A DNA stretch of 64,000 nt from the NCBI GenBank assembly GCA_030429625.1, contig JAUIFA010000001.1, positions 285,306 to 349,305 of the forward strand, given 5' to 3'. The first letter of the stretch is position 1. Every line of letters begins with the position of its first letter. A model generated the notes under the pieces. It worked only from the letters and a program-made list of their open reading frames with translations, did no database searches and was not told the origin of the DNA. Made by a program: the position numbers and the translations under genes. Source of the stretch: Alphaproteobacteria bacterium (GTDB lineage: Bacteria; Pseudomonadota; Alphaproteobacteria; Rickettsiales; UBA8987). Below, in pieces: positions 1 to 64,000 of the stretch.

Positions 1-1
1 T

Positions 2-103
2 ATCACCTGTTTTGAAAAAGATGTGTATTGCTGTCATAGGAGTAGGGTAGTAAAGGCTTTAAAGGTACGAGATGATTTTGATTGTCAGGTGAAAAATCTA
101 TGA
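2..103 (+). CDS. DUF488 family protein, C-terminal fragment (cut by window edge)
   Basis: Reading frame 2 is open from the window edge to TGA at 101-103. Its residues CFEKD...CCHRS, then a short helix, match the conserved C-terminal 'C.E.D...CHR' region of DUF488 proteins, small proteins of unsettled biochemical role. Only about 33 residues are visible. The stop overlaps the next ATG (ATGA at 100-103), which suggests translational coupling to that gene. The family call rests on motif recognition in a short fragment. Confidence 0.7.
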   Translation: MTCFEKDVYCCHRSRVVKALKVRDDFDCQVKNL

Positions 104-894
104 CGGTATTAGAAAAATCAAAAATTCTTATCACCGTTAAAACCTACCCAAACCTCTCCACAAAACATACAGAAACAGTCTGTACAGCTGGGTTTCGGGA
201 GGATGGTTCGTGGGTGCGGATTTACCCTATTTCTTATCGGCATATGGAGAAAGGCCAAAAATTCGGCAAATACCAATGGATTGAAGCTGATATTGTTCGA
301 GATACTCGAGATCCGCGTCCAGAGAGTTATAAATTAACTAGCGAAATCACCCCACTTAATCGAATTGATACAAAGAATCAGTGGTTAAAACGTAAAGATA
401 TTACGCTACAAAATGTTTATACCGATCTTGCAAAACTCATTGACGAAGCACGTGATATAAGTATTTCTACCTCACTTGCAGTTTTTAAACCCCATAAAAT
501 TATTGCATTTCATGTTGAGAAAGTTGATTCCAAGCTAGAGAAATCCATTAGCAAAAAGCAGCTAGCTATGCAACTGGACAAAAGTTCTGCGACAATACTT
601 GCCGATAAAGTGCCTTATAAATTTTATTATACCATTATTGATGAAAATGGTAAGCGCAGCCGTATGCAAATTTTGGATTGGGAGATTTATCAATTATGCA
701 GGAAGTTGATTAGAAAATATGGTCAGAAGAAGCATGTGATTTACACTCATCTCAAGGCTAAATATTTCGATGAGTTTACGGCCAAGCGAGATATTCACCT
801 ATTTCTTGGGACAAATAGATATTGGCATATCCGTAGAAGTAAAAACCCGTTTATGATTGTTGGCGTATTTTATCCGCCTAAAGATAATGAATAA
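100..894 (+). CDS. Unknown protein coupled to a DUF488 gene
   Basis: A 264-residue soluble protein with no signal peptide or membrane segment. The ATG at 100 is chosen over an in-frame TTG at 82 because AGGTGA lies at the right distance upstream and because it gives a 4-nt overlap with the DUF488 stop. The N-terminus has a pattern like 'KILITVKTYP' followed by 'DGSWVRIYPI', so it probably begins with a beta-rich fold; the C-terminal half is basic. I cannot name a characterised family. Tight coupling to DUF488 suggests the two act together, possibly as an accessory stress or defence pair; that is inference. Confidence 0.8.
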   Translation: MTVLEKSKILITVKTYPNLSTKHTETVCTAGFREDGSWVRIYPISYRHMEKGQKFGKYQWIEADIVRDTRDPRPESYKLTSEITPLNRIDTKNQWLKRKDITLQNVYTDLAKLIDEARDISISTSLAVFKPHKIIAFHVEKVDSKLEKSISKKQLAMQLDKSSATILADKVPYKFYYTIIDENGKRSRMQILDWEIYQLCRKLIRKYGQKKHVIYTHLKAKYFDEFTAKRDIHLFLGTNRYWHIRRSKNPFMIVGVFYPPKDNE

Positions 895-925
895 TATTTA
901 CAATACCACATTTTTTATTTTCCTA

Positions 926-1093
926 TGTTCGCCTGTGACCAAGGACATTCGGGGTTCTTGGTAGCACGAATGGTAGCATGATTTCACATCTGAGATACAA
1001 CTATCGTTATAATTCAATAGCTTATTCAATCAGTTTTGATCCCGTGGGGTCACCACTTCTTCCTCCCAGAAAGTCCACACACATCCATTATAA
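926..1093. repeat. Diverged outer part of island repeat, left copy
   Basis: Shares ordered short identities with 4870-5023: TGTTCGCC(T/A)GTGACC, GAATGGTAGCA, CAGTTTTGATCCCGT and a variant of ATCCA(T/C)TATA just before the perfect core. Order and approximate spacing are kept, so the two borders descend from one sequence although only the core stayed identical. The elements could be recombinase arm sites; that is inference. Confidence 0.6.
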
Positions 1094-1154
1094 TCATTGA
1101 AATTACTAGGTTTTTCCTCTATCTATTGTGCGTAGAGATACGATGTTGTCCAGC
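1094..1154. repeat. 61-bp perfect direct repeat, left copy
   Basis: Identical in the same orientation to 5024-5084, beginning TCATTGAAATTACTAGG and ending GATGTTGTCCAGC. The two copies bracket a 3.9 kb segment with a Fic gene and a toxin-immunity locus. Perfect identity over 61 bases, next to diverged flanks, indicates a recent or conserved recombination site such as attL/attR, or a recent duplication. No integrase or transposase gene is seen between the copies. Confidence 0.9.
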
Positions 1155-1274
1155 CAAGTAGCTACCAAAGCAGCAAAATCAATAGACTATCACATGGCTT
1201 GTATTACGGATCAATGCGCTGGTTAGTCGGTGAACAATCTCACAAAGAATTCGAACCAAAAATTTCTAAGTGAC

Positions 1275-2384
1275 TTAATTGTTCTTATTTATCAAATCAT
1301 CAGATGGTTTGTTTAGTATTTCCATCAAGATAGGATTTATATAAAAATTATTACGGCCAACTTTCATTGGGTAAAGTAAGTTCATATCACTTAGTTGCTT
1401 AAGATAAGATGAAGCAGTTCTTCTCTGTGCAATACCTCTATCGACCAAAGACTGGATTTTACAGTACGGTTGCTCGAAGATTACCTCCAATAAATCTTTT
1501 GAATAAACGTTACTTGGTAAGTGGATTTGCATTTGTTGTTTGTATTTCTTCATTGCATTTCTTATTGCATCAATACGGGCAATTGTTTCATAAGATGTAC
1601 TCTCCACAGCCTTCAACATGTATATTATCCAATCCTCCCAGTTATTATTTTCTGTTACATTTTGTAATCCCTTATAGTAGGAGGTTTTGTTTCTAATAAT
1701 ATAGCTACTTAAGAATAGAACAGGCACATCTAGTAACTTTTCTTGCAAAAGGTATAATATGTTTAAAATTCTTCCGGTTCTTCCATTGCCATCAGTAAAA
1801 GGATGTATTGCTTCAAATTGGTAATGTAAAACCGCCATTTTAATAAGAGGATCAACATCATCATCTTCATGCATATACTTTTCAAGATTACTTAATAAGT
1901 TCATTAGTAAGTCATGACCTTCAGGTGGTGTATAAATTACTTCACCGGAAAGAGAAGAAATTTTGGTTCCTGGGGTTTTTCTTACTCCAGACTGGTTCTC
2001 CTTGATAATCTGAAATATTTCTACAAATGTGTTAATCCCTAGCGGACGTTCTTTCACCGAATGTACAACGTGCCACAAAGCTTGACGGTAACGTCTAACT
2101 TCTTTTGTATGTGAGTCTATGTTTTTACTATCTAACGCCTCTGCTTGGTAAAGTTTATCATTTGTAGTAAAAATATTTTCAATTTCTGAGCTATCTTTCG
2201 CTTCAAGCAGTACCAGACTATCTATTAACATAGATTGATTAGGCAATAAATTCCCACGTGTTTTTAATTGAGCTAATGCCTTATTAGCTTCTATAGCAAC
2301 TTTTAAAGTTCTTTTTGTTTCCAAATCTTGATTTGGTGGCAAGATAGGCAGTTCATTATAGGGCTTATTTTTATCAAAAGTCAT
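1275..2384 (-). CDS. Fic domain protein (probable AMP-transferase)
   Basis: A 369-residue Fic protein. The N-terminal Fic_N-type region carries an inhibitory-helix signature SSEIEN (residues 65-70, the S/TxxxE[G/N] motif) ahead of the catalytic motif HPFTDGNGRTGR (194-205), with His194 as the expected catalytic base and both arginines present. The C-terminus looks like a winged-helix module. Fic enzymes usually transfer AMP to a hydroxyl of a target protein; an N-terminal inhibitory motif makes this a class II, self-inhibited member. GGAGATTTT precedes the ATG. Its target is unknown. It sits alone, divergent from the MuF toxin gene, inside the repeat-bounded island, with inverted repeats in its promoter region. 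Confidence 0.93.
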   Translation of the reverse strand: MTFDKNKPYNELPILPPNQDLETKRTLKVAIEANKALAQLKTRGNLLPNQSMLIDSLVLLEAKDSSEIENIFTTNDKLYQAEALDSKNIDSHTKEVRRYRQALWHVVHSVKERPLGINTFVEIFQIIKENQSGVRKTPGTKISSLSGEVIYTPPEGHDLLMNLLSNLEKYMHEDDDVDPLIKMAVLHYQFEAIHPFTDGNGRTGRILNILYLLQEKLLDVPVLFLSSYIIRNKTSYYKGLQNVTENNNWEDWIIYMLKAVESTSYETIARIDAIRNAMKKYKQQMQIHLPSNVYSKDLLEVIFEQPYCKIQSLVDRGIAQRRTASSYLKQLSDMNLLYPMKVGRNNFYINPILMEILNKPSDDLINKNN

Positions 2385-2423
2385 AAAATCTCCATATGTA
2401 CATCAAATGAACATATCACAAAG

Positions 2424-2456
2424 ATATGTGCAAATAAATAGATATTTTGCACATAT
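2424..2456. promoter_or_regulatory. Inverted-repeat operator in Fic/toxin divergent promoter
   Basis: ATATGTGCAAATA (2424-2436) faces TATTTTGCACATAT (2443-2456), an almost perfect inverted repeat with a 6-base centre. A third, smaller palindrome with the same TGCAC core follows at 2468-2482. The position, 40-100 bases upstream of the Fic start and 130-160 bases upstream of the toxin start, suits an operator. The binding protein is unknown; the winged-helix-like end of the Fic protein itself is one candidate. Confidence 0.6.
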
Positions 2457-2467
2457 TTGTAAAATAA

Positions 2468-2482
2468 GTGCATAGGTTGCAC
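2468..2482. promoter_or_regulatory. Second GTGCA-n5-TGCAC palindrome
   Basis: GTGCA-TAGGT-TGCAC repeats the half-site core of the larger inverted repeat at 2424-2456. Two related palindromes about 30 bases apart suggest cooperative binding of one dimeric regulator. Confidence 0.5.
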
Positions 2483-2583
2483 ACAAATATTTTAACGTAA
2501 GTTTTTGGCGGCAACACGGGTTGGTGTCCCTAAATTGAACTTATTCCCTTCCGGCTTTTTTATAATCGTTTTAGCTTGAGATT

Positions 2584-4032
2584 ATGAGCTATGATATTAC
2601 AGAAATTCAGGAATTGAGAAGGAAAGTCAGTAAGCTGGAAGCTGCTGACCTCAAGTCCTATGAGGCTGCCCGAGATGATTTTATAATCAACTTTATGCCT
2701 CATACGACAAATCGCAGTAAAGATGCTGAACGTAAAGATTATCAATCATATATTGCAGATAATGAGAATATAGAAGCTGTTGAAATATATGAAGATATCT
2801 GGAGAAGCTTACTGCCAGATGAGCAATTAGCTATTGAGCATTTATATTTTGATGATGCGTATTTGGTTGCAGAAAATACAGGTTTTTACCGTGAAATTCA
2901 TGCATATATTTATGCCAAAAATCTAGGCAATTCTGAGCTAGCAAAACAGCACCTTAAAAATGTTCTTTGGGAGGTTTTGTATAACTCTCTGCCTGATAAA
3001 AATTCTATAGAGTCAACCCTTCCGCAGCTATTTTATGACAAGATAAAACGTCGCAGAAAAGCACAAATGTTTATGCTTAATGGTCTTGGTATTTCAACTA
3101 TTGAAATTCATACACCAGATTATATTACTGACCCGATTCGCCAGCAATATAACGCTATCTCACTGGAAGAATTACTTCCTGAAATTGTTTTTCCACTTGA
3201 AGAAAATGCTAAGCTGATTGCTGAAGAAATTCAGGAGATTAATTATTCTGCATTGCAGCAATTGCTTGGCAAGAAATCTATTATTTCGGAAGCAGAAACA
3301 ATACCAGAAGCAACACAAGCTTTCGCTGAACTTTATATAAATATCATTGAAGATGGTACTCGTGACCTAATAACAAATAAGCTAGAGGAACTGGCTAAAA
3401 AAGGCAGAACGGAAGAAGAAATTATTGAACATATTGATCAAGAAATCGAGAAATATCAGGACGTTACAATTCCAAACAAAATGGATAGTTTAGCATCACA
3501 CTTCAATGGAACATTAAGTCTTGTAAATCAGCGTGATGCAGGAATTACTCATTACAAATGGATAACAATGGGTGATGATAAGGTTCGCTCCAGCCATGCC
3601 GCAAATGATGGTAAAATATTCTCTTGGAATGATAGCCCTAAACCAGGCGAAGAACATAATTGCAGGTGTATCGCTGAACCTGTTGTTGAAGAGGTTGAAT
3701 TAGCTGCCTATCGTGATTGGCGACAAAAAATTCTTGAAGGAAATAGAATACCTCCATTTGCAGGAGGAGGTGGTGGTGGAAGATCAAGTGGCAGGACATC
3801 AACGCATAAAAAACCAAGTAATAAGCCTTTCAAGAATAAAACTCCAAAAGATAAAGACTCAAGTTTTAGAAAAAGGAAAGGGCAATATTTTAATGAAAAA
3901 GATGGTTCTGTTTGGGAAAAAGATAATAGTCAACACGGAGGAAGCACTTGGAAAAGGTGGAAAAATGTGAAAGACTGGGAAAAAGGCAAAAAACCACAAT
4001 CAATAAGACCTGATGGAAGTGTAAGGAAATAA
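2584..4032 (+). CDS. MuF-type polymorphic toxin (phage head-morphogenesis domain plus C-terminal toxin)
   Basis: A 482-residue protein in three parts. Residues 1-250 are a helical, uncharacterised region. Residues 250-365 match the phage Mu gpF/SPP1 gp7 minor-head family: W326, 'DDKVRSSH' with H338, 'NDGKIFSW', and 'HNCRC' (359-362). A glycine run (394-399) leads to a strongly basic tip (about 428-482) containing NSQHGGSTW and ending IRPDGSVRK. The SQHG pattern recalls the ribonuclease domain of colicin E3, but the family's other catalytic residues cannot be matched with confidence. MuF domains fused to variable toxin tips are known from temperate phages; here no other phage structural gene is present. 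Two immunity-like genes follow directly. Confidence 0.85.
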   Translation: MSYDITEIQELRRKVSKLEAADLKSYEAARDDFIINFMPHTTNRSKDAERKDYQSYIADNENIEAVEIYEDIWRSLLPDEQLAIEHLYFDDAYLVAENTGFYREIHAYIYAKNLGNSELAKQHLKNVLWEVLYNSLPDKNSIESTLPQLFYDKIKRRRKAQMFMLNGLGISTIEIHTPDYITDPIRQQYNAISLEELLPEIVFPLEENAKLIAEEIQEINYSALQQLLGKKSIISEAETIPEATQAFAELYINIIEDGTRDLITNKLEELAKKGRTEEEIIEHIDQEIEKYQDVTIPNKMDSLASHFNGTLSLVNQRDAGITHYKWITMGDDKVRSSHAANDGKIFSWNDSPKPGEEHNCRCIAEPVVEEVELAAYRDWRQKILEGNRIPPFAGGGGGGRSSGRTSTHKKPSNKPFKNKTPKDKDSSFRKRKGQYFNEKDGSVWEKDNSQHGGSTWKRWKNVKDWEKGKKPQSIRPDGSVRK

Positions 4033-4034
4033 TT

Positions 4035-4376
4035 ATGGATATAGTTAGTAAAGAATTATTTAATCAGATATGCGATAGGTTGCTCCAAGAGTGGCCAGAA
4101 TCAATAAATACTAAAGAAAAAGATGTTTCCAGTGAAATCTCTGCACATATTCCTGAATTTGAGAAAGTATATGACCCTATAGAAGATAACTTACACAAAA
4201 TTACCGAATTTAGTTATGACGATATTGAACAAATTGATTGGGCCATGCGCACAGTTCTTCACCTTGACGCAATAAAGCATGATGTAACTTATCCACATAA
4301 AGTTGACCGTGAAAAAGTTTTTAAAATATATATTAGAAATTTAGAAGATTTACGTAAAATGGGCGTGCTTGATTAG
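4035..4376 (+). CDS. Putative immunity protein 1 of the MuF toxin
   Basis: A 113-residue acidic, soluble, probably helical protein that starts 2 bases after the toxin stop; its ribosome-binding site (AAGGAAAT) lies at the toxin's last codons. Position, small size and acidity opposite a basic toxin tip are what immunity proteins show. It is homologous to the next gene along its length: both have 'L..WP.SI' near the start, 'DW..R.V' in the middle and 'YP.K.DRE.V' near the end. No named family recognised. Confidence 0.75.
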   Translation: MDIVSKELFNQICDRLLQEWPESINTKEKDVSSEISAHIPEFEKVYDPIEDNLHKITEFSYDDIEQIDWAMRTVLHLDAIKHDVTYPHKVDREKVFKIYIRNLEDLRKMGVLD

Positions 4377-4430
4377 CATTGGCACAATAGAGGGCGTGAG
4401 TCAGTCAGAGATGATGGGAGTGTACGATGA
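4377..4430 (+). pseudogene. Vestigial second toxin C-terminus
   Basis: Between the two immunity genes, the frame ending in TGA at 4428-4430 reads HWHNRGRESVRDDGSVR then stop. It aligns with the last residues of the MuF toxin (DWEKGKKPQSIRPDGSVRK): the W, the S(I/V)R and the DGSVR coincide. It is preceded immediately by the stop of the first immunity gene, so it is not translated as a full protein. The TGA overlaps the ATG of the second immunity gene, the same tail-to-head layout expected of a toxin-tip/immunity cassette. I infer the remains of a displaced second toxin tip. Confidence 0.75.
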
Positions 4431-4780
4431 AACTAAATAGAAAAATGTTTGATAAGCTATATGATAATATTTTAGCAAGGTGGCCTTCCTCTATCGACGT
4501 AAGTGACAAGACCCTATATGAAGATGGTGCAGCACTAATCCCTGCACTTAATGACATTCATGATAAAATATCTGAGAAACTGGAATCAGAACTCATGGAT
4601 GACTCTATTCCTGATGAGTATTATCACTGGAATATGATGATTGACTGGGAAATTCGCGTTATTGTTAAGGAGAGTGCTAAGGTTTCTGATATAGTTTATC
4701 CATATAAAATAGATCGAGAAGAAGTATTAATGCGGTGTCTTGATAATGAATCCTTTATGTCATACTGGGTTAATAGTTAG
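4427..4780 (+). CDS. Putative immunity protein 2, paralogue of the preceding gene
   Basis: A 117-residue acidic protein related to the gene at 4035-4376 (shared 'RWPSSI', 'DWEIRVIV', 'VYPYKIDREEV'), but clearly diverged. GGGAG precedes the ATG. Its start overlaps the stop of the vestigial toxin tail, so it probably protected against that lost toxin variant and has been kept as an orphan immunity gene. Confidence 0.75.
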   Translation: MKLNRKMFDKLYDNILARWPSSIDVSDKTLYEDGAALIPALNDIHDKISEKLESELMDDSIPDEYYHWNMMIDWEIRVIVKESAKVSDIVYPYKIDREEVLMRCLDNESFMSYWVNS

Positions 4781-4869
4781 TTATTTTAGTATACACAAAA
4801 GATATAGCGACAACACCAGTTCGACCATTTTGACAATCACACTACAAGGCACTATTTTTCGTCCGCCTG

Positions 4870-5023
4870 TGTTCGCCAGTGACCGCGGGCAACCGGCGAA
4901 AACGACAGTTAGAATGGCAGCAAGAATGGTAGCAAAATTTCTCAGCTAAATTTCAAAAAATAAATTATATCAATGACTTAAAGCTTCAGTTTTGATCCCG
5001 TAGGTCACATAAATCCACTATAC
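4870..5023. repeat. Diverged outer part of island repeat, right copy
   Basis: Counterpart of 926-1093 with the same elements in the same order. Differences are mainly substitutions and a few indels. Confidence 0.6.
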
Positions 5024-5084
5024 TCATTGAAATTACTAGGTTTTTCCTCTATCTATTGTGCGTAGAGATACGATGTTGTCCAGC
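5024..5084. repeat. 61-bp perfect direct repeat, right copy
   Basis: Identical to 1094-1154 in the same orientation. It marks the right boundary of the Fic/MuF-toxin segment. Confidence 0.9.
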
Positions 5085-5091
5085 ACCAAGA

Positions 5092-6192
5092 CTACTTTCC
5101 AAGTATCTCAATATCAAATCCCTTTAGCTCTGCTAGGTATTCCTCCAAACTGACTAGGCCAACACAAGGGTGAGAGCCGATGAGGGAGAGTTCTCCTTTG
5201 GCTAATTTCTTGGCCAATATAATGGCGGGAACGGTGGGGATGTGTGGGCCGTCGCCATTTTTGGCAATGATAAACCATTTGATTTCTTTTGGCTCTCCGT
5301 TTGTATCCGTGCCATTGAGGATGATATGCATGCCGCCATCGGCAGACCCAACACGGTTAAACCAGTTGCTTATTTTCAGAAGTGGGGAGGCGAGTTTGGG
5401 CAGGTTGAGAGGGAGCCTCAAGCGCACCAGCCACGACATCAGCCACAGACCAAGATGGAGAACGGAAAGCTCCAAACCGGCAGAAAATCGGATGCTCTTT
5501 ATGCCATATTTTGCAGGCAGTAAGTCAAGATCCGGTACTTCACAATTGGCCATCCAACGCTTGCCGAGTTGAGGATAGTTTTGGCGATAAATGTCCTGCC
5601 AGCCATAGGCGCAATCGTGTCCGGCAAAGGGTTTAAGCTTCTTACCAACATAGGTCATAATCGCCTGAGTGGTGGCAAGGCCGCGGGCGGCTTTTTGCCC
5701 GGGAGCAATGCCAAAAGTCAGTGAATCAATTTCTGAGAATTCGTATTTATACTCTTCAAGTACGGCGGATGACAATCCCGGAACGGTGCTTGCTCCACTG
5801 ACGATGAGCAGATTCTTTTCCTTTGCTTTATCATCCAATGAAGTAATGTTACGCACAAAATCCCGCCCATCGGCCAAATCAATATAATGCACACCAGCTT
5901 CGATGCAGGTTTCAGCCACGCTATAGTCTGCATTCTGAAAAGGGCCGCATGTGTTGATCACCACAATTGGCTTTATGGATTTAAGTTGTTGGGATAGATT
6001 CTTATTTGCATCAAAAATAGCTATCTCAATAGAAGCTTCTGGATATTCTTTCTTTAGTTTTTTGGTGATAGTGGCGGCCTTTTCTTCACTACGCCCTGCG
6101 ATGATAATCGACACCCCAGATTTAGCCAATGCCCGCGATATCCTTCCGCCAAAATTGCCATAACCACCAAGGATGAGGATTTTATTAGTCAT
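5092..6192 (-). CDS. Saccharopine dehydrogenase-like NAD(P)-binding protein
   Basis: A 366-residue protein with an N-terminal Rossmann fold (GGYGNFGGRISRAL, residues 9-22), then 'INTCGPFQNADYSVAETC', typical of the saccharopine-dehydrogenase NADP-binding family, many members of which are not lysine enzymes. In related gene sets the domain is often fused to DUF4166; here a separate DUF4166 gene lies upstream in the same operon, which supports a shared, unknown oxidoreductase role rather than lysine metabolism. It is the last gene of a minus-strand operon and overlaps the preceding gene by one base (TGATG). Its first 29 bases are duplicated at 6801-6829. Confidence 0.88.
   Translation of the reverse strand: MTNKILILGGYGNFGGRISRALAKSGVSIIIAGRSEEKAATITKKLKKEYPEASIEIAIFDANKNLSQQLKSIKPIVVINTCGPFQNADYSVAETCIEAGVHYIDLADGRDFVRNITSLDDKAKEKNLLIVSGASTVPGLSSAVLEEYKYEFSEIDSLTFGIAPGQKAARGLATTQAIMTYVGKKLKPFAGHDCAYGWQDIYRQNYPQLGKRWMANCEVPDLDLLPAKYGIKSIRFSAGLELSVLHLGLWLMSWLVRLRLPLNLPKLASPLLKISNWFNRVGSADGGMHIILNGTDTNGEPKEIKWFIIAKNGDGPHIPTVPAIILAKKLAKGELSLIGSHPCVGLVSLEEYLAELKGFDIEILGK
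6164..6192. repeat. 29-bp direct repeat, copy at gene start
   Basis: The first 29 bases of the saccharopine-dehydrogenase-like gene (on the minus strand, from ATG) recur exactly at 6801-6829. The two copies bracket the 199-residue membrane-protein gene. Confidence 0.9.
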
Positions 6193-6791
6193 CAGAATGT
6201 GTCCAAATAATCTTGTAGACGGATCTGAATGCTGTATGTCATCAACGCGATCCCTATTATGTATACAGAAGATGGTGCGCTAAAGGATTTGTATTTGATT
6301 TTAGTGTGGCACCCTTCTTTTAGTTCAAGCTTAATACGCTCTAATTGGGCTAAGATATCTTTCCAATAAGCAAAGGCTGCTATGTATGATAGAATAAATG
6401 CTATTGGGAAGGTAAGAAGCAATGCTTTTTCCGGTGTGGTAAAAATTGCGCTTCCTATCGATATAAACAATGCCCTAATTGCTGATGAAGTAACGGCATA
6501 TTTCTGACAGCCCTTTTCTACAATAGCTGTGAGTTTTTTTAATCGTTTTTCTTTTTTAAGACTCTGCTTGTAGGAGAGTGACCTGTTCTTACATAAAATA
6601 TTTGTACTTGTGCTTACTCGTGTAGAGCCTTGAGATTGTATAAGTGGTATACACATAACGCCCAATATAATAAATGGTATCAAGTCAACAAGAACATGCT
6701 CTATATTAAAGTAATATTCTAGAACAAGGTATAATATCAGAGCGACCCATATGGCTATTGATATAAAGCTTTGTAATTTTGTTTTATTCAT
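6192..6791 (-). CDS. Polytopic membrane protein, unknown
   Basis: A 199-residue protein with about five hydrophobic segments (near residues 9-28, 34-52, 105-118, 122-145 and 174-190) and a basic loop around 70-95. No family recognised. GGAGAT sits just before the ATG, overlapping a remnant frame made by the duplicated start of the downstream gene. It ends with a one-base overlap with that downstream gene. The bracketing 29-bp repeat shows that it was inserted, or that the locus was rearranged, between the saccharopine-dehydrogenase-like gene and its former upstream neighbour. Confidence 0.75.
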   Translation of the reverse strand: MNKTKLQSFISIAIWVALILYLVLEYYFNIEHVLVDLIPFIILGVMCIPLIQSQGSTRVSTSTNILCKNRSLSYKQSLKKEKRLKKLTAIVEKGCQKYAVTSSAIRALFISIGSAIFTTPEKALLLTFPIAFILSYIAAFAYWKDILAQLERIKLELKEGCHTKIKYKSFSAPSSVYIIGIALMTYSIQIRLQDYLDTF

Positions 6792-6800
6792 ATCTCCTTC

Positions 6801-6829
6801 CCACCAAGGATGAGGATTTTATTAGTCAT
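6801..6829. repeat. 29-bp direct repeat, orphan copy of a gene start
   Basis: Exact copy of 6164-6192. On the minus strand it reads MTNKILILGG, then KEI and a stop, so it is a dead 13-codon remnant whose stop overlaps the ATG of the membrane-protein gene. Confidence 0.9.
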
Positions 6830-6831
6830 TT

Positions 6832-7185
6832 TTATTCATTTATAAAAGCTATAATTATTAGATATGCGATAGGTATTTGCATAATAATTGCTGCCACCCA
6901 TTTCCAAAATTTATAATGGTGTCGTTTAAAATGTACAAATACTACCAACATAAAAGCTGCAGCAATTGTTATGTATGTTAATATGTAAAATGGTGCACTC
7001 TCTGGCGAAACTTCAATAACAATAAAATTTCTAAGATTTATGTAATAAAATTCATTAGATAAATAACCCAATAAAACGCTAGCAATCAGAAAACAGGCAA
7101 TAAAGAAAAAGAATACATGGATACAGTCCTGCATATATTTTAGAGTATTAATACTTTTTTCCACCCGTTTATTCAGATTTTTCAT
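6832..7185 (-). CDS. Small membrane protein, unknown
   Basis: 117 residues with three hydrophobic segments (about 22-43, 64-86 and 97-115) separated by short loops. No recognisable family. It lies in the same orientation as its neighbours, 23 bases after the 376-residue gene, and probably belongs to the same transcript. The ribosome-binding site is weak. Confidence 0.65.
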   Translation of the reverse strand: MKNLNKRVEKSINTLKYMQDCIHVFFFFIACFLIASVLLGYLSNEFYYINLRNFIVIEVSPESAPFYILTYITIAAAFMLVVFVHFKRHHYKFWKWVAAIIMQIPIAYLIIIAFINE

Positions 7186-7208
7186 GTAGATACTAACGTT
7201 AGATTAAA

Positions 7209-8339
7209 CTATGTCAAATCTTCAGGGTTTATTTTTGACATTGGTACGGCTGTTTCCATCACCATTTTAAATGCCAGCTCTGGATCAAGAGTATCTTTAC
7301 CCATTTCAACAACTTGTTGTAATGCAAATCCAAATACCACAGGCCAGTGTATAGGGTTGACATTATTATCAACCAGAATAGGGAGTGTAACCGGCCATAA
7401 GTCTTTTACATAATTGATGGGCAAATCTGCTGCCTTATGATTGTCTGGCACTCTGGGGATGCCAAATTGATCCGTGCCAACGCTAGATGTTACATGTCCG
7501 GCTAATTCTGACATGTCTGGGAAGTTTTTTCCTCCAAGCTGTTGCACAGTACCGCCAACAAGAGAATATAAAGAAAGTTTTGCAGAAAAAACCGGTTCAT
7601 TTAATAAGTCACCCGCAAAATATTTTTTACCATCTTGAGTGCGGACCACAGCAAAAGCAGCCTCTTCGGTTATTTTCCCGGTTTTAACCAACCCTTCCCT
7701 AATCGACATTTGGCACGAAAAACCTCCCAATGCAGCCAAAGAAGTAATGAGACTTTCAATATGCACACCTTTCTGATCGGCCATTCCTTTTATAAAACGA
7801 TGAACAATTTCTTTCGCAATAATTTTAGGCCGCGCAAGAGGATCAGTCTTTTCTTGATTTCTAATAGCATTTTCCATTGGTGATTTCTTTGCATCTATAG
7901 CAGGCGGTTGGGAAGATTGCTTCTTACGACCAAAGGTTTTTTGAAACAATACCCACACACCAATAACCAAAATAAAAATATACATGGAATATCCCATAAT
8001 ATAATCTATCTCTCTCAATTTATATGCAGGAAGAGGGTTAGGCAGTAATTTTGCTGCTTGCATCAATTTTAGGGTTTTATCGTCTGGCATAGGATAGTAG
8101 CCTTCACCGCCCTTTATCGCCAATACATAACCATTATCCTGCACCCAAACACCCAGCAGAAAATACGTCGTCGTTATACGATGGGCGAGAAACAAATCCT
8201 CCCCTTTTGGGCTGGTTACACTGACATCTTGAAGAATACGTAATTCGTCTTTATTACCAAAATGCAGCCTTGCTGCGTGTGCTTCGGTTGCGGTTGAAAG
8301 GCACAATATCGCAACAAAAAATATAACTAACGGTTTCAT
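7209..8339 (-). CDS. Exported/membrane-anchored protein, unknown
   Basis: 376 residues. A signal peptide (first ~22 residues, ending ATEAHA) is followed by a periplasmic segment of about 90 residues, one transmembrane helix (about 116-132, IFILVIGVWVLF), and a large cytoplasmic domain rich in 'AFAVVRTQDGKKYFAGDLLN'-like stretches. AGGAAAA precedes the ATG. No named domain recognised. A 59-base gap separates it from the upstream gene, so it may have its own promoter. Confidence 0.75.
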   Translation of the reverse strand: MKPLVIFFVAILCLSTATEAHAARLHFGNKDELRILQDVSVTSPKGEDLFLAHRITTTYFLLGVWVQDNGYVLAIKGGEGYYPMPDDKTLKLMQAAKLLPNPLPAYKLREIDYIMGYSMYIFILVIGVWVLFQKTFGRKKQSSQPPAIDAKKSPMENAIRNQEKTDPLARPKIIAKEIVHRFIKGMADQKGVHIESLITSLAALGGFSCQMSIREGLVKTGKITEEAAFAVVRTQDGKKYFAGDLLNEPVFSAKLSLYSLVGGTVQQLGGKNFPDMSELAGHVTSSVGTDQFGIPRVPDNHKAADLPINYVKDLWPVTLPILVDNNVNPIHWPVVFGFALQQVVEMGKDTLDPELAFKMVMETAVPMSKINPEDLT

Positions 8340-8398
8340 AGAGCTTTTCCTAACGTTTTAAAAATATCATAAAAGGTTACTTCTTATTGTCAAACGAC

Positions 8399-8773
8399 TT
8401 AATTTTGCGTGCTGTTTACCCAATCGAAAATGGACGGTTCTTGAGGAAACGTTCCGTGCCAGACGATTTGCTTTTTTTCTTCGTCCAGCCACGACAATAT
8501 AAAGGTCATCTTCCTGCTTCCCTTGTTGGTAACAAGCTCTATCTCACAAGCGCGTTGCTTCTTTTTCGAGTCAAACGGCCGTTGCTCCAGAATTTTTATG
8601 TCCTGAATTTTCTGGTTCTGGTCTTTAAATTGTTTTTCCATACTATTTTTAAGGTCTGATAATAACCAAGCGGCAGATTTGGAATCGCATCTGGGCAATG
8701 TGGGCGGCTGGAAGGCAACAAATATACCTATTGAGATAAAGAGTATGATAAATAAGATAATTCTTCGTTTCAT
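8399..8773 (-). CDS. Single-pass anchored protein, unknown
   Basis: 124 residues with one N-terminal hydrophobic segment (residues 4-21) and a soluble remainder containing two cysteines, which could form a disulfide outside the membrane. It overlaps the upstream DUF4166 gene by 4 bases (ATGA), so the two are translationally coupled. No family recognised. Confidence 0.7.
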   Translation of the reverse strand: MKRRIILFIILFISIGIFVAFQPPTLPRCDSKSAAWLLSDLKNSMEKQFKDQNQKIQDIKILEQRPFDSKKKQRACEIELVTNKGSRKMTFILSWLDEEKKQIVWHGTFPQEPSIFDWVNSTQN

Positions 8774-9375
8774 CCTTTCACCTCAAATGTGCCGCGATAT
8801 TCATAGATTTTTCCAAATAATGGATGGGTGATGGTCATTTTCATGCGGAAGCTGTTGTCGCTGAGAATTTGCTCTTCCGCATAGCCACGCCCCAAGAACA
8901 GGGCAAGGGGAATGGGGATGTTCATGCCGGCCACACGCCACACATAGCCCCTGTGTTTGAGGGTAATTAGTTCCCCATCGTACGAAAATGCACAGCGCCA
9001 GCCGACCCCAAAGCGCATAAACTCGATGACCTCATTGCCACCGGCTGCCAACATCTTTGAACGAAAGATAAACGGCGCACGGTTAGCCAGATGAAATTCC
9101 CGCTGCAGGATAAAATCATCATTTTCCGGATTGCTCAAAAAATGCACCGTCGTGGGTATATCCTTGCCTTGATAAGGCACTAATGCGCCGGTGAGCTTTA
9201 AGATAGGGCAAAGTAATGTGATAAACCAACCAAAGACAATGTCCATCTTCCCATTCATTACGATTTTTTCATCACTAAACGGAGAAATAGCATAACGCTT
9301 TTGCATCAGAGAAGGCAGGCTTTCCCAACTCTTACCAAAAACAGATTTAAAGATTGGATCGTTACCCTTCTTCAT
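8770..9375 (-). CDS. DUF4166 domain protein
   Basis: 201 residues. The pattern 'DPIFKSVFG..W..LP..MQKRYA' near the start, 'FHFLSNP' and 'FGVGWR' in the middle and 'LFG.IYEYRG.F' at the end match DUF4166, a domain often fused to saccharopine-dehydrogenase-like proteins. The ATG at 9375 is preferred over a GTG six bases upstream because GAGGTGG is well placed for it. It lies in an operon with the DCC protein and, further on, the separate saccharopine-dehydrogenase-like gene. Confidence 0.85.
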   Translation of the reverse strand: MKKGNDPIFKSVFGKSWESLPSLMQKRYAISPFSDEKIVMNGKMDIVFGWFITLLCPILKLTGALVPYQGKDIPTTVHFLSNPENDDFILQREFHLANRAPFIFRSKMLAAGGNEVIEFMRFGVGWRCAFSYDGELITLKHRGYVWRVAGMNIPIPLALFLGRGYAEEQILSDNSFRMKMTITHPLFGKIYEYRGTFEVKG

Positions 9376-9382
9376 AACCACC

Positions 9383-9763
9383 TCATTTAATCATGGGAAT
9401 ACGTAGCACTACAAACAACATGCGCCGCACAGTCTTTAATAGGGGATAGCATATCACGGCTATCGGCCGATATTTAAAAAAAGTAGTGTTGATATAATTT
9501 AATAGACCTTTTCTGCAGCCCAGCTGTGCTAATAAAGTCATGGCTTGGGCGGCATAATACAGTTTCCCCTGATGACGAATAACCAATCCTTTATTGATGT
9601 CCATGCCGGCCTGTGTCATTTCCGCCAGAATGGCTTGGTTGTTCTCACGGGCATCAATTTTCTTCAATTGGTTGGGATTTTCTTTTAGCTCATAGGCATC
9701 CACACAAGGAACGCATATCGGGCATTTGCCATCGTAAAAAAGCTCTATGTCTTGCTTGCTCAT
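9383..9763 (-). CDS. DCC-family thiol-disulfide oxidoreductase (DUF393)
   Basis: 126 residues with the diagnostic FYDGKCPIC start (CPIC at residues 14-17, plus Cys20), followed by 'DARENN' and a thioredoxin-like fold. DCC proteins are predicted thiol-disulfide oxidoreductases; substrates are unknown. GGAGG lies before the ATG. It occupies the middle of the operon between a membrane protein and DUF4166. Confidence 0.9.
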   Translation of the reverse strand: MSKQDIELFYDGKCPICVPCVDAYELKENPNQLKKIDARENNQAILAEMTQAGMDINKGLVIRHQGKLYYAAQAMTLLAQLGCRKGLLNYINTTFFKYRPIAVICYPLLKTVRRMLFVVLRIPMIK

Positions 9764-9775
9764 TGCATCCTCCGC

Positions 9776-10162
9776 TTAGCGATAATTAACAAGCTCTTGT
9801 CTTCTTTTGCGGTCATCGCCATCAAACATTTTAAAATGGCGGAACTTAATTAAGGCGCGCATATTGAAAAAATGCATGATACCAAGAATCACAATCACGG
9901 CACCGATCTTTGTGCTTAGAAACTCAATGGCCTGCTCCAAATTATGTGGCTTTGTGCCGTATTTTAGGGCCAATGTAACAAATCCGAAATTGATCAGATA
10001 AAACCCAACCAACAGCAAATGATTAATTGAATCAGCCAATTCTTCGTTTTTCTTAAAATTTTCTACCAGAAAAACACGACCGTTTTTGTGTAATGTGTTC
10101 CCGACATATAAGGTAATTAGAATACTCACACTCAGATAAATAATATAGGTATATACTAACAT
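9776..10162 (-). CDS. Small integral membrane protein
   Basis: 128 residues with four probable membrane segments and a basic C-terminus (DRKRRQ). First gene of the minus-strand operon, divergent from the ArsR-type regulator, so likely under its control. AGGGAGA precedes the ATG. No characterised family recognised. Confidence 0.75.
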   Translation of the reverse strand: MLVYTYIIYLSVSILITLYVGNTLHKNGRVFLVENFKKNEELADSINHLLLVGFYLINFGFVTLALKYGTKPHNLEQAIEFLSTKIGAVIVILGIMHFFNMRALIKFRHFKMFDGDDRKRRQELVNYR

Positions 10163-10182
10163 TTTTTGTCTCCCTTGATTTA

Positions 10183-10237
10183 TTAGCTAAACATGTATAT
10201 AATTAGCTATATAACTAAATATATAAGTAATTAGTTA
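10183..10237. promoter_or_regulatory. Candidate ArsR-type operator between divergent operons
   Basis: The AT-rich divergent intergenic region contains repeated TTAGCTA elements (10183-10189 and 10203-10209) and an inverted pair TAACTAA (10212-10218) / TTAGTTA (10231-10237). Such dyads upstream of both the regulator and the membrane-protein operon suit autoregulation by the ArsR-like protein; binding is inferred. Confidence 0.5.
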
Positions 10238-10274
10238 TTTAGTCAATAGGCTAAATACAAAAATAAGGATTTTT

Positions 10275-10586
10275 ATGGAAAAAGTATTTCAGGCGCTGTC
10301 TTCAGGAATAAGAAGGAAGATATTGGCCTATCTTTCACATACCAGTATGACGGCTGGGGAAATTGCCCAGCGGTTTGATATTTCTAAGCCGTCATTGTCC
10401 AAACATTTGACCATTCTGGAAAATGCAGGGCTGGTGACGAGTGAAAAGAAAGGTCAGTTTGTGCATTATTCTCTGGTGGGGGATAACATTGTCAATACAT
10501 TGACGGGCTTTATGCAAGAAGTTTGCCCCGTCGGCCGCCCTCTGAAGAAGGAAAGTAAGAAAAAAGCAGCAGAGAAGAAAAAATAG
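10275..10586 (+). CDS. ArsR-family winged-helix repressor
   Basis: 103 residues with a classic ArsR fold: 'FQALSSGIRRKILAYL', recognition region 'TAGEIAQRFDISKPSLSKHLTILENAGLV' spread over residues 27-55, and a wing 'KKGQFVHYSL'. Its only Cys, in 'QEVCPV', does not form a metal-site motif, so it resembles SdpR-type autorepressors rather than metal sensors. AAGGA precedes the ATG. Divergent from the saccharopine-dehydrogenase/DUF4166/DCC operon. Confidence 0.92.
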   Translation: MEKVFQALSSGIRRKILAYLSHTSMTAGEIAQRFDISKPSLSKHLTILENAGLVTSEKKGQFVHYSLVGDNIVNTLTGFMQEVCPVGRPLKKESKKKAAEKKK

Positions 10587-11339
10587 ATGGACTACCTTTC
10601 TTGTTTAAAAAAAGTCCTGTTTATAAAGTTAAAGCTGTTAGCCATGGCACCTCTCCTAGTGTCTATTATAATTATCGCATTGCCTGTAAGTTGCATAATA
10701 AGGCAAGAGATTAATGATCGATATGACGAGGAAATTAAACAGGCCAATCGTAAGAGGGAGTGTAGCACTCCAGCGGACCCTATTAGAATCTCTATGAATG
10801 ATGTTTTGTTTCATATACCTAAAAATTACCCGTTGACTATGAGTAGTTGGTGTAAAGGTTGGGGAACCGGATGTGACCCATTGCCTGCCAGAAAAGAATT
10901 TATTGAGAAGAATAACTCTAAAGTTTCTTTTGGTTATTGTCAAAACCCAGAAGATCCTCCTTTTATTCTTAGGGGTATTTTGGGTTTAAATTTTACAGAT
11001 AAAAAGATTGTCAAATTTAACCTTACTGCTAATGAAATGCCTGACATAATCCATTATTTTAACCGTATAGAGATTAGAAGAGATCGTAATAACAAAAACA
11101 TTAATAAGATAAAAGAAAACAGCGCACAGAGTGTGACATTATTTAATAATCCTGTTCAAATTGGTTGTTCAGAAAAAAATAATGGGCAAGGCGGGTGTTT
11201 TGTTCGAGCTTTTGTTGATGATGTATATTTTATCAATATATATTTTAAAGAATCAGAAGTACCGCCAGAATACCGGATTTCCTATATAAAAAATCTGGAG
11301 CAATTTCTGAGGGGGGTTATGCCAGATTATAAAAAATAG
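10587..11339 (+). CDS. Membrane-anchored protein, unknown
   Basis: 250 residues starting directly after the regulator's stop, so co-translated. One N-terminal membrane anchor (about residues 17-37, ending at Cys37, but without a clear lipobox) and a soluble domain with several cysteines (CSTP, SWCKGWGTGCDPLP). No family recognised; the cysteines suggest an extracytoplasmic, disulfide-bearing domain. Lower in GC than the DUF2269 gene that follows. Confidence 0.75.
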   Translation: MDYLSCLKKVLFIKLKLLAMAPLLVSIIIIALPVSCIIRQEINDRYDEEIKQANRKRECSTPADPIRISMNDVLFHIPKNYPLTMSSWCKGWGTGCDPLPARKEFIEKNNSKVSFGYCQNPEDPPFILRGILGLNFTDKKIVKFNLTANEMPDIIHYFNRIEIRRDRNNKNINKIKENSAQSVTLFNNPVQIGCSEKNNGQGGCFVRAFVDDVYFINIYFKESEVPPEYRISYIKNLEQFLRGVMPDYKK

Positions 11340-11375
11340 TTTTAGCTTTCTGAACTTTTTCTGAGAAAAATAAAC

Positions 11376-11843
11376 ATGGATTATCTGCTCCTTAAATACA
11401 TCCACATTATCAGCTCCACGATTCTCTTTGGCGCGGGGGTGGGCAGTGCGTTTTATCTGTTTATGGCCAACAGGAGAAAGGACGTTGCGGGGGTATATTT
11501 TGCCACGCGTCATGTGGTCATTGCCGATTGGGTTTTTACCACGCCAAGTGTCATTATCCAACTCATTACAGGCATTGCGCTTGTCCATATAACAGGCGGT
11601 GAGTTGTTTGAGGGTTGGGTGTTGTGGGCGCTGATACTTTATCTCTTCGCCGGAGCGTGTTGGCTTCCGGTGGTGTGGATGCAAATCAAAATGCGCGATA
11701 TGGCCAAGCACGCACTGGATCAGGGCACTGACTTGCCCGAGTACTATTGGAAAATGGATAAATGGTGGGTTATATTAGGCTCACTGGCTTTCCCCGCAGT
11801 GATGATCATTTTTTACCTGATGGTGTTTAAGCCAGAGTTATGA
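11376..11843 (+). CDS. DUF2269 family membrane protein
   Basis: 155 residues, four membrane segments. 'KYIHIISSTILFGAGVGSAF', 'DWVFTTPSVIIQ', 'W..ALILYLFAGACWLPVVW' and 'YYWKMDKWW' are typical of DUF2269, a small integral membrane family found with DUF4166, DCC and saccharopine-dehydrogenase-like genes. Third gene of the regulator's operon. Confidence 0.88.
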   Translation: MDYLLLKYIHIISSTILFGAGVGSAFYLFMANRRKDVAGVYFATRHVVIADWVFTTPSVIIQLITGIALVHITGGELFEGWVLWALILYLFAGACWLPVVWMQIKMRDMAKHALDQGTDLPEYYWKMDKWWVILGSLAFPAVMIIFYLMVFKPEL

Positions 11844-11869
11844 TTTTTCAACAGCAGCGTACGAAAATA

Positions 11870-13240
11870 CTATCGAGATGGGCTGGCAGATATTTCGTTT
11901 TCAACCCGTTGAGTAAAGGGAGAGTTTCTGGTAATCTCAGCCATTTCTTTTAAAAATCTTTGGGCGTTGTCCGGTGAGCTAAATCCCCTTTTTTGTTCGT
12001 CTGGCTGTGCTATGATCCATGTTCCTAGTGCCTTTTGGGCAATGTCATGAATTTTTTGTGCGCCTAGCTCTTCGAGTAAATTTGCCGCAAAAAATCGGGT
12101 TGCCGGTTGAAATGCGTGGTCTTCCATTCTCAATGCTTCTAACGCTTGGTTGGTTCGATCGTCATGATGTCCCATAGGACAGTCTGGCAGAGGAATTTTC
12201 CCCTTATATTGTTCCACCATGGTTGCAATTGGATCATCAATATTTCCGCCTTCTTTAACATGGCTTGCTGCCACAATGGCGGTGGCTGCCACGATGCTGT
12301 CCATATAGAGATTGCCGGTAGCGATATTGTCATAAGCGCGTTTTTCCATGTCTTTTAGACGATGTGTCTCAGGATAATCATGGGCGGCATGATAAATACG
12401 CATATCCGGGCTTTTGATTACAAAATTTAGAAATTTTACTTGTTTATCCGCCGCAGCAATCAGGCCATCCGCGCTGTTTAAATCCAGGCCGCTTTCGGCC
12501 AGCATCAGACGTGAATTAGTGTTCATTTCTGCATAAGGCTCATACTGGAAATTAGCAACATCACGATTAGCCAGGTCTGCCGATCCTAGCATGGTCAGCA
12601 TGATATCCCTTTCAGAGAGTTTCTTCTCTTCAGGGAGTAATTTGCCAGCCTTTAAGAGATTTCTTTCAAGCTTCTCTAAGCTATCTTCTTTCCCAAAGGG
12701 AATGGTTGCCGCAATCAGGGTCATTTCTGTTAAGATCTCTCTTACATCTACATCTTGTTTGAAACGTTCAATACCATGCAGCAGGGCGGAAGCAAATTCA
12801 TTACCGCCAGAAAAGGAGTTGTAGGGTTTATCAGGTGTAATGTTGAACACGGTGATGGCCATTTTAGCAATCAGATCTGTTCCTTGGTACCCCAGACGGT
12901 GGTGCGTGATATTGTCGACAGAAATAGTGCGTTCTTCGTCGTTAATATTTAGATATTCTTCAAGAATCTTTCGCGCCATAGGATCACTGATGACGCTTTC
13001 TCCTGGCTCGGTTAAGTGCATTTGTATTAAATCATGGCTCAGGCCGGCAACTTCCATAGAATTATTGAGTCTTGTGATTGCGCTCCTGCTGCGCTGGGGA
13101 ATCTTTTTATCCAATAACACATGCAATTCTGGACTGATGCCTCCGCCCATTTCGGCATAATGTTTTATGTCGTGATATTTCCGCTCACTGCCGTGCCCAG
13201 TGCCAAAAATAATATTTTCTAAGGTTTCTGGATAATCCAT
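11870..13240 (-). CDS. Probable HD-type metal-dependent hydrolase, unknown substrate
   Basis: A 456-residue soluble protein. 'ERKYHDIKHYAEM' (about residues 19-31) and 'VAGLSHDLIQMHL' give the spaced H...HD arrangement expected of HD-domain phosphohydrolases, followed by 'ITHHRLGYQGTDLIAKMAI'. The match is partial and the substrate is unknown. AAAGGAAAA lies before the ATG. It is convergent with the DUF2269 gene and stands alone. Confidence 0.6.
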   Translation of the reverse strand: MDYPETLENIIFGTGHGSERKYHDIKHYAEMGGGISPELHVLLDKKIPQRSRSAITRLNNSMEVAGLSHDLIQMHLTEPGESVISDPMARKILEEYLNINDEERTISVDNITHHRLGYQGTDLIAKMAITVFNITPDKPYNSFSGGNEFASALLHGIERFKQDVDVREILTEMTLIAATIPFGKEDSLEKLERNLLKAGKLLPEEKKLSERDIMLTMLGSADLANRDVANFQYEPYAEMNTNSRLMLAESGLDLNSADGLIAAADKQVKFLNFVIKSPDMRIYHAAHDYPETHRLKDMEKRAYDNIATGNLYMDSIVAATAIVAASHVKEGGNIDDPIATMVEQYKGKIPLPDCPMGHHDDRTNQALEALRMEDHAFQPATRFFAANLLEELGAQKIHDIAQKALGTWIIAQPDEQKRGFSSPDNAQRFLKEMAEITRNSPFTQRVENEISASPSR

Positions 13241-13361
13241 ATTTTTCCTTTTATCATGAACAATCAGTAAGATAATAACATGTAATGGTTAATATTATGT
13301 TAATGAGAATAGTGATTCGTATAATTTGTACTAAAAAATTATAAATCCGGTAAATTAAATC

Positions 13362-13390
13362 TTGTCTAACCAGGAAACATCTTATATGTA
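13362..13390 (+). promoter_or_regulatory. Candidate promoter for tRNA-Asp
   Basis: TTGTCT (13362-13367), a 17-base spacer and TATGTA (13385-13390) lie about 20 bases ahead of the mature tRNA start. Confidence 0.4.
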
Positions 13391-13408
13391 TGTCGCTCCT
13401 AGCCATGC

Positions 13409-13485
<77 letters not shown>

Positions 13486-13490
13486 CTTCT

Positions 13491-14123
13491 TTACAGGTTC
13501 TTTTCCTCAAATTCACACAAATGGCTGATGTCACATTGGGTGCATTTTGGCTTGCGGGCAACGCAGACATATCTCCCGTGCAAAATCAGCCAGTGATGGG
13601 CATGCTCCTTCCATTTTGTCGGAATCACTTTTTGCAAGGCCTCTTCGGTAGATTCTGCTGTTTTTGTTTTCACTAAACCAATGCGGTTGCTGACACGAAA
13701 CACATGCGTATCCACCGCGATGGTATGCACCCCAAACAGGCAGTTTAAAATCACCGCTGCAGTCTTTTGTCCTACGCCTGCCAGTGATTCTAGTGCCTTT
13801 CTATCGTTAGGAACTTCGCTGTTAAATTTGTCTACAAGATCCTGACTCATCAGGATAATATTCTTAGCCTTGCTGTTATATAAGCCAATGGTTTTGATGT
13901 ATTGCTTTAGCCCTTCTTCGCCGAGTTTTAGCATGTCTTCTGGGGTTCTAACTTTCTCAAAGAGTGCTTTAGTCGCCTTATTAACGCCTTTGTCAGTGGC
14001 TTGGGCGGAAAGAATTACTGCCACCAGCAGCGTATAGTGATTAACATATTCCAGCTCGGTTTTTGGTTCGGGATCAACCGAATGCCAGTATTCAAAAATT
14101 TCATTTATAGTGTCTTGATTCAT
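13491..14123 (-). CDS. nth: Endonuclease III
   Basis: 210 residues, the usual size. DNA glycosylase/AP lyase of base excision repair. Seen: helix-hairpin-helix 'LAGVGQKTAA' with the catalytic lysine, 'VDTHVFRVSNRIGL' with the catalytic aspartate, and a C-terminal 4Fe-4S site C-x6-C-x2-C-x5-C. Its start overlaps the stop of the upstream permease by 4 bases (ATGA). Convergent with tRNA-Asp, 5 bases away. Confidence 0.96.
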   Translation of the reverse strand: MNQDTINEIFEYWHSVDPEPKTELEYVNHYTLLVAVILSAQATDKGVNKATKALFEKVRTPEDMLKLGEEGLKQYIKTIGLYNSKAKNIILMSQDLVDKFNSEVPNDRKALESLAGVGQKTAAVILNCLFGVHTIAVDTHVFRVSNRIGLVKTKTAESTEEALQKVIPTKWKEHAHHWLILHGRYVCVARKPKCTQCDISHLCEFEEKNL

Positions 14124-15163
14124 AGATTATTGAGCAATATTCCTAAAGTAATAATTTGTGGTAAAGTGATCAATGGTAAGAACAGCGCAATTTTCCACGA
14201 TTTTGTGGTGTCCTTTAAGACCATAATTTCGGTATAGTCAGTAGAAACTCCGGCCATAAGGAAGGTAAAGCTATTGCCAGGCGCACCGGCACGGGTTAAA
14301 ATATCTGCGGCAATAGGGGTCGATCCTTCGGAACATACCTCAATGATTGTGGCGGCGGTGACCGTTAAAACCAAACCCAATAAAGATGCGCCAAAATAAT
14401 CACTAAACATATCGTCGTTCATAAAAACCCGTACAGCAGCGGCAATGACCACCCCAAAAAATAGCCATTTGATGATGATTTTTGAGCCTTTAATGCCTGA
14501 AATAGCAGTGTCTAGGATGAATTTCGGTGAAAAAGAGCTGTTTTTGAAGCCTTCTTTTGCTCCCTTCCAGAGTTTAAAATCCTCTGGAAGCTCTGTTTTA
14601 TTCGGGTTTTTTGGCAAAACATTTCTTTGTTCAAATTGTTCAAAAATCAACCCCGTGATAATCGCTACCAGCATAGACAATAATAGGAAGGTGATCATCC
14701 AGTTAAAGCCGATCAATGACCATAAAATCAGGGTGAGTGAGATAGAATTCCATGGGCTAGCGATTAAAAATGCCATCACCTGACCCACCGAAACACCGCG
14801 CTCATAGAGCTTTGACCCGACCGCCAAAATCCCATGCGAGCATAAATCCAACAAAACGCCCGCTGCTGTGGCGCGCACCATGCCAGAAAACCCGCCATTT
14901 TTTCCAAGAGCAGAAATCACAAATTCACGGGGGATTTTGTCTAAAACACCAACAAAGAAAATACCTACAGAAAGTCCTAGCCACATTTGGTTTAAGAGGC
15001 CAAAGACACTGTGTGAAAAAACATCAAATTTACTGCCATCATGTTCGGCGTCAATCATTGCGGCAAAATAAAACAAGGCCACCACCGCCACCGATCCCCA
15101 CAATATAAGGTCAGGGCGCTTCTTAGTTTTTTGACTTCCACAACAACTAGAATTATTAGCCAT
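14120..15163 (-). CDS. Permease of the SO_0444/YraQ (DUF318) type
   Basis: About 347 residues from the ATG at 15163 (MANNSSCCGSQ); in-frame ATGs at 15178 and 15226 are possible alternatives, and no start has a strong ribosome-binding site. Eight or so membrane segments. Two related halves each carry the family's 'LxxCSxG...AxxLxxxGxxxG' element: 'LLDLCSHGILAVGSKLYERG' and 'IEVCSEGSTPIAADILTRAG'. Such permeases are linked to metal or arsenic export; the N-terminal Cys pair and basic tail fit metal handling, but the substrate is not shown. Translationally coupled to nth. Confidence 0.85.
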   Translation of the reverse strand: MANNSSCCGSQKTKKRPDLILWGSVAVVALFYFAAMIDAEHDGSKFDVFSHSVFGLLNQMWLGLSVGIFFVGVLDKIPREFVISALGKNGGFSGMVRATAAGVLLDLCSHGILAVGSKLYERGVSVGQVMAFLIASPWNSISLTLILWSLIGFNWMITFLLLSMLVAIITGLIFEQFEQRNVLPKNPNKTELPEDFKLWKGAKEGFKNSSFSPKFILDTAISGIKGSKIIIKWLFFGVVIAAAVRVFMNDDMFSDYFGASLLGLVLTVTAATIIEVCSEGSTPIAADILTRAGAPGNSFTFLMAGVSTDYTEIMVLKDTTKSWKIALFLPLITLPQIITLGILLNNL

Positions 15164-15371
15164 AATAATTGACTTCATAACAAGAAAATACGCACAAAGA
15201 TAGACATAAAACCTTGCTAAAGTCAAAAATTACCAGTAAATTAAATAGAATGTCGTATAATTTTAATAAAAAATTAATTAAATTATAGAGACAAATAATA
15301 TTTTTTATGATATAATCTATTAGTATGTTGTATTTTAAAAATATATTGAATTTTTCTGGCCATTAAAACGA

Positions 15372-15983
15372 GTGATGATAAAATATTATCCTAAAAATTA
15401 TACAATCAGCTATTCGTTTATCTTTGCGATAACCGTCTGTGTCTGTTTGACTCCGGAACTGGCCTATGCCCAAGCGGTCATACTTGATAACACAATTGGT
15501 AATACATTATGCGATTTAATTGGAATGATGACCGGTTTAACAGGAAAGGTTATTGCCACTTTGGCGGTAATGTTTATTGGTATTGGCTCATTTTTTGGTA
15601 AAGCAAGCTGGGCATTGGTGGTTACCATTACCATGGGGATTGCTCTCATATTTGGTGCAAGGGATATTGCTCAGGGTTTAGGAATTGATGGAGCTTCTTC
15701 AATTTGTCCTGTCGATGCTAATCCAATTTATGCTGGAATTGATCTTGAGGTAGGGCATGCACTTTGTCAAATTGCGGCTGCTCTCGTTGGTTCAACTGGT
15801 AAAGCATTAAGTACGCTGGCAGTGGCGTTTGTGGCCATTGCTACCTTCTTTGGCAAGGCCAGCTACGCCATGTTGATTACCATAACGGTAGGTATCAGCA
15901 CAATGTTTGGTGCTGGTAGTATCGTTCAGGCCATTGTGGGCAGTGAGGGATGGAATAGTCAGGAATGCTTACCTGCCCTCTAA
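15372..15983 (+). CDS. Tandem TrbC/VirB2-like pilin domain protein
   Basis: 203 residues. A signal peptide (cleavage near residue 33, ELAYA) is followed by two copies of a VirB2/TrbC-like unit. Unit 1 (about 40-110): 'LCDLIGMMTGLTGKVIATLAV...FFGKASWALVVTITMGIALIFGA'. Unit 2 (about 128-200): 'LCQIAAALVGSTGKALSTLAV...FFGKASYAMLITITVGISTMFGA'. Each has two membrane helices around a conserved FFGKAS turn. VirB2 pilins normally have one unit of ~70-100 residues. No other type IV secretion gene lies in the window, so it is an orphan here and its function is uncertain. Confidence 0.85.
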   Translation: MMIKYYPKNYTISYSFIFAITVCVCLTPELAYAQAVILDNTIGNTLCDLIGMMTGLTGKVIATLAVMFIGIGSFFGKASWALVVTITMGIALIFGARDIAQGLGIDGASSICPVDANPIYAGIDLEVGHALCQIAAALVGSTGKALSTLAVAFVAIATFFGKASYAMLITITVGISTMFGAGSIVQAIVGSEGWNSQECLPAL

Positions 15984-15990
15984 AATTTAT

Positions 15991-16755
15991 TTAATCTTTC
16001 AGTCGATAATAATAAATCAAAGACATAGGAATGGTTGAAATATACCATATACCAAGCCCTATCATGGTGAGCCATGGCTCGGTGAAGGCAAAGACCGCCA
16101 AAAGTGATACCAAAACCAGCACCAGAGAAGAATATTTTTTCATAATGGTGATTTTCTTAAAGGAGAAAGTGGGCAGGCGACTGGCCATCAACACCGCAAT
16201 AAAAGAAGAATACAGCACCACAAATACCGGATGTGAGGTAAAAATAAGCGCGCTGTAAATATCGGTATATTCCTCACGAAAGGCAAAGTCTACCCCCATA
16301 GGGGCAAGAGTCAACATGGCTCCGGCAGGAGCAGGAATTCCCGTGAAAAAGCGCGCCGCCCATGCCGGTTTTTCTTCACCGTCCAAATCAGAATTAAAGC
16401 GCGCCAAGCGAATGGCACAACACACCACAAAAAACAATACCATAGCCCAACCAAACCCTTTTAACTGGTGTGTTGACCACAGATAGAGGATAAACGGTGG
16501 TGCTACGCCAAAATTGATAAAATCTGCCAGTGAATCAAGCTGTGCGCCAAATTTGCTTGTGGCGTTTAACATACGCGCGACCCGTCCGTCCAGCCCGTCA
16601 AAGATGGAGGCGATGATGATAAAAGCGGCGGCATATTTCCATTGGCCAATCATGGCAAATTTTATAGCAGAAAGGCCAAGGCACAATCCCATGATGGTAA
16701 TCATGTTGGGGACCAATCTGCCAATGGATACAGAACGTTCTTCTTTCTTGGGCAT
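15991..16755 (-). CDS. pssA: CDP-diacylglycerol-serine O-phosphatidyltransferase
   Basis: 254 residues, polytopic. The CDP-alcohol phosphotransferase motif is complete: DGLDGRVAR...GAQLDSLAD. It makes phosphatidylserine from CDP-diacylglycerol and serine at the inner membrane. It follows psd by 18 bases on the same strand, so both steps to phosphatidylethanolamine are made from one operon. Confidence 0.95.
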   Translation of the reverse strand: MPKKEERSVSIGRLVPNMITIMGLCLGLSAIKFAMIGQWKYAAAFIIIASIFDGLDGRVARMLNATSKFGAQLDSLADFINFGVAPPFILYLWSTHQLKGFGWAMVLFFVVCCAIRLARFNSDLDGEEKPAWAARFFTGIPAPAGAMLTLAPMGVDFAFREEYTDIYSALIFTSHPVFVVLYSSFIAVLMASRLPTFSFKKITIMKKYSSLVLVLVSLLAVFAFTEPWLTMIGLGIWYISTIPMSLIYYYRLKD

Positions 16756-16773
16756 AATATGAGCCTATGTTGA

Positions 16774-17502
16774 TTAATCTGCGCGCGCAGTACGAGGTTT
16801 CTCTTTGCTTTTTAAATCGGCAACCACCGTTTCTCCACCAACAGTAATTTGACCCACACTCACCAAGGGGTTCACACCTTTGGGAAGGTAAATATCACAG
16901 CGACTACCAAAACGGATAATGCCATACCGTTCGCCGGCTTTAACTTCTTGACCTCGGCCAAGATAACATTTTATTCGACGTGCTACTAAACCAGCAATCT
17001 GTACAAAGACAACCTGCTTGCCATCCTCTGTTTCTAACACAACAGATTGGCGTTCATTTTCTTCGCTGGCTTTATCCATATCAGCATTGAAGAACGCGCC
17101 AGGGCGGTAGTGAACGGTAGTAATTTTCCCGTCAATGGGCACTCTTTGCACATGAACATTGAACACATTGAGAAAGATGCTGATGCGAGTTAACTCTTCG
17201 TCTTCCAACTCCAATTCTGCTGGAGGAGCAACTTTCTCAATCTTCTGAACCACGCCATCGCCTGTGGCAAGAATTAGCCCGGCTCTTTGTGGTGGATAGC
17301 GCACGGGATCACGGAAGAAGTAAGTGCACCACGCGGTTAAAACCACACCGATACACCCCAGAGCAGCAGCACCTACCCAAAATAGAAGTACGGTAACCAC
17401 TAAAAACGCAAAGATAAAAATCTTGCCCTCATGATGGATGCGGAAGTCCATATCCATTACTGATCTTTTTACATCCAACATAATATCTTTTATATTATCC
17501 AT
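16774..17502 (-). CDS. psd: Phosphatidylserine decarboxylase proenzyme
   Basis: 242 residues, the short type. An N-terminal membrane hairpin (about 28-58) and the self-cleavage site 'RFGSRCD', in which the serine becomes the pyruvoyl cofactor. 'PIDGKITTVHYRPGAFFNA' and 'VHVQRVP' are typical. It produces phosphatidylethanolamine. First gene of the psd-pssA operon. Confidence 0.95.
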   Translation of the reverse strand: MDNIKDIMLDVKRSVMDMDFRIHHEGKIFIFAFLVVTVLLFWVGAAALGCIGVVLTAWCTYFFRDPVRYPPQRAGLILATGDGVVQKIEKVAPPAELELEDEELTRISIFLNVFNVHVQRVPIDGKITTVHYRPGAFFNADMDKASEENERQSVVLETEDGKQVVFVQIAGLVARRIKCYLGRGQEVKAGERYGIIRFGSRCDIYLPKGVNPLVSVGQITVGGETVVADLKSKEKPRTARAD

Positions 17503-17689
17503 ATTCTGCCCTTGTATTTGCCCATATTTATCTGCAAATATTAAAATATTACTTATTGGTGTTTTAATAATGTAATTTATGGAAATAATAAAGAAGTAAT
17601 TGTGAAAAAGGGCTATATTGTTGGTTGCTAAAGCCGATAAAGACCCTTAAGATTGCAGCTGATTTTAATTTTGGGAAGTGATAAATAAT

Positions 17690-19099
17690 ATGTCTGAGAA
17701 ATACGATATAGCAATCATTGGTGGCGGCCCCGGTGGTTATGTTGCGGCAATCCGTGCGGCACAATTGGGCAGGAACGTTGTGGTAATTGAGGCCAATCAT
17801 TTGGGCGGGATTTGTCTGAATTGGGGCTGTATCCCCACAAAAGCACTGCTGCGTTCGGCTGAGATTTACCATCTTATGAACCATGGTTCTGATTATGGCA
17901 TCAAGGCAAAAGACGTATCGTTTGATTTTAAAAAGATCATTCAACGTTCGCGTGATGTATCAAAACAGCTTGCTGACGGAGTAACACACCTTTTGAAAAA
18001 AAACAAAGTGAACGTCGTTGATGGTTATGGAACTTTAAACGGTAAAAACTCCATCATTGTCCGTCAATCTTCTGACAAAAAGAGCAAAATAATTGCCGAG
18101 ATTGAGGCCGATCATATCATTCTGGCTACCGGAGCTAGGGCACGCTCTTTGCCTGGTTTAGAGCCAGATGGTAAACTTATCTGGGATTATAAAACTGCTA
18201 TGACCCCTGATAGTTTGCCAAAGTCGTTGCTTGTGGTTGGTAGCGGGGCAATCGGCATAGAATTTGCTAACTTTTACCATGCCTTAGGTGTGGACGTGAC
18301 AGTGGTAGAAGTGGTGGATCGTATTATGCCGGTGGAGGATGAAGAAATATCCGCAATGGCACAAAAACGATTTGAATCTGCTGGCATAAAAATTAAGACG
18401 GGCACAACGGTCAGTGCCATTAAGAAAGGTAAAAACAATATTACAGCAACTCTTAAAAAAGATGAAAAATCAGAAGAGCAAAAATTTGACCGTGCGATTA
18501 TGGCCGTGGGGATTGTACCCAACAGTGAAAATATCGGCCTTGAAACGGTTAATGTTACGTTGGATCGTGGGCATATTGTCACCGATAAATGGTGCATGAC
18601 ATCCGAAGAAGGCATTTATGCTCTCGGTGATGTTGCCGGTGCGCCATGGTTGGCACACAAAGCCAGTCATGAGGGAATTGTGTGCGTTGAAAAAATTGCT
18701 GGCAAGGGCGATGTGCATCCGATGAAAAAAGAGAATATTCCGGGATGCACCTATTCCAACCCACAAGTTGCCAGTGTTGGTTTGACAGAAAAACAAGCGC
18801 AAGAACAAGGGCACAGTATTAAAGTGGGTAGATTTCCGTTTATCGGTAATGGGAAAGCCATTGCGTTGGGAGAGCCTGAGGGGTTGGTAAAAACTATCTT
18901 TGATAAAAATACCGGTGAGCTGCTTGGTGCACATATGATTGGTGCGGAAGTTACGGAGTTGATTCAGGGCTTTGTCATAGGCAAAACCATGGAAGCCACC
19001 GAAGAAGATTTTATCCATTCAATATTTCCTCATCCAACATTGTCTGAGATGATGCATGAATCCGTGTTGGACGCGTTTGGCAGGGCTATACATTTTTAG
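17690..19099 (+). CDS. lpdA: Dihydrolipoyl dehydrogenase
   Basis: 469 residues from the ATG at 17690 (an in-frame GTG at 17678 is less likely because it lies inside the GGGAAG ribosome-binding site). FAD site 'IIGGGPGGYVAAIRAAQLG', redox disulfide 'GGICLNWGCIPTK', NAD site 'GSGAIGIEFANF', and C-terminal 'HPTLSEMMHES' with the catalytic His-Glu. E3 subunit of 2-oxoacid dehydrogenase complexes; no E1/E2 genes are nearby, but lipA lies 1.3 kb downstream, so lipoate synthesis and use are loosely clustered. Confidence 0.97.
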   Translation: MSEKYDIAIIGGGPGGYVAAIRAAQLGRNVVVIEANHLGGICLNWGCIPTKALLRSAEIYHLMNHGSDYGIKAKDVSFDFKKIIQRSRDVSKQLADGVTHLLKKNKVNVVDGYGTLNGKNSIIVRQSSDKKSKIIAEIEADHIILATGARARSLPGLEPDGKLIWDYKTAMTPDSLPKSLLVVGSGAIGIEFANFYHALGVDVTVVEVVDRIMPVEDEEISAMAQKRFESAGIKIKTGTTVSAIKKGKNNITATLKKDEKSEEQKFDRAIMAVGIVPNSENIGLETVNVTLDRGHIVTDKWCMTSEEGIYALGDVAGAPWLAHKASHEGIVCVEKIAGKGDVHPMKKENIPGCTYSNPQVASVGLTEKQAQEQGHSIKVGRFPFIGNGKAIALGEPEGLVKTIFDKNTGELLGAHMIGAEVTELIQGFVIGKTMEATEEDFIHSIFPHPTLSEMMHESVLDAFGRAIHF

Positions 19100-19141
19100 T
19101 TGGACATGCTATTATGGCATAACTGGATGGAAGAGGATAAA

Positions 19142-19780
19142 ATGCGCTATATTCATATTTTACTTATGTTAGTTGGGTTGTTTCTTTCCAATATTTCCTA
19201 TGCTCAGTACAATTCTGGGGTAAATGTTGATCCTATGTGTTATAGCGACTGCCTAACAAGTGGGGTCATGAAGAGTCAGGCGAAGGGGGATGAAGGACAG
19301 TTGAATTATCTATGTTCTAAAAAATGTAATACCTACAGTAAATATGGGGATGACACATACAGTGATCAAGAAAAACAAGAGAATAAAAAAGATTACATAA
19401 AAGAATATGGTTTAGACTATGGGCAGGGTCACAATGTTGGAACGTATAATTTATACGGCAAATCTCTAGGTGATAAACCGCTTTCAGAGAAAAAACCTTA
19501 CGAAATGACCCTAGAGGAATACGTAACGGAAAATCCTCATTCAGAATCCTATTACGACAGCATCAAAGCTCATCGTGAATGTTATAAAAATTGTTTGCGT
19601 GGGTATAATTATGAAGAATGTGATCGCAAATGTAATGCGCCGAAGCAGGACTGCATCATGAAATGCGTTAACATTGAAGAGAAACCTCAGCACATATGCC
19701 ATGAGAGGTGCGGCAGTGACAAATTTTATGAAGAAAATAAAAAGAAATATGATTATAGAAAGGGCATGCCCATAGAATAG
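19142..19780 (+). CDS. Secreted cysteine-rich protein with twin-CX3C motifs (1)
   Basis: 212 residues from the ATG at 19142, which has GAAGAGG before it. A signal peptide (ends ISYAQ) is followed by three twin-CX3C units: C-x3-C-x20-C-x3-C near the N-terminus, C-x3-C-x8-C-x3-C (CYKNC...CDRKC) and C-x3-C-x10-C-x3-C (CIMKC...CHERC). The region between is acidic and lysine-rich. Paired CX3C segments form a disulfide-locked helical hairpin in other proteins; here that would be periplasmic or extracellular. No named family recognised. The next gene carries the same motif. Confidence 0.8.
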   Translation: MRYIHILLMLVGLFLSNISYAQYNSGVNVDPMCYSDCLTSGVMKSQAKGDEGQLNYLCSKKCNTYSKYGDDTYSDQEKQENKKDYIKEYGLDYGQGHNVGTYNLYGKSLGDKPLSEKKPYEMTLEEYVTENPHSESYYDSIKAHRECYKNCLRGYNYEECDRKCNAPKQDCIMKCVNIEEKPQHICHERCGSDKFYEENKKKYDYRKGMPIE

Positions 19781-19784
19781 AAGG

Positions 19785-20387
19785 ATGAATATGTTGATAC
19801 GGTTGTTGGTACTGTTGCTTCTTTTATTTCCATTTGAGAGTGAGGCTTCTAAATGGGATTGTTTTTCCAATTGTATGAAGGGTGGAAAGAAATATCCGGC
19901 CGAATGCAATGAAAAATGCATAGAGCAGAATAATAAAATTCAAAGCCGACAAAATAGCTATGGCTATGGTTATGGCACTCAGGCGGGTCAATATAGCGGG
20001 GATGCCCGCTATCCTGATGAGAACGAACAGCGCCGTGAAAAACAACGATGTGTGTATGAGTGTATTTCTTCTGGTGGTAGTACGGCCGATTGTGATAGTA
20101 AATGCACTCCGCAGATCAATGGGAACAATTATGATAACTCTAATCTACCAGCGCAAGGGCAGTATTATCCCGACAACACGCAGCAATGGAATAACACTGC
20201 GCCCCAAAATGTTCCCTATGGTGGTTATCAACAGGGCTATGGTGGCAACATGCCTATGTCACCAAACGCTATTGGCACAGCGCCAGTGGGTGGTGGTGAA
20301 TTTAACAATGTCGATTTTACATGCTTTAAGAGCTGCCGAATGCAAAATACCGATTATCAAACCTGCAAACAAATTTGTGCCAAATAA
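19785..20387 (+). CDS. Secreted cysteine-rich protein with twin-CX3C motifs (2)
   Basis: 200 residues starting 4 bases after the previous gene. A signal peptide (ends FESEA) is followed by three twin-CX3C units: CFSNC...CNEKC, CVYEC...CDSKC and, at the extreme C-terminus, CFKSC...CKQIC, all with 9 residues between the two CX3C halves. The linkers are low-complexity, rich in Gly, Tyr, Gln and Asn. The architecture suggests small helical-hairpin beads on a flexible chain. Function unknown. Confidence 0.8.
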
Positions 20388-20398
20388 GGCAATATCAG

Positions 20399-21343
20399 AT
20401 GAAAGAAGAATTACGACGCAAGCGCCACCCGGAAAAACAGAAAAATCCGGATCAGAAATCACCACCGCGGCCAGACTGGCTACGGGTGAAGGCACCCACT
20501 TCGCTGGAATATAAAGCCACTGAAAAGATTGCTAGGGAAAATAAGCTGGTCACGGTGTGCGAAGAAGCCGCTTGCCCCAATATTGGGGAGTGTTGGAAGA
20601 AAAAACATGTCACGGTGATGATTCTTGGCTCGGTGTGTACACGCGCCTGTGCCTTTTGTAATGTGGCTACGGGAAGACCAGATTTGCTCGATCCACATGA
20701 GCCGGATAATGTTGCCAATACAGCAGTGAAGCTTGGGTTGGAGCATATGGTGATCACTTCAGTGGATCGTGATGATCTGCCCGATGGTGGTGCACAGCAT
20801 TTTGCCCAGTGCATTAAAAAAGTGCGCCAACGCTCTCCCAAAACCACCATTGAGGTGTTAACCCCTGATTTCCAGAAAAAAGGTGATGCGTGGCAGATTG
20901 TGGTCGATGCTAAACCAGATGTGTTTAACCATAACATGGAAACCGTGGCACGGCTTTATCCATCCATTCGCCCTTACGCTAAATATTTTGGCTCGCTGCA
21001 ACTTTTGGCGCAGGCAAAGTTGCGTGATCCTGAAATCTTTACCAAATCAGGGATTATGGTAGGATTGGGAGAAACTAAGGAAGAGGTCTTCCAGATTATG
21101 GACGACATGCGCAGCGCAGACGTGGACTTTATCACCATTGGACAATATCTTCAGCCTACGCCAAAACATGCGGTGGTAGATCGCTATGTGACACCGGAAG
21201 AATTTAAGGAATACGAATCAACGGCACGCAAAAAAGGCTTTTTAATGGTTTCTGCCAAACCATTAACACGCTCAAGTTATTTAGCGGGCGACGATTTTTC
21301 CCTGTTACAAAAAGCCAGAAAAGCGCAATTGGCGGCAAAATAA
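20399..21343 (+). CDS. lipA: Lipoyl synthase
   Basis: 314 residues from the ATG at 20399 (AAGG upstream). Radical SAM enzyme inserting two sulfurs into octanoyl groups. Both cluster sites are visible: auxiliary '[12 protein letters not shown]' and radical SAM 'CTRACAFC'. The C-terminal '[10 protein letters not shown]' contains the auxiliary-cluster serine ligand. It starts 11 bases after the twin-CX3C gene. Confidence 0.97.
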
Positions 21344-21369
21344 TTAACATAGTAATGTGCCCCAAATCA

Positions 21370-21378
21370 TGGTATAAT
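21370..21378 (+). promoter_or_regulatory. Extended -10 promoter of prepilin gene
   Basis: TGGTATAAT (TGn followed by a perfect TATAAT) lies 24 bases ahead of the prepilin ATG, with AAGGGG between them. No good -35 at standard spacing. The 16 bases ATAATGTTACTGTTTT from 21374 recur exactly at 52086-52101 before another small gene. Confidence 0.5.
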
Positions 21379-21401
21379 GTTACTGTTTTAAAGGGGATTA
21401 T

Positions 21402-22187
21402 ATGAAAAGAAATTCAGGCTTTACACTGGTAGAACTCTCTATTGTTTTGGTTATTATTAGTTTGATTACTGGAGCAATTGTCTCTGGTAGAGAAATGATC
21501 CACACGGCGCGCTTGAACAGTGTGATGGTAGATTTTAATAAATACCAAACCGCCTATAATACTTTCTCCGCCAAATATGATGCCTTGCCGGGGGATTTTG
21601 ATGAAGCGTCGGATTATTGGCCGGGGGAATCCTATGATGGGGATGGGAACGGTTATATTTGTACATTTGCGGGTGATGTGTCTACATGGAATGAGGCTGT
21701 AAACTTTTTTAATCATCTTTATCAAGCAGGGATGATAGAGGGCTATTACAAAAGATGGACAGGTGCGTTTCTGCCTGCTGATAAAGACAATCTTATTCCA
21801 AGTAAGCAAATTGGTCGCTCTGCCTTTTACCCGTGGTGCGCTGGGCTGAAAGTGCTTTTCTTTACGGGGGCAAGCCACGGTTTATATACTGCCGCAGATG
21901 GCAATTATATGGTGTTTGGTTATGATTGGGTTAATGGCGCAAATTTTGTTGATAACCCACTTGCCCCCTCTGAGGCAAAAATGATTGATAAAAAAATGGA
22001 TGATGGTAAGCCGGGCACCGGGAAAATGGTGGTGTCGGGTAGCCCTATTCCGGCTTCGGCTTCAGGCAATTGTGCTTCCAGCCACTTGATTGGGGACATT
22101 GACACGGCCACGTATAACGTAGATGATAGTTTAGAGGATCTAATAGGTAACCCCATTAAATGCCGTCTTGGTATGGCATTGGATTAA
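21402..22187 (+). CDS. Type II/IV prepilin-like protein A
   Basis: 261 residues. Class III signal 'SGFTLVELSIVLVIISLI': prepilin peptidase cleaves after Gly6 and methylates Phe7; Glu11 is the +5 glutamate. After the helix: 'SGREMIHTARLNSV', 'KYDALPGDFDEASDYWP', a Ca-binding-like DGDGNG loop, 'KMIDKKMDDGKPGTGK', and a C-terminal two-cysteine segment. Four paralogues exist in this window. It is 3 bases from the next prepilin gene. No assembly ATPase, secretin or peptidase gene is nearby. Confidence 0.93.
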   Translation: MKRNSGFTLVELSIVLVIISLITGAIVSGREMIHTARLNSVMVDFNKYQTAYNTFSAKYDALPGDFDEASDYWPGESYDGDGNGYICTFAGDVSTWNEAVNFFNHLYQAGMIEGYYKRWTGAFLPADKDNLIPSKQIGRSAFYPWCAGLKVLFFTGASHGLYTAADGNYMVFGYDWVNGANFVDNPLAPSEAKMIDKKMDDGKPGTGKMVVSGSPIPASASGNCASSHLIGDIDTATYNVDDSLEDLIGNPIKCRLGMALD

Positions 22188-22190
22188 TAT

Positions 22191-22886
22191 ATGAAAAAAG
22201 CATCAGGTTTTACATTGGTAGAGCTTTCTATTGTTTTAGTAATTATTAGCCTTATTACTGGAGGGATTGTTTCCGGTAGGGAAATGATCCATACCGCTCG
22301 TTTAAACAGCGTGATGAACGATTATATTAAATACGAAACCGCCAACAACATGTTTCAAGCCAAATACGATGCCTTGCCGGGGGATTTTGATGAAGCGTCG
22401 GATTATTGGCCTTCGGACAGTTATAACGGAAATGGCGATGGGCTGGTGTATGGCGGGACAGAAAGAACCCTGTTTTTTAACCAACTGGCATTGGCAGGTT
22501 TTATTGAAGGAACCTATGATAGGACAAAGCAATTGGCTGTGATAGGAACAAGTCGTCCGGAAATGGCTCTTAAAGGTGTGGTGCCTACGGTTTTTAGTAG
22601 TGAGGCGCGGTATGAATTCACCAACACGGTGGTGGCAGGCTGGGCGTACGAGTTGTTGCTGTACAGCACGTATGAGGATTACGATGCCTATATTATGACC
22701 CCGGCAGATGCCAAGATGATTGATAAAAAAATGGACGACAGCATGCCTGGTACGGGAAAAGTGGTTGGTTATGGTAAACCTGGTCAAGCCTGTGCCGATA
22801 GCCATGCTTTGGGTGATATGTTAACCGCTGTTTACGATGTGGGTTCCAGCTCCAAAGCTTGTTCTCCCCTATACCATATGGATTAG
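22191..22886 (+). CDS. Type II/IV prepilin-like protein B
   Basis: 231 residues. The signal 'SGFTLVELSIVLVIISLI' is identical to that of the preceding gene, and 'KYDALPGDFDEASDYWP', an NGNGDG loop, 'KMIDKKMDDSMPGTGK' and a C-terminal Cys-x(n)-Cys are shared. The middle differs, so the pair arose by tandem duplication followed by divergence of the surface domain. Its stop overlaps the end of the convergent EI24 gene by 4 bases. Confidence 0.93.
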   Translation: MKKASGFTLVELSIVLVIISLITGGIVSGREMIHTARLNSVMNDYIKYETANNMFQAKYDALPGDFDEASDYWPSDSYNGNGDGLVYGGTERTLFFNQLALAGFIEGTYDRTKQLAVIGTSRPEMALKGVVPTVFSSEARYEFTNTVVAGWAYELLLYSTYEDYDAYIMTPADAKMIDKKMDDSMPGTGKVVGYGKPGQACADSHALGDMLTAVYDVGSSSKACSPLYHMD

Positions 22887-23539
22887 GTATGCTTGGCAAT
22901 GCCGTGATAGAGATGCACCATAAACACGGTGGCCAAAATGGGCGTGATCAAATTGAGGATCGGCACCATAAAACTGCCAATGATAATTAGTCCACCCATA
23001 AGCAGTTTGGTGCGTTGGCCTTTGCGTAATTGGCGCATTTCTTTGTGGTTATGGTAACGCAAGGCGATGATCTCAAAATATTCCCTGCCATAGAGATAAC
23101 CATTAACCACAAAATATAGCACTTGTCCTAACACCGGGAACAGGTAAAATGGAAAGATTAAAATATTGAGTATTAAACTAACCAACACAAATTTTATCGT
23201 CGGGTAAATAATACGCCAAAAACTGGCCTCCCGCACCTCTGAAGCATCCAAATAATGTTTGGCCTCCATGTGAGAAGCAACTTTATCCAAAAATAACAGG
23301 CTGATAAGCGGAAAGGTTAATGGAAAAAGAAAATAGCCGATAAAGATAGCCAAGGCTGCTCCCAGCCAACCAAACAACCAGTCATAAAGAAATCCATACA
23401 GATATTGCTGGGCAAGATGGTCAATGGCAGCCACAAACGCCCCAAAAAATAGCAGGCTGATCAGGCTGCAGAGAAAGACAATCTTCCAAAAATAACGGTC
23501 TTCCAACGCACGGAGGGATTTTGCCAGTGCCTTAATCAT
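22883..23539 (-). CDS. EI24/CysZ-like membrane protein
   Basis: 218 residues, polytopic. 'LFPLTFPLISLLFLDKVASHME', 'FPVLGQVLYFVVNGYLYGREYFE' and an aromatic helix before 'RYHNHKEMRQLRKGQR' are typical of the EI24 domain family, to which CysZ sulfate permeases belong. Alphaproteobacterial EI24 proteins are mostly uncharacterised, so sulfate transport is not claimed. Its start overlaps the stop of the CDGSH gene (ATGA). Confidence 0.85.
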   Translation of the reverse strand: MIKALAKSLRALEDRYFWKIVFLCSLISLLFFGAFVAAIDHLAQQYLYGFLYDWLFGWLGAALAIFIGYFLFPLTFPLISLLFLDKVASHMEAKHYLDASEVREASFWRIIYPTIKFVLVSLILNILIFPFYLFPVLGQVLYFVVNGYLYGREYFEIIALRYHNHKEMRQLRKGQRTKLLMGGLIIIGSFMVPILNLITPILATVFMVHLYHGIAKHT

Positions 23540-23781
23540 AACTCTTTATGACTTCCATCACATAAGGGCGGTGTTTTTGATTTGTGGCACCAACAAAAAG
23601 ATACAACTTTGTTAGTCTCGGCTTCATAGCGCACCGGGTTAAACTCACTACCAGAATGTGATCCGTCACAAAAAGGGGCGTTTTTGCTTTTGCCACAGGC
23701 ACACCAGAAATAGGTTTTTCCTGCTTCCACTTCCACCATGTAATAGGCTTTTTCTGGTGGGGATTTAAGTATTTTGCTCAT
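23536..23781 (-). CDS. Double CDGSH iron-sulfur protein
   Basis: 81 residues with two CDGSH zinc-finger-like 2Fe-2S motifs: 'CACGKSKNAPFCDGSH' and 'CWCHKSKTPPLCDGSH', each giving three cysteines and one histidine. This is the two-domain, mitoNEET-inner-type prokaryotic form. A redox or cluster-transfer role is known for the family. Coupled to the EI24 gene by a 4-base overlap. Confidence 0.95.
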   Translation of the reverse strand: MSKILKSPPEKAYYMVEVEAGKTYFWCACGKSKNAPFCDGSHSGSEFNPVRYEAETNKVVSFCWCHKSKTPPLCDGSHKEL

Positions 23782-23849
23782 AATATGCTTTCCATTACCT
23801 GTGTTACTTGTTAGAAGATAGACATACTATAATTATAAAATATAACAAG

Positions 23850-24440
23850 ATGTTTACAGGCATTATTACAGATATTGGCTCGGTCAAAGCCATCACCCCA
23901 CGGGAAAATGGACTCTGTGTAACCATTGCCACTGCCTATGACACGCATAATATGGCCATAGGATGTTCCATTTCCCATGATGGTGTGTGCCTCACTGTGG
24001 TGGAAAAAGGTGAGGGTGAATATAAAGTAGACGTGTCGGAAGAAACGCTCTCTTGCACCACGTTGGGTCATTGGCAGAAGGGGACAAAGGTGAATCTCGA
24101 ACATGCGTTGAAAGTAGGCGACGAACTGGGTGGTCATATGGTCTCTGGCCATGTGGATGGGTTTGGTGTTGTTAATGATATTGTACCAGTGGGCGATAAC
24201 ATTACATTAAAAATCACCGCGCCTGAACAATTAAAAAAATACATTGCTGCAAAAGGCTCTATTACGGTCAATGGAGTTTCACTAACGGTTAATAGGGTGG
24301 ACGGTAATAAACTCGAACTTAACATCATTGCTCATACCTTATCCCAAACCACATTGGGGGATTTGCAAATAGGCGATAAGGTCAACCTTGAAATTGATAT
24401 GGTGGCGCGTTATGTTTATCGGCTTAATCAATGCTCTTAA
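23850..24440 (+). CDS. ribE: Riboflavin synthase, alpha chain
   Basis: 196 residues from the ATG at 23850, giving the invariant MFTGII start. Two tandem lumazine-binding repeats, each with a 'G.S...DG.CLT' or 'GSITVNGVSLTV' element and an 'E..L.....G..VN.E' element. Converts two dimethylribityllumazines to riboflavin. First gene of the ribE-ribBA-ribH-nusB-thiL run; no FMN riboswitch consensus seen upstream. Confidence 0.96.
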   Translation: MFTGIITDIGSVKAITPRENGLCVTIATAYDTHNMAIGCSISHDGVCLTVVEKGEGEYKVDVSEETLSCTTLGHWQKGTKVNLEHALKVGDELGGHMVSGHVDGFGVVNDIVPVGDNITLKITAPEQLKKYIAAKGSITVNGVSLTVNRVDGNKLELNIIAHTLSQTTLGDLQIGDKVNLEIDMVARYVYRLNQCS

Positions 24441-24505
24441 TGGTTGAAATATAGGATTCTTTGCTCTATGGATAGCCACCGCAATAATGTGCAGGGAACA
24501 AAAAT

Positions 24506-25600
24506 ATGTCACTAAGTTCAATTGAACAGATCATTGAAGACGCCAAAGCCGGCAGAATGTTTATTTTGGTGGATGACGAGAATCGTGAAAACGAGGGTGA
24601 TCTTGTGATGCCAGCACAGTTCTGTGACGCGAATGCGGTGAATTTTATGGCCAAGCATGGGCGAGGGTTAATCTGTCTGACGTTGGACAAACAGCGTGTA
24701 ACCAAGCTTGGTTTGAGTTTGATGGCGCAGCATAATAAAAGCCGCCACCAAACGGCTTTTACTATTTCCATTGAGGCGCGTGAAGGGGTATCTACCGGTA
24801 TTTCTGCAGCGGATAGGGCGACAACCATTGCCGCGGCGATCAACCCTGAAAAAGGTGCTGAGGCAATTGTTTCCCCGGGGCATGTATTTCCACTCATTGC
24901 CAAAGATGGTGGGGTGCTTGTACGTGCAGGGCACACGGAAGCGGCGGTGGATATTTCCCGTCTTGCAGGGTTAAACCCATCGGGAGTTATTTGTGAGATC
25001 ATGAACGACGACGGTACCATGGCACGCTTGCCTGATTTGATAGAATTCGCTAAAGAGCATAAGCTGAATATTGCCACCATTGAGGATCTGATTGCCTATC
25101 GTCATAAGAACGATACATTGGTCAAGCGTGAAATAGAAACAGTTTTCCACAGCCATTGGGGTGGTGAATTTAAAATGATTGTCTATTCCAATACGGTGGA
25201 ATATGCCGAGCATATTGCGCTGGTTAAAGGCGACATTTCACCCGATAAACCAACATTGGTACGGGTGCATGCGTTAGACGTGTTAAGTGATGTTTTGCAG
25301 GATGCTGATGTGCCAGCGACCAAACAACACTCCATGCAAATGATCGCCGAAGAAGGCGGTGTGTTGCTGTTAATTCGTGAAACCAGTCCAACAGCTATCA
25401 CCGAGCGGATCAAGCGCAAACAGATAGAAGAAGGTGCCAGCCATCCGGATAATAATATTCGTGATTATGGAATTGGCGCGCAGATATTGCTGGATCTTGG
25501 GGTCAAAGAGATGACGCTTATTTCCAACTCAGAACGGCCTATTGTGGGTCTAGAAGGATACGGTTTAAAAGTAGCCGGATATAGGAAAACAACAGAGTAA
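24506..25600 (+). CDS. ribB: 3,4-dihydroxy-2-butanone 4-phosphate synthase with degenerate cyclohydrolase II domain
   Basis: 364 residues in RibBA layout. The N-terminal synthase half is intact: 'DDENRENEGDL', 'GRGLICLTL', 'GHVFPLIA', 'RAGHTEAAVD'. The C-terminal half aligns with GTP cyclohydrolase II but lacks the three zinc cysteines and the catalytic 'RGIG..NK' element; in their place are 'LDVLSDVLQDAD' and 'IREREE'-like sequence (see 'IRETSPTAITERIKRK'). It therefore probably makes only dihydroxybutanone phosphate. The missing activity is supplied by ribA at 44128-45204. Confidence 0.93.
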   Translation: MSLSSIEQIIEDAKAGRMFILVDDENRENEGDLVMPAQFCDANAVNFMAKHGRGLICLTLDKQRVTKLGLSLMAQHNKSRHQTAFTISIEAREGVSTGISAADRATTIAAAINPEKGAEAIVSPGHVFPLIAKDGGVLVRAGHTEAAVDISRLAGLNPSGVICEIMNDDGTMARLPDLIEFAKEHKLNIATIEDLIAYRHKNDTLVKREIETVFHSHWGGEFKMIVYSNTVEYAEHIALVKGDISPDKPTLVRVHALDVLSDVLQDADVPATKQHSMQMIAEEGGVLLLIRETSPTAITERIKRKQIEEGASHPDNNIRDYGIGAQILLDLGVKEMTLISNSERPIVGLEGYGLKVAGYRKTTE

Positions 25601-25603
25601 AAG

Positions 25604-26029
25604 ATGACCAATATTTTAATTGTAGACGCACGATTTTATGACGACATTGCTGATGAGTTGGTCAAAGGGGCAACCACAGAGTTGGACAGTAGAAACATCA
25701 CTTATGAGCAGGTTTCTGTACCCGGTGTGTTTGAAATTGCCCCAGCAATAAATTTTGCCCTACAAAGTAACAAATATGATGGCTATATTGCCTTGGGGTG
25801 CGTCATTCGGGGGGAAACCAGCCACTATGACTATGTGTGCAACGAAAATGCGCGGGGGCTGACCCAGCTTGCTTTAGAAAAGAATGCTGCCATTGGCTAC
25901 GGCGTATTGACCGTGGAGAACAGAACCCAAGCCTTGGTACGTGCGGAAGTATCCAAGAAAAACAAAGGGCGTGATGCGGCCATTGCCTGTATAGAAATGG
26001 TAAACATGAAACAAAAATTCGGTGTGTAA
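25604..26029 (+). CDS. ribH: 6,7-dimethyl-8-ribityllumazine synthase
   Basis: 141 residues. 'VPGVFEIAPAI', 'YIALGCVIRGETSHYDYV' with the catalytic histidine, and 'GYGVLTVENRTQA' are all present. Condenses the ribA/ribD and ribB products. 3 bases after ribBA. Confidence 0.96.
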   Translation: MTNILIVDARFYDDIADELVKGATTELDSRNITYEQVSVPGVFEIAPAINFALQSNKYDGYIALGCVIRGETSHYDYVCNENARGLTQLALEKNAAIGYGVLTVENRTQALVRAEVSKKNKGRDAAIACIEMVNMKQKFGV

Positions 26030-26035
26030 ATAAAT

Positions 26036-26650
26036 ATGGATCAAGAGACAAAAGACAAACTGCTGGAACGTAAATATATGGCCAGAATGATGGCCGTGCA
26101 AGCGCTCTACAGTCAGGAAGTGTTGGGAGAAGAACGAAAAACCTGGGATTTTGACAGTCTTGATGATGAGCTGATTGACTATTTCCACAATCAGGCACGT
26201 GGTAAAGAAAGCGATAAAAAAATTGATAAGAAGTTCTTTAAAGTGATCACGGAAGGTGCTTCGCTAAAGTCCTCCGATTTAGACAACATCATACTGCAAT
26301 ATTTTGATGACGAATGGAATCAGAATCGTCTAGGGCCATTGTTAATGTCCATCCTGCGTCTGGCAACTTTTGAGATTACACAACAGGATACCCCAGCACG
26401 CATCGCCATTAGTGAATATATCAATATTGCGGATGATTTCTTTGATGAGGATGAGGTCTCCTTTGTCAATGCGGTGTTGGATAAGGTTGCCCGCAATTAT
26501 ACTCATAAGCAGAGCTTCAATGAGATTGAATCTCGCCAGAAAACAAAGAAAGATTATAGTAAAAAAGCCCCTATTGTGGTTAAAAAAGCCAAAACCATCA
26601 AAATAGAAGGGCAGAAACTCTCACTTAAAGACAATAACAGTCCAGAATAA
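26036..26650 (+). CDS. nusB: Transcription antitermination factor NusB
   Basis: 204 residues, longer than the usual ~140-160 because of a lysine-rich tail of about 45 residues and an acidic insert near residues 35-65. Core motifs are 'ARMMAVQALYSQEV', 'LLMSILRLATFEI', 'ARIAISEYINIADDF' and 'SFVNAVLDKVAR'. Acts with NusE in rRNA antitermination. Downstream of ribH, as in many proteobacteria. Confidence 0.93.
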   Translation: MDQETKDKLLERKYMARMMAVQALYSQEVLGEERKTWDFDSLDDELIDYFHNQARGKESDKKIDKKFFKVITEGASLKSSDLDNIILQYFDDEWNQNRLGPLLMSILRLATFEITQQDTPARIAISEYINIADDFFDEDEVSFVNAVLDKVARNYTHKQSFNEIESRQKTKKDYSKKAPIVVKKAKTIKIEGQKLSLKDNNSPE

Positions 26651-26655
26651 TATAC

Positions 26656-27615
26656 ATGAAAGAATTCAAGCGCATAGATCGTTTTCTAAAGCCGCTGGTG
26701 ATCGACAATCCACCTGCGTTAAATTTAGAAGATGATTGTGCTTTGCTGCCTTATACGGAAGGCAAGAAACTGGTAGTGACCAAAGATGCCATCGTAGAAA
26801 ATGTACATTTTCTACCCAATACTGCCCCAAAATATCTGGCACGAAAACTCTTAGGGGTCAATCTTTCTGATATGGCCGCGCAAGGTGCAACACCGCTTTA
26901 TTATTTTATTGCCGCCTCCTTGCCCAAATCCACAACAGAACAATGGTGGCAGAATTTTACCGATGAATTGCACCTTATTCAGCAGGAATATGCGATAGTA
27001 CTCACCGGTGGGGACAGTGTCAGCCATGATGGGGATATGTTTTTCTCTCTTACCATGATTGGGGAGGTGGATGCGGATAAAATTTTATACCGTAACACGG
27101 CAAAAATTGGGGACAATATTTTTGTCAGTGGCACGATAGGCGATGCCTATCTCGGGCTACAAATAGCAAAAGGTGAGATAAAAGAGGACGATGCATTTCT
27201 CAAAGAACGCTATCATGTGCCCCATCCACGGGTGAGTCTTGGTATTAAACTAGGTGGTTTAATAGACTGTGCTACCGATATTTCAGACGGTTTATTAGCC
27301 GATCTTGGTCATATTTGTGACTGTTCCAAGGTAGGAGCAGAAATAGAGCTGGAATCTATTCCCTTATCGCCTTCCGCAAAGCAAACGATAGAAAAATATT
27401 CCATTGATCTACGGGAGTTAGTCAGTGGTGGTGATGATTACGAATTGCTTTTTACCGTTGCTCCGGAAAATGAAGAAAAAGTGGAGAAAATAGGGAAAGA
27501 GTTAAACCTTGCACTGACAAAAATTGGTTGTATAACTTCTTCTAATAGTCTGAATCTAAGGGATAAAAATGGTGAGGGTGTGGCTATTGGCCAAAAAGGT
27601 TACGAACATAAATAA
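26656..27615 (+). CDS. thiL: Thiamine-monophosphate kinase
   Basis: 319 residues. 'DDCALLP', 'VTKDAIVENVHFL', 'GVNLSDMAAQGATPLYYF', 'LTGGDSVS', 'ATDISDGLLADLGHI' and 'SGGDDYELLFTV' match ThiL, which phosphorylates thiamine monophosphate to the cofactor. Last gene of the rib operon; thiE lies separately at 57538-58188. Confidence 0.95.
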   Translation: MKEFKRIDRFLKPLVIDNPPALNLEDDCALLPYTEGKKLVVTKDAIVENVHFLPNTAPKYLARKLLGVNLSDMAAQGATPLYYFIAASLPKSTTEQWWQNFTDELHLIQQEYAIVLTGGDSVSHDGDMFFSLTMIGEVDADKILYRNTAKIGDNIFVSGTIGDAYLGLQIAKGEIKEDDAFLKERYHVPHPRVSLGIKLGGLIDCATDISDGLLADLGHICDCSKVGAEIELESIPLSPSAKQTIEKYSIDLRELVSGGDDYELLFTVAPENEEKVEKIGKELNLALTKIGCITSSNSLNLRDKNGEGVAIGQKGYEHK

Positions 27616-27699
27616 ACTACCTGTAAAACAGGATGTTAGTAATTATTTCCTGTTATTCTGGTAAAAAAGCAATTTCTTAACCACCTGTTAATCATTTTC

Positions 27700-27708
27700 T
27701 GCTATAAT
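27700..27708 (+). promoter_or_regulatory. Extended -10 promoter of lipoprotein array
   Basis: TGCTATAAT (TGn plus TATAAT) 34 bases before the first lipoprotein ATG, after a 126-base gap from thiL. No clear -35. It may serve all five downstream genes, which are spaced 0-20 bases apart or overlap. Confidence 0.5.
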
Positions 27709-27741
27709 TAAAGTATTAGAAGGAAGGAAATTAGGTACAAT

Positions 27742-28068
27742 ATGAAAGCCATAATGGTTACATCCTTTGCTCTGTTTGTTACCAGTTGTAGCTATATGCA
27801 GCAGGATTATTTTAAAAGTAAAGGCCGGCATAGCTATTTTTCCGGTCAGCCATTATTTATGGCTAATTTGCCTCAGGGGGATGACAGTTACAGTCAGGGT
27901 GTCCGTGATGGTTGTAACACCGCTGTTGGGCAAATCGGTTCGGGCTATCTACGTTCGTTTGGGATGGCGTATGATCCCAATCGTGGTCTGGAAGATCAGG
28001 ATTATTATATGGGATACCGTATTGGGAACAACTACTGTACCTATTATCTTGATCCTGATCCTCTATAA
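27742..28068 (+). CDS. Array lipoprotein 1 (GW.DGC...YC family)
   Basis: 108 residues. Lipoprotein signal with Cys16 (VTSC). Mature part: 'YSQGVRDGCNTAVGQIGSGY', a variable middle, 'DYYMGYRIGNNYC'. It is the most divergent of five tandem paralogues, and the only one with 'GYRIGNNYC' where the others have 'AWKDAF.YC'. The two mature cysteines are conserved. Function unknown; no named domain recognised. Confidence 0.82.
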   Translation: MKAIMVTSFALFVTSCSYMQQDYFKSKGRHSYFSGQPLFMANLPQGDDSYSQGVRDGCNTAVGQIGSGYLRSFGMAYDPNRGLEDQDYYMGYRIGNNYCTYYLDPDPL

Positions 28069-28083
28069 AAGTGGGTGTATAAA

Positions 28084-28413
28084 ATGAAATATATTGTAAA
28101 CATATCTATTGTTTTTGTTCTTATTTTTAGTCTTTCCGCGTGTACGGGTAGAGATGGTGCGTTTGATTTACGCAAGCCATATTCTTTGGATTTAACCCCA
28201 CCAGAAGGCCCATACGAATATGAAGAGGGCTGGAGCGATGGTTGTGAGAGTGGGATGAGTGCCTATGCTGGTGCATTTTATAAGCTTATCGGCTCTTTTG
28301 AATTACGGATGAAGCCAGATCTGCGTAGCAATAAAATGTACTATCAGGCATGGAAAGATGCTTTTCTTTATTGTGCCACTTATTGGGAGGCAGTGAATAA
28401 TGATAAAATCTAA
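28084..28413 (+). CDS. Array lipoprotein 2
   Basis: 109 residues from the ATG at 28084 (an in-frame GTG nine bases upstream lacks support). Lipobox LSAC, Cys20. Shared core: 'YEEGWSDGCESGMSAYAGAF', then 'MYYQAWKDAFLYC'. The end overlaps the next gene's start by 14 bases. Confidence 0.85.
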   Translation: MKYIVNISIVFVLIFSLSACTGRDGAFDLRKPYSLDLTPPEGPYEYEEGWSDGCESGMSAYAGAFYKLIGSFELRMKPDLRSNKMYYQAWKDAFLYCATYWEAVNNDKI

Positions 28414-28723
28414 AAAATTATTCATGCTGATATGTATTTTGTTGCTGAGCTCAACGGGATGTACCGCAGGGCCTCCTTGGCAACAATGGATGTTTGAGGG
28501 GCCTCCTCCGGGCAGGGAATATCACCCGCTATATGTTGATGGCTGGGTTGACGGTTGTGAATCGGGAACCTCTGCCACGGCGAACCCTTGGTATAAAATG
28601 CAGTATAAGTTCCGTCAGGATCCTATAAAGGCGCAAAATAAGGTATATTATAAGGGGTGGAAGGATGCATTTAACTACTGCAACCGTTACATCTACCAAT
28701 ATAAAAGAAGAAGTACATTCTAA
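28400..28723 (+). CDS. Array lipoprotein 3
   Basis: 107 residues; ATG inside the previous gene with GGGAGG upstream. Lipobox STGC, Cys21. Core: 'YVDGWVDGCESGTSATANPW', 'KFRQDP', 'VYYKGWKDAFNYC'. Basic tail. Both mature cysteines present. Confidence 0.85.
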   Translation: MIKSKKLFMLICILLLSSTGCTAGPPWQQWMFEGPPPGREYHPLYVDGWVDGCESGTSATANPWYKMQYKFRQDPIKAQNKVYYKGWKDAFNYCNRYIYQYKRRSTF

Positions 28724-28741
28724 GGAGTTTTTTGCAAGAAG

Positions 28742-29053
28742 ATGCGTGGTTTATTTATAATCATTTGTATGTTATTATTAGTCAGCGGGTGCAGCGTGGT
28801 GGATCGTATCGTAACGCCTAAGCCTTGGGGCTTAGGGGATACGCCAGAAGGCTCTGAAATCTTCCAGAAAGGTTGGAATGATGGTTGTAATAGCGGACTG
28901 CATGTTTACGGTACGGCAAGATATCGTGCAGCGTATGATTATTATCAAGACCCTGAACTTCTGGAAAATCAGGAATATTATCGTGCTTGGAAAGATGCGT
29001 GGACCTATTGCCGTTGGTATGCGTGGAACTGGGTGCGGCCGTTTAGTAAATAG
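28742..29053 (+). CDS. Array lipoprotein 4
   Basis: 103 residues; AAGGAG upstream of the ATG. Lipobox VSGC, Cys17. Core: 'FQKGWNDGCNSGLHVYGTAR', 'YYQDPELLENQEYYRAWKDA', then WTYC. Closest in layout to members 3 and 5. Confidence 0.85.
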   Translation: MRGLFIIICMLLLVSGCSVVDRIVTPKPWGLGDTPEGSEIFQKGWNDGCNSGLHVYGTARYRAAYDYYQDPELLENQEYYRAWKDAWTYCRWYAWNWVRPFSK

Positions 29054-29062
29054 GTGGAGAGT

Positions 29063-29617
29063 ATGAAAACAATAAAACAGACATTGATGGTGATGACGCT
29101 TTTGGTGCTGTGTGGCTGTAATCCCTTTGGTGGTGTGGCCTTTACTGGCACACCAGAATGGACATACATGCCGGGAGATGAATATCCTGAGGAATATAAA
29201 TTGGGTTGGAAACATGGGTTGGAAAGTGGTCTTTCGGTCTATGGTAATACGCTCTATAAAGCGTCGTATAGTTATCGTCAGGACATAGACATGATGAAAA
29301 ATGCCACCTACTCTAAAGCGTGGGTAGATGCGTTTAACTATGGTCGTGCCATTTCTAACAAATCACTAGTTGAGGGTATGTGGTGGAGTGAAGGCTTTAA
29401 ACCCAATTCTGCGTATAACCCTCTTGGTTCTGGTGACACGCGTGATCCCAAAACGGTGCACGAAGATTTGGGGCTAGAATTTTCGATCTTTCAGGGGTTA
29501 AATACGCCTGGATGGGGTGAGCACACTTGGCACGATACGGATGAAGTAGGCGATTGGCTGGGTCGTTCCGATAGTGAATCGAGAGACTGGTTAGGTCGTA
29601 CGCCTGCATATCAGTAA
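29063..29617 (+). CDS. Array lipoprotein 5, cysteine-less and extended
   Basis: 184 residues from the ATG at 29063 (GGAGAG upstream; an in-frame GTG nine bases earlier overlaps that site). Lipobox LCGC, Cys19. Same core, 'YKLGWKHGLESGLSVYGNTL', 'SYRQDIDMMKNATYSKAWVD', then AFNYG: both otherwise invariant mature cysteines are replaced (GC to GL, YC to YG). A unique tail of about 80 residues contains DWLGR twice. Convergent with hslU, 3 bases apart. Confidence 0.85.
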   Translation: MKTIKQTLMVMTLLVLCGCNPFGGVAFTGTPEWTYMPGDEYPEEYKLGWKHGLESGLSVYGNTLYKASYSYRQDIDMMKNATYSKAWVDAFNYGRAISNKSLVEGMWWSEGFKPNSAYNPLGSGDTRDPKTVHEDLGLEFSIFQGLNTPGWGEHTWHDTDEVGDWLGRSDSESRDWLGRTPAYQ

Positions 29618-29620
29618 TCA

Positions 29621-30943
29621 TTACAATATAAATTTGCTTAAGTCAGATTCACGCGTTAATTCGCCAAGCTGGTTCTCAACATACTCTTTGTCGATCGTAA
29701 TCTCTGCAGGGCAGTCATCCCCCGCACTGTAACTTATTTCTTCCAGCAGTTTTTCCATGATTGTATGCAGCCGACGAGCACCAATATTTTCTACATTGGT
29801 ATTGACTTCTGTAGCAATTTTGGCAATTTCTTTCAGGCCGCAATCGGTAAATTCCAGTGTTACCGATTCTGTGGCCATCATTGCGGCATATTGTTTGGTC
29901 AGGCTGGCTTCGGGTTCATCAAGAATGCGTAACAAATCCGCTTCGCTTAGTGATTCAAGTTGCACACGGATAGGCAGTCTTCCTTGCAGCTCAGGCAGTA
30001 AATCAGACGGTTGGGCAATGTGAAACGCCCCGCTGGCAATAAACAGAATATGGTCGGTCTTAATCTGACCGTATTTGGTGGAAACCACTGTGCCTTCAAT
30101 GAGTGGAAGAAGATCCCGTTGTACACCTTCGCGGCTGACTTCTCCCCCACGTTTATTATCACTACGCACGGTTATTTTATCGATCTCATCTAGGAAAACA
30201 ATCCCATCATTTTCAACCATTTCCAAAGCTTTCTGGTTGATTTTATCGGCATCAATCAATTTATCGCTTTCCTCTTCCATCAGTACTTTATGGGCTTCAT
30301 CCACCGTCATTCTGCGGGTTTTTGTTTTGCTGCCAAAAGCATCACCCAACATATCACTGAGATTAATCATCCCCATAGAACCGCCCGGCATACCAGGAAT
30401 ATCAAGCATGTTCATGGCATTGCCGCTGTCTTGCACCTGAAGCTCGATTTCTCTGTCGCCCAACTCGTTACCACGCAACATATTAAGAAATTTGTGGCGT
30501 GTGGTATCGCTGGCATCATCACCCACCAGCGCATCCAAGACCCGTTTCTCGGCATTTTCTTCAGCTTTTTCTTTTACTTCCTGGCGCATTTTTTCCCGTA
30601 CCATGGAAATGGCTTGTTCGGCCAGATCACGGATAATAGATTCTACGTCACGTCCCACATAGCCTACCTCGGTAAATTTTGTGGCCTCTACTTTGATAAA
30701 CGGAGCGTTGGCCAGTTTTGCTAAGCGGCGGGCAATTTCTGTTTTACCCACACCGGTGGAGCCAACCATTAGAATATTTTTTGGCACAATCTCATCACGC
30801 AAATGTTCATCAACTTGCTTGCGGCGATAGCGGTTGCGTAAAGCAATGGCAACGGCTTTTTTTGCTTCATGTTGACCTATAATAAAGCGATCGAGCTGTT
30901 GTACAATTTCTCTTGGAGTCATGCTTTGCTGTGATTCTGTCAT
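29621..30943 (-). CDS. hslU: ATP-dependent protease ATPase subunit HslU
   Basis: 440 residues. AAA+ unfoldase: Walker A '[18 protein letters not shown]', pore loop 'GYVGRD', Walker B '[11 protein letters not shown]', sensor and C-terminal 'SDLSKFIL' tail that docks into HslV. Full length. Two bases downstream of hslV. Confidence 0.97.
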
Positions 30944-30945
30944 GC

Positions 30946-31500
30946 TTATTTTTTCCCAATTTCCTCAATGGTAAAATTATGATTGGTATACACACAGATA
31001 TCTGCGGCAATGTTCATAGATTTTGTTGCAATATCTAGGGCTGTTAAACCTTTTATGTCAATCAATGCTTTTGCGGCTGAAAGGGCATAATTTCCTCCCG
31101 AGCCAATGGCTACCACATTTCCTTCTGGCTCTAATACATCACCATTGCCGGTTAATACCAGTGTTACATCTTTATCTGCGACAATCAGCATGGCTTCAAG
31201 TTTTCTCAGATAGCGATCTGTGCGCCAGTCTTTTGCCAGTTCCACACAAGCACGGGTCAGTTGCCCGCGATATTCCTCCAATTTGGCCTCCAAACGTTCA
31301 AACAAGGTGAGTGCATCAGCGGTGGAGCCAGCAAAGCCAGCCACAATGTCGCTATTGGAAAGTTTGCGGATTTTTTTAGCGTTTCCTTTCATGATAGTAT
31401 CGCCCACCGACACTTGTCCGTCACCAATAATTACCGCCTTTCCTTCCTTACGGACGGCCAAAATCGTCGTTCCGTACCACTTATTTTCATCTCTGTGCAT
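30946..31500 (-). CDS. hslV: ATP-dependent protease subunit HslV
   Basis: 184 residues. The threonine nucleophile follows a short propeptide ([11 protein letters not shown]), and '[20 protein letters not shown]', '[14 protein letters not shown]' and '[12 protein letters not shown]' are typical. Assembles as a dodecamer with HslU. Divergent from hisB, the usual alphaproteobacterial arrangement. Confidence 0.97.
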
Positions 31501-31580
31501 CGCAATTGCCTATTGTCAGTTTCAGATATAAGCTATATGTAGTATAATTAAGATTATTTTCAAGTCTAATGGAGAAAAAC

Positions 31581-32174
31581 ATGCGTACCGCATCCATAGA
31601 ACGTAATACCAAAGAAACCAAAATCAGAATCGAGTTGAACCTTGACGGCACAGGTGTTTATAATGTTTCCACCGGAATTGGTTTTTTAGATCACATGCTG
31701 GAGCAATTATCCCGCCACAGCCTGATGGACCTTAAAGTTTTGGCAGAGGGGGATTTGCATATTGATGGTCACCACACGACGGAAGATATCGGCATTGCCG
31801 TTGGCCGCGCGGTCAAAGAAGCCTTGGGTGATCGTTGTGGTATCACCCGCTATGCCAGCGCCCTTGTGCCGATGGATGAGACATTATCACGTGTGGCGTT
31901 AGACATCTCTGGTCGTCCGTATTTGGTATGGAACGTAGATTTTACCCGTGATAAATTGGGGGAAATGGATACAGAATTGTTCAAAGAATGGTTTGAAGCT
32001 TTTGCCGGTGCTTCGGGGATTACGCTACATGTTGAAAATCTTTACGGCATTAATAACCACCACATTATTGAGTCTATTTACAAGGGCCTTGCCCGTTCCT
32101 TACGCACTGCGATGGAAATTGATCCGCGAAGGGCGGACGAAGTGCCCTCAACAAAAGGTACATTAAACGGTTAA
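31581..32174 (+). CDS. hisB: Imidazoleglycerol-phosphate dehydratase
   Basis: 197 residues from the ATG at 31581, for which GGAG at 31571 is well placed; an ATG at 31569 overlaps that site. Metal-binding motifs '[14 protein letters not shown]', '[14 protein letters not shown]' and '[14 protein letters not shown]'. Monofunctional HisB. Starts the histidine gene run. Confidence 0.96.
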
Positions 32175-32213
32175 AAACGTTGAATATAAATTTATAAAGA
32201 CTATAAGCACAGC

Positions 32214-32615
32214 ATGTTTGTAAAGAATAAGATTCATAATATATTTATTAATCCCAAGGATGAAAATCCTTTTCAAACGGCTATTATTGTGCCGGAAAGT
32301 TTTTCGTTCTGGGCGTTTATTTTTCATTTTCTCTGGGCGTTGTATCATAAATTATGGTTTCTTTCAGGGGTGATTGTGGCTTTTTTTGCTGTTGAAGTGG
32401 CGCTGTTAAATTTTGGCATTATCAATGTGGCCATCTCAGAGATAACCCGTATTGGATTTTTAATTTGGTTGGGTTTTGAGGCTTCGGAATGGCGCTGTGA
32501 AGCGGCGCGCAACAAAGGCTACATCCTTTACGACGTGGTGTATGCGTACGATGAGATTTCTGCGCGCCAACGGTTTATGGATTTAAATCCTTTGCCTTCT
32601 GTGGGAAGTCTATAG
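32214..32615 (+). CDS. DUF2628 membrane protein
   Basis: 133 residues. A cluster of three hydrophobic segments (about 30-80) with 'FSFWAFIFHFLWALYHKLW' is diagnostic of DUF2628; 'GFEASEWRCEAARNKGY' follows. It sits between hisB and hisH in many alphaproteobacteria. Function unknown. One base separates it from hisH. Confidence 0.85.
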   Translation: MFVKNKIHNIFINPKDENPFQTAIIVPESFSFWAFIFHFLWALYHKLWFLSGVIVAFFAVEVALLNFGIINVAISEITRIGFLIWLGFEASEWRCEAARNKGYILYDVVYAYDEISARQRFMDLNPLPSVGSL

Positions 32616-33248
32616 ATGAAGGTGGTAATCATTGATTATGGATCGGGTAATCTTCATTCGGCGGCGAAGGCCTTTGAGGTAGCGGGGCAGATTTCCGGTC
32701 ATGAGGTGGTAGTTAGCTCCGACATAAAAGACATACAAACCGCCAGTCATATTGTGTTGCCCGGTGTAGGGGCGTTTGGCGATTGCATGAATGCCTTGTC
32801 TTCTATCGATGGAATGATTGAAACTTTAGAAGAGGCGGTATTGGAAAAGAAAATCCCTTTTTTGGGGATTTGTGTGGGCATGCAACTTTTGGCAAGCCAA
32901 GGTTTGGAACATGGCGAACATGATGGGTTGGGGTGGATTGAAGGCACGGTGATTCCTATTGAACCGGAAGATGATAGTTTAAAAATTCCTCATATGGGAT
33001 GGAATGAGCTGGAAGTCTATGGGTCACACCCGATTGTTGCAGACATTAGCGAAAACGACCATGCTTATTTTGTTCACTCCTACCATATGGATTGTGCCGA
33101 CCACAGCGACATCATCGCCCATGTGGGCTATGGCGATAAGCTGGTAGCGGTGGTAGCAAAAGACAACATTATGGGGGTGCAGTTTCACCCCGAAAAAAGT
33201 CAGAAAACTGGCTTTAAAATCATCCATAATTTTTTAGCGATGGAATAA
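32616..33248 (+). CDS. hisH: Imidazole glycerol phosphate synthase, glutaminase subunit
   Basis: 210 residues. Class I glutamine amidotransferase triad: nucleophile in 'LGICVGMQLL', histidine and glutamate in 'VQFHPEKSQ'. 'DYGSGNLHS' start and 'MGWNEL' oxyanion-side motif. Works with hisF two genes downstream. Confidence 0.96.
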   Translation: MKVVIIDYGSGNLHSAAKAFEVAGQISGHEVVVSSDIKDIQTASHIVLPGVGAFGDCMNALSSIDGMIETLEEAVLEKKIPFLGICVGMQLLASQGLEHGEHDGLGWIEGTVIPIEPEDDSLKIPHMGWNELEVYGSHPIVADISENDHAYFVHSYHMDCADHSDIIAHVGYGDKLVAVVAKDNIMGVQFHPEKSQKTGFKIIHNFLAME

Positions 33249-33251
33249 ACA

Positions 33252-33980
33252 ATGATTATTTACCCCGCCATTGATTTAAAAGACGGAAAATGTGTACGGT
33301 TGGTGCATGGTTATATGGATCAGGCCACCGTGTTTTCTCACAGCCCTGCCGATCAGGCTAAATTGTTTGAATCTCAGGGGGCAGAGTGGATTCATGTGGT
33401 GGATTTAAACGGTGCTTTTGCCGGTAAGCCGGTGAACATGGAAGCGGTGCAATCGATTCTGGAGGCAGTGTCGGTGCCGATTCAGCTTGGTGGCGGCATT
33501 CGTGATATGCAGACGATTGATAGCTGGATTGAAGCCGGAGTGCAAAGGGTGATCTTGGGGACGGTAGCCTTACGCGATCCCGATCTGGTCAGGCATGCCT
33601 GCAAAAAATATCCCGGCCAGATTGCTGTGGGTATTGATGCACGTGACGGTGTGGTAGCGGTGGAAGGCTGGGCGGAAAAATCAGAATTAACAGCCTTAGA
33701 GCTAGCACTAAAATTTGAAGATGCCGGTGTGGCCTGCATCATTTTCACCAATGTTAACCATGATGGTGCGATGGGTGGGGTAGATCTGGAAGGTACAAAA
33801 TCCCTAGCAGAAGCTATTTCAACACCTGTTATCGCTTCGGGCGGTGTTTCTTCCATCGAAGACTTAATCGCATTAAAAGAGGCTGCGCCTTCGGGCATTT
33901 CCGGAGCTATCTCCGGACGCGCTATTTACGATGGGGCAATCGATCTTAAAAAAGCCATTGAGGTGTTAGGGTCATGCTAA
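33252..33980 (+). CDS. hisA: Phosphoribosylformimino-5-aminoimidazole carboxamide ribotide isomerase
   Basis: 242 residues, TIM barrel. '[16 protein letters not shown]', '[12 protein letters not shown]', '[14 protein letters not shown]', 'ASGGVSS' are all present. Overlaps hisF by 7 bases. Confidence 0.96.
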
Positions 33981-34747
33981 AAACCAGAATCATTCCTTGT
34001 TTAGACGTGAAAGATGGCCGCGTGGTTAAGGGCGTGAATTTTGTGGATCTGGTCGATGCCGGTGATCCGGTAGAACAAGCCAAACTTTACGATGAGCAGG
34101 GTGCGGATGAATTATGTTTCCTCGACATTACCGCCACCAGTGACAATCGTGGCTTGATTTACGAGGTGGTCACCAAAGTTGCCGAACAATGTTTTATGCC
34201 GCTGACCGTTGGTGGCGGTGTGCGCACGATTGATGACATTCGCAAACTGCTATTGGCTGGTGCTGATAAGGTGTCGATCAACAGCGCGGCGGTGAAAAAT
34301 CCTGAATTTGTTAAAGAAGCCTCCAACAAATTTGGCGCACAGTGCATTGTGGTGGCCATTGATGCCAAGCGCAACGGGGTGGACGCACAAGGAAACACAA
34401 AATTTGAGATTTTTACCCATGGTGGGCGTGAACCGACAGACATTGATGCGATCCAATGGGCGAAGAAGATGGAAGAATATGGCGCGGGTGAGATATTACT
34501 GACCTCGATGGACAAAGACGGAACAAAGTCAGGCTTTGACAATGAAATTACCCATATTATCAGCGACAGTCTTAGAATTCCGGTGATTGCTTCGGGCGGT
34601 GTGGGTGCACCGAAGCATTTCGTTGAAGGGGTGCAAGAAGGTCATGCCAGTGCACTGCTTGCAGCTTCTATCTTCCATTTTGGTCAATATTCTATTAAAC
34701 AAGTAAAACAATATATGGATTCAAAGGGAATCCCAGTGAGGTTATAA
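33974..34747 (+). CDS. hisF: Imidazole glycerol phosphate synthase, cyclase subunit
   Basis: 257 residues, TIM barrel. '[18 protein letters not shown]' with one catalytic Asp, '[12 protein letters not shown]', '[14 protein letters not shown]' with the second. Pairs with HisH to form the branch-point product shared with purine synthesis. Confidence 0.97.
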
Positions 34748-34756
34748 GGTAATAAA

Positions 34757-35092
34757 ATGACAGACACATTAAATAAACTTTACGATGTAATTATAGAGCG
34801 TAAATCCGCCAATCCCGATAAATCTTACGTAGCAAAGATGTTTAAAAAAGGCGACAAAAAGATTGCGGAAAAAGTGGGCGAAGAGGCAACTGAGACCATC
34901 ATTGCAGCTTTATGTGAAACGGAAGAAGATTTTATTAATGAAAGCGCAGACCTGCTATTTCACCTCTCGGTTTTATGGGCACAAAAAGGGGTAAAGCCTG
35001 CTCAGATATTAGACGAATTAGAACGTCGTATGGGTATCAGCGGTTTGGACGAAAAAGCTCTGCGTAAGGCCAAAAAGAAAGGCAAAGACTAG
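34757..35092 (+). CDS. hisE: Phosphoribosyl-ATP pyrophosphatase
   Basis: 111 residues. 'SYVAKMFKKGDKKIAEKVGE', then 'EATETIIAAL' and 'NESADLLFHLSVLW' match the all-alpha NTP-pyrophosphatase fold of HisE. Second step of histidine synthesis. Last gene of the run; tail-to-tail with bolA. Confidence 0.96.
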   Translation: MTDTLNKLYDVIIERKSANPDKSYVAKMFKKGDKKIAEKVGEEATETIIAALCETEEDFINESADLLFHLSVLWAQKGVKPAQILDELERRMGISGLDEKALRKAKKKGKD

Positions 35093-35098
35093 TTTTGG

Positions 35099-35356
35099 CT
35101 ATTTTATGACCTTTATTGCTAAGGCATGGATAGGGTTGTTCATTAAATTGTCTAACAGGGCATAGATTTTTTTATGGGCTTCTACCCGACTAAGGGACTT
35201 TAACTCCTCTGCCTCAATTTCAATAGCAAAATGGCTTTCTCCCTCAGCCCTAGCGCCAGGATGCCCTACATGTTTGTAGGACTCATCAATCACATTCAAA
35301 TATTTTGGCGTTAATTGCTGACGTAGTCGCTGTTCAATGATTTCTTGTATTTTCAT
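35099..35356 (-). CDS. BolA family protein
   Basis: 85 residues. 'HFAIEIEAEELKSLSRVEAH' then 'KKIYALLDNLMNNPIHALAI' match BolA, with 'VGHPGARAEGESHF' holding the histidines that bind a shared iron-sulfur cluster with monothiol glutaredoxins. Probably an iron-status or cluster-transfer partner. Stands alone. Confidence 0.93.
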   Translation of the reverse strand: MKIQEIIEQRLRQQLTPKYLNVIDESYKHVGHPGARAEGESHFAIEIEAEELKSLSRVEAHKKIYALLDNLMNNPIHALAIKVIK

Positions 35357-35699
35357 ATTTACAATATAGTTTTCTATTTATGTTAGATTCTTATTTATTT
35401 GTGAGGCAACTTACAATTAAATAACCAATATATCTATGAAATAGTGTTTTTATTGTGGTTTTTTTACATCACAAGTACTACAATACTTTATAGATAGCGC
35501 CCACCAATATATTTATATGGTATAATTCGCCTATAGGTACTATTCACTGCAGAAGATAACAACATAAAGTTGTTGCTACTCATGTTGATTAATTTGTTAA
35601 TAGAACCAATAGTTGAAGAAGTATATTGAGTTATATTTGTGCTACTAGCGTATAACGTTCTGTGATAGTTAATACTACTGATACAAATATGAGGAGTGA
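35357..35699. other. AT-rich intergenic region before XRE regulator
   Basis: 343 bases between divergent bolA and the XRE gene. A perfect TATAAT sits near 35521-35526, and a small hairpin AACAAC-ATAAA-GTTGTT at 35558-35574, so the regulator may have a leader of about 170 bases. A 75-codon minus-strand frame in this region has no ribosome-binding site and a composition unlike real genes here. Nothing else recognised. Confidence 0.4.
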
Positions 35700-36077
35700 A
35701 TGATACGCAAACCATCTAATTCAAAAGACACAAGCGAAGTTGATAGAGCCATTGGCAGTAAGATCAATGAGTTGCGTATTTCTATGGGCATTACAAGGCA
35801 GGATCTTGCCTCTCAGGTTGGCGTAACACATCAGCAATTACAAAAATACGAACGTGGTGTTAACCGCATAACGGTCAGCCGTCTGTTTGATATATCAAGA
35901 GCTTTGAATGTTCCGATCACTGTGTTTATTGACTCAGCCAGTGGTGAAGAGGATTTTTCTGCCGGTGAGAATGTAAAGCAACGTATGTGTGTTGAAACCA
36001 TGCGTGATTTTCTCAGCATCAAACGTCAAGATCAACAAGACGCTGTGCGCAAATTAATTCGTGCGCTTGTTCAGTAG
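35700..36077 (+). CDS. XRE-family transcriptional regulator
   Basis: 125 residues; GAGGAG upstream of the ATG. Helix-turn-helix at about residues 20-72: 'LRISMGITRQDLASQVGVTH', 'QQLQKYERGVNRITVSRLF', then 'ISRALNVPITVFI'. The C-terminal 45 residues end in a helical segment. It precedes the polyhydroxyalkanoate genes, but a gap of 82 bases and no shared site are seen, so regulation of that operon is only possible. Confidence 0.92.
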   Translation: MIRKPSNSKDTSEVDRAIGSKINELRISMGITRQDLASQVGVTHQQLQKYERGVNRITVSRLFDISRALNVPITVFIDSASGEEDFSAGENVKQRMCVETMRDFLSIKRQDQQDAVRKLIRALVQ

Positions 36078-36159
36078 GATTTTCTTTTTTAAATCTTTAA
36101 GCTAGCTTGCCTTTTTTTTTAATTTCTGATAGTTGTCGTATCTATGGAAGGGGCTTCGT

Positions 36160-36462
36160 ATGGATTCACAACAGGATAAAATGGCGCAGGATTTTATCAA
36201 ATTATGGCAAGATCAGCTGCAATCGCTGATGTGTGATAGTAACCAAATGCCCAACATGATGCAAATGATGCAACAAATGCAGCAGTACTCTATGTCTGCG
36301 ATGGGAGGAAAGAATGTTTCAGGATTCAATACCAACCCTGCCCACCACGTCAATCATCCTCAGCACAGCGATGATGAGCTGTTACAGCTCAAACAGCGCG
36401 TTCGAGAATGCGAACAGAGGATTGCTGAACTGGAATACCAATTACGCAAACCAAGCCAATGA
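36160..36462 (+). CDS. Small putative PHA synthase second subunit
   Basis: 100 residues from the ATG at 36160 (GGAAGGGG upstream). A Met/Gln-rich stretch (MPNMMQMMQQMQQYSM) and a C-terminal coiled coil 'LLQLKQRVRECEQRIAELEY'. It overlaps the PhaC-like gene. Class III and IV synthases pair a ~360-residue PhaC with PhaE or PhaR, which are larger and also end in helical, leucine-rich segments; position and coiled coil suggest an unusually small equivalent. Sequence family not recognised, so this is inference. Confidence 0.65.
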   Translation: MDSQQDKMAQDFIKLWQDQLQSLMCDSNQMPNMMQMMQQMQQYSMSAMGGKNVSGFNTNPAHHVNHPQHSDDELLQLKQRVRECEQRIAELEYQLRKPSQ

Positions 36463-37513
36463 TATCCTTCGTCAGGTAGGGGATGCCACGTCGTTCCACC
36501 AGACTGTTGCGCGTAAATCCATTAAACAGTTTGCTGATGTTGCTGCGGGGGTAAAAAGATTTACCGAAAACCGCAAAAAAGAACCAGCGCTTGCAGGAAA
36601 TATCATTTGGGAGGAAGGTTCATCGGCTATGTATAATTATGGCCACACCTCAGAAGAAGTTCCACTATGTTTACTTATACCGTCGTTGATTAATAAAGCG
36701 TACATATTTGATCTTTCTGCTGAAAAAAGTGTAATGAAGAATTGCCATGAGCTAGGGCTTTCAGGTGTGTTGTTAGATTGGGGTATCCCTTCGGAGGCTG
36801 AAAAAGAATTTAGCATTGAAGACTATATTAACCGGCTAAACAGATGTGTTGACTTTCTATATGCAGAATATGGCAAAAAAATTATCCTCGTTGGCTATTG
36901 TATGGGGGGGTTGTTCTCATTGGTTTCGGCGCTTGAGCAGGAGAATAAAATTGCTGGCGTGGCCTATCTGGCAACGCCTTGGGACTTTTCTGCTCCGGAC
37001 ATCATGCAATTTGCCCGCAAGGAGGAATTTGCCAGTTGGTTTGCTTCTGTCAGTGAAAAAGAAGACGCAGTCAGTGGTGCATTGATTTACTATTTGTTAT
37101 ATTTGCAGCATCCTTGGAAAGTGAACGAAAAATTTGCCAAATTTGCCTACATGCAGGGCGAAGAATATGAAACATTTCTCGAACGTGAAAGTTGGGTGCA
37201 CGACAATGTTCCTTTAGTAAAGCGCGTTGCAAGAGAATGTTTTATCGATTGGGCGGTGCACAATAAAACAGCAAAAGGTACATGGCAGGTCAATGATAAG
37301 GTTATAAATCCAAGAGACATTAACATTCCAAGTTTTGTTGCCATTGGTGGTGATGATGTTGTTGTGCCTCAATTGTGCACTGCAGCATTGTCTAAGATTC
37401 TTCCTGATTCTCAGGCGGTTATTGTGCCATCCGGCCATGTGGGGATGGTGGTGGGAAACAAGGCACAAAAACATATGTGGTTACCACTTGCAAATTGGGC
37501 CAAAAACCTGTAA
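36422..37513 (+). CDS. phaC: PHA synthase-like alpha/beta hydrolase (short, class III/IV size)
   Basis: About 363 residues if it begins at TTG 36422; ATG at 36371 would overlap the upstream gene by 92 bases, and no candidate has a clear ribosome-binding site. 'LLIPSLINKAYIFDL', 'DWGIPSEAEKEFSIEDYI', and the synthase lipase box GYCMGG with Cys instead of Ser as nucleophile; Asp in 'GGDDVVVP' and His in 'PSGHVGMVVG' complete the triad. Polymerises hydroxyacyl-CoA at granules. phaA and phaB follow. Confidence 0.9.
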   Translation: MLNWNTNYANQANDILRQVGDATSFHQTVARKSIKQFADVAAGVKRFTENRKKEPALAGNIIWEEGSSAMYNYGHTSEEVPLCLLIPSLINKAYIFDLSAEKSVMKNCHELGLSGVLLDWGIPSEAEKEFSIEDYINRLNRCVDFLYAEYGKKIILVGYCMGGLFSLVSALEQENKIAGVAYLATPWDFSAPDIMQFARKEEFASWFASVSEKEDAVSGALIYYLLYLQHPWKVNEKFAKFAYMQGEEYETFLERESWVHDNVPLVKRVARECFIDWAVHNKTAKGTWQVNDKVINPRDINIPSFVAIGGDDVVVPQLCTAALSKILPDSQAVIVPSGHVGMVVGNKAQKHMWLPLANWAKNL

Positions 37514-37567
37514 TGAATCAGCCAAGCATTGTGCTAAATACACATTACACAATTAAAGGTTTATTGC

Positions 37568-38749
37568 ATGTTGGAAAAAGAAATTGTTATTGTTGCTGCG
37601 GTACGTACACCAGTGGGTAATTTTTTAGGAGGGCTTTCTCCCTTAAAAGCCAATGAATTAGGCTCCATCGTTATACAAGAGATTTTAAATCGTAGTAAGG
37701 TTTCTGCTAAGGATATTTCAGAGGTTGTTTTTGGACAGGTATTAAACGCCGGTGAAGGACAAAATCCAGTGCGTCAGGCGAGTGTCAATGCCGGCATTCC
37801 TATCGAGTCTCCGGCTTGGGGTGTGAGTCAGGTCTGTGGCTCAGGTTTGCGTGCGGTGGCGTTGGCCTATCAGCAGATTCTTTGTGGAGACAGTAACATT
37901 GTTATTGCCGGTGGGCAGGAAAGTATGAGCCAATCAGCCCATGCGGCCAATCTGCGCAACGGTATCAAAATGGGCAATGGCAGCCTTGTGGATACGATGA
38001 TTCTGGACGGATTAACCGATGCTTTCAGTGCTAAGCATATGGGCATTACGGCAGAGAATATCGCTAAGAAGTTTAATATTTCACGTCAAGAGCAGGATGA
38101 ATTTTCTGCCGGTTCACAACAGAAGGCCGAAGCGGCTCAGAAATCAGGCAAGTTTGAGGACGAAATTGTACCGGTAACCATTAGTAGCCGTAAGGGCGAT
38201 GTGGTGGTGGATAAAGATGAATTCCCACGTTATGGCACAACGGCAGAATCTTTGGGTAAGCTACGCCCTGCTTTTGATAAAGAAGGTACGGTCACTGCGG
38301 GCAATGCTTCAGGCATCAATGACGGTGCGGCGGCGTTGTTATTGATGACCAAAGAAGAAGCCGATAAAAGAGGTTTAAAACCTTTGGCAACCATCCGCTC
38401 TTGGGCACAGGCCGGAGTAGATCCTGCCATTATGGGCACAGGGCCAATTCCTGCGGTAAGCAAGGCTTTGAAAAAAGCCGGATGGCAGATTGAAGATTTA
38501 GACTTGATTGAAGCCAATGAAGCCTTCGCGGCTCAAGCTATCAGTGTAAATAAAGAATTATGCTGGGATGTGACTAAGGTCAATGTCAATGGGGGTGCAA
38601 TTGCGTTAGGACATCCTATAGGAGCCTCAGGTGCGCGGATTCTTGTGACATTGTTGCATGAGCTAAAACGCAGGGACGGAAAAAAAGCAGTCGCTACATT
38701 GTGCGTAGGTGGTGGTATGGGCGTGGCTCTGTGTGTTGAGCGTGCATAG
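37568..38749 (+). CDS. phaA: Acetyl-CoA acetyltransferase (beta-ketothiolase)
   Basis: 393 residues. Nucleophilic Cys in 'VCGSGLRAVALA', 'NVNGGAIALGHPIGASGARI' and C-terminal 'CVGGGMGVALCVE' with the second cysteine. Condenses two acetyl-CoA, first step of polyhydroxybutyrate synthesis. Follows phaC by 54 bases. Confidence 0.96.
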   Translation: MLEKEIVIVAAVRTPVGNFLGGLSPLKANELGSIVIQEILNRSKVSAKDISEVVFGQVLNAGEGQNPVRQASVNAGIPIESPAWGVSQVCGSGLRAVALAYQQILCGDSNIVIAGGQESMSQSAHAANLRNGIKMGNGSLVDTMILDGLTDAFSAKHMGITAENIAKKFNISRQEQDEFSAGSQQKAEAAQKSGKFEDEIVPVTISSRKGDVVVDKDEFPRYGTTAESLGKLRPAFDKEGTVTAGNASGINDGAAALLLMTKEEADKRGLKPLATIRSWAQAGVDPAIMGTGPIPAVSKALKKAGWQIEDLDLIEANEAFAAQAISVNKELCWDVTKVNVNGGAIALGHPIGASGARILVTLLHELKRRDGKKAVATLCVGGGMGVALCVERA

Positions 38750-38771
38750 ATATCTTTTAAGGAGAAAATAG

Positions 38772-39494
38772 ATGGGCAGAGTTGCGTTGGTTACAGGTGG
38801 TACAAGGGGTATCGGAGCGGCAATTTGTAAGATGTTACAAAAGGAAGGTTATAAAGTTGCCGCCAATTATGCGCACAATGACAAAGTGGCTGAAGAATTT
38901 CATAAAAAAACGGGGATTCCGGTTTTTAAATGGGATGTTTCGTGTGAGAAAGATACGAATCGTGGTGTTTCAGAAGTCGTATCAGCACTTGGCGATATCG
39001 AGATTTTAGTCAATAATGCCGGTATTACGCGTGATGCGATGATGCACAAAATGTCCATGGACGATTGGATGAATGTGATTAACACCAATTTGAGTTCCTG
39101 TTTTATTGTGACAAAGGCAGTCATTGGACAAATGCGGGAAAAAGAATTCGGACGGATTATCAATATCAGTTCGGTAAATGGCCAGTCAGGGCAGTTTGGA
39201 CAAACCAATTACTCGGCGGCAAAGGCGGGGGTTTTTGGCTTTACCAAGGCTCTGGCTCTGGAAAATGCCCGCAAGAACATCACCGCCAACATTATCGCTC
39301 CAGGCTATATCAACACCGATATGACATCCGGTCTGACGGAAGATGTGATGGCCAAGATTGTGGCAAAAATTCCCGTAGGTCGTTTGGGTGAGCCGGAGGA
39401 AATTGCCCGTTGTGTTATCTTTCTGGCGGCCGATGAGGCTGGCTTCTTGACGGGTGAGACTATTTCCGTCAATGGCGGCCATTATATGGAATAA
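38772..39494 (+). CDS. phaB: Acetoacetyl-CoA reductase
   Basis: 240 residues, short-chain dehydrogenase. Cofactor site 'TGGTRGIG', 'NNAGITRDAMMHKM', catalytic S...YSAAK ('NYSAAKAGVFGF'). The 'GITRD..MHKM' segment is typical of PhaB rather than FabG. AAGGAG precedes the ATG. Confidence 0.94.
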   Translation: MGRVALVTGGTRGIGAAICKMLQKEGYKVAANYAHNDKVAEEFHKKTGIPVFKWDVSCEKDTNRGVSEVVSALGDIEILVNNAGITRDAMMHKMSMDDWMNVINTNLSSCFIVTKAVIGQMREKEFGRIINISSVNGQSGQFGQTNYSAAKAGVFGFTKALALENARKNITANIIAPGYINTDMTSGLTEDVMAKIVAKIPVGRLGEPEEIARCVIFLAADEAGFLTGETISVNGGHYME

Positions 39495-39565
39495 TTTCTG
39501 TTGCAATAGAGTGTGCTAATCCCTATAACGAACACACCATTTTTTGAGCATTCAGTGCATTTCGT

Positions 39566-39639
39566 GGCCGGTTAGCAAAGTGGTAATGCAGGGGACTGCA
39601 AATCCCCGATCGTCAGTTCGATTCTGACACCGGCCTCCA
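39566..39639 (+). tRNA. trnC: tRNA-Cys (GCA)
   Basis: A 74-nt cloverleaf. Acceptor GGCCGGT/ACCGGCC, anticodon stem GGGGA/TCCCC with loop CTGCAAA (anticodon GCA), T-arm GTCAGTTCGATTCTGAC, discriminator T, encoded CCA (39637-39639). Confidence 0.97.
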
Positions 39640-39650
39640 TTTCTTATTTT

Positions 39651-40643
39651 TTAAAGACGGTGGTAGGCGGTGAGTTTGTCTTTCCCTAACATATGTTGAT
39701 GGGTCTGTGTATATTGGCTGGATTTAATTATGTTTAATAAATCAAGGTCATCCGAGTGACCCGTAATATGGGTGGACTCGATGGTAATAAGTCTATCTGC
39801 CAGCGTATGTTTCAACAGATAGGTGGCAATCTTTTCTCCGCCTTCGACCAGCAGCCGTGTGATATTATGCTTGGGGAGATCGTCAAGCATCTCTTCCATT
39901 GTGCCGGTATAAACAAGGGTTTTGGTGGCATTGTTCAGGCAGTTTAGCTGCGAATCAAGTGTATGGTTTCCAGCCATAATAATACGGGTGGGGGATTGGT
40001 TTTCTAGACCGTTAAGGCGGCAGGTTAGAGTAGGGTTGTCGGCCATCACCGTGCCATAGCCGACCATGATTGCGTCATATTCTTTGCGCAGAACATGCGA
40101 ATAATTCTGGGCAATTTTTCCACTGATCCATGGGCTTTGCCCTTTGGGTGTGCGCATCTTGCCGTCTTTGGTCAGCGCAATTTTTAAGGTGACAAGCGGA
40201 CGACCTTCTTCGATCACCTTAAAAAATCCTTGATTGATCTCTTTGGCCTCTTTTGTACCGATATTTTCAGTCACCTTAATTCCTGCTTCTTTAAGCATGG
40301 CTATTCCCTGACCACACACTTTGGGATTAGGGTCGGTCATAGCGATAACAACATGGGCTATGCCGGCCTTTATCAATGCTTCGGCGCAGGGAGGGGTTTT
40401 GCCGTGATGGGAGCAGGGCTCAAGCGTTACGTAAGCAGTAGCGCCCTTGGCAAGTTCTCCAGCGCGATCTAAGGCTTGCGGTTCAGCATGTGGGCGGCCA
40501 GAAGGAGCTGTCCATCCGCGCCCAACGATCCTGTTGTCCTTTACAATCACACATCCCACCGCTGGGTTAGGGGCTACATTTCCTAAGCCACGCTGTGCCA
40601 GATTCAGCGCGATATTCATATAATATTCGTGGGTTTTTTCCAT
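39651..40643 (-). CDS. ribD: Bifunctional riboflavin biosynthesis deaminase/reductase
   Basis: 330 residues. N-terminal zinc deaminase: 'HAEPQALDRAG' and 'TLEPCSHHGKTPPCAEAL' supply the His and two Cys ligands and the catalytic Glu. The C-terminal reductase has 'TRIIM' and 'LLVEGGEKIATYLL'. Catalyses the second and third steps of the pathway. Downstream of nrdR, as in many bacteria. Confidence 0.96.
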   Translation of the reverse strand: MEKTHEYYMNIALNLAQRGLGNVAPNPAVGCVIVKDNRIVGRGWTAPSGRPHAEPQALDRAGELAKGATAYVTLEPCSHHGKTPPCAEALIKAGIAHVVIAMTDPNPKVCGQGIAMLKEAGIKVTENIGTKEAKEINQGFFKVIEEGRPLVTLKIALTKDGKMRTPKGQSPWISGKIAQNYSHVLRKEYDAIMVGYGTVMADNPTLTCRLNGLENQSPTRIIMAGNHTLDSQLNCLNNATKTLVYTGTMEEMLDDLPKHNITRLLVEGGEKIATYLLKHTLADRLITIESTHITGHSDDLDLLNIIKSSQYTQTHQHMLGKDKLTAYHRL

Positions 40644-40669
40644 GGCGTAATTGCCGTATACGCATTTGT

Positions 40670-41119
40670 TTAAGACTTAATATTATTGATAAAGTCTTCA
40701 AAGTCACGGCTATCCTTAAAGTCTTTATAGACTGAGGCAAAGCGAATATACGCCACCTTATCCAACCCATAAAGTGCGTTCATGATGGCCTCACCAATCT
40801 TAGCAACATGGATTTCATTGGAATTGGACATCTCTAAGTCACGTACGATCTTATTGGCCGTGATTTCAATTTGTTCTTCTGTCACCGGACGTTTGCGCGT
40901 GGCCACAGAAATGGAACGGATAAGTTTGTCAATCTCAAAGGGAGATTTTGTTCCGTCTTTCTTAATGACGGTCAATTCACGCAATTGAACCCGTTCAAAC
41001 GTGGTGAAGCGTGAGTCGCATTCAGGACAGCTTCTGCGACGACGAATCGTATTGCCGTCCTCAGAAGGGCGCGAATCTTTTACCTGTGTGTCAGGGTTGG
41101 CACAAAATGGGCAACGCAT
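40670..41119 (-). CDS. nrdR: Transcriptional repressor NrdR
   Basis: 149 residues. Zinc ribbon 'MRCPFCANPDTQVKDSR...RRRRSCPECDSRFTTFER' and an ATP-cone domain beginning 'VIKKDGTKSPFEIDKL'. Represses ribonucleotide reductase genes in response to dATP. Forms an operon with ribD. No NrdR box noticed in this window. Confidence 0.97.
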   Translation of the reverse strand: MRCPFCANPDTQVKDSRPSEDGNTIRRRRSCPECDSRFTTFERVQLRELTVIKKDGTKSPFEIDKLIRSISVATRKRPVTEEQIEITANKIVRDLEMSNSNEIHVAKIGEAIMNALYGLDKVAYIRFASVYKDFKDSRDFEDFINNIKS

Positions 41120-41267
41120 AATTTTTCTCCAACTTGTGGATAACTACATTAAATCTCTGAAATGAAAGATAATAATTTCTACATAATGTGCAAGCTATTT
41201 ATGCAAATAAGACTATATATTGTGGTTTAAATTGGAAAAACTGTGGTAAATCTTGCACAAATGTGGG

Positions 41268-41561
41268 TTATAAGCCACGGTAAGGGCTACGTGCTCGTCC
41301 CCAATTTCGTGTATTAAAAGGCAGAGTATTTTCATTGCGATAGTCTTGCATCTGCGCTGAAATCACAGGCAGTTCAAGCATATCACCTTCAGGATGGTCA
41401 ATTTCCATCAGGGCCAGAATTTTATCTCTACGATGGGTAACAGCAACAGAATAACCGCGCGAAGCCAGCCATGACCCAACCCGTGCACAATCGCTTTTGG
41501 GCAATCGCATGATCACGCTGTCATTATGATCGGTTTCTGTGTGATATTGGGTAACTCTCAT
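41268..41561 (-). CDS. Small protein, unknown
   Basis: 97 residues from the ATG at 41561 (a TTG six bases earlier has no support). 'VIMRLPKSDCARVGSWLASRGYSV' suggests a compact alpha/beta fold; the C-terminus is Arg/Gly-rich (RNWGRARSPYRGL). No family recognised. Lies alone between nrdR and purK. Confidence 0.65.
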   Translation of the reverse strand: MRVTQYHTETDHNDSVIMRLPKSDCARVGSWLASRGYSVAVTHRRDKILALMEIDHPEGDMLELPVISAQMQDYRNENTLPFNTRNWGRARSPYRGL

Positions 41562-41610
41562 GGTCAAGCATTGTATCAGAAACCAAAGATAAGTTCCAGT
41601 AAAAGATCAA

Positions 41611-42696
41611 TTATTTTAGATCGTCTAATGTCGATTGAATGTAATTAACGTGTCCCATCTTGCGCCCTTTTCTGGCTTCATTTTTGCCGTATAGATGGAG
41701 TTTTGCATTGGGTTCTCCTAAAACAGAAGACCATTTTTCCACGTCTTTGCCAATCAGATTCTTCATCACTGTCGGGTAAACAATGTCTGTTGAGCCGAGT
41801 GGAATATCACATACGGCACGCACAAATTGTTCAAATTGGCTGGTGACGCAGCCATCCATCGTCCAATGGCCGGAATTATGCGGGCGAGGGGCAATTTCAT
41901 TGACCAGCAGACTTCCGTCCTTCAAAACAAAAAATTCTACCGCAAGCAACCCCACCAAACCAAGCGCATCAGCAATTTTCGTGGTGTATTCCTTAGCATG
42001 AAGGTGGGTACGTTGCTCAATATTTGCTGGAACAGAGGAAACATCAAGAATACCGTTAACATGTTGATTTTCTGCCGGCGGAAAGCATAAGGATTTTCCT
42101 GACGTCTGACGGGCAATGATCACCGATATTTCTTTCTCAAAAGGGATAAAACCTTCCAATATGGCCTGCGACATGGCGCTATCTTGCCACACTTTTCCCA
42201 AATCAGATTGACGGGTTATAACCACTTGGCCTTTGCCATCATAACCCAGTTCGGTGGTTTTTAAAACAGCCTTTTCTGTGCCTGTTTTAGAAAAGGCTGC
42301 AATTAAATCATTGGTGTTTTCCACCCGAGCATAGGGGGCTGTTTTGATATTTAATGAATTAATAAAATCTTTTTCTTTCAGTCTATTCTGAGAGATTTCT
42401 AATGCTTTGAATCCAGGTCTGACAATGGCGTGTTCTTCAAGAAAAGAGATAGATTTATGAGGGATATTCTCAAACTCAAACGTCACCACATCTACTGAAT
42501 TTGCAAACGCTTTTAAAGCGTTAAGATCGTCATAATCGGCTACGGTAAGTTGATCACAATAATGCCCAGCGGGGCAATTTTCTTCGGGAGAAAAAATATG
42601 TGTTTTATAACCAAGATTTGCCGCGGCCAAAGAGGTCATGCGCCCCAACTGTCCGCCGCCAATAATGCCTATGGTAGAACCGGGATTAATCGTCAT
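41611..42696 (-). CDS. purK: 5-(carboxyamino)imidazole ribonucleotide synthase
   Basis: 361 residues from the ATG at 42696; an earlier in-frame ATG lies deep inside purE. ATP-grasp enzyme: '[21 protein letters not shown]', '[13 protein letters not shown]', '[16 protein letters not shown]'. Overlaps purE by 11 bases. Together they convert aminoimidazole ribotide to its carboxylated form. Confidence 0.95.
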
Positions 42697-43201
42697 ATTC
42701 AGGTATGTCTGCCACATTATCAGTTTGGGTTTGTCGCCACAAATCAAGGGCATCTGCCACATTCTGATTACCTAAGGCAATGATAGAGGCGGCCAATAAG
42801 CCGGCATTGGTTGCTCCTGCTTCGCCAATGGCCGTAGTCCCCACAGGAATTCCGCCGGGCATCTGAACAATAGACAGAAGGCTGTCTAAGCCCTTTAATG
42901 TTTTGGATTTAACCGGAACACCCAAAACCGGTAAAGTGGTCAACGATGCGACCATCCCCGGCAAATGCGCCGCGCCGCCTGCACCCGCGATAATCACTTT
43001 TATGCCGCGATCACGTGCTGTTTGAGCAAACTCATACAGGCGTTTTGGGGTTCTGTGGGCAGAAATAATCTTTATTTCATGAGGAATATTAAGTTCCTGA
43101 AGAATGTCCGCTGATTTTTGCATTGTTTTCATGTCAGACTGGCTACCCATGATAACACTTACAACAGGATTCGTATTTTGAGTCATTGAATCACTCATCA
43201 T
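42686..43201 (-). CDS. purE: 5-(carboxyamino)imidazole ribonucleotide mutase
   Basis: 171 residues. '[11 protein letters not shown]', '[13 protein letters not shown]', '[16 protein letters not shown]' and 'PVLGVPV' are the class I PurE signatures. Upstream partner of purK. Confidence 0.97.
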
Positions 43202-43235
43202 TAGTTAAAATGAGTTTTTAACCTATTTTATCGGA

Positions 43236-43436
43236 TTATGCAATAATATCTGGCTCTAGATAATCATAAAGGCGGGCAATTTCGTCTTTTAACCATAATT
43301 TGCGTTTTTTCAATCGCTGACGATTAAGCTGGTCAATGGTCGCCGCCTCGTTGGTGATCCTCATATCCAACGCTCGATGCTCATCTTCCAACACTGCAAT
43401 TTGTCGCAATATCTTTTCGTCTTCACCTATACCCAT
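43236..43436 (-). CDS. YdcH/DUF465 family small protein
   Basis: 66 residues, entirely helical, with 'LEDEHRALDMRI' followed by 'LKKRKLWLKDEIARL', the signature of DUF465 (YdcH). Role unknown. Commonly found near purE in alphaproteobacteria. Confidence 0.88.
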   Translation of the reverse strand: MGIGEDEKILRQIAVLEDEHRALDMRITNEAATIDQLNRQRLKKRKLWLKDEIARLYDYLEPDIIA

Positions 43437-43562
43437 AACAGTAAAATGCGTTATTCTCTATAATGTTAAAAATACACCTCTCGTAGAACTGTCATTATAA
43501 CAGAAACAGAGTTGATTATTAAGTAAAAAATACAAACAGAGAAAAATATTCGCCAATTTTGG

Positions 43563-44135
43563 TTATTTTTGGATTCCTTTCCAGCGATTTATTCGGTTTG
43601 ACTCTATGTCAAACAAGTCCAGAACACGCCCAACAGAATGAGTGACCTGATCGTCTATGGTGGCAGGTTGATTATAAAATGCCGGCACGGGCGGGGCGAT
43701 GATCGCACCCATCTCGCTCAAAGTCGTCATATGGCGTAAATGTACGGTATGCAGAGGGGTTTCACGCACCATTAAAACCAATTTTCTGCGCTCTTTTAAC
43801 ATCACATCTGCCGCACGGGAGATAAGATTGCTGCTGATTCCTGTGGCAATCTCTGACATTGTTTTGACCGAGCATGGTGCAATAACCATGCCCATTGTTT
43901 TAAAAGATCCGCTGGAAATACAGGCAGATATATCGCCAACTTTATGTACAACATCAGCAAGATGTTCCACCTGTTTGACGGTCATATTTGTTTCATGAGG
44001 AATGGTGATGGCAGCGGCCTTGCTAACAATAAGATGGGTTTTGATGTCACTTTCCTGCAAGATTTCAAGCATACGTACCCCAAAGACAGCACCGCTTGCG
44101 CCGGTAATGGCAATGATGAGTTCGTCACTACTCAT
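43563..44135 (-). CDS. ubiX: Flavin prenyltransferase
   Basis: 190 residues. 'IAITGASGAVFGVRMLE', 'GSFKTMGMVIAPCSVKTM', 'RAADVMLKERRKLVLMVRET' and 'PPVPAFYNQP' match UbiX/Pad, which makes the prenylated FMN used by UbiD in ubiquinone synthesis. Overlaps ribA by 8 bases, linking flavin supply with flavin modification. Confidence 0.96.
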   Translation of the reverse strand: MSSDELIIAITGASGAVFGVRMLEILQESDIKTHLIVSKAAAITIPHETNMTVKQVEHLADVVHKVGDISACISSGSFKTMGMVIAPCSVKTMSEIATGISSNLISRAADVMLKERRKLVLMVRETPLHTVHLRHMTTLSEMGAIIAPPVPAFYNQPATIDDQVTHSVGRVLDLFDIESNRINRWKGIQK

Positions 44136-45204
44136 TTTTTAGATGCCCCAGCTTAGAAAATTTGGTTCCCAGATAAGTATCGTTATGTTCATGCGGAGTA
44201 ATAATTAGCGGTACGCGCTTGAGTACATTGATGCCCTGTTCTTTTAAGCCTTTGACCTTACGTGGATTATTGGTCATCAGTTTTACCGAATCATAGCCAA
44301 GCTGTTTTATCATGGTCGCAGCGGCCAGATAAGGCCTTTCGTCTTTACCAAAACCAAGAAACTCATTGGCCTCGACAGTATCCATGCCATCACTTTGCAA
44401 TTGATACGCCCGAATTTTATTAAGTAGACCAATACCCCTTCCTTCTTGCATCATGTATAAAATAATACCGCCACCATGATCGTACATGTAACGCATGGAT
44501 TCTTGTAATTGATCTCCGCAGTCGCACTTCAAACTTCCTAAAAGATCGCCGGTGAAGCAAGAGGAATGGACTCTTAAAAGTGGTGTTTTTCCTTCAGGGT
44601 GGCCCACGGTGATGGCATAGTGGGTTTTGCTGCCTGGCATGGCACGGAAAATAGTGATGGACGCTTCAGGTGCATTGAGCAAGGTCAAAGGCGCTTTGGC
44701 AATAGGGGTTAAGATGCGATCAATGGTTTTAGAATAGTTTTCAATGTCGCTAAAACTCAGGCTGTAAATATTATTTTCCTTGCCTGCTATGTCTGTAGTG
44801 ATGGGCGAGACCAAAAGGGCAGGGATTATTTCCGCCAGCTTTGCTAGCTGTAACGCGGTTGTTGAACATTTTCCCGCATACACATAAGGAAATACATGCG
44901 ATTCATCAAAACTTTCTAAAGCAGAAAGATTACGGATTGAGGGAATGTCTAAACTATCGAGTGATATTTTTATCTCACGTTTGATTTCTTCATGCGGATA
45001 TAATATCTGGCCACGCTGCTTTGTCAGAGAAACAAATCGTGGAGCGGTGGTTAATGTGGTAAAACGGTCTAATCGTTCCTTATCCAGCCCTTCTACAGCT
45101 TGAACAATCAGCCCTTCACCGCGCTCGAAAATCATTATAGGTCTGCCGTGTTGTAGCTCTACAATTGCATGTTCAACATTTATTGTAGTGTTTGGATGAT
45201 CCAT
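44128..45204 (-). CDS. ribA: GTP cyclohydrolase II with degenerate N-terminal RibB-like domain
   Basis: 358 residues. The C-terminal half is complete: zinc ligands in 'HSSCFTGDLLGSLKCDCG', 'MQEGRGIGLLNKIRAYQLQ', and 'MTNNPRKVKGL'. The N-terminal ~150 residues have a RibB-like outline but lack the DxExRENEGD catalytic motif. This is the mirror image of the ribB at 24506-25600. First committed step of riboflavin synthesis. Confidence 0.94.
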   Translation of the reverse strand: MDHPNTTINVEHAIVELQHGRPIMIFERGEGLIVQAVEGLDKERLDRFTTLTTAPRFVSLTKQRGQILYPHEEIKREIKISLDSLDIPSIRNLSALESFDESHVFPYVYAGKCSTTALQLAKLAEIIPALLVSPITTDIAGKENNIYSLSFSDIENYSKTIDRILTPIAKAPLTLLNAPEASITIFRAMPGSKTHYAITVGHPEGKTPLLRVHSSCFTGDLLGSLKCDCGDQLQESMRYMYDHGGGIILYMMQEGRGIGLLNKIRAYQLQSDGMDTVEANEFLGFGKDERPYLAAATMIKQLGYDSVKLMTNNPRKVKGLKEQGINVLKRVPLIITPHEHNDTYLGTKFSKLGHLKNE

Positions 45205-45371
45205 AATATTTCAGGTCTACTCATCAAGGTTCTTATCACGTGAGACCATCCTATAGTTAATAATATCAAATAATGCACGAAAAAATTATATATTTAGAAA
45301 AGATATTGACTTTTCTTACGCAAAAAAGATGATATGGTAACGCTAAAATTTAAGTTTATACGGGGAAAAAA

Positions 45372-45977
45372 ATGCGTAGAGCAATACTAGCAATTGTTTT
45401 TTCTATTTTAATTGCCTCACCAGCTTTTGCTGATGGTCTTGATAGTCAACATAAAGCGTGGAATGTTTTTTCTATTACGCAACAAGGTGAGCAGATTTGT
45501 TACATCACCAGTTCACCAATTAAAGAGGCCGGAAATTGGAACAACAGAAGTGATCCTTATGTGTTGGTGACTTACAGAAATACTGGTGTTTCAGAGATCA
45601 GTGTTTCTTCTGGTTATCCTTATAAAGAGGGCAGTAAGGTTGATGTTTCCGTTGATAAAGCAACAAACTATAGATTTTTTACCTCCAATGATACGCCTAA
45701 TATTGCATGGGCAAGGGACGTTGCCGAGGATAAAAGAGTTGTTAAGAACATGATTCGTGGTTCTCGATTGACGGTTAAGGGTGTGTCTCCGAAAGACACA
45801 TGGTCAACCGATACGTACTCTCTGTATGGATTTACTAAAGCATATAAGCGTATGCAGGAGCTGTGTGACAGTTTACGTGCGGCTGCGGCCATTCCAGTGA
45901 TTGCTCCTGTGCAAGCTACCTCCTCTCCTGCAGAAGAAAAGAAAGAAGCAGATTCTAACAAACCTGCAGCTCAATAA
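45372..45977 (+). CDS. Invasion-associated locus B (IalB) family protein
   Basis: 201 residues. Signal peptide (ends SPAFA). 'HKAWNVFSITQQGEQICYI', 'RSDPYVLVTYR' and 'TYSLYGFTKAYKRMQELC' match the IalB family of periplasmic or outer-membrane-associated proteins widespread in alphaproteobacteria, most not virulence factors. A TTGACT element lies about 60 bases upstream. It ends 6 bases before tsaB, likely co-transcribed. Confidence 0.9.
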   Translation: MRRAILAIVFSILIASPAFADGLDSQHKAWNVFSITQQGEQICYITSSPIKEAGNWNNRSDPYVLVTYRNTGVSEISVSSGYPYKEGSKVDVSVDKATNYRFFTSNDTPNIAWARDVAEDKRVVKNMIRGSRLTVKGVSPKDTWSTDTYSLYGFTKAYKRMQELCDSLRAAAAIPVIAPVQATSSPAEEKKEADSNKPAAQ

Positions 45978-45983
45978 AAATCC

Positions 45984-46634
45984 ATGAAAATATTAGCGGT
46001 AGACTCGGCAATTGGCACGTGTTCGGTGGCGGTTTTTGATGGCGATGTGTCTCTGTCCTTAAAAGAAGAAATGCGTGTTTCAAAACAGGCTGAATCGTTG
46101 GTTATGCTTGTGGAAGCTGCCTTAGATGAGGCTAAGTTAGGGTATGGTGATATTGATCTGCTCGTTTCTACGGTTGGGCCAGGAAGTTTTACAGGCCTGC
46201 GTATTGGGATGACAGTTATCAAAGGTATTGCGTTGGTGACACAACTCCCCACCATAGGAATATCTAGCCTACAAACAATTGCCCTTGCCGGTCAAAATAC
46301 TAATGGTGGTGAGATAGTGTCCATATTAAACGCCATGCGTTCCCAGCTATACATACAGCGTTTTGATTCTTCAGCTTGCCCGTTGAGTGATGCGGAATTG
46401 ATAAACATGGCTGATATAGAATCTTATGTTAAGGATGGCGATATTATTGTTGGCAATGCTGAAGAAATTATTACAGACAAGCTGTCGTCAGAAGTCCGCT
46501 ATGTTTACACCATGCCCAACGCTAAAGAGGCAGCCATGTGGGCTGCATCACTTTATTCGGAGATTCCTGAATCACAGGATTTAGTTCCATTATACATCCG
46601 TCAACCTGATGCAAAGCTGCCAAAACAAGGCTAA
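45984..46634 (+). CDS. tsaB: tRNA threonylcarbamoyladenosine biosynthesis protein TsaB
   Basis: 216 residues. ASKHA-fold start 'ILAVDSAIGTCSVAVFDGD', 'GPGSFTGLRIGMTVIKGIAL' and C-terminal 'PLYIRQPDAKL'. Partner of TsaD in t6A synthesis. Followed by rimI after 3 bases, the usual order. Confidence 0.95.
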   Translation: MKILAVDSAIGTCSVAVFDGDVSLSLKEEMRVSKQAESLVMLVEAALDEAKLGYGDIDLLVSTVGPGSFTGLRIGMTVIKGIALVTQLPTIGISSLQTIALAGQNTNGGEIVSILNAMRSQLYIQRFDSSACPLSDAELINMADIESYVKDGDIIVGNAEEIITDKLSSEVRYVYTMPNAKEAAMWAASLYSEIPESQDLVPLYIRQPDAKLPKQG

Positions 46635-46637
46635 ATT

Positions 46638-47096
46638 ATGCCCACAATACGTCCAATAGAGAATCAGGATATCCTTGCCATATCACAATTGCACCATATG
46701 TGTTTTGAGCGTGGATGGTCACAGAAAGACATAAAGAATCTGCTTGAGAAGGAGGGCATATTTCTTTTGGCAGAAGAGAAGGGGCGCATAGTTTCTTGCA
46801 TAGTTGTATCTTCTGTTCTTGATGAGTCTGAGATCGTTACGCTTATGACGCATCCGGAATACAGAAATCAACATATAGGAGAAAAAATCCTACAAGAGTC
46901 TATTACAAGTTTACAGAAAAAAGGAACAATAAAAATATTTCTTGAGGTGAATGAAAATAATCGGGCGGCCATAGGTCTGTATAAAAAACTAGGATTTACA
47001 ATATGTTCCAGAAGGAAAAACTATTATAATAATGCCAGTGGAGCAGAAGACGCACTTGTTATGGAGTTGTTATTGAAAAAAGGAAATAACTCATAG
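46638..47096 (+). CDS. rimI: Ribosomal protein alanine N-acetyltransferase-like GNAT
   Basis: 152 residues, GNAT fold. Acetyl-CoA loop 'HPEYRNQHIGEKILQESI', 'FLEVNENNRAAIGLYKKLGF' and 'YYNNASGAEDALVMEL' match RimI. Placement after tsaB supports the symbol; the exact acceptor protein is not proven. Confidence 0.9.
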   Translation: MPTIRPIENQDILAISQLHHMCFERGWSQKDIKNLLEKEGIFLLAEEKGRIVSCIVVSSVLDESEIVTLMTHPEYRNQHIGEKILQESITSLQKKGTIKIFLEVNENNRAAIGLYKKLGFTICSRRKNYYNNASGAEDALVMELLLKKGNNS

Positions 47097-47097
47097 A

Positions 47098-47126
47098 TTG
47101 TAACATGTCGTTGTGTATGCTATAGT
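47098..47126 (+). promoter_or_regulatory. Promoter of prepilin gene C
   Basis: TTGTAA (47098-47103), a 17-base spacer ending in TGC, and TATAGT (47121-47126), 27 bases ahead of the prepilin ATG. Confidence 0.55.
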
Positions 47127-47152
47127 GACGTATATTTTTTTTATAGGGTGTT

Positions 47153-47851
47153 ATGAATAAAAAATCTGGATTCACGCTTATTGAACTTTCTATTGTTCTG
47201 GTGATTATTAGCCTGATTGCTGCTGGGGTTGTCTCAGGTAGAGAGATGATTCATACATCTCGATTATCGGCATTGGCAAGTGATTATCTAAAATACCAAA
47301 CAGCATTTAATATGTTTGAGTTAAAATACGACCAAGTGCCAGGCGATTTTAATGAGGCAACTTCTTATTGGCCTGGTGTTTCACGTAATGGTAATAATGA
47401 TGGTACGTATAGTAATTCACTGGAGAGAACGAGCTTTTTTGATCATTTGGCTCATGCCGGTTTGACAGAAGGAATTTATGATCATACAGAATCAAGTATA
47501 ATAATTGGTACAAGCCGTCCTGCGTCCCCATTTGATGGTATAGCAATTGATATGGAATATTTATCTGCTATATATTATTTTACTGGTGATGCAGCAGCAG
47601 CGGACTACCCTGCCGATATTATTTTAACACTACGTTATAATAATAGTGGTAGTCGAGACACGTTGACTCCTGAAGATACTAAATTCATTGATAAGAAATT
47701 AGATAACGGTTTGCCCGGCAGCGGTAAATTAATTGGTTATAGTTCATCAGACACATGTGCTAATAACCATAGTTTGGCGACGTTGGCAACAGATACGTAT
47801 GATGTTTCTGTGACAACCAAAGTATGCTCTCCATGGTTTATACTAGGCTAA
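47153..47851 (+). CDS. Type II/IV prepilin-like protein C
   Basis: 232 residues. Signal 'SGFTLIELSIVLVIISLI' with Gly6/Phe7/Glu11, then 'SGREMIHTSRLSAL', 'KYDQVPGDFNEATSYWP', an NGNNDG loop, 'KFIDKKLDNGLPGSGK' and the C-terminal 'C...H' plus 'YDV....KVC' segment shared with protein B. Has its own promoter. The coding sequence is more AT-rich than the pair at 21402-22886. Confidence 0.93.
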   Translation: MNKKSGFTLIELSIVLVIISLIAAGVVSGREMIHTSRLSALASDYLKYQTAFNMFELKYDQVPGDFNEATSYWPGVSRNGNNDGTYSNSLERTSFFDHLAHAGLTEGIYDHTESSIIIGTSRPASPFDGIAIDMEYLSAIYYFTGDAAAADYPADIILTLRYNNSGSRDTLTPEDTKFIDKKLDNGLPGSGKLIGYSSSDTCANNHSLATLATDTYDVSVTTKVCSPWFILG

Positions 47852-47854
47852 CAA

Positions 47855-48274
47855 TTACAGTTTAAAAACAGCGATACGGTTTTTGTCACCTGCGGTTTTG
47901 TTCCCCATGGCGCGTACGATGACACGTTCTTTACTGATGCCGCGGTTTATTAATTTATTGCGTAAATTGAGTGCTCGCTTCAAAGAGATTTGCCGTGCTT
48001 TGCTGGACAAATCATCTTCTGCATCGGCATAAGACACAATTTGAACTCGGTTAGTGGCACTTTCATCAAGAAACGAAACGATATTTTGAAGGGATGTTTC
48101 ATTAAACTCCTGCTCTTGGGCGTTGTCAGTAAACGTAAACTCCACGAGGGCTTTCTGAGCTTTTAACCACGGAAGGTCTTCAATAACATTATCTTTTGTA
48201 ACTTTATCTTGTGCATACACATTTCCTGTGATGCACAAAATTATTAGAATTATAACTGCTATATATTTAGACAT
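47855..48274 (-). CDS. Small exported OmpA-like protein
   Basis: 139 residues. Signal peptide (ends GNVYA) followed by a compact OmpA/MotB-like peptidoglycan-binding domain: 'VEFTFTDNAQEQEF', 'VQIVSYADAEDD', 'ISLKRALNLRNKLINRGI', 'RVIVRAMGNKTAGDKNRIAV'. It lacks a barrel or lipid anchor. Overlaps the inositol-phosphatase gene by 8 bases. Confidence 0.85.
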   Translation of the reverse strand: MSKYIAVIILIILCITGNVYAQDKVTKDNVIEDLPWLKAQKALVEFTFTDNAQEQEFNETSLQNIVSFLDESATNRVQIVSYADAEDDLSSKARQISLKRALNLRNKLINRGISKERVIVRAMGNKTAGDKNRIAVFKL

Positions 48275-49073
48275 TCTCTTTCACCAGTTTGCTTAATTTT
48301 TCATGTATAAACTCATTGCCTGCCAGTATTGTGCCTGATTCAAGCATGTTGGAGGAGTCCCCCGACATGCAGGTAACAATACCCCTTGCTTCACGAATAA
48401 GCAAGATGGCCGCCGCCATATCCCACTGTTTTAAACTGTCATGCCAGAAACCGTCAAGTTTTCCTGCCGCCACATACGCCAAATCAAGCGCTGCCGAACC
48501 ATTAACACGTATGTTGGCAGTAGTCGCAGAGATGGATTTTGCCAAGGATTGATTGTCACAGATGGATTGGCGACCGTGCCATGGATAGGCGGCAAAGAGA
48601 GAATCAACAATATTCTGACGTCCAGAAACATTGAGCTTACGTTCGTTGCAAAAAGCACCCACATTTTTTTCTGCCCAATAGATTTCATTGAAAATCGGTG
48701 CAAAAATCACCGAGGCGACAATGTCTTTTTTGCCGTTTGGCTTGGTTTCTTCCAAAGCAACGGAGATACAAAAATAAGGGATGCCATGCATAAAATTTGT
48801 AGTGCCGTCAAGAGGATCAACCACCCATCTGAATTTTTCATCCAGCCCTTTGGTTTCGCCGCCTTCTTCAACAAGAAAGCCATATTGGGGGCGAAATTTT
48901 TGCAGTTCCTCAATGATAATTTTTTCTGCCTTGATGTCAGAAGAGGTTACAAAATCACCCGGGGCTTTTTGAGATACTTGTAGATTTTCTAATTCGCCAA
49001 AGTCCCTTATCAGGCCTTTTCCTGCTTTCACTACGGCGTTTTCCATCGCCTTAATCGTTGGTGATTTTAGCAT
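48267..49073 (-). CDS. suhB: Inositol monophosphatase family protein
   Basis: 268 residues. Metal motifs 'VEEGGE', 'DPLDGTTNFMHGIPYFC' and 'QWDMAAAILLIREARG' are complete. Typical of SuhB-type phosphatases, placed next to efp as in many alphaproteobacteria. Exact substrate not determined by sequence. Confidence 0.92.
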   Translation of the reverse strand: MLKSPTIKAMENAVVKAGKGLIRDFGELENLQVSQKAPGDFVTSSDIKAEKIIIEELQKFRPQYGFLVEEGGETKGLDEKFRWVVDPLDGTTNFMHGIPYFCISVALEETKPNGKKDIVASVIFAPIFNEIYWAEKNVGAFCNERKLNVSGRQNIVDSLFAAYPWHGRQSICDNQSLAKSISATTANIRVNGSAALDLAYVAAGKLDGFWHDSLKQWDMAAAILLIREARGIVTCMSGDSSNMLESGTILAGNEFIHEKLSKLVKENV

Positions 49074-49083
49074 ATATTTTCGA

Positions 49084-49653
49084 CTATTCCTTTGCTCGTT
49101 CTACGTATTCACCATCAGCCGTACGTACCACGATCTTATCTCCCGTAGCAACAAAAGGAGGAACCATAACACGTACCCCATTTTCCAATGTGGCAGGTTT
49201 GTTAGAGCTGGCAGCGGTTTGCCCCTTGACCACGGCTTCGGTTTCTGTAATTTCAAGTACTACGTGAGGCGGCAGGGTAGCGCCAATAGGGCGGCCTTCA
49301 TGCGATTCTACGACCACAACCAAACCGTCTTGCAGAAAGGCAGATTGAGAACCCAGAAGATCCTTATCAAACTCTTCCTGTTCGTATGTCTGTGAGTCCA
49401 TCAAAGTCATTTTATTTCCATCTTCAAAAAGGAAGGTATAGTCCTTTTGCTCCAAACGCACCTGTTCAATTTTCTCTGTCGCACGAAACCGTTCATTAAG
49501 CTTGGTATTGGATTCTAGCGCTTGCAGCTCCATTTGGTTGAACGCCCCACCTTTGCCCGGTTTGGTATGTTCAATTTTGACCACACGCCACAACTTGCCC
49601 TGATGCTCAATGACGTTGTTAGGGCGAATAACATTTGCTACAACTTTTACCAT
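49084..49653 (-). CDS. efp: Translation elongation factor P
   Basis: 189 residues, three beta-barrel domains. The modifiable loop is 'KPGKGGAF' with a lysine at the tip, so the EpmA-type modification is possible, but no epm genes are in the window. Relieves stalls at proline runs. Confidence 0.96.
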
Positions 49654-49751
49654 GTAAGTACCTTTATTTTTCTTACCGAAGAAGACAGGCGCAATCTAGC
49701 AACAGATAAGAGATTTTGCAATGGAAAAGACCGAGAGATAAAATTTATATT

Positions 49752-49997
49752 TTAAACGGCCTTACGGTTGTAGATAGAGTTTGCAGGGATCATAATTTGG
49801 TCGAATTCTTCGCCCATTGTCACCACCAATTCGTCGGGGTTCAAACCAAATTCAGAACATTTCTGGCGGGAAAGGTGAATGCCTTCAATCACAATATTGT
49901 TATACTGGTCGGCATAAATATGATCCACGCCACCAATGGTTTTATAATTGCTATTCAGATCGTGTAAAAGGCTTGAGATTTTCCTCTTCTTTCCCAT
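49752..49997 (-). CDS. Small protein, unknown
   Basis: 81 residues, soluble. 'HIYADQYNNIVIEGIHLSRQ' and an acidic stretch 'VVTMGEEFDQIMIP' suggest a small alpha/beta domain. GGAATC-type weak ribosome-binding region. No family recognised. Confidence 0.65.
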   Translation of the reverse strand: MGKKRKISSLLHDLNSNYKTIGGVDHIYADQYNNIVIEGIHLSRQKCSEFGLNPDELVVTMGEEFDQIMIPANSIYNRKAV

Positions 49998-50094
49998 GTA
50001 GATTCCTTGGAAATAATTTTATGTTTCATTGTAACGTACTATACAGACTAAAAGTTAAATAAACGTTAACTGGGGACAATAAATCTGTTATGTG

Positions 50095-50760
50095 TCAAAA
50101 TAATTTTTGTGCCACTGTCAGCCCTTCAGCCGTGGGAATCATGATGCTGTTGTATAATGTGGGATCGGCCAGTCTACGATTAAATTTACGCATGGCGTCC
50201 TGCGCTTGTTTGCTCACATTTTCAACCTTGTCTAAGTCTTGATAGACCGCCCCAAAAAGAAAAGTGTTATCGCCAACAATTATTCCACCTTTTTTGATAT
50301 TTTTTTCTGCCCACAGAAGGTAATCATAATACCCTACCTTATCCGCATCGATAAAAATCATATCAAAAGGCGCATTGCCCTCAAGTTCTGGCAACATTTT
50401 ATCCGCATCACCATGTAGCAGAGTTATCTTATTATTCACACCCGCCTTATCAAAATTTTCCTGAGCAATTGTTGCGACTTCTGGGGAATGTTCAACAGTG
50501 TAGACATGACCTCCTTCGGGGATGGCGCGCGCCATCCAGAGTGTTGAATATCCGGCCAGTGTGCCAAGTTCAACCACTGTTTTTACGTTGGCCAGTTTAA
50601 TAATAAACTCCAGCATTTTCCCTTCGTCTGGGCCAATCTGTATGGTGCGAAGGTCATTCTCTTCAATGGTACGGATTACATGTTTTAGCGTCGCATCTTC
50701 TGGTGCAAACAGGTCTCGAATGTAGTCAATTGATTGAGAGGATGTTGTGCGTTCGTGCAT
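50095..50760 (-). CDS. O-methyltransferase (CCoAOMT-like)
   Basis: 221 residues from the ATG at 50760 (a TTG twelve bases earlier is possible). SAM site 'VVELGTLAGYSTLWMARAIP', 'DMIFIDADKVGYYDYLLWAE', and 'IIVGDNTFLFG' match family 3 O-methyltransferases with a divalent metal site. Substrate unknown. Confidence 0.92.
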   Translation of the reverse strand: MHERTTSSQSIDYIRDLFAPEDATLKHVIRTIEENDLRTIQIGPDEGKMLEFIIKLANVKTVVELGTLAGYSTLWMARAIPEGGHVYTVEHSPEVATIAQENFDKAGVNNKITLLHGDADKMLPELEGNAPFDMIFIDADKVGYYDYLLWAEKNIKKGGIIVGDNTFLFGAVYQDLDKVENVSKQAQDAMRKFNRRLADPTLYNSIMIPTAEGLTVAQKLF

Positions 50761-50830
50761 AAAAAAATACAATCTTGAGGGTTATTATGTTACAATCCAT
50801 TAGTTTGATACAATAAGATACAGGCAACAC

Positions 50831-51262
50831 ATGCTTATTATTGCGGTGGCTTTATTAGCGTTCATAGTACTAGCTATACCAAAACTACGTTGTGGTTGGT
50901 ATATAATACATGGCCTGATATTGCTAGTGGTTTCTTACTATTTTGCCAATAAATATGGTTACATGCAAGTGAGCTTTAAAGCATTCTTCTATCTGCTAAT
51001 CATTCATTTTATTTCTATTAATTTTGTAACTTTTCTAGCATATGCTTACGATAAGGCAGCATCCATTGAAGGCAAATGGCGCGTTCCAGAAAAAATACTG
51101 CATGCGCTGGCTTTAATCGGAGGCACACCGCTGGCCATTCTTTCACGTAAAATAATGCGCCATAAAACCAAAAAAGACAGTTTCGTCCGTGACATGTGGA
51201 AGGTAATATTCTTACAGATTATATTGCTGGTTGTTGTCGCGTATATGGCAATATTACTTTAA
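50831..51262 (+). CDS. DUF1294 membrane protein
   Basis: 143 residues, four membrane segments. 'AYAYDKAASIEGKWRVPEKI' and 'LHALALIGGTPLA' followed by 'RKIMRHKTKKDSF' are the DUF1294 signature. Function unknown. Its stop overlaps the end of the convergent prepilin gene by 4 bases. Confidence 0.88.
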   Translation: MLIIAVALLAFIVLAIPKLRCGWYIIHGLILLVVSYYFANKYGYMQVSFKAFFYLLIIHFISINFVTFLAYAYDKAASIEGKWRVPEKILHALALIGGTPLAILSRKIMRHKTKKDSFVRDMWKVIFLQIILLVVVAYMAILL

Positions 51263-51927
51263 TCGATGTAATATATTGTAAGACACTGCTTGCCTTCAAC
51301 TTTTAAGTCATAGCCGATGTCAATGGTACCATCGATACATCCGCCAGGTGTATCAGAACCATCCACCGAAATTACACCACCAGTATCGGCAATCCCATCA
51401 TCAAGCTTGTTGTCAATCAATACCGCATCTTCGGTACTGAAAACGGCCTTGTCTACCGACGTGCCATTGTCTGTAGAAAGATACACATAGTTACCACTGC
51501 TGTCATAACCAAAACGAAACCCATTGCCGGCAATTTTTGATTCAGGAATATTGACTCCAATTTGGTAGGAGCTTTCATCACCGTTAAATGTACCAGTGAT
51601 AATCCCTGCCAGAGAGAGGTGTTGCCATGCGCGGATGTCTTCATTAACGCCTTCATCATATTCAATGGTGCGGTCACCATCACCATTGTCGGTATTGTCA
51701 TTAGGCCAATAAGATGTGGCGTTGGTAAAGTCTCCTGGCAAGGCATCGTATTTGAGTTCAAAGGTACGTACCGACGTTTTGTAATTGCTGTAATCGGTAA
51801 CCACCATTGTGGCCTTGGCATTATCCAACACACCCATTAATATAGAGATTCCAGCGAAGAATGCTCCAATTATAACGATCACTACTGACATCTCTATTAA
51901 GGTAAAGCCATTTTCAGATTTTTTCAT
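51259..51927 (-). CDS. Type II/IV prepilin-like protein D
   Basis: 222 residues, the most divergent of the four. Signal 'NGFTLIEMSVVIVIIGAFF' (Gly7/Phe8/Glu12), 'KYDALPGDFTNATSYWP', a DNGDGD loop, 'VLIDNKLDDGIADTGG' and a C-terminal cysteine pair (GGCIDG...KQC). It lacks the 'SGREMIHT' segment of the others. Confidence 0.92.
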   Translation of the reverse strand: MKKSENGFTLIEMSVVIVIIGAFFAGISILMGVLDNAKATMVVTDYSNYKTSVRTFELKYDALPGDFTNATSYWPNDNTDNGDGDRTIEYDEGVNEDIRAWQHLSLAGIITGTFNGDESSYQIGVNIPESKIAGNGFRFGYDSSGNYVYLSTDNGTSVDKAVFSTEDAVLIDNKLDDGIADTGGVISVDGSDTPGGCIDGTIDIGYDLKVEGKQCLTIYYID

Positions 51928-52117
51928 ATCAACCCAACATTATATTCCTTAATTTTTATTCTAACATATTTTAATAAAAATGGATATATTTTGTTTTGCC
52001 GCTGATATTATTATAGAAAAAATTGTCAAGCAAACTTTGTATATTTTAATGCTTGATTGATATGAAATCATTCGCCATTTTACACATAATGTTACTGTTT
52101 TTGTAAGGGGTGAATAG

Positions 52118-52339
52118 ATGGATTTTATAACAGAGAGGCAATACGATACGGCATCGCATTTGTTAAATGAAGATGAGGGCGGATATCTTGGCCTGTCAGT
52201 GTCTGAAGCGTCTGCGCTACAGACAATTTTGTCTTCATATGTTGCTCAAAGAGCCTGTGAAGATCACGTGACTGAAACCCTGTACGAGGTAGAGAGAAAA
52301 TACCATAAAATGAGAAAACGCTCTAAAGAATTGGTGTAA
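52118..52339 (+). CDS. Small protein, unknown
   Basis: 73 residues, AAGGGG before the ATG. Predicted helical: 'LGLSVSEASALQTILSSYVA' then a charged C-terminal helix. A single cysteine. No family recognised. Convergent with the hybrid kinase; its leader shares 16 identical bases with that of prepilin A. Confidence 0.65.
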   Translation: MDFITERQYDTASHLLNEDEGGYLGLSVSEASALQTILSSYVAQRACEDHVTETLYEVERKYHKMRKRSKELV

Positions 52340-52350
52340 AAGCCTTTGCG

Positions 52351-55044
52351 TTACAGCCATTTTCTGAAAATGTGTTCAATCTTATGTTCGGTAACCGGTT
52401 TTCCAATATAGTCGTCCATGCCTGATATGATGCTCTTATTGATAGCGGTTTCCTCAGATTCTGCTGTCACTGCAATGATGACAGTATGTCGTTTGCCCGA
52501 TTCATTGGCTTTAATCTTTTCAGTGGCTTCAATTCCAGAAAGTTTAGGCAGCTGGAAATCCATAAACACAAGGTCATAACTTTTCTCTTTTGTTTTTTCA
52601 ACAGCCTCAAGTCCATCGGCTGCATATTCTACATCACAGTCAAAACGTTTTAGAATGGCATCAATAACAAGCTGGTTAACACTGTTATCCTCTGCCACCA
52701 ATATCTTTTTACCAGAATAGGGTTTGTGTGTGGTGCTGACCGTTTGTGTTTGTATTTCAACATTCTTATTGTTTACCCATTTTTCAATCATGTGGTTTAT
52801 TTGAATGTGTTTCACCGGCTTATTCAGATAGTCATCCATCCCAGAATCAAGACATTTTTCTCTGTTTCCTTTCATAGCATCGGCAGTGATAGCAACAATT
52901 GGGACATGGTTGCCAGTTCTTTTTTCGTATTCTCTGATTTGTCTTGTGGATTCATACCCATCCATTTCTGGCATATGACAATCCATAAAAATAATCTCAT
53001 AATTATTCTTTTTTACCATGTTCAAGGCTTCAAGCCCATTTTCAGCCGTATCAACAATACATCCGGTTTTTTTAAGAAAATTAACCATGAGGAAAGTATT
53101 GACTTTCATGTCATCGACAACAAGAGCCTTTATACCAGAAAATGCATCTTCTACATTGTTGGTTTCGTGATCTTCATAATGCTCATATTCAGAGATAATA
53201 TTTTTTGTAATGAGTTGATTGTTATTCCTGGTTGCTGAATCTAAGGCAAACAAGACCACATTTTTTAAAGTGAGCGGGTGGTAAGGCTTGGTCAAAAATC
53301 CGGTAAAGCCCATTTTAATGATTTCGTCCGAATCTGAACTGTCAAGGGCAGAGGAAGAGGTGATCATCACCAGAGGAATATTGTTTAATGTAGCATCTTT
53401 TTTAATAATACTGGCCAACTCAATGCCGCTGACATCAGGCATTTGCTTGTCGATTAACACAATATCGTAAGCTTTACCAGACGTGACCGATTGTTCCAGT
53501 AAGGAAATCGCCTCATTAGCCGAACAGGCTAAATCATTCTCCATGTTCCAGTTCTTCAGATATTTGGAAAATATCTTTCTATTGATTTCTAAATCATCAA
53601 CAATTAATGCGCGGTATTTAGACAAGTCAACGTCTGGCAATTCTACTTCCCTTTTGTACGGTCTCTGCCCATAAGGGAGTATAATATTAAAATAAAAAAC
53701 AGAGCCTTTACCTAAAGTACTGCGCACCCCGATGGAACCGCCCATCATCTTGGAGAGGTTTTTGCAGATTGCCAGACCAAGGCCAGTGCCACCAAATTTA
53801 CGCGTGGTGGATTCTTCGGCTTGAGAAAATTTATTAAAGATATAATCGAGCTTATCTTCGGGAATACCAAGACCAGTATCTTCCACTTCAAAAGATAAGT
53901 TGGCGTTGCCATCGCCCATATCTTGATGGGAAACACGAAGTAAAACATAACCGTCTTTAGTGAATTTAATCGCGTTGCTTAGAAGGTTAAAGATAATCTG
54001 CCTAACCCTTCCCACATCACCAATGTAGTAATCGGGAACCGCTTTATCAAATTCAACCAGCAGCTCTATCCCCCTTTCCTGTGAGTTATACAACATAACA
54101 TCGGTAATGTCCTCGATGGAGGAATACAGACTAAAATTAATAGGCTCTAGATTGAACTCTCCCGCTTCAATTTTAGAAATATCGAGAATATCGTTTATGA
54201 TTTCCAACAAGGAATCACCGGATTTTCTAATAATATTTACCCAGCTCTTTTGTTCAGCATCCAGTTTGGTGTCCATCAAGAGGCCAGACACTCCCAGCAC
54301 ACCATTTAACGGTGTACGTATCTCATGGCTCATATTAGCCAAGAAATCTGTTTTTGCATGTGCGGCAGCTTCTGCACGTTCTTTTTCTTCAAGCAATAAA
54401 TTTTGTTGGGCATGTAAAGTAGATCGCCATTTTATGATGTTGTGTAATACGATGAACCAAAACAATGTTAGGAAGATGATGGTCACAAGCTCTGCAAACA
54501 ATGTCTGTTTTGTACTGGTAATTTGATGGCTGATCATTTTATTGGTTTTTTGGTATATATTTTCCGTAAATCTGTTTACTGAATCGCTATAAGTTTTTTT
54601 ATAGTCGTAATATTCTTTACTAAATAACAAATTATGTGCTGCCTTAATATTGTTATTATCCAGATGGTTAAAAGCAAGTTTTTCAATCTTTATAAGCTCA
54701 ATATTTGCTTTTTCGGTTTTTTCTATGTCTTCTAGAAGTTGGGGCTTGTCTTTGATAAGTTTTTTAGTTTGTGCAAATAATGCATCCAGTTCATTTACAT
54801 GGTTATTATATTTTTCCTTCCACTGGCTACTATCTTCATGGGTGGCCATAAAAACAGACAGGGTCAGGTCGTAATCCAATTGAGATATTTTATACCCGAT
54901 AGACGACAATTTTATGGTGTAGTCTTGTAAATTTTTTAAAGCTTCATTGGTGTTTGAGAGGTGGAGCAAAATCCACACAAGGCCGGCGAGGGTAAAGAGA
55001 ATTGCGGTGCCTACTAGCTTTTTTGGGAAAGGGATGTCCTTCAT
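52351..55044 (-). CDS. Hybrid sensor histidine kinase with three receiver domains
   Basis: 897 residues. Two membrane helices (about 10-29 and 185-204) flank a helical periplasmic sensor. HisKA with phospho-His in '[10 protein letters not shown]', HATPase_c with '[10 protein letters not shown]', 'DTGLGIP' and 'GGTGLGLAI'. Then three receivers: REC1 (about 480-600, 'LIDKQMP'), REC2 (about 637-760, '[14 protein letters not shown]'), REC3 (about 780-897, '[11 protein letters not shown]'), each with its phospho-accepting Asp. No HPt domain, so a separate phosphotransfer protein is needed. Stands alone. Confidence 0.95.
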
Positions 55045-55194
55045 AAAATTAGCCCAGAATTTATTTTAAGTGATACAATTTTATTGTCTTACTTGTTTAC
55101 AAAACAGAGCCTGACTGTAACATAGGTTGAGTAATCTTACTATTATTTTGTAATGACTTGAAGGTGTTTTTGAAGTTTTTTCTGCCAACACCAT

Positions 55195-55806
55195 TTAGCT
55201 GTGGGTAAATGGCGGTTTTATGTCTTCAAATTTTTTAAAGACAGTGTGTTTTAACTTTTCAAATTGCATGACATTATCGATGCGCCTTAGAATAAAAGAT
55301 TTTGTTTCATTAAAATCATCACTGTCGTCTTTCAGCCAATAAAGTAGGGTGGCAGCATAGACCGCTGCCAAGGTGGTTCGCTTTGTGTAATAGTTGTAAT
55401 CTGTGGCATTATCCCCTGCGGCATACCACATATTGCTTACAGTTGTACCAAGACTTTTAACGGTTTTAAATGTCCCGTCGGGCATCATCCTTTTGGCAAT
55501 AATAGAGCGAATCGCCTCCTTATGAGGTTGATATATCTCCAAACGGGTAAGGATACAGGTGTAAATTCTATCCCTGATTCGCATGGATTGCAGGTCTTTC
55601 TCCTGAAGTCTTTTAAGCATGTCTGCTTCACATTTGTCAGAAAAATAATCACTGACATCGCCAATGCCATTTGGAAAACATATATGTGCGTATTTTTTAT
55701 CACCTGTCACCTGTTTTGCTGCTTCAGACAATAAGATATCATTCCAGCCGTCAAAGGCGGCGTGGTCTAGCATATATTCAAGAATTTTTTCTTTTACGTC
55801 ACTCAT
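55195..55806 (-). CDS. COQ9 family protein
   Basis: 203 residues, all helical. 'HAAFDGWNDILLSEAAKQVT', then 'FPNGIGDVSDYFSD', and the lipid-binding region 'TVSNMWYAAGDNATDYNYYT' and 'KRTTLAAVYAATLLYWL' match COQ9, a TetR-like lipid-presenting partner of COQ7 in ubiquinone synthesis. Divergent from rpsU, a usual alphaproteobacterial layout. Confidence 0.92.
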   Translation of the reverse strand: MSDVKEKILEYMLDHAAFDGWNDILLSEAAKQVTGDKKYAHICFPNGIGDVSDYFSDKCEADMLKRLQEKDLQSMRIRDRIYTCILTRLEIYQPHKEAIRSIIAKRMMPDGTFKTVKSLGTTVSNMWYAAGDNATDYNYYTKRTTLAAVYAATLLYWLKDDSDDFNETKSFILRRIDNVMQFEKLKHTVFKKFEDIKPPFTHS

Positions 55807-55947
55807 AAGGATTTTTATACACTATTCTTCTTACGAGAAAACCATATTTTATGATTTTTCTTGACTAATTAACCGTTTTGGAGGAATAGTGATCCTTCCA
55901 CTTAACGCAGATAGTATGTCTGCAAAACATTAAAGGAGTTAATTGCT

Positions 55948-56148
55948 TTGGTACAAATCACAGTAAGAGACAATAATGTGGATCAAGCGTTGCGTATCTT
56001 GAAGAAGAAAATGCAGCGTGAGGGTGTTTTTAGAGAAATGAAACAACGTCGTTTCTATGAAAAACCTTCCGAGAAGCGTGTCCGTGAGAAGCAAGAAGCT
56101 GTACGTCGTGCGCGTAAGCTTGCACGCAAGCGCAACATAGGCGAATAG
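55948..56148 (+). CDS. rpsU: 30S ribosomal protein bS21, TTG start
   Basis: 66 residues. '[20 protein letters not shown]' followed by '[19 protein letters not shown]' is unmistakable bS21. The homologous start is a TTG (55948) followed by GTA; no ATG is available, and AAAGGAG lies 9 bases upstream. A TTG start in a strongly expressed ribosomal gene is uncommon. A terminator follows. Confidence 0.95.
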
Positions 56149-56172
56149 TTTCTTTACACAAGCTATTAATGG

Positions 56173-56206
56173 AAAACCCTGATGGCAATGTCGTCAGGGT
56201 TTTTTT
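56173..56206 (+). terminator. Rho-independent terminator after rpsU
   Basis: AAAACCCTGA pairs with TCAGGGTTTT across an 11-base loop, followed by a T run (to 56206). It is shared in space with the end of the convergent gene at 56218. Confidence 0.85.
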
Positions 56207-56217
56207 GTGCTTTAGCG

Positions 56218-56673
56218 CTACATGCGAGGAGATGTGCCTTGTTCAACAGATTTTAGCGACAGAACGTTGTTGAATAATTCCCTTAATATGGGTGCCTCAT
56301 CAATATGTACATTAACACAGTTCTGGCTTAGATTATCGTCAAATCTTTGCTGTTCGCCAATGTCTGTAATGGCTTGTTTGATAATGTCTAGGTGGTGTGT
56401 TTTGGTCGATGGGTTCATGGTTTGTGAATCAATATATATTCTCATATGATCCCCTGAAATAGACTTTTTAATGGTCACAAATTCCTGCATCAGTAAAAAT
56501 TTTAGCTCTTCTTCCCGTGCAACATTTTCTAACGTTTCAGAAGCAAAGAATCTTTCAGCAACATTGCCTTCAAGTGACGCATCTGCTGCCGCATACATAA
56601 TTTCAGCAGGGGTATAGACATTTCCACCAAATTTGATGCTATTCTTATTGTTCTCAGATGGTTTTTTTGCCAT
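56218..56673 (-). CDS. Soluble protein, unknown
   Basis: 151 residues, no signal peptide or membrane segment. A central helical stretch 'ASETLENVAREEELKFLLMQ' and an acidic C-terminal half. No family recognised. Convergent with rpsU, with 215 bases of AT-rich, gene-free sequence upstream. Confidence 0.7.
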   Translation of the reverse strand: MAKKPSENNKNSIKFGGNVYTPAEIMYAAADASLEGNVAERFFASETLENVAREEELKFLLMQEFVTIKKSISGDHMRIYIDSQTMNPSTKTHHLDIIKQAITDIGEQQRFDDNLSQNCVNVHIDEAPILRELFNNVLSLKSVEQGTSPRM

Positions 56674-56888
56674 CGTCCTACTCCCAAAATTTATTTATAT
56701 ATCTACTAATAATTGAAATATCATACATATAATTAACTACAGTATGAGAGAATTAATGTCATATTAAATATTTGTTACAAAAAGTTATTCTATTACCTAT
56801 AGGTGTAATATAATAAATTTTATACAAAGAATAAACAACTAAATGAAATATTTTTATTGGTAGATATTCAACTGGGAGTTAATATATT

Positions 56889-57482
56889 TTATTCCACTAA
56901 TACAGATTCTATGATGGCAACCAACTTGGCTTTTCCTTTGGCTCTGGCATAGTCAACTGGCATTCTGCCAGAAACATCTTTAATACGAGGATCTGCACCA
57001 TTTTCTAATAATATCATGGTGTTAACAGACTGGGTGGCTTCGTTTATTTTAAGTGCGTTGACCGCCCAATGCATTGGGGTTGCGCCTTTGTTGTCCGTAG
57101 CGTTGACGTTAGCACCAAGGGCGATAAGCATTCTAACATTCTTCACGCGGCCATTGATTACCGACCAATGAAGAGGAGTACCTCCCTTGAAATCACGAGC
57201 CTCGATATTGGCACCTTCTTCAACCATAAAGCGGATTCTTTCCGGATCACCTTTATACGCAACGCTGTGTAACGGAGTTTGCCCTGCCTCGTTCTTGGCA
57301 TTGATGTTAGCGCCTTTATCCAACGCATTCTTTATATCAATGAACGTGCCATGCTTGACCGCCTCAACCAATTCAGACTTAATGGCGCTGGCGCGCATTA
57401 TGTCCAATGAAACAATAGTTATAACCACAATCATTGTCGCTGGCAGGATATATCTGTATAGGATTCTTTTATTCAATAGCAA
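56889..57482 (-). CDS. Membrane-anchored ankyrin-repeat protein
   Basis: 197 residues. One N-terminal membrane anchor (about 10-29), then four ankyrin repeats with 'G.TPLH' cores: 'NAKNEAGQTPLHSVAYKG', 'ARDFKGGTPLHWSVING', 'NATDNKGATPMHWAVN' and 'IKDVSGRMPVDYARAKG'. Probably a periplasmic protein-binding scaffold, as for bacterial AnkB-like proteins. Partner unknown. Confidence 0.9.
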   Translation of the reverse strand: MLLNKRILYRYILPATMIVVITIVSLDIMRASAIKSELVEAVKHGTFIDIKNALDKGANINAKNEAGQTPLHSVAYKGDPERIRFMVEEGANIEARDFKGGTPLHWSVINGRVKNVRMLIALGANVNATDNKGATPMHWAVNALKINEATQSVNTMILLENGADPRIKDVSGRMPVDYARAKGKAKLVAIIESVLVE

Positions 57483-57537
57483 TCTCCTAATACGCTAGCA
57501 TCATTATAACATATTTATGCATAGGATGCAATTTTGC

Positions 57538-58188
57538 TTATAATGAAGTATTTGATATTGCTTGATTATATTTTGCGACTGCAGTTTTTGTGCCATCAGG
57601 ATGATTCCATATACCAGTAACCACAGCGATAAAATCCGCTCCGGCTTTAACCAGAGGTACAAGGTTATCCGGTTTTATACCGCCAATGGCCACGCAGGGA
57701 ATTTCAGTAAACTGGCTCCAATCTTTTAAAATGTCGGGGGAGGGGCGACGAATTTTAGCCTTGGTCTGTGTGTCGTAAAATGCACCAAAGGCCACATAAT
57801 CTGCCCCTTGCTCGCATGCTTCCATGGCACGATGTTTTGAATCGTAACAGCTGCACCCTACCACCATATGTTCTCCCACAATCTTGCGGGCATTTTCTAC
57901 GCTGCCATCTTCTTCGCCAACATGTACCCCGTCAGCACCAATCTTTTTCGCCAGTTCCGGATTGTCATTGAGGATAAACTGTACGTCGTATTTTTGACAG
58001 ATCGGGATAATGGCTTTGGCAGCATCGCTAATTGTCTGATCGTCTATTTTTCCACCATCTGGCTTTTTTAAGCGCAGCTGTAAACAGGCTACATCTCCAC
58101 CGGAAAATGCCTCTTCAAGCTGAGGTATAAATTCCTCTACTTCAAGCTGAGGAGGAGTAATAAGGTAGAGTCTACAGGCCTGTGCCAT
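57538..58188 (-). CDS. thiE: Thiamine-phosphate synthase (ThiE-like)
   Basis: 216 residues, TIM barrel. 'CLQLRLKKPDGG', 'FILNDNPELAKKIGADGVHVGEEDG', read in parts, 'VGCSCYDSKHRA', 'DYVAFGAFYDT' and 'IPCVAIGGIKPDN' follow the ThiE/TenI pattern. Joins the pyrimidine and thiazole halves. Downstream of the aldolase gene by 5 bases. TenI-like function cannot be excluded. Confidence 0.88.
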   Translation of the reverse strand: MAQACRLYLITPPQLEVEEFIPQLEEAFSGGDVACLQLRLKKPDGGKIDDQTISDAAKAIIPICQKYDVQFILNDNPELAKKIGADGVHVGEEDGSVENARKIVGEHMVVGCSCYDSKHRAMEACEQGADYVAFGAFYDTQTKAKIRRPSPDILKDWSQFTEIPCVAIGGIKPDNLVPLVKAGADFIAVVTGIWNHPDGTKTAVAKYNQAISNTSL

Positions 58189-58193
58189 AGCAG

Positions 58194-59120
58194 CTATTCT
58201 TTGCCAAGATAGAGATTTACCATTTTTCCTAGTAATGCTAAGGCATCTTCACGCGAACGTTGGAAGGAATTACGTCCAACAATCGAGCCATTACCACCGC
58301 CATCACGAATCGCGCGGACATCATCAAATAAGGATTCATCGCCTTTCTTTCCACCGCCGGAGAACACCACCAATCGGCGGCCGTTAAAACAGCTTTGGAC
58401 AACATGTTCAACGCGTTGAGTTAAGGTTTTACGGGCTATATTCTCAGCCTCATAGACCTTTTTGGCTTCCGGCAAATCTAAGAAATCCGTCGGTAATTTT
58501 ACCTTGATGATGTGTGCACCTAACAGGGCAGCCATATGTGCGGAATACGCAATTGTATCAAAACCGGTTTCACCGTCTTTGGTTACTTTACCGCCCCGTG
58601 CGTAAGACCATAACACCACGGCTAGACCTTTGTCACGCGCTTGTTTTGCCAGCTCACGGAATTCTTCCATCATTTCATAACAATTATCTGAGCCTGGATA
58701 AATAGTAAAGCCAATGGCCGAACAGCCAAGGCGCAGCGCATCATCCACAGAGGCGGTCACAGCTTGATCACCACTGGTAATGGCGGAAAGCGAATTGGCA
58801 CTGTTCATTTTTAAGATAGTGGGGATTTGACCGGCAAAGCTGTCTGCTCCCGCAGTAATCATCCCAAGAGGCGCGGCATAGGCATTTAAGCCCGCATCAA
58901 TGGCCAGTTTATAGTGATAATGCGGATCATAGGCATCCGGATTGGGAGCAAAAGAACGCGCAGGCCCATGCTCAAAACCTTGATCCACCGGCAGGATAAT
59001 CATCTTACCTGTTCCGGCAAGTTTACCGTGCATCAAGATGTTGGCTAATTTAGCCTTTACCCCAGGGTTCTCCCCCTCATAATTCTTAAGAATATTTTGG
59101 ACTTTACGTGTAACTTTCAT
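58194..59120 (-). CDS. fbaB: Fructose-bisphosphate aldolase, class I (archaeal/FbaB type)
   Basis: 308 residues. 'ILPVDQGFEHGPARSFAPNP', 'GCSAIGFTIYPGSDN', 'VLWSYARGG', 'AHIIKVKLP' with the likely Schiff-base lysine, and 'VVFSGGGKKGDESLF' are typical of DhnA/FbaB aldolases. Third glycolytic gene of the gap-pgk-fba block. Confidence 0.94.
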   Translation of the reverse strand: MKVTRKVQNILKNYEGENPGVKAKLANILMHGKLAGTGKMIILPVDQGFEHGPARSFAPNPDAYDPHYHYKLAIDAGLNAYAAPLGMITAGADSFAGQIPTILKMNSANSLSAITSGDQAVTASVDDALRLGCSAIGFTIYPGSDNCYEMMEEFRELAKQARDKGLAVVLWSYARGGKVTKDGETGFDTIAYSAHMAALLGAHIIKVKLPTDFLDLPEAKKVYEAENIARKTLTQRVEHVVQSCFNGRRLVVFSGGGKKGDESLFDDVRAIRDGGGNGSIVGRNSFQRSREDALALLGKMVNLYLGKE

Positions 59121-59175
59121 AATCTTCCCTTTTAATATGTCTGCATAGATTAAACTACCAGCAATGAGTTGTAAA

Positions 59176-60381
59176 TTATTTCTTCAATACCACAATGCCC
59201 GGTAAATCTTTGCCTTCCATCCATTCAAGAAATGCTCCGCCTGCGGTCGATACATAGGTGAACGTGCCACGTAGTCCGCCACGCTGCAGCGCAGCAAGAA
59301 TATCCCCGCCGCCGGCAATGGTTTTCACATATCCGCCATCGGTCAATCCCGAAACAACCCGTGCTAAACTTATTGTCCCTACATCAAACGGTGTTTTCTC
59401 AAAACAGCCCAGAGGGCCATTCCACACCAATGTTTTACATTGTTCAATCTCATGTGCCCAAGCATGCACCGTGCGTGGACCAATATCCAGAATCATTTTA
59501 TCGCCCACTTTTCCGCCGACATCCACCACATTGCAGCGGGCGCTTTCTTCCAGGCTGTTGGCCAGAATCATATCTACAGGCAGCATAATTTTACAACCAT
59601 GAGACTCAGCTTCTTTGCAAATTTCAAGAGCAGTGTCTTTGAGCTCTTTTTCACACAAAGATTTTCCTACATCACAGCCCTTGGCATAGAGAAACGTGTT
59701 GGCCATTCCCCCGCCAATACATAGCACATCCACCTTAGAAACCAAATTTTTAAGCAGCTCAATTTTGCTAGAAACTTTAGACCCGCCCACAATAGCAACA
59801 AGTGGCTTTTCGGGTTTTGTAAGGGCTTCTTCAAGATATTTCATCTCCGATTCAACAAGCAGTCCGGCATAGGCAGGGAGTTTTTTGGCCAATCCAACAA
59901 TAGACGCATGGGCACGGTGAGACACAGAAAATGCATCATTGACATAAACATCGGCCAAGTCAGCAAGTTTTTGTGCAAAACCATCGTCATTATCTTTTTC
60001 TTCAGGATGAAAACGTAAATTCTCCAGCAGCAAAATTTCACCGTCTTCTAGGCTTGAAACCGCCTCTTGTGCTTTGTGTCCGATGCAATCCACCCCAAAT
60101 TTAACTGGTTTATCAATCGCACCCGAAAGTGCATCCGCCAGCACGGCCATAGAAAGATCGTGATCGTATTTGCCCTCAGGGCGACCAAAATGTGAAATGA
60201 TAATTACCTTCGCACCTTTTTCGACGAGCGCATTGATGGTCGGGATAGTGCGGTTTATTCGTGCCATATCGGACACTTTAACGCCTAACATTGGCACGTT
60301 AAAATCCGCACGCAGAATTATGCGCTTGCCCTTAACATCATGTTCTTTAAATAGATCTTTTAATGTTCGTAATGATGACAT
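59176..60381 (-). CDS. pgk: Phosphoglycerate kinase
   Basis: 401 residues. 'KRIILRADFNVPM', 'SHFGRPEGKYD', 'AIVGGSKVSSKIELLKNL', 'WNGPLGCFE' and 'AGGGDILAALQ' are all present. Full length. 15 bases after gap. Confidence 0.97.
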   Translation of the reverse strand: MSSLRTLKDLFKEHDVKGKRIILRADFNVPMLGVKVSDMARINRTIPTINALVEKGAKVIIISHFGRPEGKYDHDLSMAVLADALSGAIDKPVKFGVDCIGHKAQEAVSSLEDGEILLLENLRFHPEEKDNDDGFAQKLADLADVYVNDAFSVSHRAHASIVGLAKKLPAYAGLLVESEMKYLEEALTKPEKPLVAIVGGSKVSSKIELLKNLVSKVDVLCIGGGMANTFLYAKGCDVGKSLCEKELKDTALEICKEAESHGCKIMLPVDMILANSLEESARCNVVDVGGKVGDKMILDIGPRTVHAWAHEIEQCKTLVWNGPLGCFEKTPFDVGTISLARVVSGLTDGGYVKTIAGGGDILAALQRGGLRGTFTYVSTAGGAFLEWMEGKDLPGIVVLKK

Positions 60382-60396
60382 AAAGCGACTATAGAA

Positions 60397-61395
60397 TTAA
60401 CCAACAAATTTAGCAAGGTCTAGCATACGGTTTGAAAACCCCCACTCATTGTCGTACCAAGCCCCAATACGCACACATGTGCCGCCTTGAACATAGGTCT
60501 GATCCGCATCAAAAATGGAGCTATTGGGATTGTGGTTAAAGTCAATGGACACTAACGGTGCATCGTTATACTCTAAAATACCTTTCAAAGTGCCTTCAGC
60601 ATAGTTTTTCATAAGTCCATTGATTTCTTCAACCGAAGTGTTTCGTGCGGCGGTAAAAGTCAAATCTACAAAGGAAACATTTTGGGTAGGAACACGCATA
60701 GCTGTACCGTCGACTTTACCATCCAGATTAGGCAGAACTTTACCCAAAGCCTTAGCCGCACCAGTGGAAGCTGGGATCATAGAAGCACTGGCAGTGCGTG
60801 CTCGGCGTAAATCTTTGTGCCCATTGTCCAAAATATTCTGATCGCTGGTAAAGGCATGGATGGTAGTCATGAAGCCATTGACAATACCAATCTCCTCATC
60901 GAGAATTTTGGCCACTGGTGCAAGGCAGTTTGTGGTGCATGAGCCGATAGAAATAATCTGATCGCTGGCTTTATAAACTTCATTATTTACACCATGGACA
61001 ATCATCGCATCCGCATCAGGAGAAGGAGCAGAGATCAAAACCTTTTTCACACTGCCACCAAGATGGGCAGAGGCCGCTTCATGTGTTCTAAACACACCGG
61101 TACACTCCAAAACCACATCAACATCGGCCTTGCTCCAAGGGATATCAGCCGGATCAGCATTGTGGAATGTACGAATTTTTTTGCCATCAATGGTGAGATA
61201 TTCATCGTCAAACGTCACGTCTTTATTCAGCGTGCCATGGGTAGAATCATATTTAAGGAGATGGGCCTTTTCGGCCGTGTTCTTACGAAAATTCATCGCC
61301 ACAATTTCAATATCATCACGCCCAGATTCAATCCATGCACGGATACAACAACGACCAATTCGGCCTATACCATTGACACCCACTTTAACAGCCAC
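60397..61395 (-). CDS. gap: Glyceraldehyde-3-phosphate dehydrogenase
   Basis: 332 residues. 'VGVNGIGRIGRCCIRAW', catalytic Cys in 'SIGSCTTNCLAPV', 'ASMIPASTGAAKALGKVLP' and 'WYDNEWGFSNRML'. Probably NAD-dependent: the residues after the second strand read 'AMNFRKNT', not the usual 'INDL', so cofactor preference is not certain. Confidence 0.96.
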   Translation of the reverse strand: MAVKVGVNGIGRIGRCCIRAWIESGRDDIEIVAMNFRKNTAEKAHLLKYDSTHGTLNKDVTFDDEYLTIDGKKIRTFHNADPADIPWSKADVDVVLECTGVFRTHEAASAHLGGSVKKVLISAPSPDADAMIVHGVNNEVYKASDQIISIGSCTTNCLAPVAKILDEEIGIVNGFMTTIHAFTSDQNILDNGHKDLRRARTASASMIPASTGAAKALGKVLPNLDGKVDGTAMRVPTQNVSFVDLTFTAARNTSVEEINGLMKNYAEGTLKGILEYNDAPLVSIDFNHNPNSSIFDADQTYVQGGTCVRIGAWYDNEWGFSNRMLDLAKFVG

Positions 61396-61486
61396 TTCAT
61401 ATGCTCCTTATACGATTAAATTCGATGCGCATAACATACAGACATACGCACCAGATGCAATAATGAATTCGTACGAAAAAGCGTAA

Positions 61487-62938
61487 TTATCGTGCCAGTA
61501 CTTGACCGTCTGTTCCACCATTGATTCTGTCGTGGGGATTTTTAAGTTGTTCAGAGGCAATCTGGATTCTGTCCAAGGCTTTTTCCAGCTCTTTAATGTC
61601 ACCGGCAAAGCCAATACGCATGCTCCAACAATCGCTTGCTTCAGGAGAGCCGGGTGCATAGAAATCGGTTCCTGGTACCATATAGACCCCAAGACCTGTT
61701 TCTAGGTATTTGTGAAGATCCTGAGGTGTTTTAATAGGTTTATCGCTATCTGCAGGAATAGTACCTTTCCATCCAGAAAAATCAGCAAAGCCATAAATGG
61801 TAGCTTCTGGTGCAGATATGGTCACACCAACCGTTTGATCAATTTTTGTAATTAATAAATCACGTGCAGGACGCAGTTCTTCAATCTTCTCTCGAATAAA
61901 TTCATCACCACCATGTAACATAACTTCATGGGCAGTGTTCTGAGTTTTATTAGAGGCAGTAGTCCCCTTGTTATTATTATGATTTATTACATGCTTTAGC
62001 ACGTCAGTATTTTTTGAGATTATATAGCCAACACGTGCACCAGGGATGGCATATTCCTTGGAAAATGATTTGACTACGGCAATATTACCACTTTCAAATA
62101 AGGCTTTTTCATTTTCACCTCTAACTTGCGAGGGATTTTCGGCAAAAGACAATTTGCCGTATGGATCATCATTTACAACAAGGAGATTAGGATGAGTTTT
62201 TACGTGTTCTCTTATGACTGCAAAAATCTCTTCTCGTTCTTGGGCTGAAATATCCACTCCTGTTGGATTTGAAGGGATGTTTAGCAGCATTTGTTTGGCA
62301 TCAGGATATGCTTCCAACACATCTTTTACCATTTTGGCTGTGGGAACCCCACGGTTTTGTGTATTTACTTCAACAATAGCAACATCAGCATTAGGGAGAT
62401 CAAAATTATTCGACCAACCTGGCGAAAACATAATTATTTTATCAGCCTCTTTGCTTATTCTGAAAAAACCTTCTACTTCAGCTGCTACAAATTCTGGTCC
62501 ATGAAGTGTACCAATAACCCCTGCAAGAACACCTTTAGCGCCAGTTGAAATAACAACATTACATTCCTTAACTTCAATACCAGTATCTTGAACAAATGTT
62601 TCAGCGGCAATTGTTCTAAGCCCTTTATTTCCCTGGCCGGGGCCATATTTTAGTAAATGCTTTTTCCCTGTATCTTGTGCAAGTTGATAATGTACATCAT
62701 CAGGCGCAAGATCATGTTTTTCTAACCGTTGAGCTCGCCAATTAGATCTTTGATCTTGTGTTGGGGGTGAAGATAGTTCGCCCACAGATAAATCAATCAC
62801 ATCTTGTCCGGCAGCTTTAGCTTCAGTCATCCTTGTTGAAACAGCAAAAGTTGGGGAAGGCCTTTCTTCTCGTGGCCTGTTATATACATTAATTATAGTT
62901 TCTTCTGCTTCTTGAGAAAGATCTGCGACTAATACCAT
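61487..62938 (-). CDS. Class I/II aminotransferase
   Basis: 483 residues, longer than the usual ~390-400. 'FAVSTRMTEAKAAGQDVIDL', 'NIPSNPTGVDISAQEREEIF', 'VVNDDPYGKLSF' and the PLP lysine in 'SFSKEYAIPGARVGYII' mark fold type I, with C-terminal 'SMRIGFAG' holding the carboxylate-binding Arg. Inserts near residues 20-60 and at 'VINHNNNKGTTASNKTQNTA' account for the extra length. Substrate unknown. It lies between tkt and gap. Confidence 0.9.
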   Translation of the reverse strand: MVLVADLSQEAEETIINVYNRPREERPSPTFAVSTRMTEAKAAGQDVIDLSVGELSSPPTQDQRSNWRAQRLEKHDLAPDDVHYQLAQDTGKKHLLKYGPGQGNKGLRTIAAETFVQDTGIEVKECNVVISTGAKGVLAGVIGTLHGPEFVAAEVEGFFRISKEADKIIMFSPGWSNNFDLPNADVAIVEVNTQNRGVPTAKMVKDVLEAYPDAKQMLLNIPSNPTGVDISAQEREEIFAVIREHVKTHPNLLVVNDDPYGKLSFAENPSQVRGENEKALFESGNIAVVKSFSKEYAIPGARVGYIISKNTDVLKHVINHNNNKGTTASNKTQNTAHEVMLHGGDEFIREKIEELRPARDLLITKIDQTVGVTISAPEATIYGFADFSGWKGTIPADSDKPIKTPQDLHKYLETGLGVYMVPGTDFYAPGSPEASDCWSMRIGFAGDIKELEKALDRIQIASEQLKNPHDRINGGTDGQVLAR

Positions 62939-63057
62939 AGCACCACCAATAAGTTAAAAAACAATTAATAATAAGCAGTATCTTCTACCATTTATTTAAG
63001 GAATAAGCAACCAAATAAATACAAAGAATGGAGGGGTGATGTGCTTTGCAATCAATG

Positions 63058-64000
63058 CTAGAAGCGTGATAGGACTTGTTCTACTAAATTTTCAGCGGTA
63101 ATGCAAAAATGCTTGTATAGATCTGTGGCAGGGGCAGAAGCACCAAAGCCTTTCATGCCAACAAAGATACCATCATTGCCGATATAGCGTTCCCAGCCGT
63201 AAGATCCTGCGGCTTCGATGGCGGCACGTACAATATCCCCTTCGCCAAGAACAGACTTCTTATACGCATTGGATTGCTCATCAAATAATCGATCACATGG
63301 CATGGAAACCACACGGGTGGGGATGCTTGCTGCATCAAGCTGTTCTTTAGCTTTTAGTGCAAGTTCTACTTCTGAGCCGGTGGCAATAATCACTGTCTTC
63401 GGTGCTTTGTCGCTGTCGGCAATAATATACGCACCTTTGGCAGACAGATTGTCTTTTTCATATTTTCTACGTAGGTTTGGTACGCCCTGACGGGTTAATA
63501 CCAACATAGAAGGTGCGTCTTCTTTTTCAATGGAGAGCTGCCAGCATTCGACAACCTCGTTCGCATCGGCCGGACGATACACATACAAATTCGGCATGCA
63601 ACGCATGGCGGCTAAATGTTCTACCGGCTGGTGGGTGGGGCCGTCTTCACCCAATCCAATCGAATCATGCGTCATCACATAAATAGCGCGTTGTTTCATT
63701 AATGCTGCTAAACGAATAGCCGGACGGCAATAGTCGGTGAATACGAAGAATGTGCCGCCAAAAGGAATCATCCCACCGTGTAGAGCCATTCCGTTCATCG
63801 CAGAGCACATTGCATGTTCACGCACGCCATAATAAATATAGCTACCAGAAAAGTCGTCTTTACTAATTGGTTGCATGTAGCTAGTTTTAGTTAAGTTTGA
63901 GCCGGTCAGATCCGCTGAGCCACCAATAAGTTCTGGTACGGAGCTGCACAAAGCCTCCAGCACTTTGCCTGAAGATTGCCGTGTGGCCATTTTGTCTGAT
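63058..64000 (-). CDS. tkt: Transketolase, C-terminal part (cut by window edge)
   Basis: At least 314 residues; the frame stays open past an internal ATG at 63990 to the window end. 'IGGSADLTGSNLTKT', 'YYGVREHAMCSAMNGMALHG', 'THDSIGLGEDGPTHQPVEHL' and 'GATGSEVELALKAK'-like 'IATGSEVELALK' are the central pyrimidine-binding and C-terminal domains. Heads the tkt/aminotransferase/gap/pgk/fba block. Confidence 0.95.
   Translation of the reverse strand, partial: SDKMATRQSSGKVLEALCSSVPELIGGSADLTGSNLTKTSYMQPISKDDFSGSYIYYGVREHAMCSAMNGMALHGGMIPFGGTFFVFTDYCRPAIRLAALMKQRAIYVMTHDSIGLGEDGPTHQPVEHLAAMRCMPNLYVYRPADANEVVECWQLSIEKEDAPSMLVLTRQGVPNLRRKYEKDNLSAKGAYIIADSDKAPKTVIIATGSEVELALKAKEQLDAASIPTRVVSMPCDRLFDEQSNAYKKSVLGEGDIVRAAIEAAGSYGWERYIGNDGIFVGMKGFGASAPATDLYKHFCITAENLVEQVLSRF

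Follow-up and report, generated by a model that had tools for sequence, protein, structure and literature searches.

A conserved five-gene lipoprotein cassette and its single-gene relatives in Rickettsiales

Does a row of five related lipoprotein genes hold interchangeable variants of one protein or the separate parts of one system? The question is raised by a 64,000-nucleotide stretch of a Rickettsiales genome (the window), in which ORF reading and alignment placed five co-directional plus-strand ORFs at positions 27742-29617. All five encode lipoproteins with a common core, which in the alignment of the five reads GW.DGC.SG ... YY.AWKDAF.YC. The genes, with their position subtypes (P1 to P5), and a putative promoter element are as follows.

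Five lipoprotein genes and their promoter region

27700..27708, plus strand: extended -10 element TGCTATAAT, putative cassette promoter (consensus match only), 34 nt 5' of gene 1
27742..28068, plus strand: gene 1 (P1 subtype), 108-aa lipoprotein, Cys16, core SYSQGVRDGC..YYMGYRIGNNYCTYYLDPDPL
28084..28413, plus strand: gene 2 (P2 subtype), 109-aa lipoprotein from ATG 28084 (112 aa from GTG 28075)
28400..28723, plus strand: gene 3 (P3 subtype), 107-aa lipoprotein, 14-nt overlap with gene 2
28742..29053, plus strand: gene 4 (P4 subtype), 103-aa lipoprotein
29063..29617, plus strand: gene 5 (P5 subtype), 184-aa lipoprotein from ATG 29063 (187 aa from GTG 29054)

A lipobox cysteine follows the hydrophobic N-terminus in 5/5 window proteins, and four residues are invariant in their alignment (G53, G57, Y88, and Y98 in gene 1 numbering). 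The core motif is clear in genes 2 to 4, looser in gene 1, and cysteine-free in gene 5, which carries a C-terminal extension of approximately 85 aa rich in G, W, and P. Using gene 4 alone as a query against its own genome, the other four window genes were recovered with E values of 2e-7 to 5e-17; thus, their likeness is not due to chance. The intergenic gaps of 15, -14, 18, and 9 nt (taking the ATG starts for genes 2 and 5) are operon-like, a spacing which suggests that the five genes would be carried on one transcript. From translations, the genes upstream of the cassette were read as ribBA, ribH, nusB, and thiL, and those downstream on the opposite strand as hslU and hslV, followed by his genes.

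A Pfam scan of the five window proteins returned no match at E<=10, an NCBIfam scan none near cut-off, a PHROGs scan no family at cut-off, and PDB sequence searches no meaningful match; the cassette was also unreported in the open-access literature searched. The family is therefore undescribed. The original prediction, made from the DNA alone, of five consecutive lipoprotein genes with a shared core was confirmed by the ORFs, lipoboxes, alignment, and gene 4 search, and its statements that the signature belongs to no named family and that the genes form one operon agree with the Pfam and NCBIfam scans and the gaps, respectively. Its extended -10 promoter stood in part, as the consensus is present at 27700-27708 but no promoter was listed there by a -35/-10 (sigma-70) scan.

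Gene number, gene order, and distribution of the family

Exactly five genes were present in 21/21 cassettes included in a tree, drawn from around a dozen families within the order, and six further loci beyond these have five genes each (counts exclude the divergent loci L190 and L191 of family f15, where not all five genes were recognised). Departures were few: cassette G029a has a permuted gene order and a single cassette, G029b, has three genes only; the genome with the most sets carries three, among them a three-gene set. The tree, with 21 rows in each of groups P1 to P5 and one row per cassette, grouped genes by position and not by genome, requiring 22 label changes compared with 88.6 in shuffles; its alignment was short, and it contains many unresolved forks. 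P5 was the least coherent group (nine label changes). P3 was the most conserved of the five positions. Across the core in a set of eight genomes, orthologues at one position shared 45 to 61% identity, compared with 32% for paralogues within an array. The cassette is under purifying selection, as dN/dS was approximately 0.05-0.14 where dS was unsaturated. Together, the conserved number and order, the position-wise tree, the identities, and the low dN/dS form the pattern of fixed, non-interchangeable parts.

Between most families the surroundings of the cassette differ, with thiL a direct cassette neighbour in f1, f8, f11, and f22. For the family as a whole, thiL, rpoD, and NAD kinase (identities as read) recur as neighbours in four families each, which looks like inherited gene order. 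The gene 4 search also located a second five-gene row in the window's genome (G000), on the other strand at approximately C5:181548-183153 (L039 5432-7196). In the tree, this second cassette represents a different ancient subtype and is related to sequences of G021, G029, G036, and G052.

A profile built from the five window proteins, a check that the original prediction had proposed, identified the family in 37/55 genomes of the order Rickettsiales; in a larger sample, 97/263 genomes of the order carried it. Two states dominate among the order's genomes, a single gene or sets of five, with one solo gene found in the sister families of cassette bearers. Beyond the order, 25 sampled genomes of the class Alphaproteobacteria contained distant relatives, mostly as single genes, and a profile of these relatives aligned with both the solo profile (E 5e-23) and the cassette profile (E 1e-13). 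Many "hypothetical" alphaproteobacterial lipoproteins are now grouped into one family.

Several further arrangements were observed. In G060, two solo copies lie in tandem (L170 8000-8707), a possible early duplication step, and in another alphaproteobacterial family, f142, separate tandem copies occur in varying number (G375 and G642; L131 4696-6849, L128 1350-2988). Distant solo relatives (L139, L140, L141, L142, and L144) adjoin, mostly divergently, a protein family that corresponds to DUF2336 in L142, and this arrangement is repeated in four families. A family relative is also present on two near-identical contigs from a viral collection (L068 5446-5733, L069 4173-4460), their viral nature being taken from the collection label.

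Two described families showed partial likeness. Lipoproteins of DUF2799 (PF10973) carry similar text, Y..G..DG ... Y..G..(D/E)G..YC, and a two-sequence DUF2799 profile matched the distant alphaproteobacterial relatives with a probability of 80%, partly via the signal peptide. The match to the cassette profile, however, had a probability of 0.2%, and DUF2799 matched no window protein at E<=10 (below gathering score) and nothing in the window's genome. Homology to DUF2799 was not established. Similarly, NF049856 (Alvin_2107, NCBIfam) gave a short motif match in 7/10 distant relatives, but the best score of 24.6 bits fell below the cut-off of 60 bits and the five window proteins gave no match.

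Gene fusion, core cysteines, and predicted fold

In family f28 (G037, G053, and G063), genes 2 and 3 are a single two-domain protein (L030 1333-2010, L023 2274-2978, and L183 662-1342), so that the cassette again comprises five domains. Both core cysteines are present in 131/134 cores, with window gene 5 the sole protein lacking both. An AlphaFold2 model of the mature gene 4 protein, computed with its relatives (78 rows), was a confident helical hairpin (pLDDT 87.9, pTM 0.77) with helices at residues 23-40, 43-48, and 61-82. In the model, the two near-invariant core cysteines (residues 33 and 74 of the mature protein) lie one in each long helix, which makes a disulfide between them plausible. 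The fused protein was modeled as two similar hairpins (pLDDT 72, pTM 0.71), in which the relative placement of the domains is untrustworthy because the first domain rested on three sequences.

Fold searches with these two models, the structural follow-up suggested at the outset, found no convincing known relative. Among solved structures, the gene 4 model came closest to ribosome modulation factor (PDB 2jrm), also a small helical hairpin, at a weak Z of 4.0, an rmsd of 3.8 over 56 residues, and a Foldseek E of 3.8, a match that may merely reflect a common arrangement. Ribosome modulation factor is cytosolic and ribosome binding, whereas the members of the present family carry lipoprotein signal peptides.

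Pilus and secretion neighbours and competing explanations

At five independent sites, the direct neighbours of the family include core genes of a type IV pilus or type II secretion system:

f17, three genomes: family beside pilC-pilMN-pilO-pilP
G005, of the window's own family: family beside pilP-O-MN
G110: family beside a pilC fragment
G149: family beside pilT
G506, an outgroup outside the order: family member is the first gene of a gsp operon

The assignments pilMN, pilO, and pilP were made from gene order and appearance, since neither Pfam nor NCBIfam produced a usable match for these genes. Pilus or secretion genes also lie approximately four to eight genes away in f19 and f28, while most family loci have no such neighbour. 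Taking 15 such genes among 1,900 as a rough guide, approximately 0.7 adjacencies would be expected compared with the five seen; the Poisson p is approximately 8e-4, uncorrected for the fact that the category was chosen post hoc. An internal control using genes at least five steps away revealed no gradient (7/183 versus 13/429, p = 0.39). Four large type IV pilin-like proteins are encoded in the window itself (21402-22187, 22191-22886, 47153-47851 (+), and 51259-51927 (-)), with text including GFTLVELSIVLVIISL... and KYDALPGDF.... Pilin-like matches number 21 in the window's genome and 5-41 per related genome and, being this common, pilin neighbours were dropped as evidence for a pilus link.

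Across the 55 genomes, the family and PilC co-occurred strongly (35 with both, 2 with the family only, 4 with PilC only, 14 with neither; p = 7e-8), and far more so than the family and flagellar FliG (p = 0.008). Flagella were excluded as the driver of the PilC link since it persists among genomes without flagella. An unrelated biosynthetic gene, hisB, matched or surpassed PilC (32 with both, 5 with the family only, 0 with hisB only, 18 with neither), indicating that the PilC profile reflects clade membership, and the phylogenetic profile was dropped as pilus evidence. What the profile contains is nothing pilus specific: metabolically rich lineages generally carry the family, and reduced ones lack it. 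As all 32 hisB-bearing genomes carry it, the family marks metabolically rich, putatively free-living Rickettsiales, and its function in the envelope is a candidate for loss during the shift to host association. Basal Rickettsiales with larger genomes, possibly free-living, have been described (PMC9352585, PMC10847448).

An apparent N-terminal lipobox was found in most secretins examined (e.g., L213, L252, L253, L255, L257, L261, and L263), including two of the window's genome (L252 8508-10247 and L213 3795-5369). Judged by their sequences, such secretins may reach the outer membrane unaided (self-piloting). Since they bear an apparent lipobox of their own, a classical pilotin is not obviously needed, and the cassette was not classed as one. 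Pilotins (GspS/OutS, AspS, and PilF/PilW) resemble the window proteins in being small lipoproteins with a lipobox, tied to secretion or pilus machines of the kind whose genes the family adjoins in some genomes, and the window proteins would share their outer-membrane location; however, there are five paralogues here in place of one, no pilotin family model matched, and no known pilotin structure was among the few Foldseek/VIA matches. Secretins of the L252 type are flanked on one side by a prepilin peptidase and on the other by two conserved but uncharacterised proteins. The idea of a secretin-less pilus was ruled out by the presence of secretins in nearly all PilC-bearing genomes, and pairing the second cassette with a second PilC type gave no consistent pattern.

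Small outer-membrane lipoproteins are the usual helpers of secretins (PMC3276575 and PMC6532946, for example). Together with the five direct adjacencies and the nearby genes in f19 and f28, this lends some appeal to the cassette being a dedicated accessory of the secretin in a type IV pilus or type II secretion system, either pilotin-like or a clamp around the outer-membrane channel, but the apparent lipoboxes of the secretins themselves and the confounding of co-occurrence by clade leave that explanation somewhat doubtful. That the five products act independently in the envelope, for example in cell-wall or outer-membrane homeostasis, and share an operon by descent with no joint complex would suit the mostly housekeeping neighbours. 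We consider it unlikely, as number and order are kept although the cassette occupies different genomic places, whole cassettes have apparently been duplicated as units (the two ancient subtypes in the window's genome), and genes 2 and 3 are fused in one family.

The original prediction had taken the tandem expansion to imply variety, as in surface interaction. A diversifying array of surface lipoproteins, through which contact with hosts, phages, or neighbours would be varied, could draw on the within-array paralogues, which differ at approximately 68% of core sites, and on the variable, lineage-specific tandem copies of f142. Number, order, the position-wise tree, the identities, and dN/dS, for which comparison between copies had been proposed, all oppose this proposal, and copy number hardly varies among cassettes, making it very improbable. 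Tandem paralogy is frequent among immunity lipoproteins, and one outgroup member weakly matched entry-exclusion protein TrbK (NCBIfam, E 0.13, far below cut-off); immunity or entry exclusion against toxins or conjugation is nonetheless barely credible, given conservation by position across the whole order and neighbours among which toxin or conjugation genes do not recur.

The explanation that we favour, at roughly even chances, is that the five genes make up one functional cassette, a lipoprotein assembly of five subunits that all descend from one lipoprotein. The ancestor, a single envelope lipoprotein of Alphaproteobacteria, would have been duplicated to five copies, each then fixed as a position-specific subunit. 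After export, each protein would be lipidated at the cysteine of its lipobox and directed to the outer membrane, on the periplasmic side, and its core would fold into a helical hairpin that a disulfide between the two conserved cysteines probably holds in place. One copy of each of the five subunits (1:1:1:1:1) would join into a single hetero-oligomer, to which the gene 5 extension could dock a partner. The likeliest client would be an outer-membrane machine for type IV pili or type II secretion, although such a role is a lead that is possible at best. The full account, in which an outer-membrane hetero-pentamer arose from a homomeric solo-gene ancestor, served the pilus or secretion of free-living Rickettsiales, and was lost with life inside hosts, is unlikely to hold in every part. 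The solo gene in sister families and the ordered five-part cassette elsewhere represent a probable homomer-to-heteromer transition for which intermediates are available.
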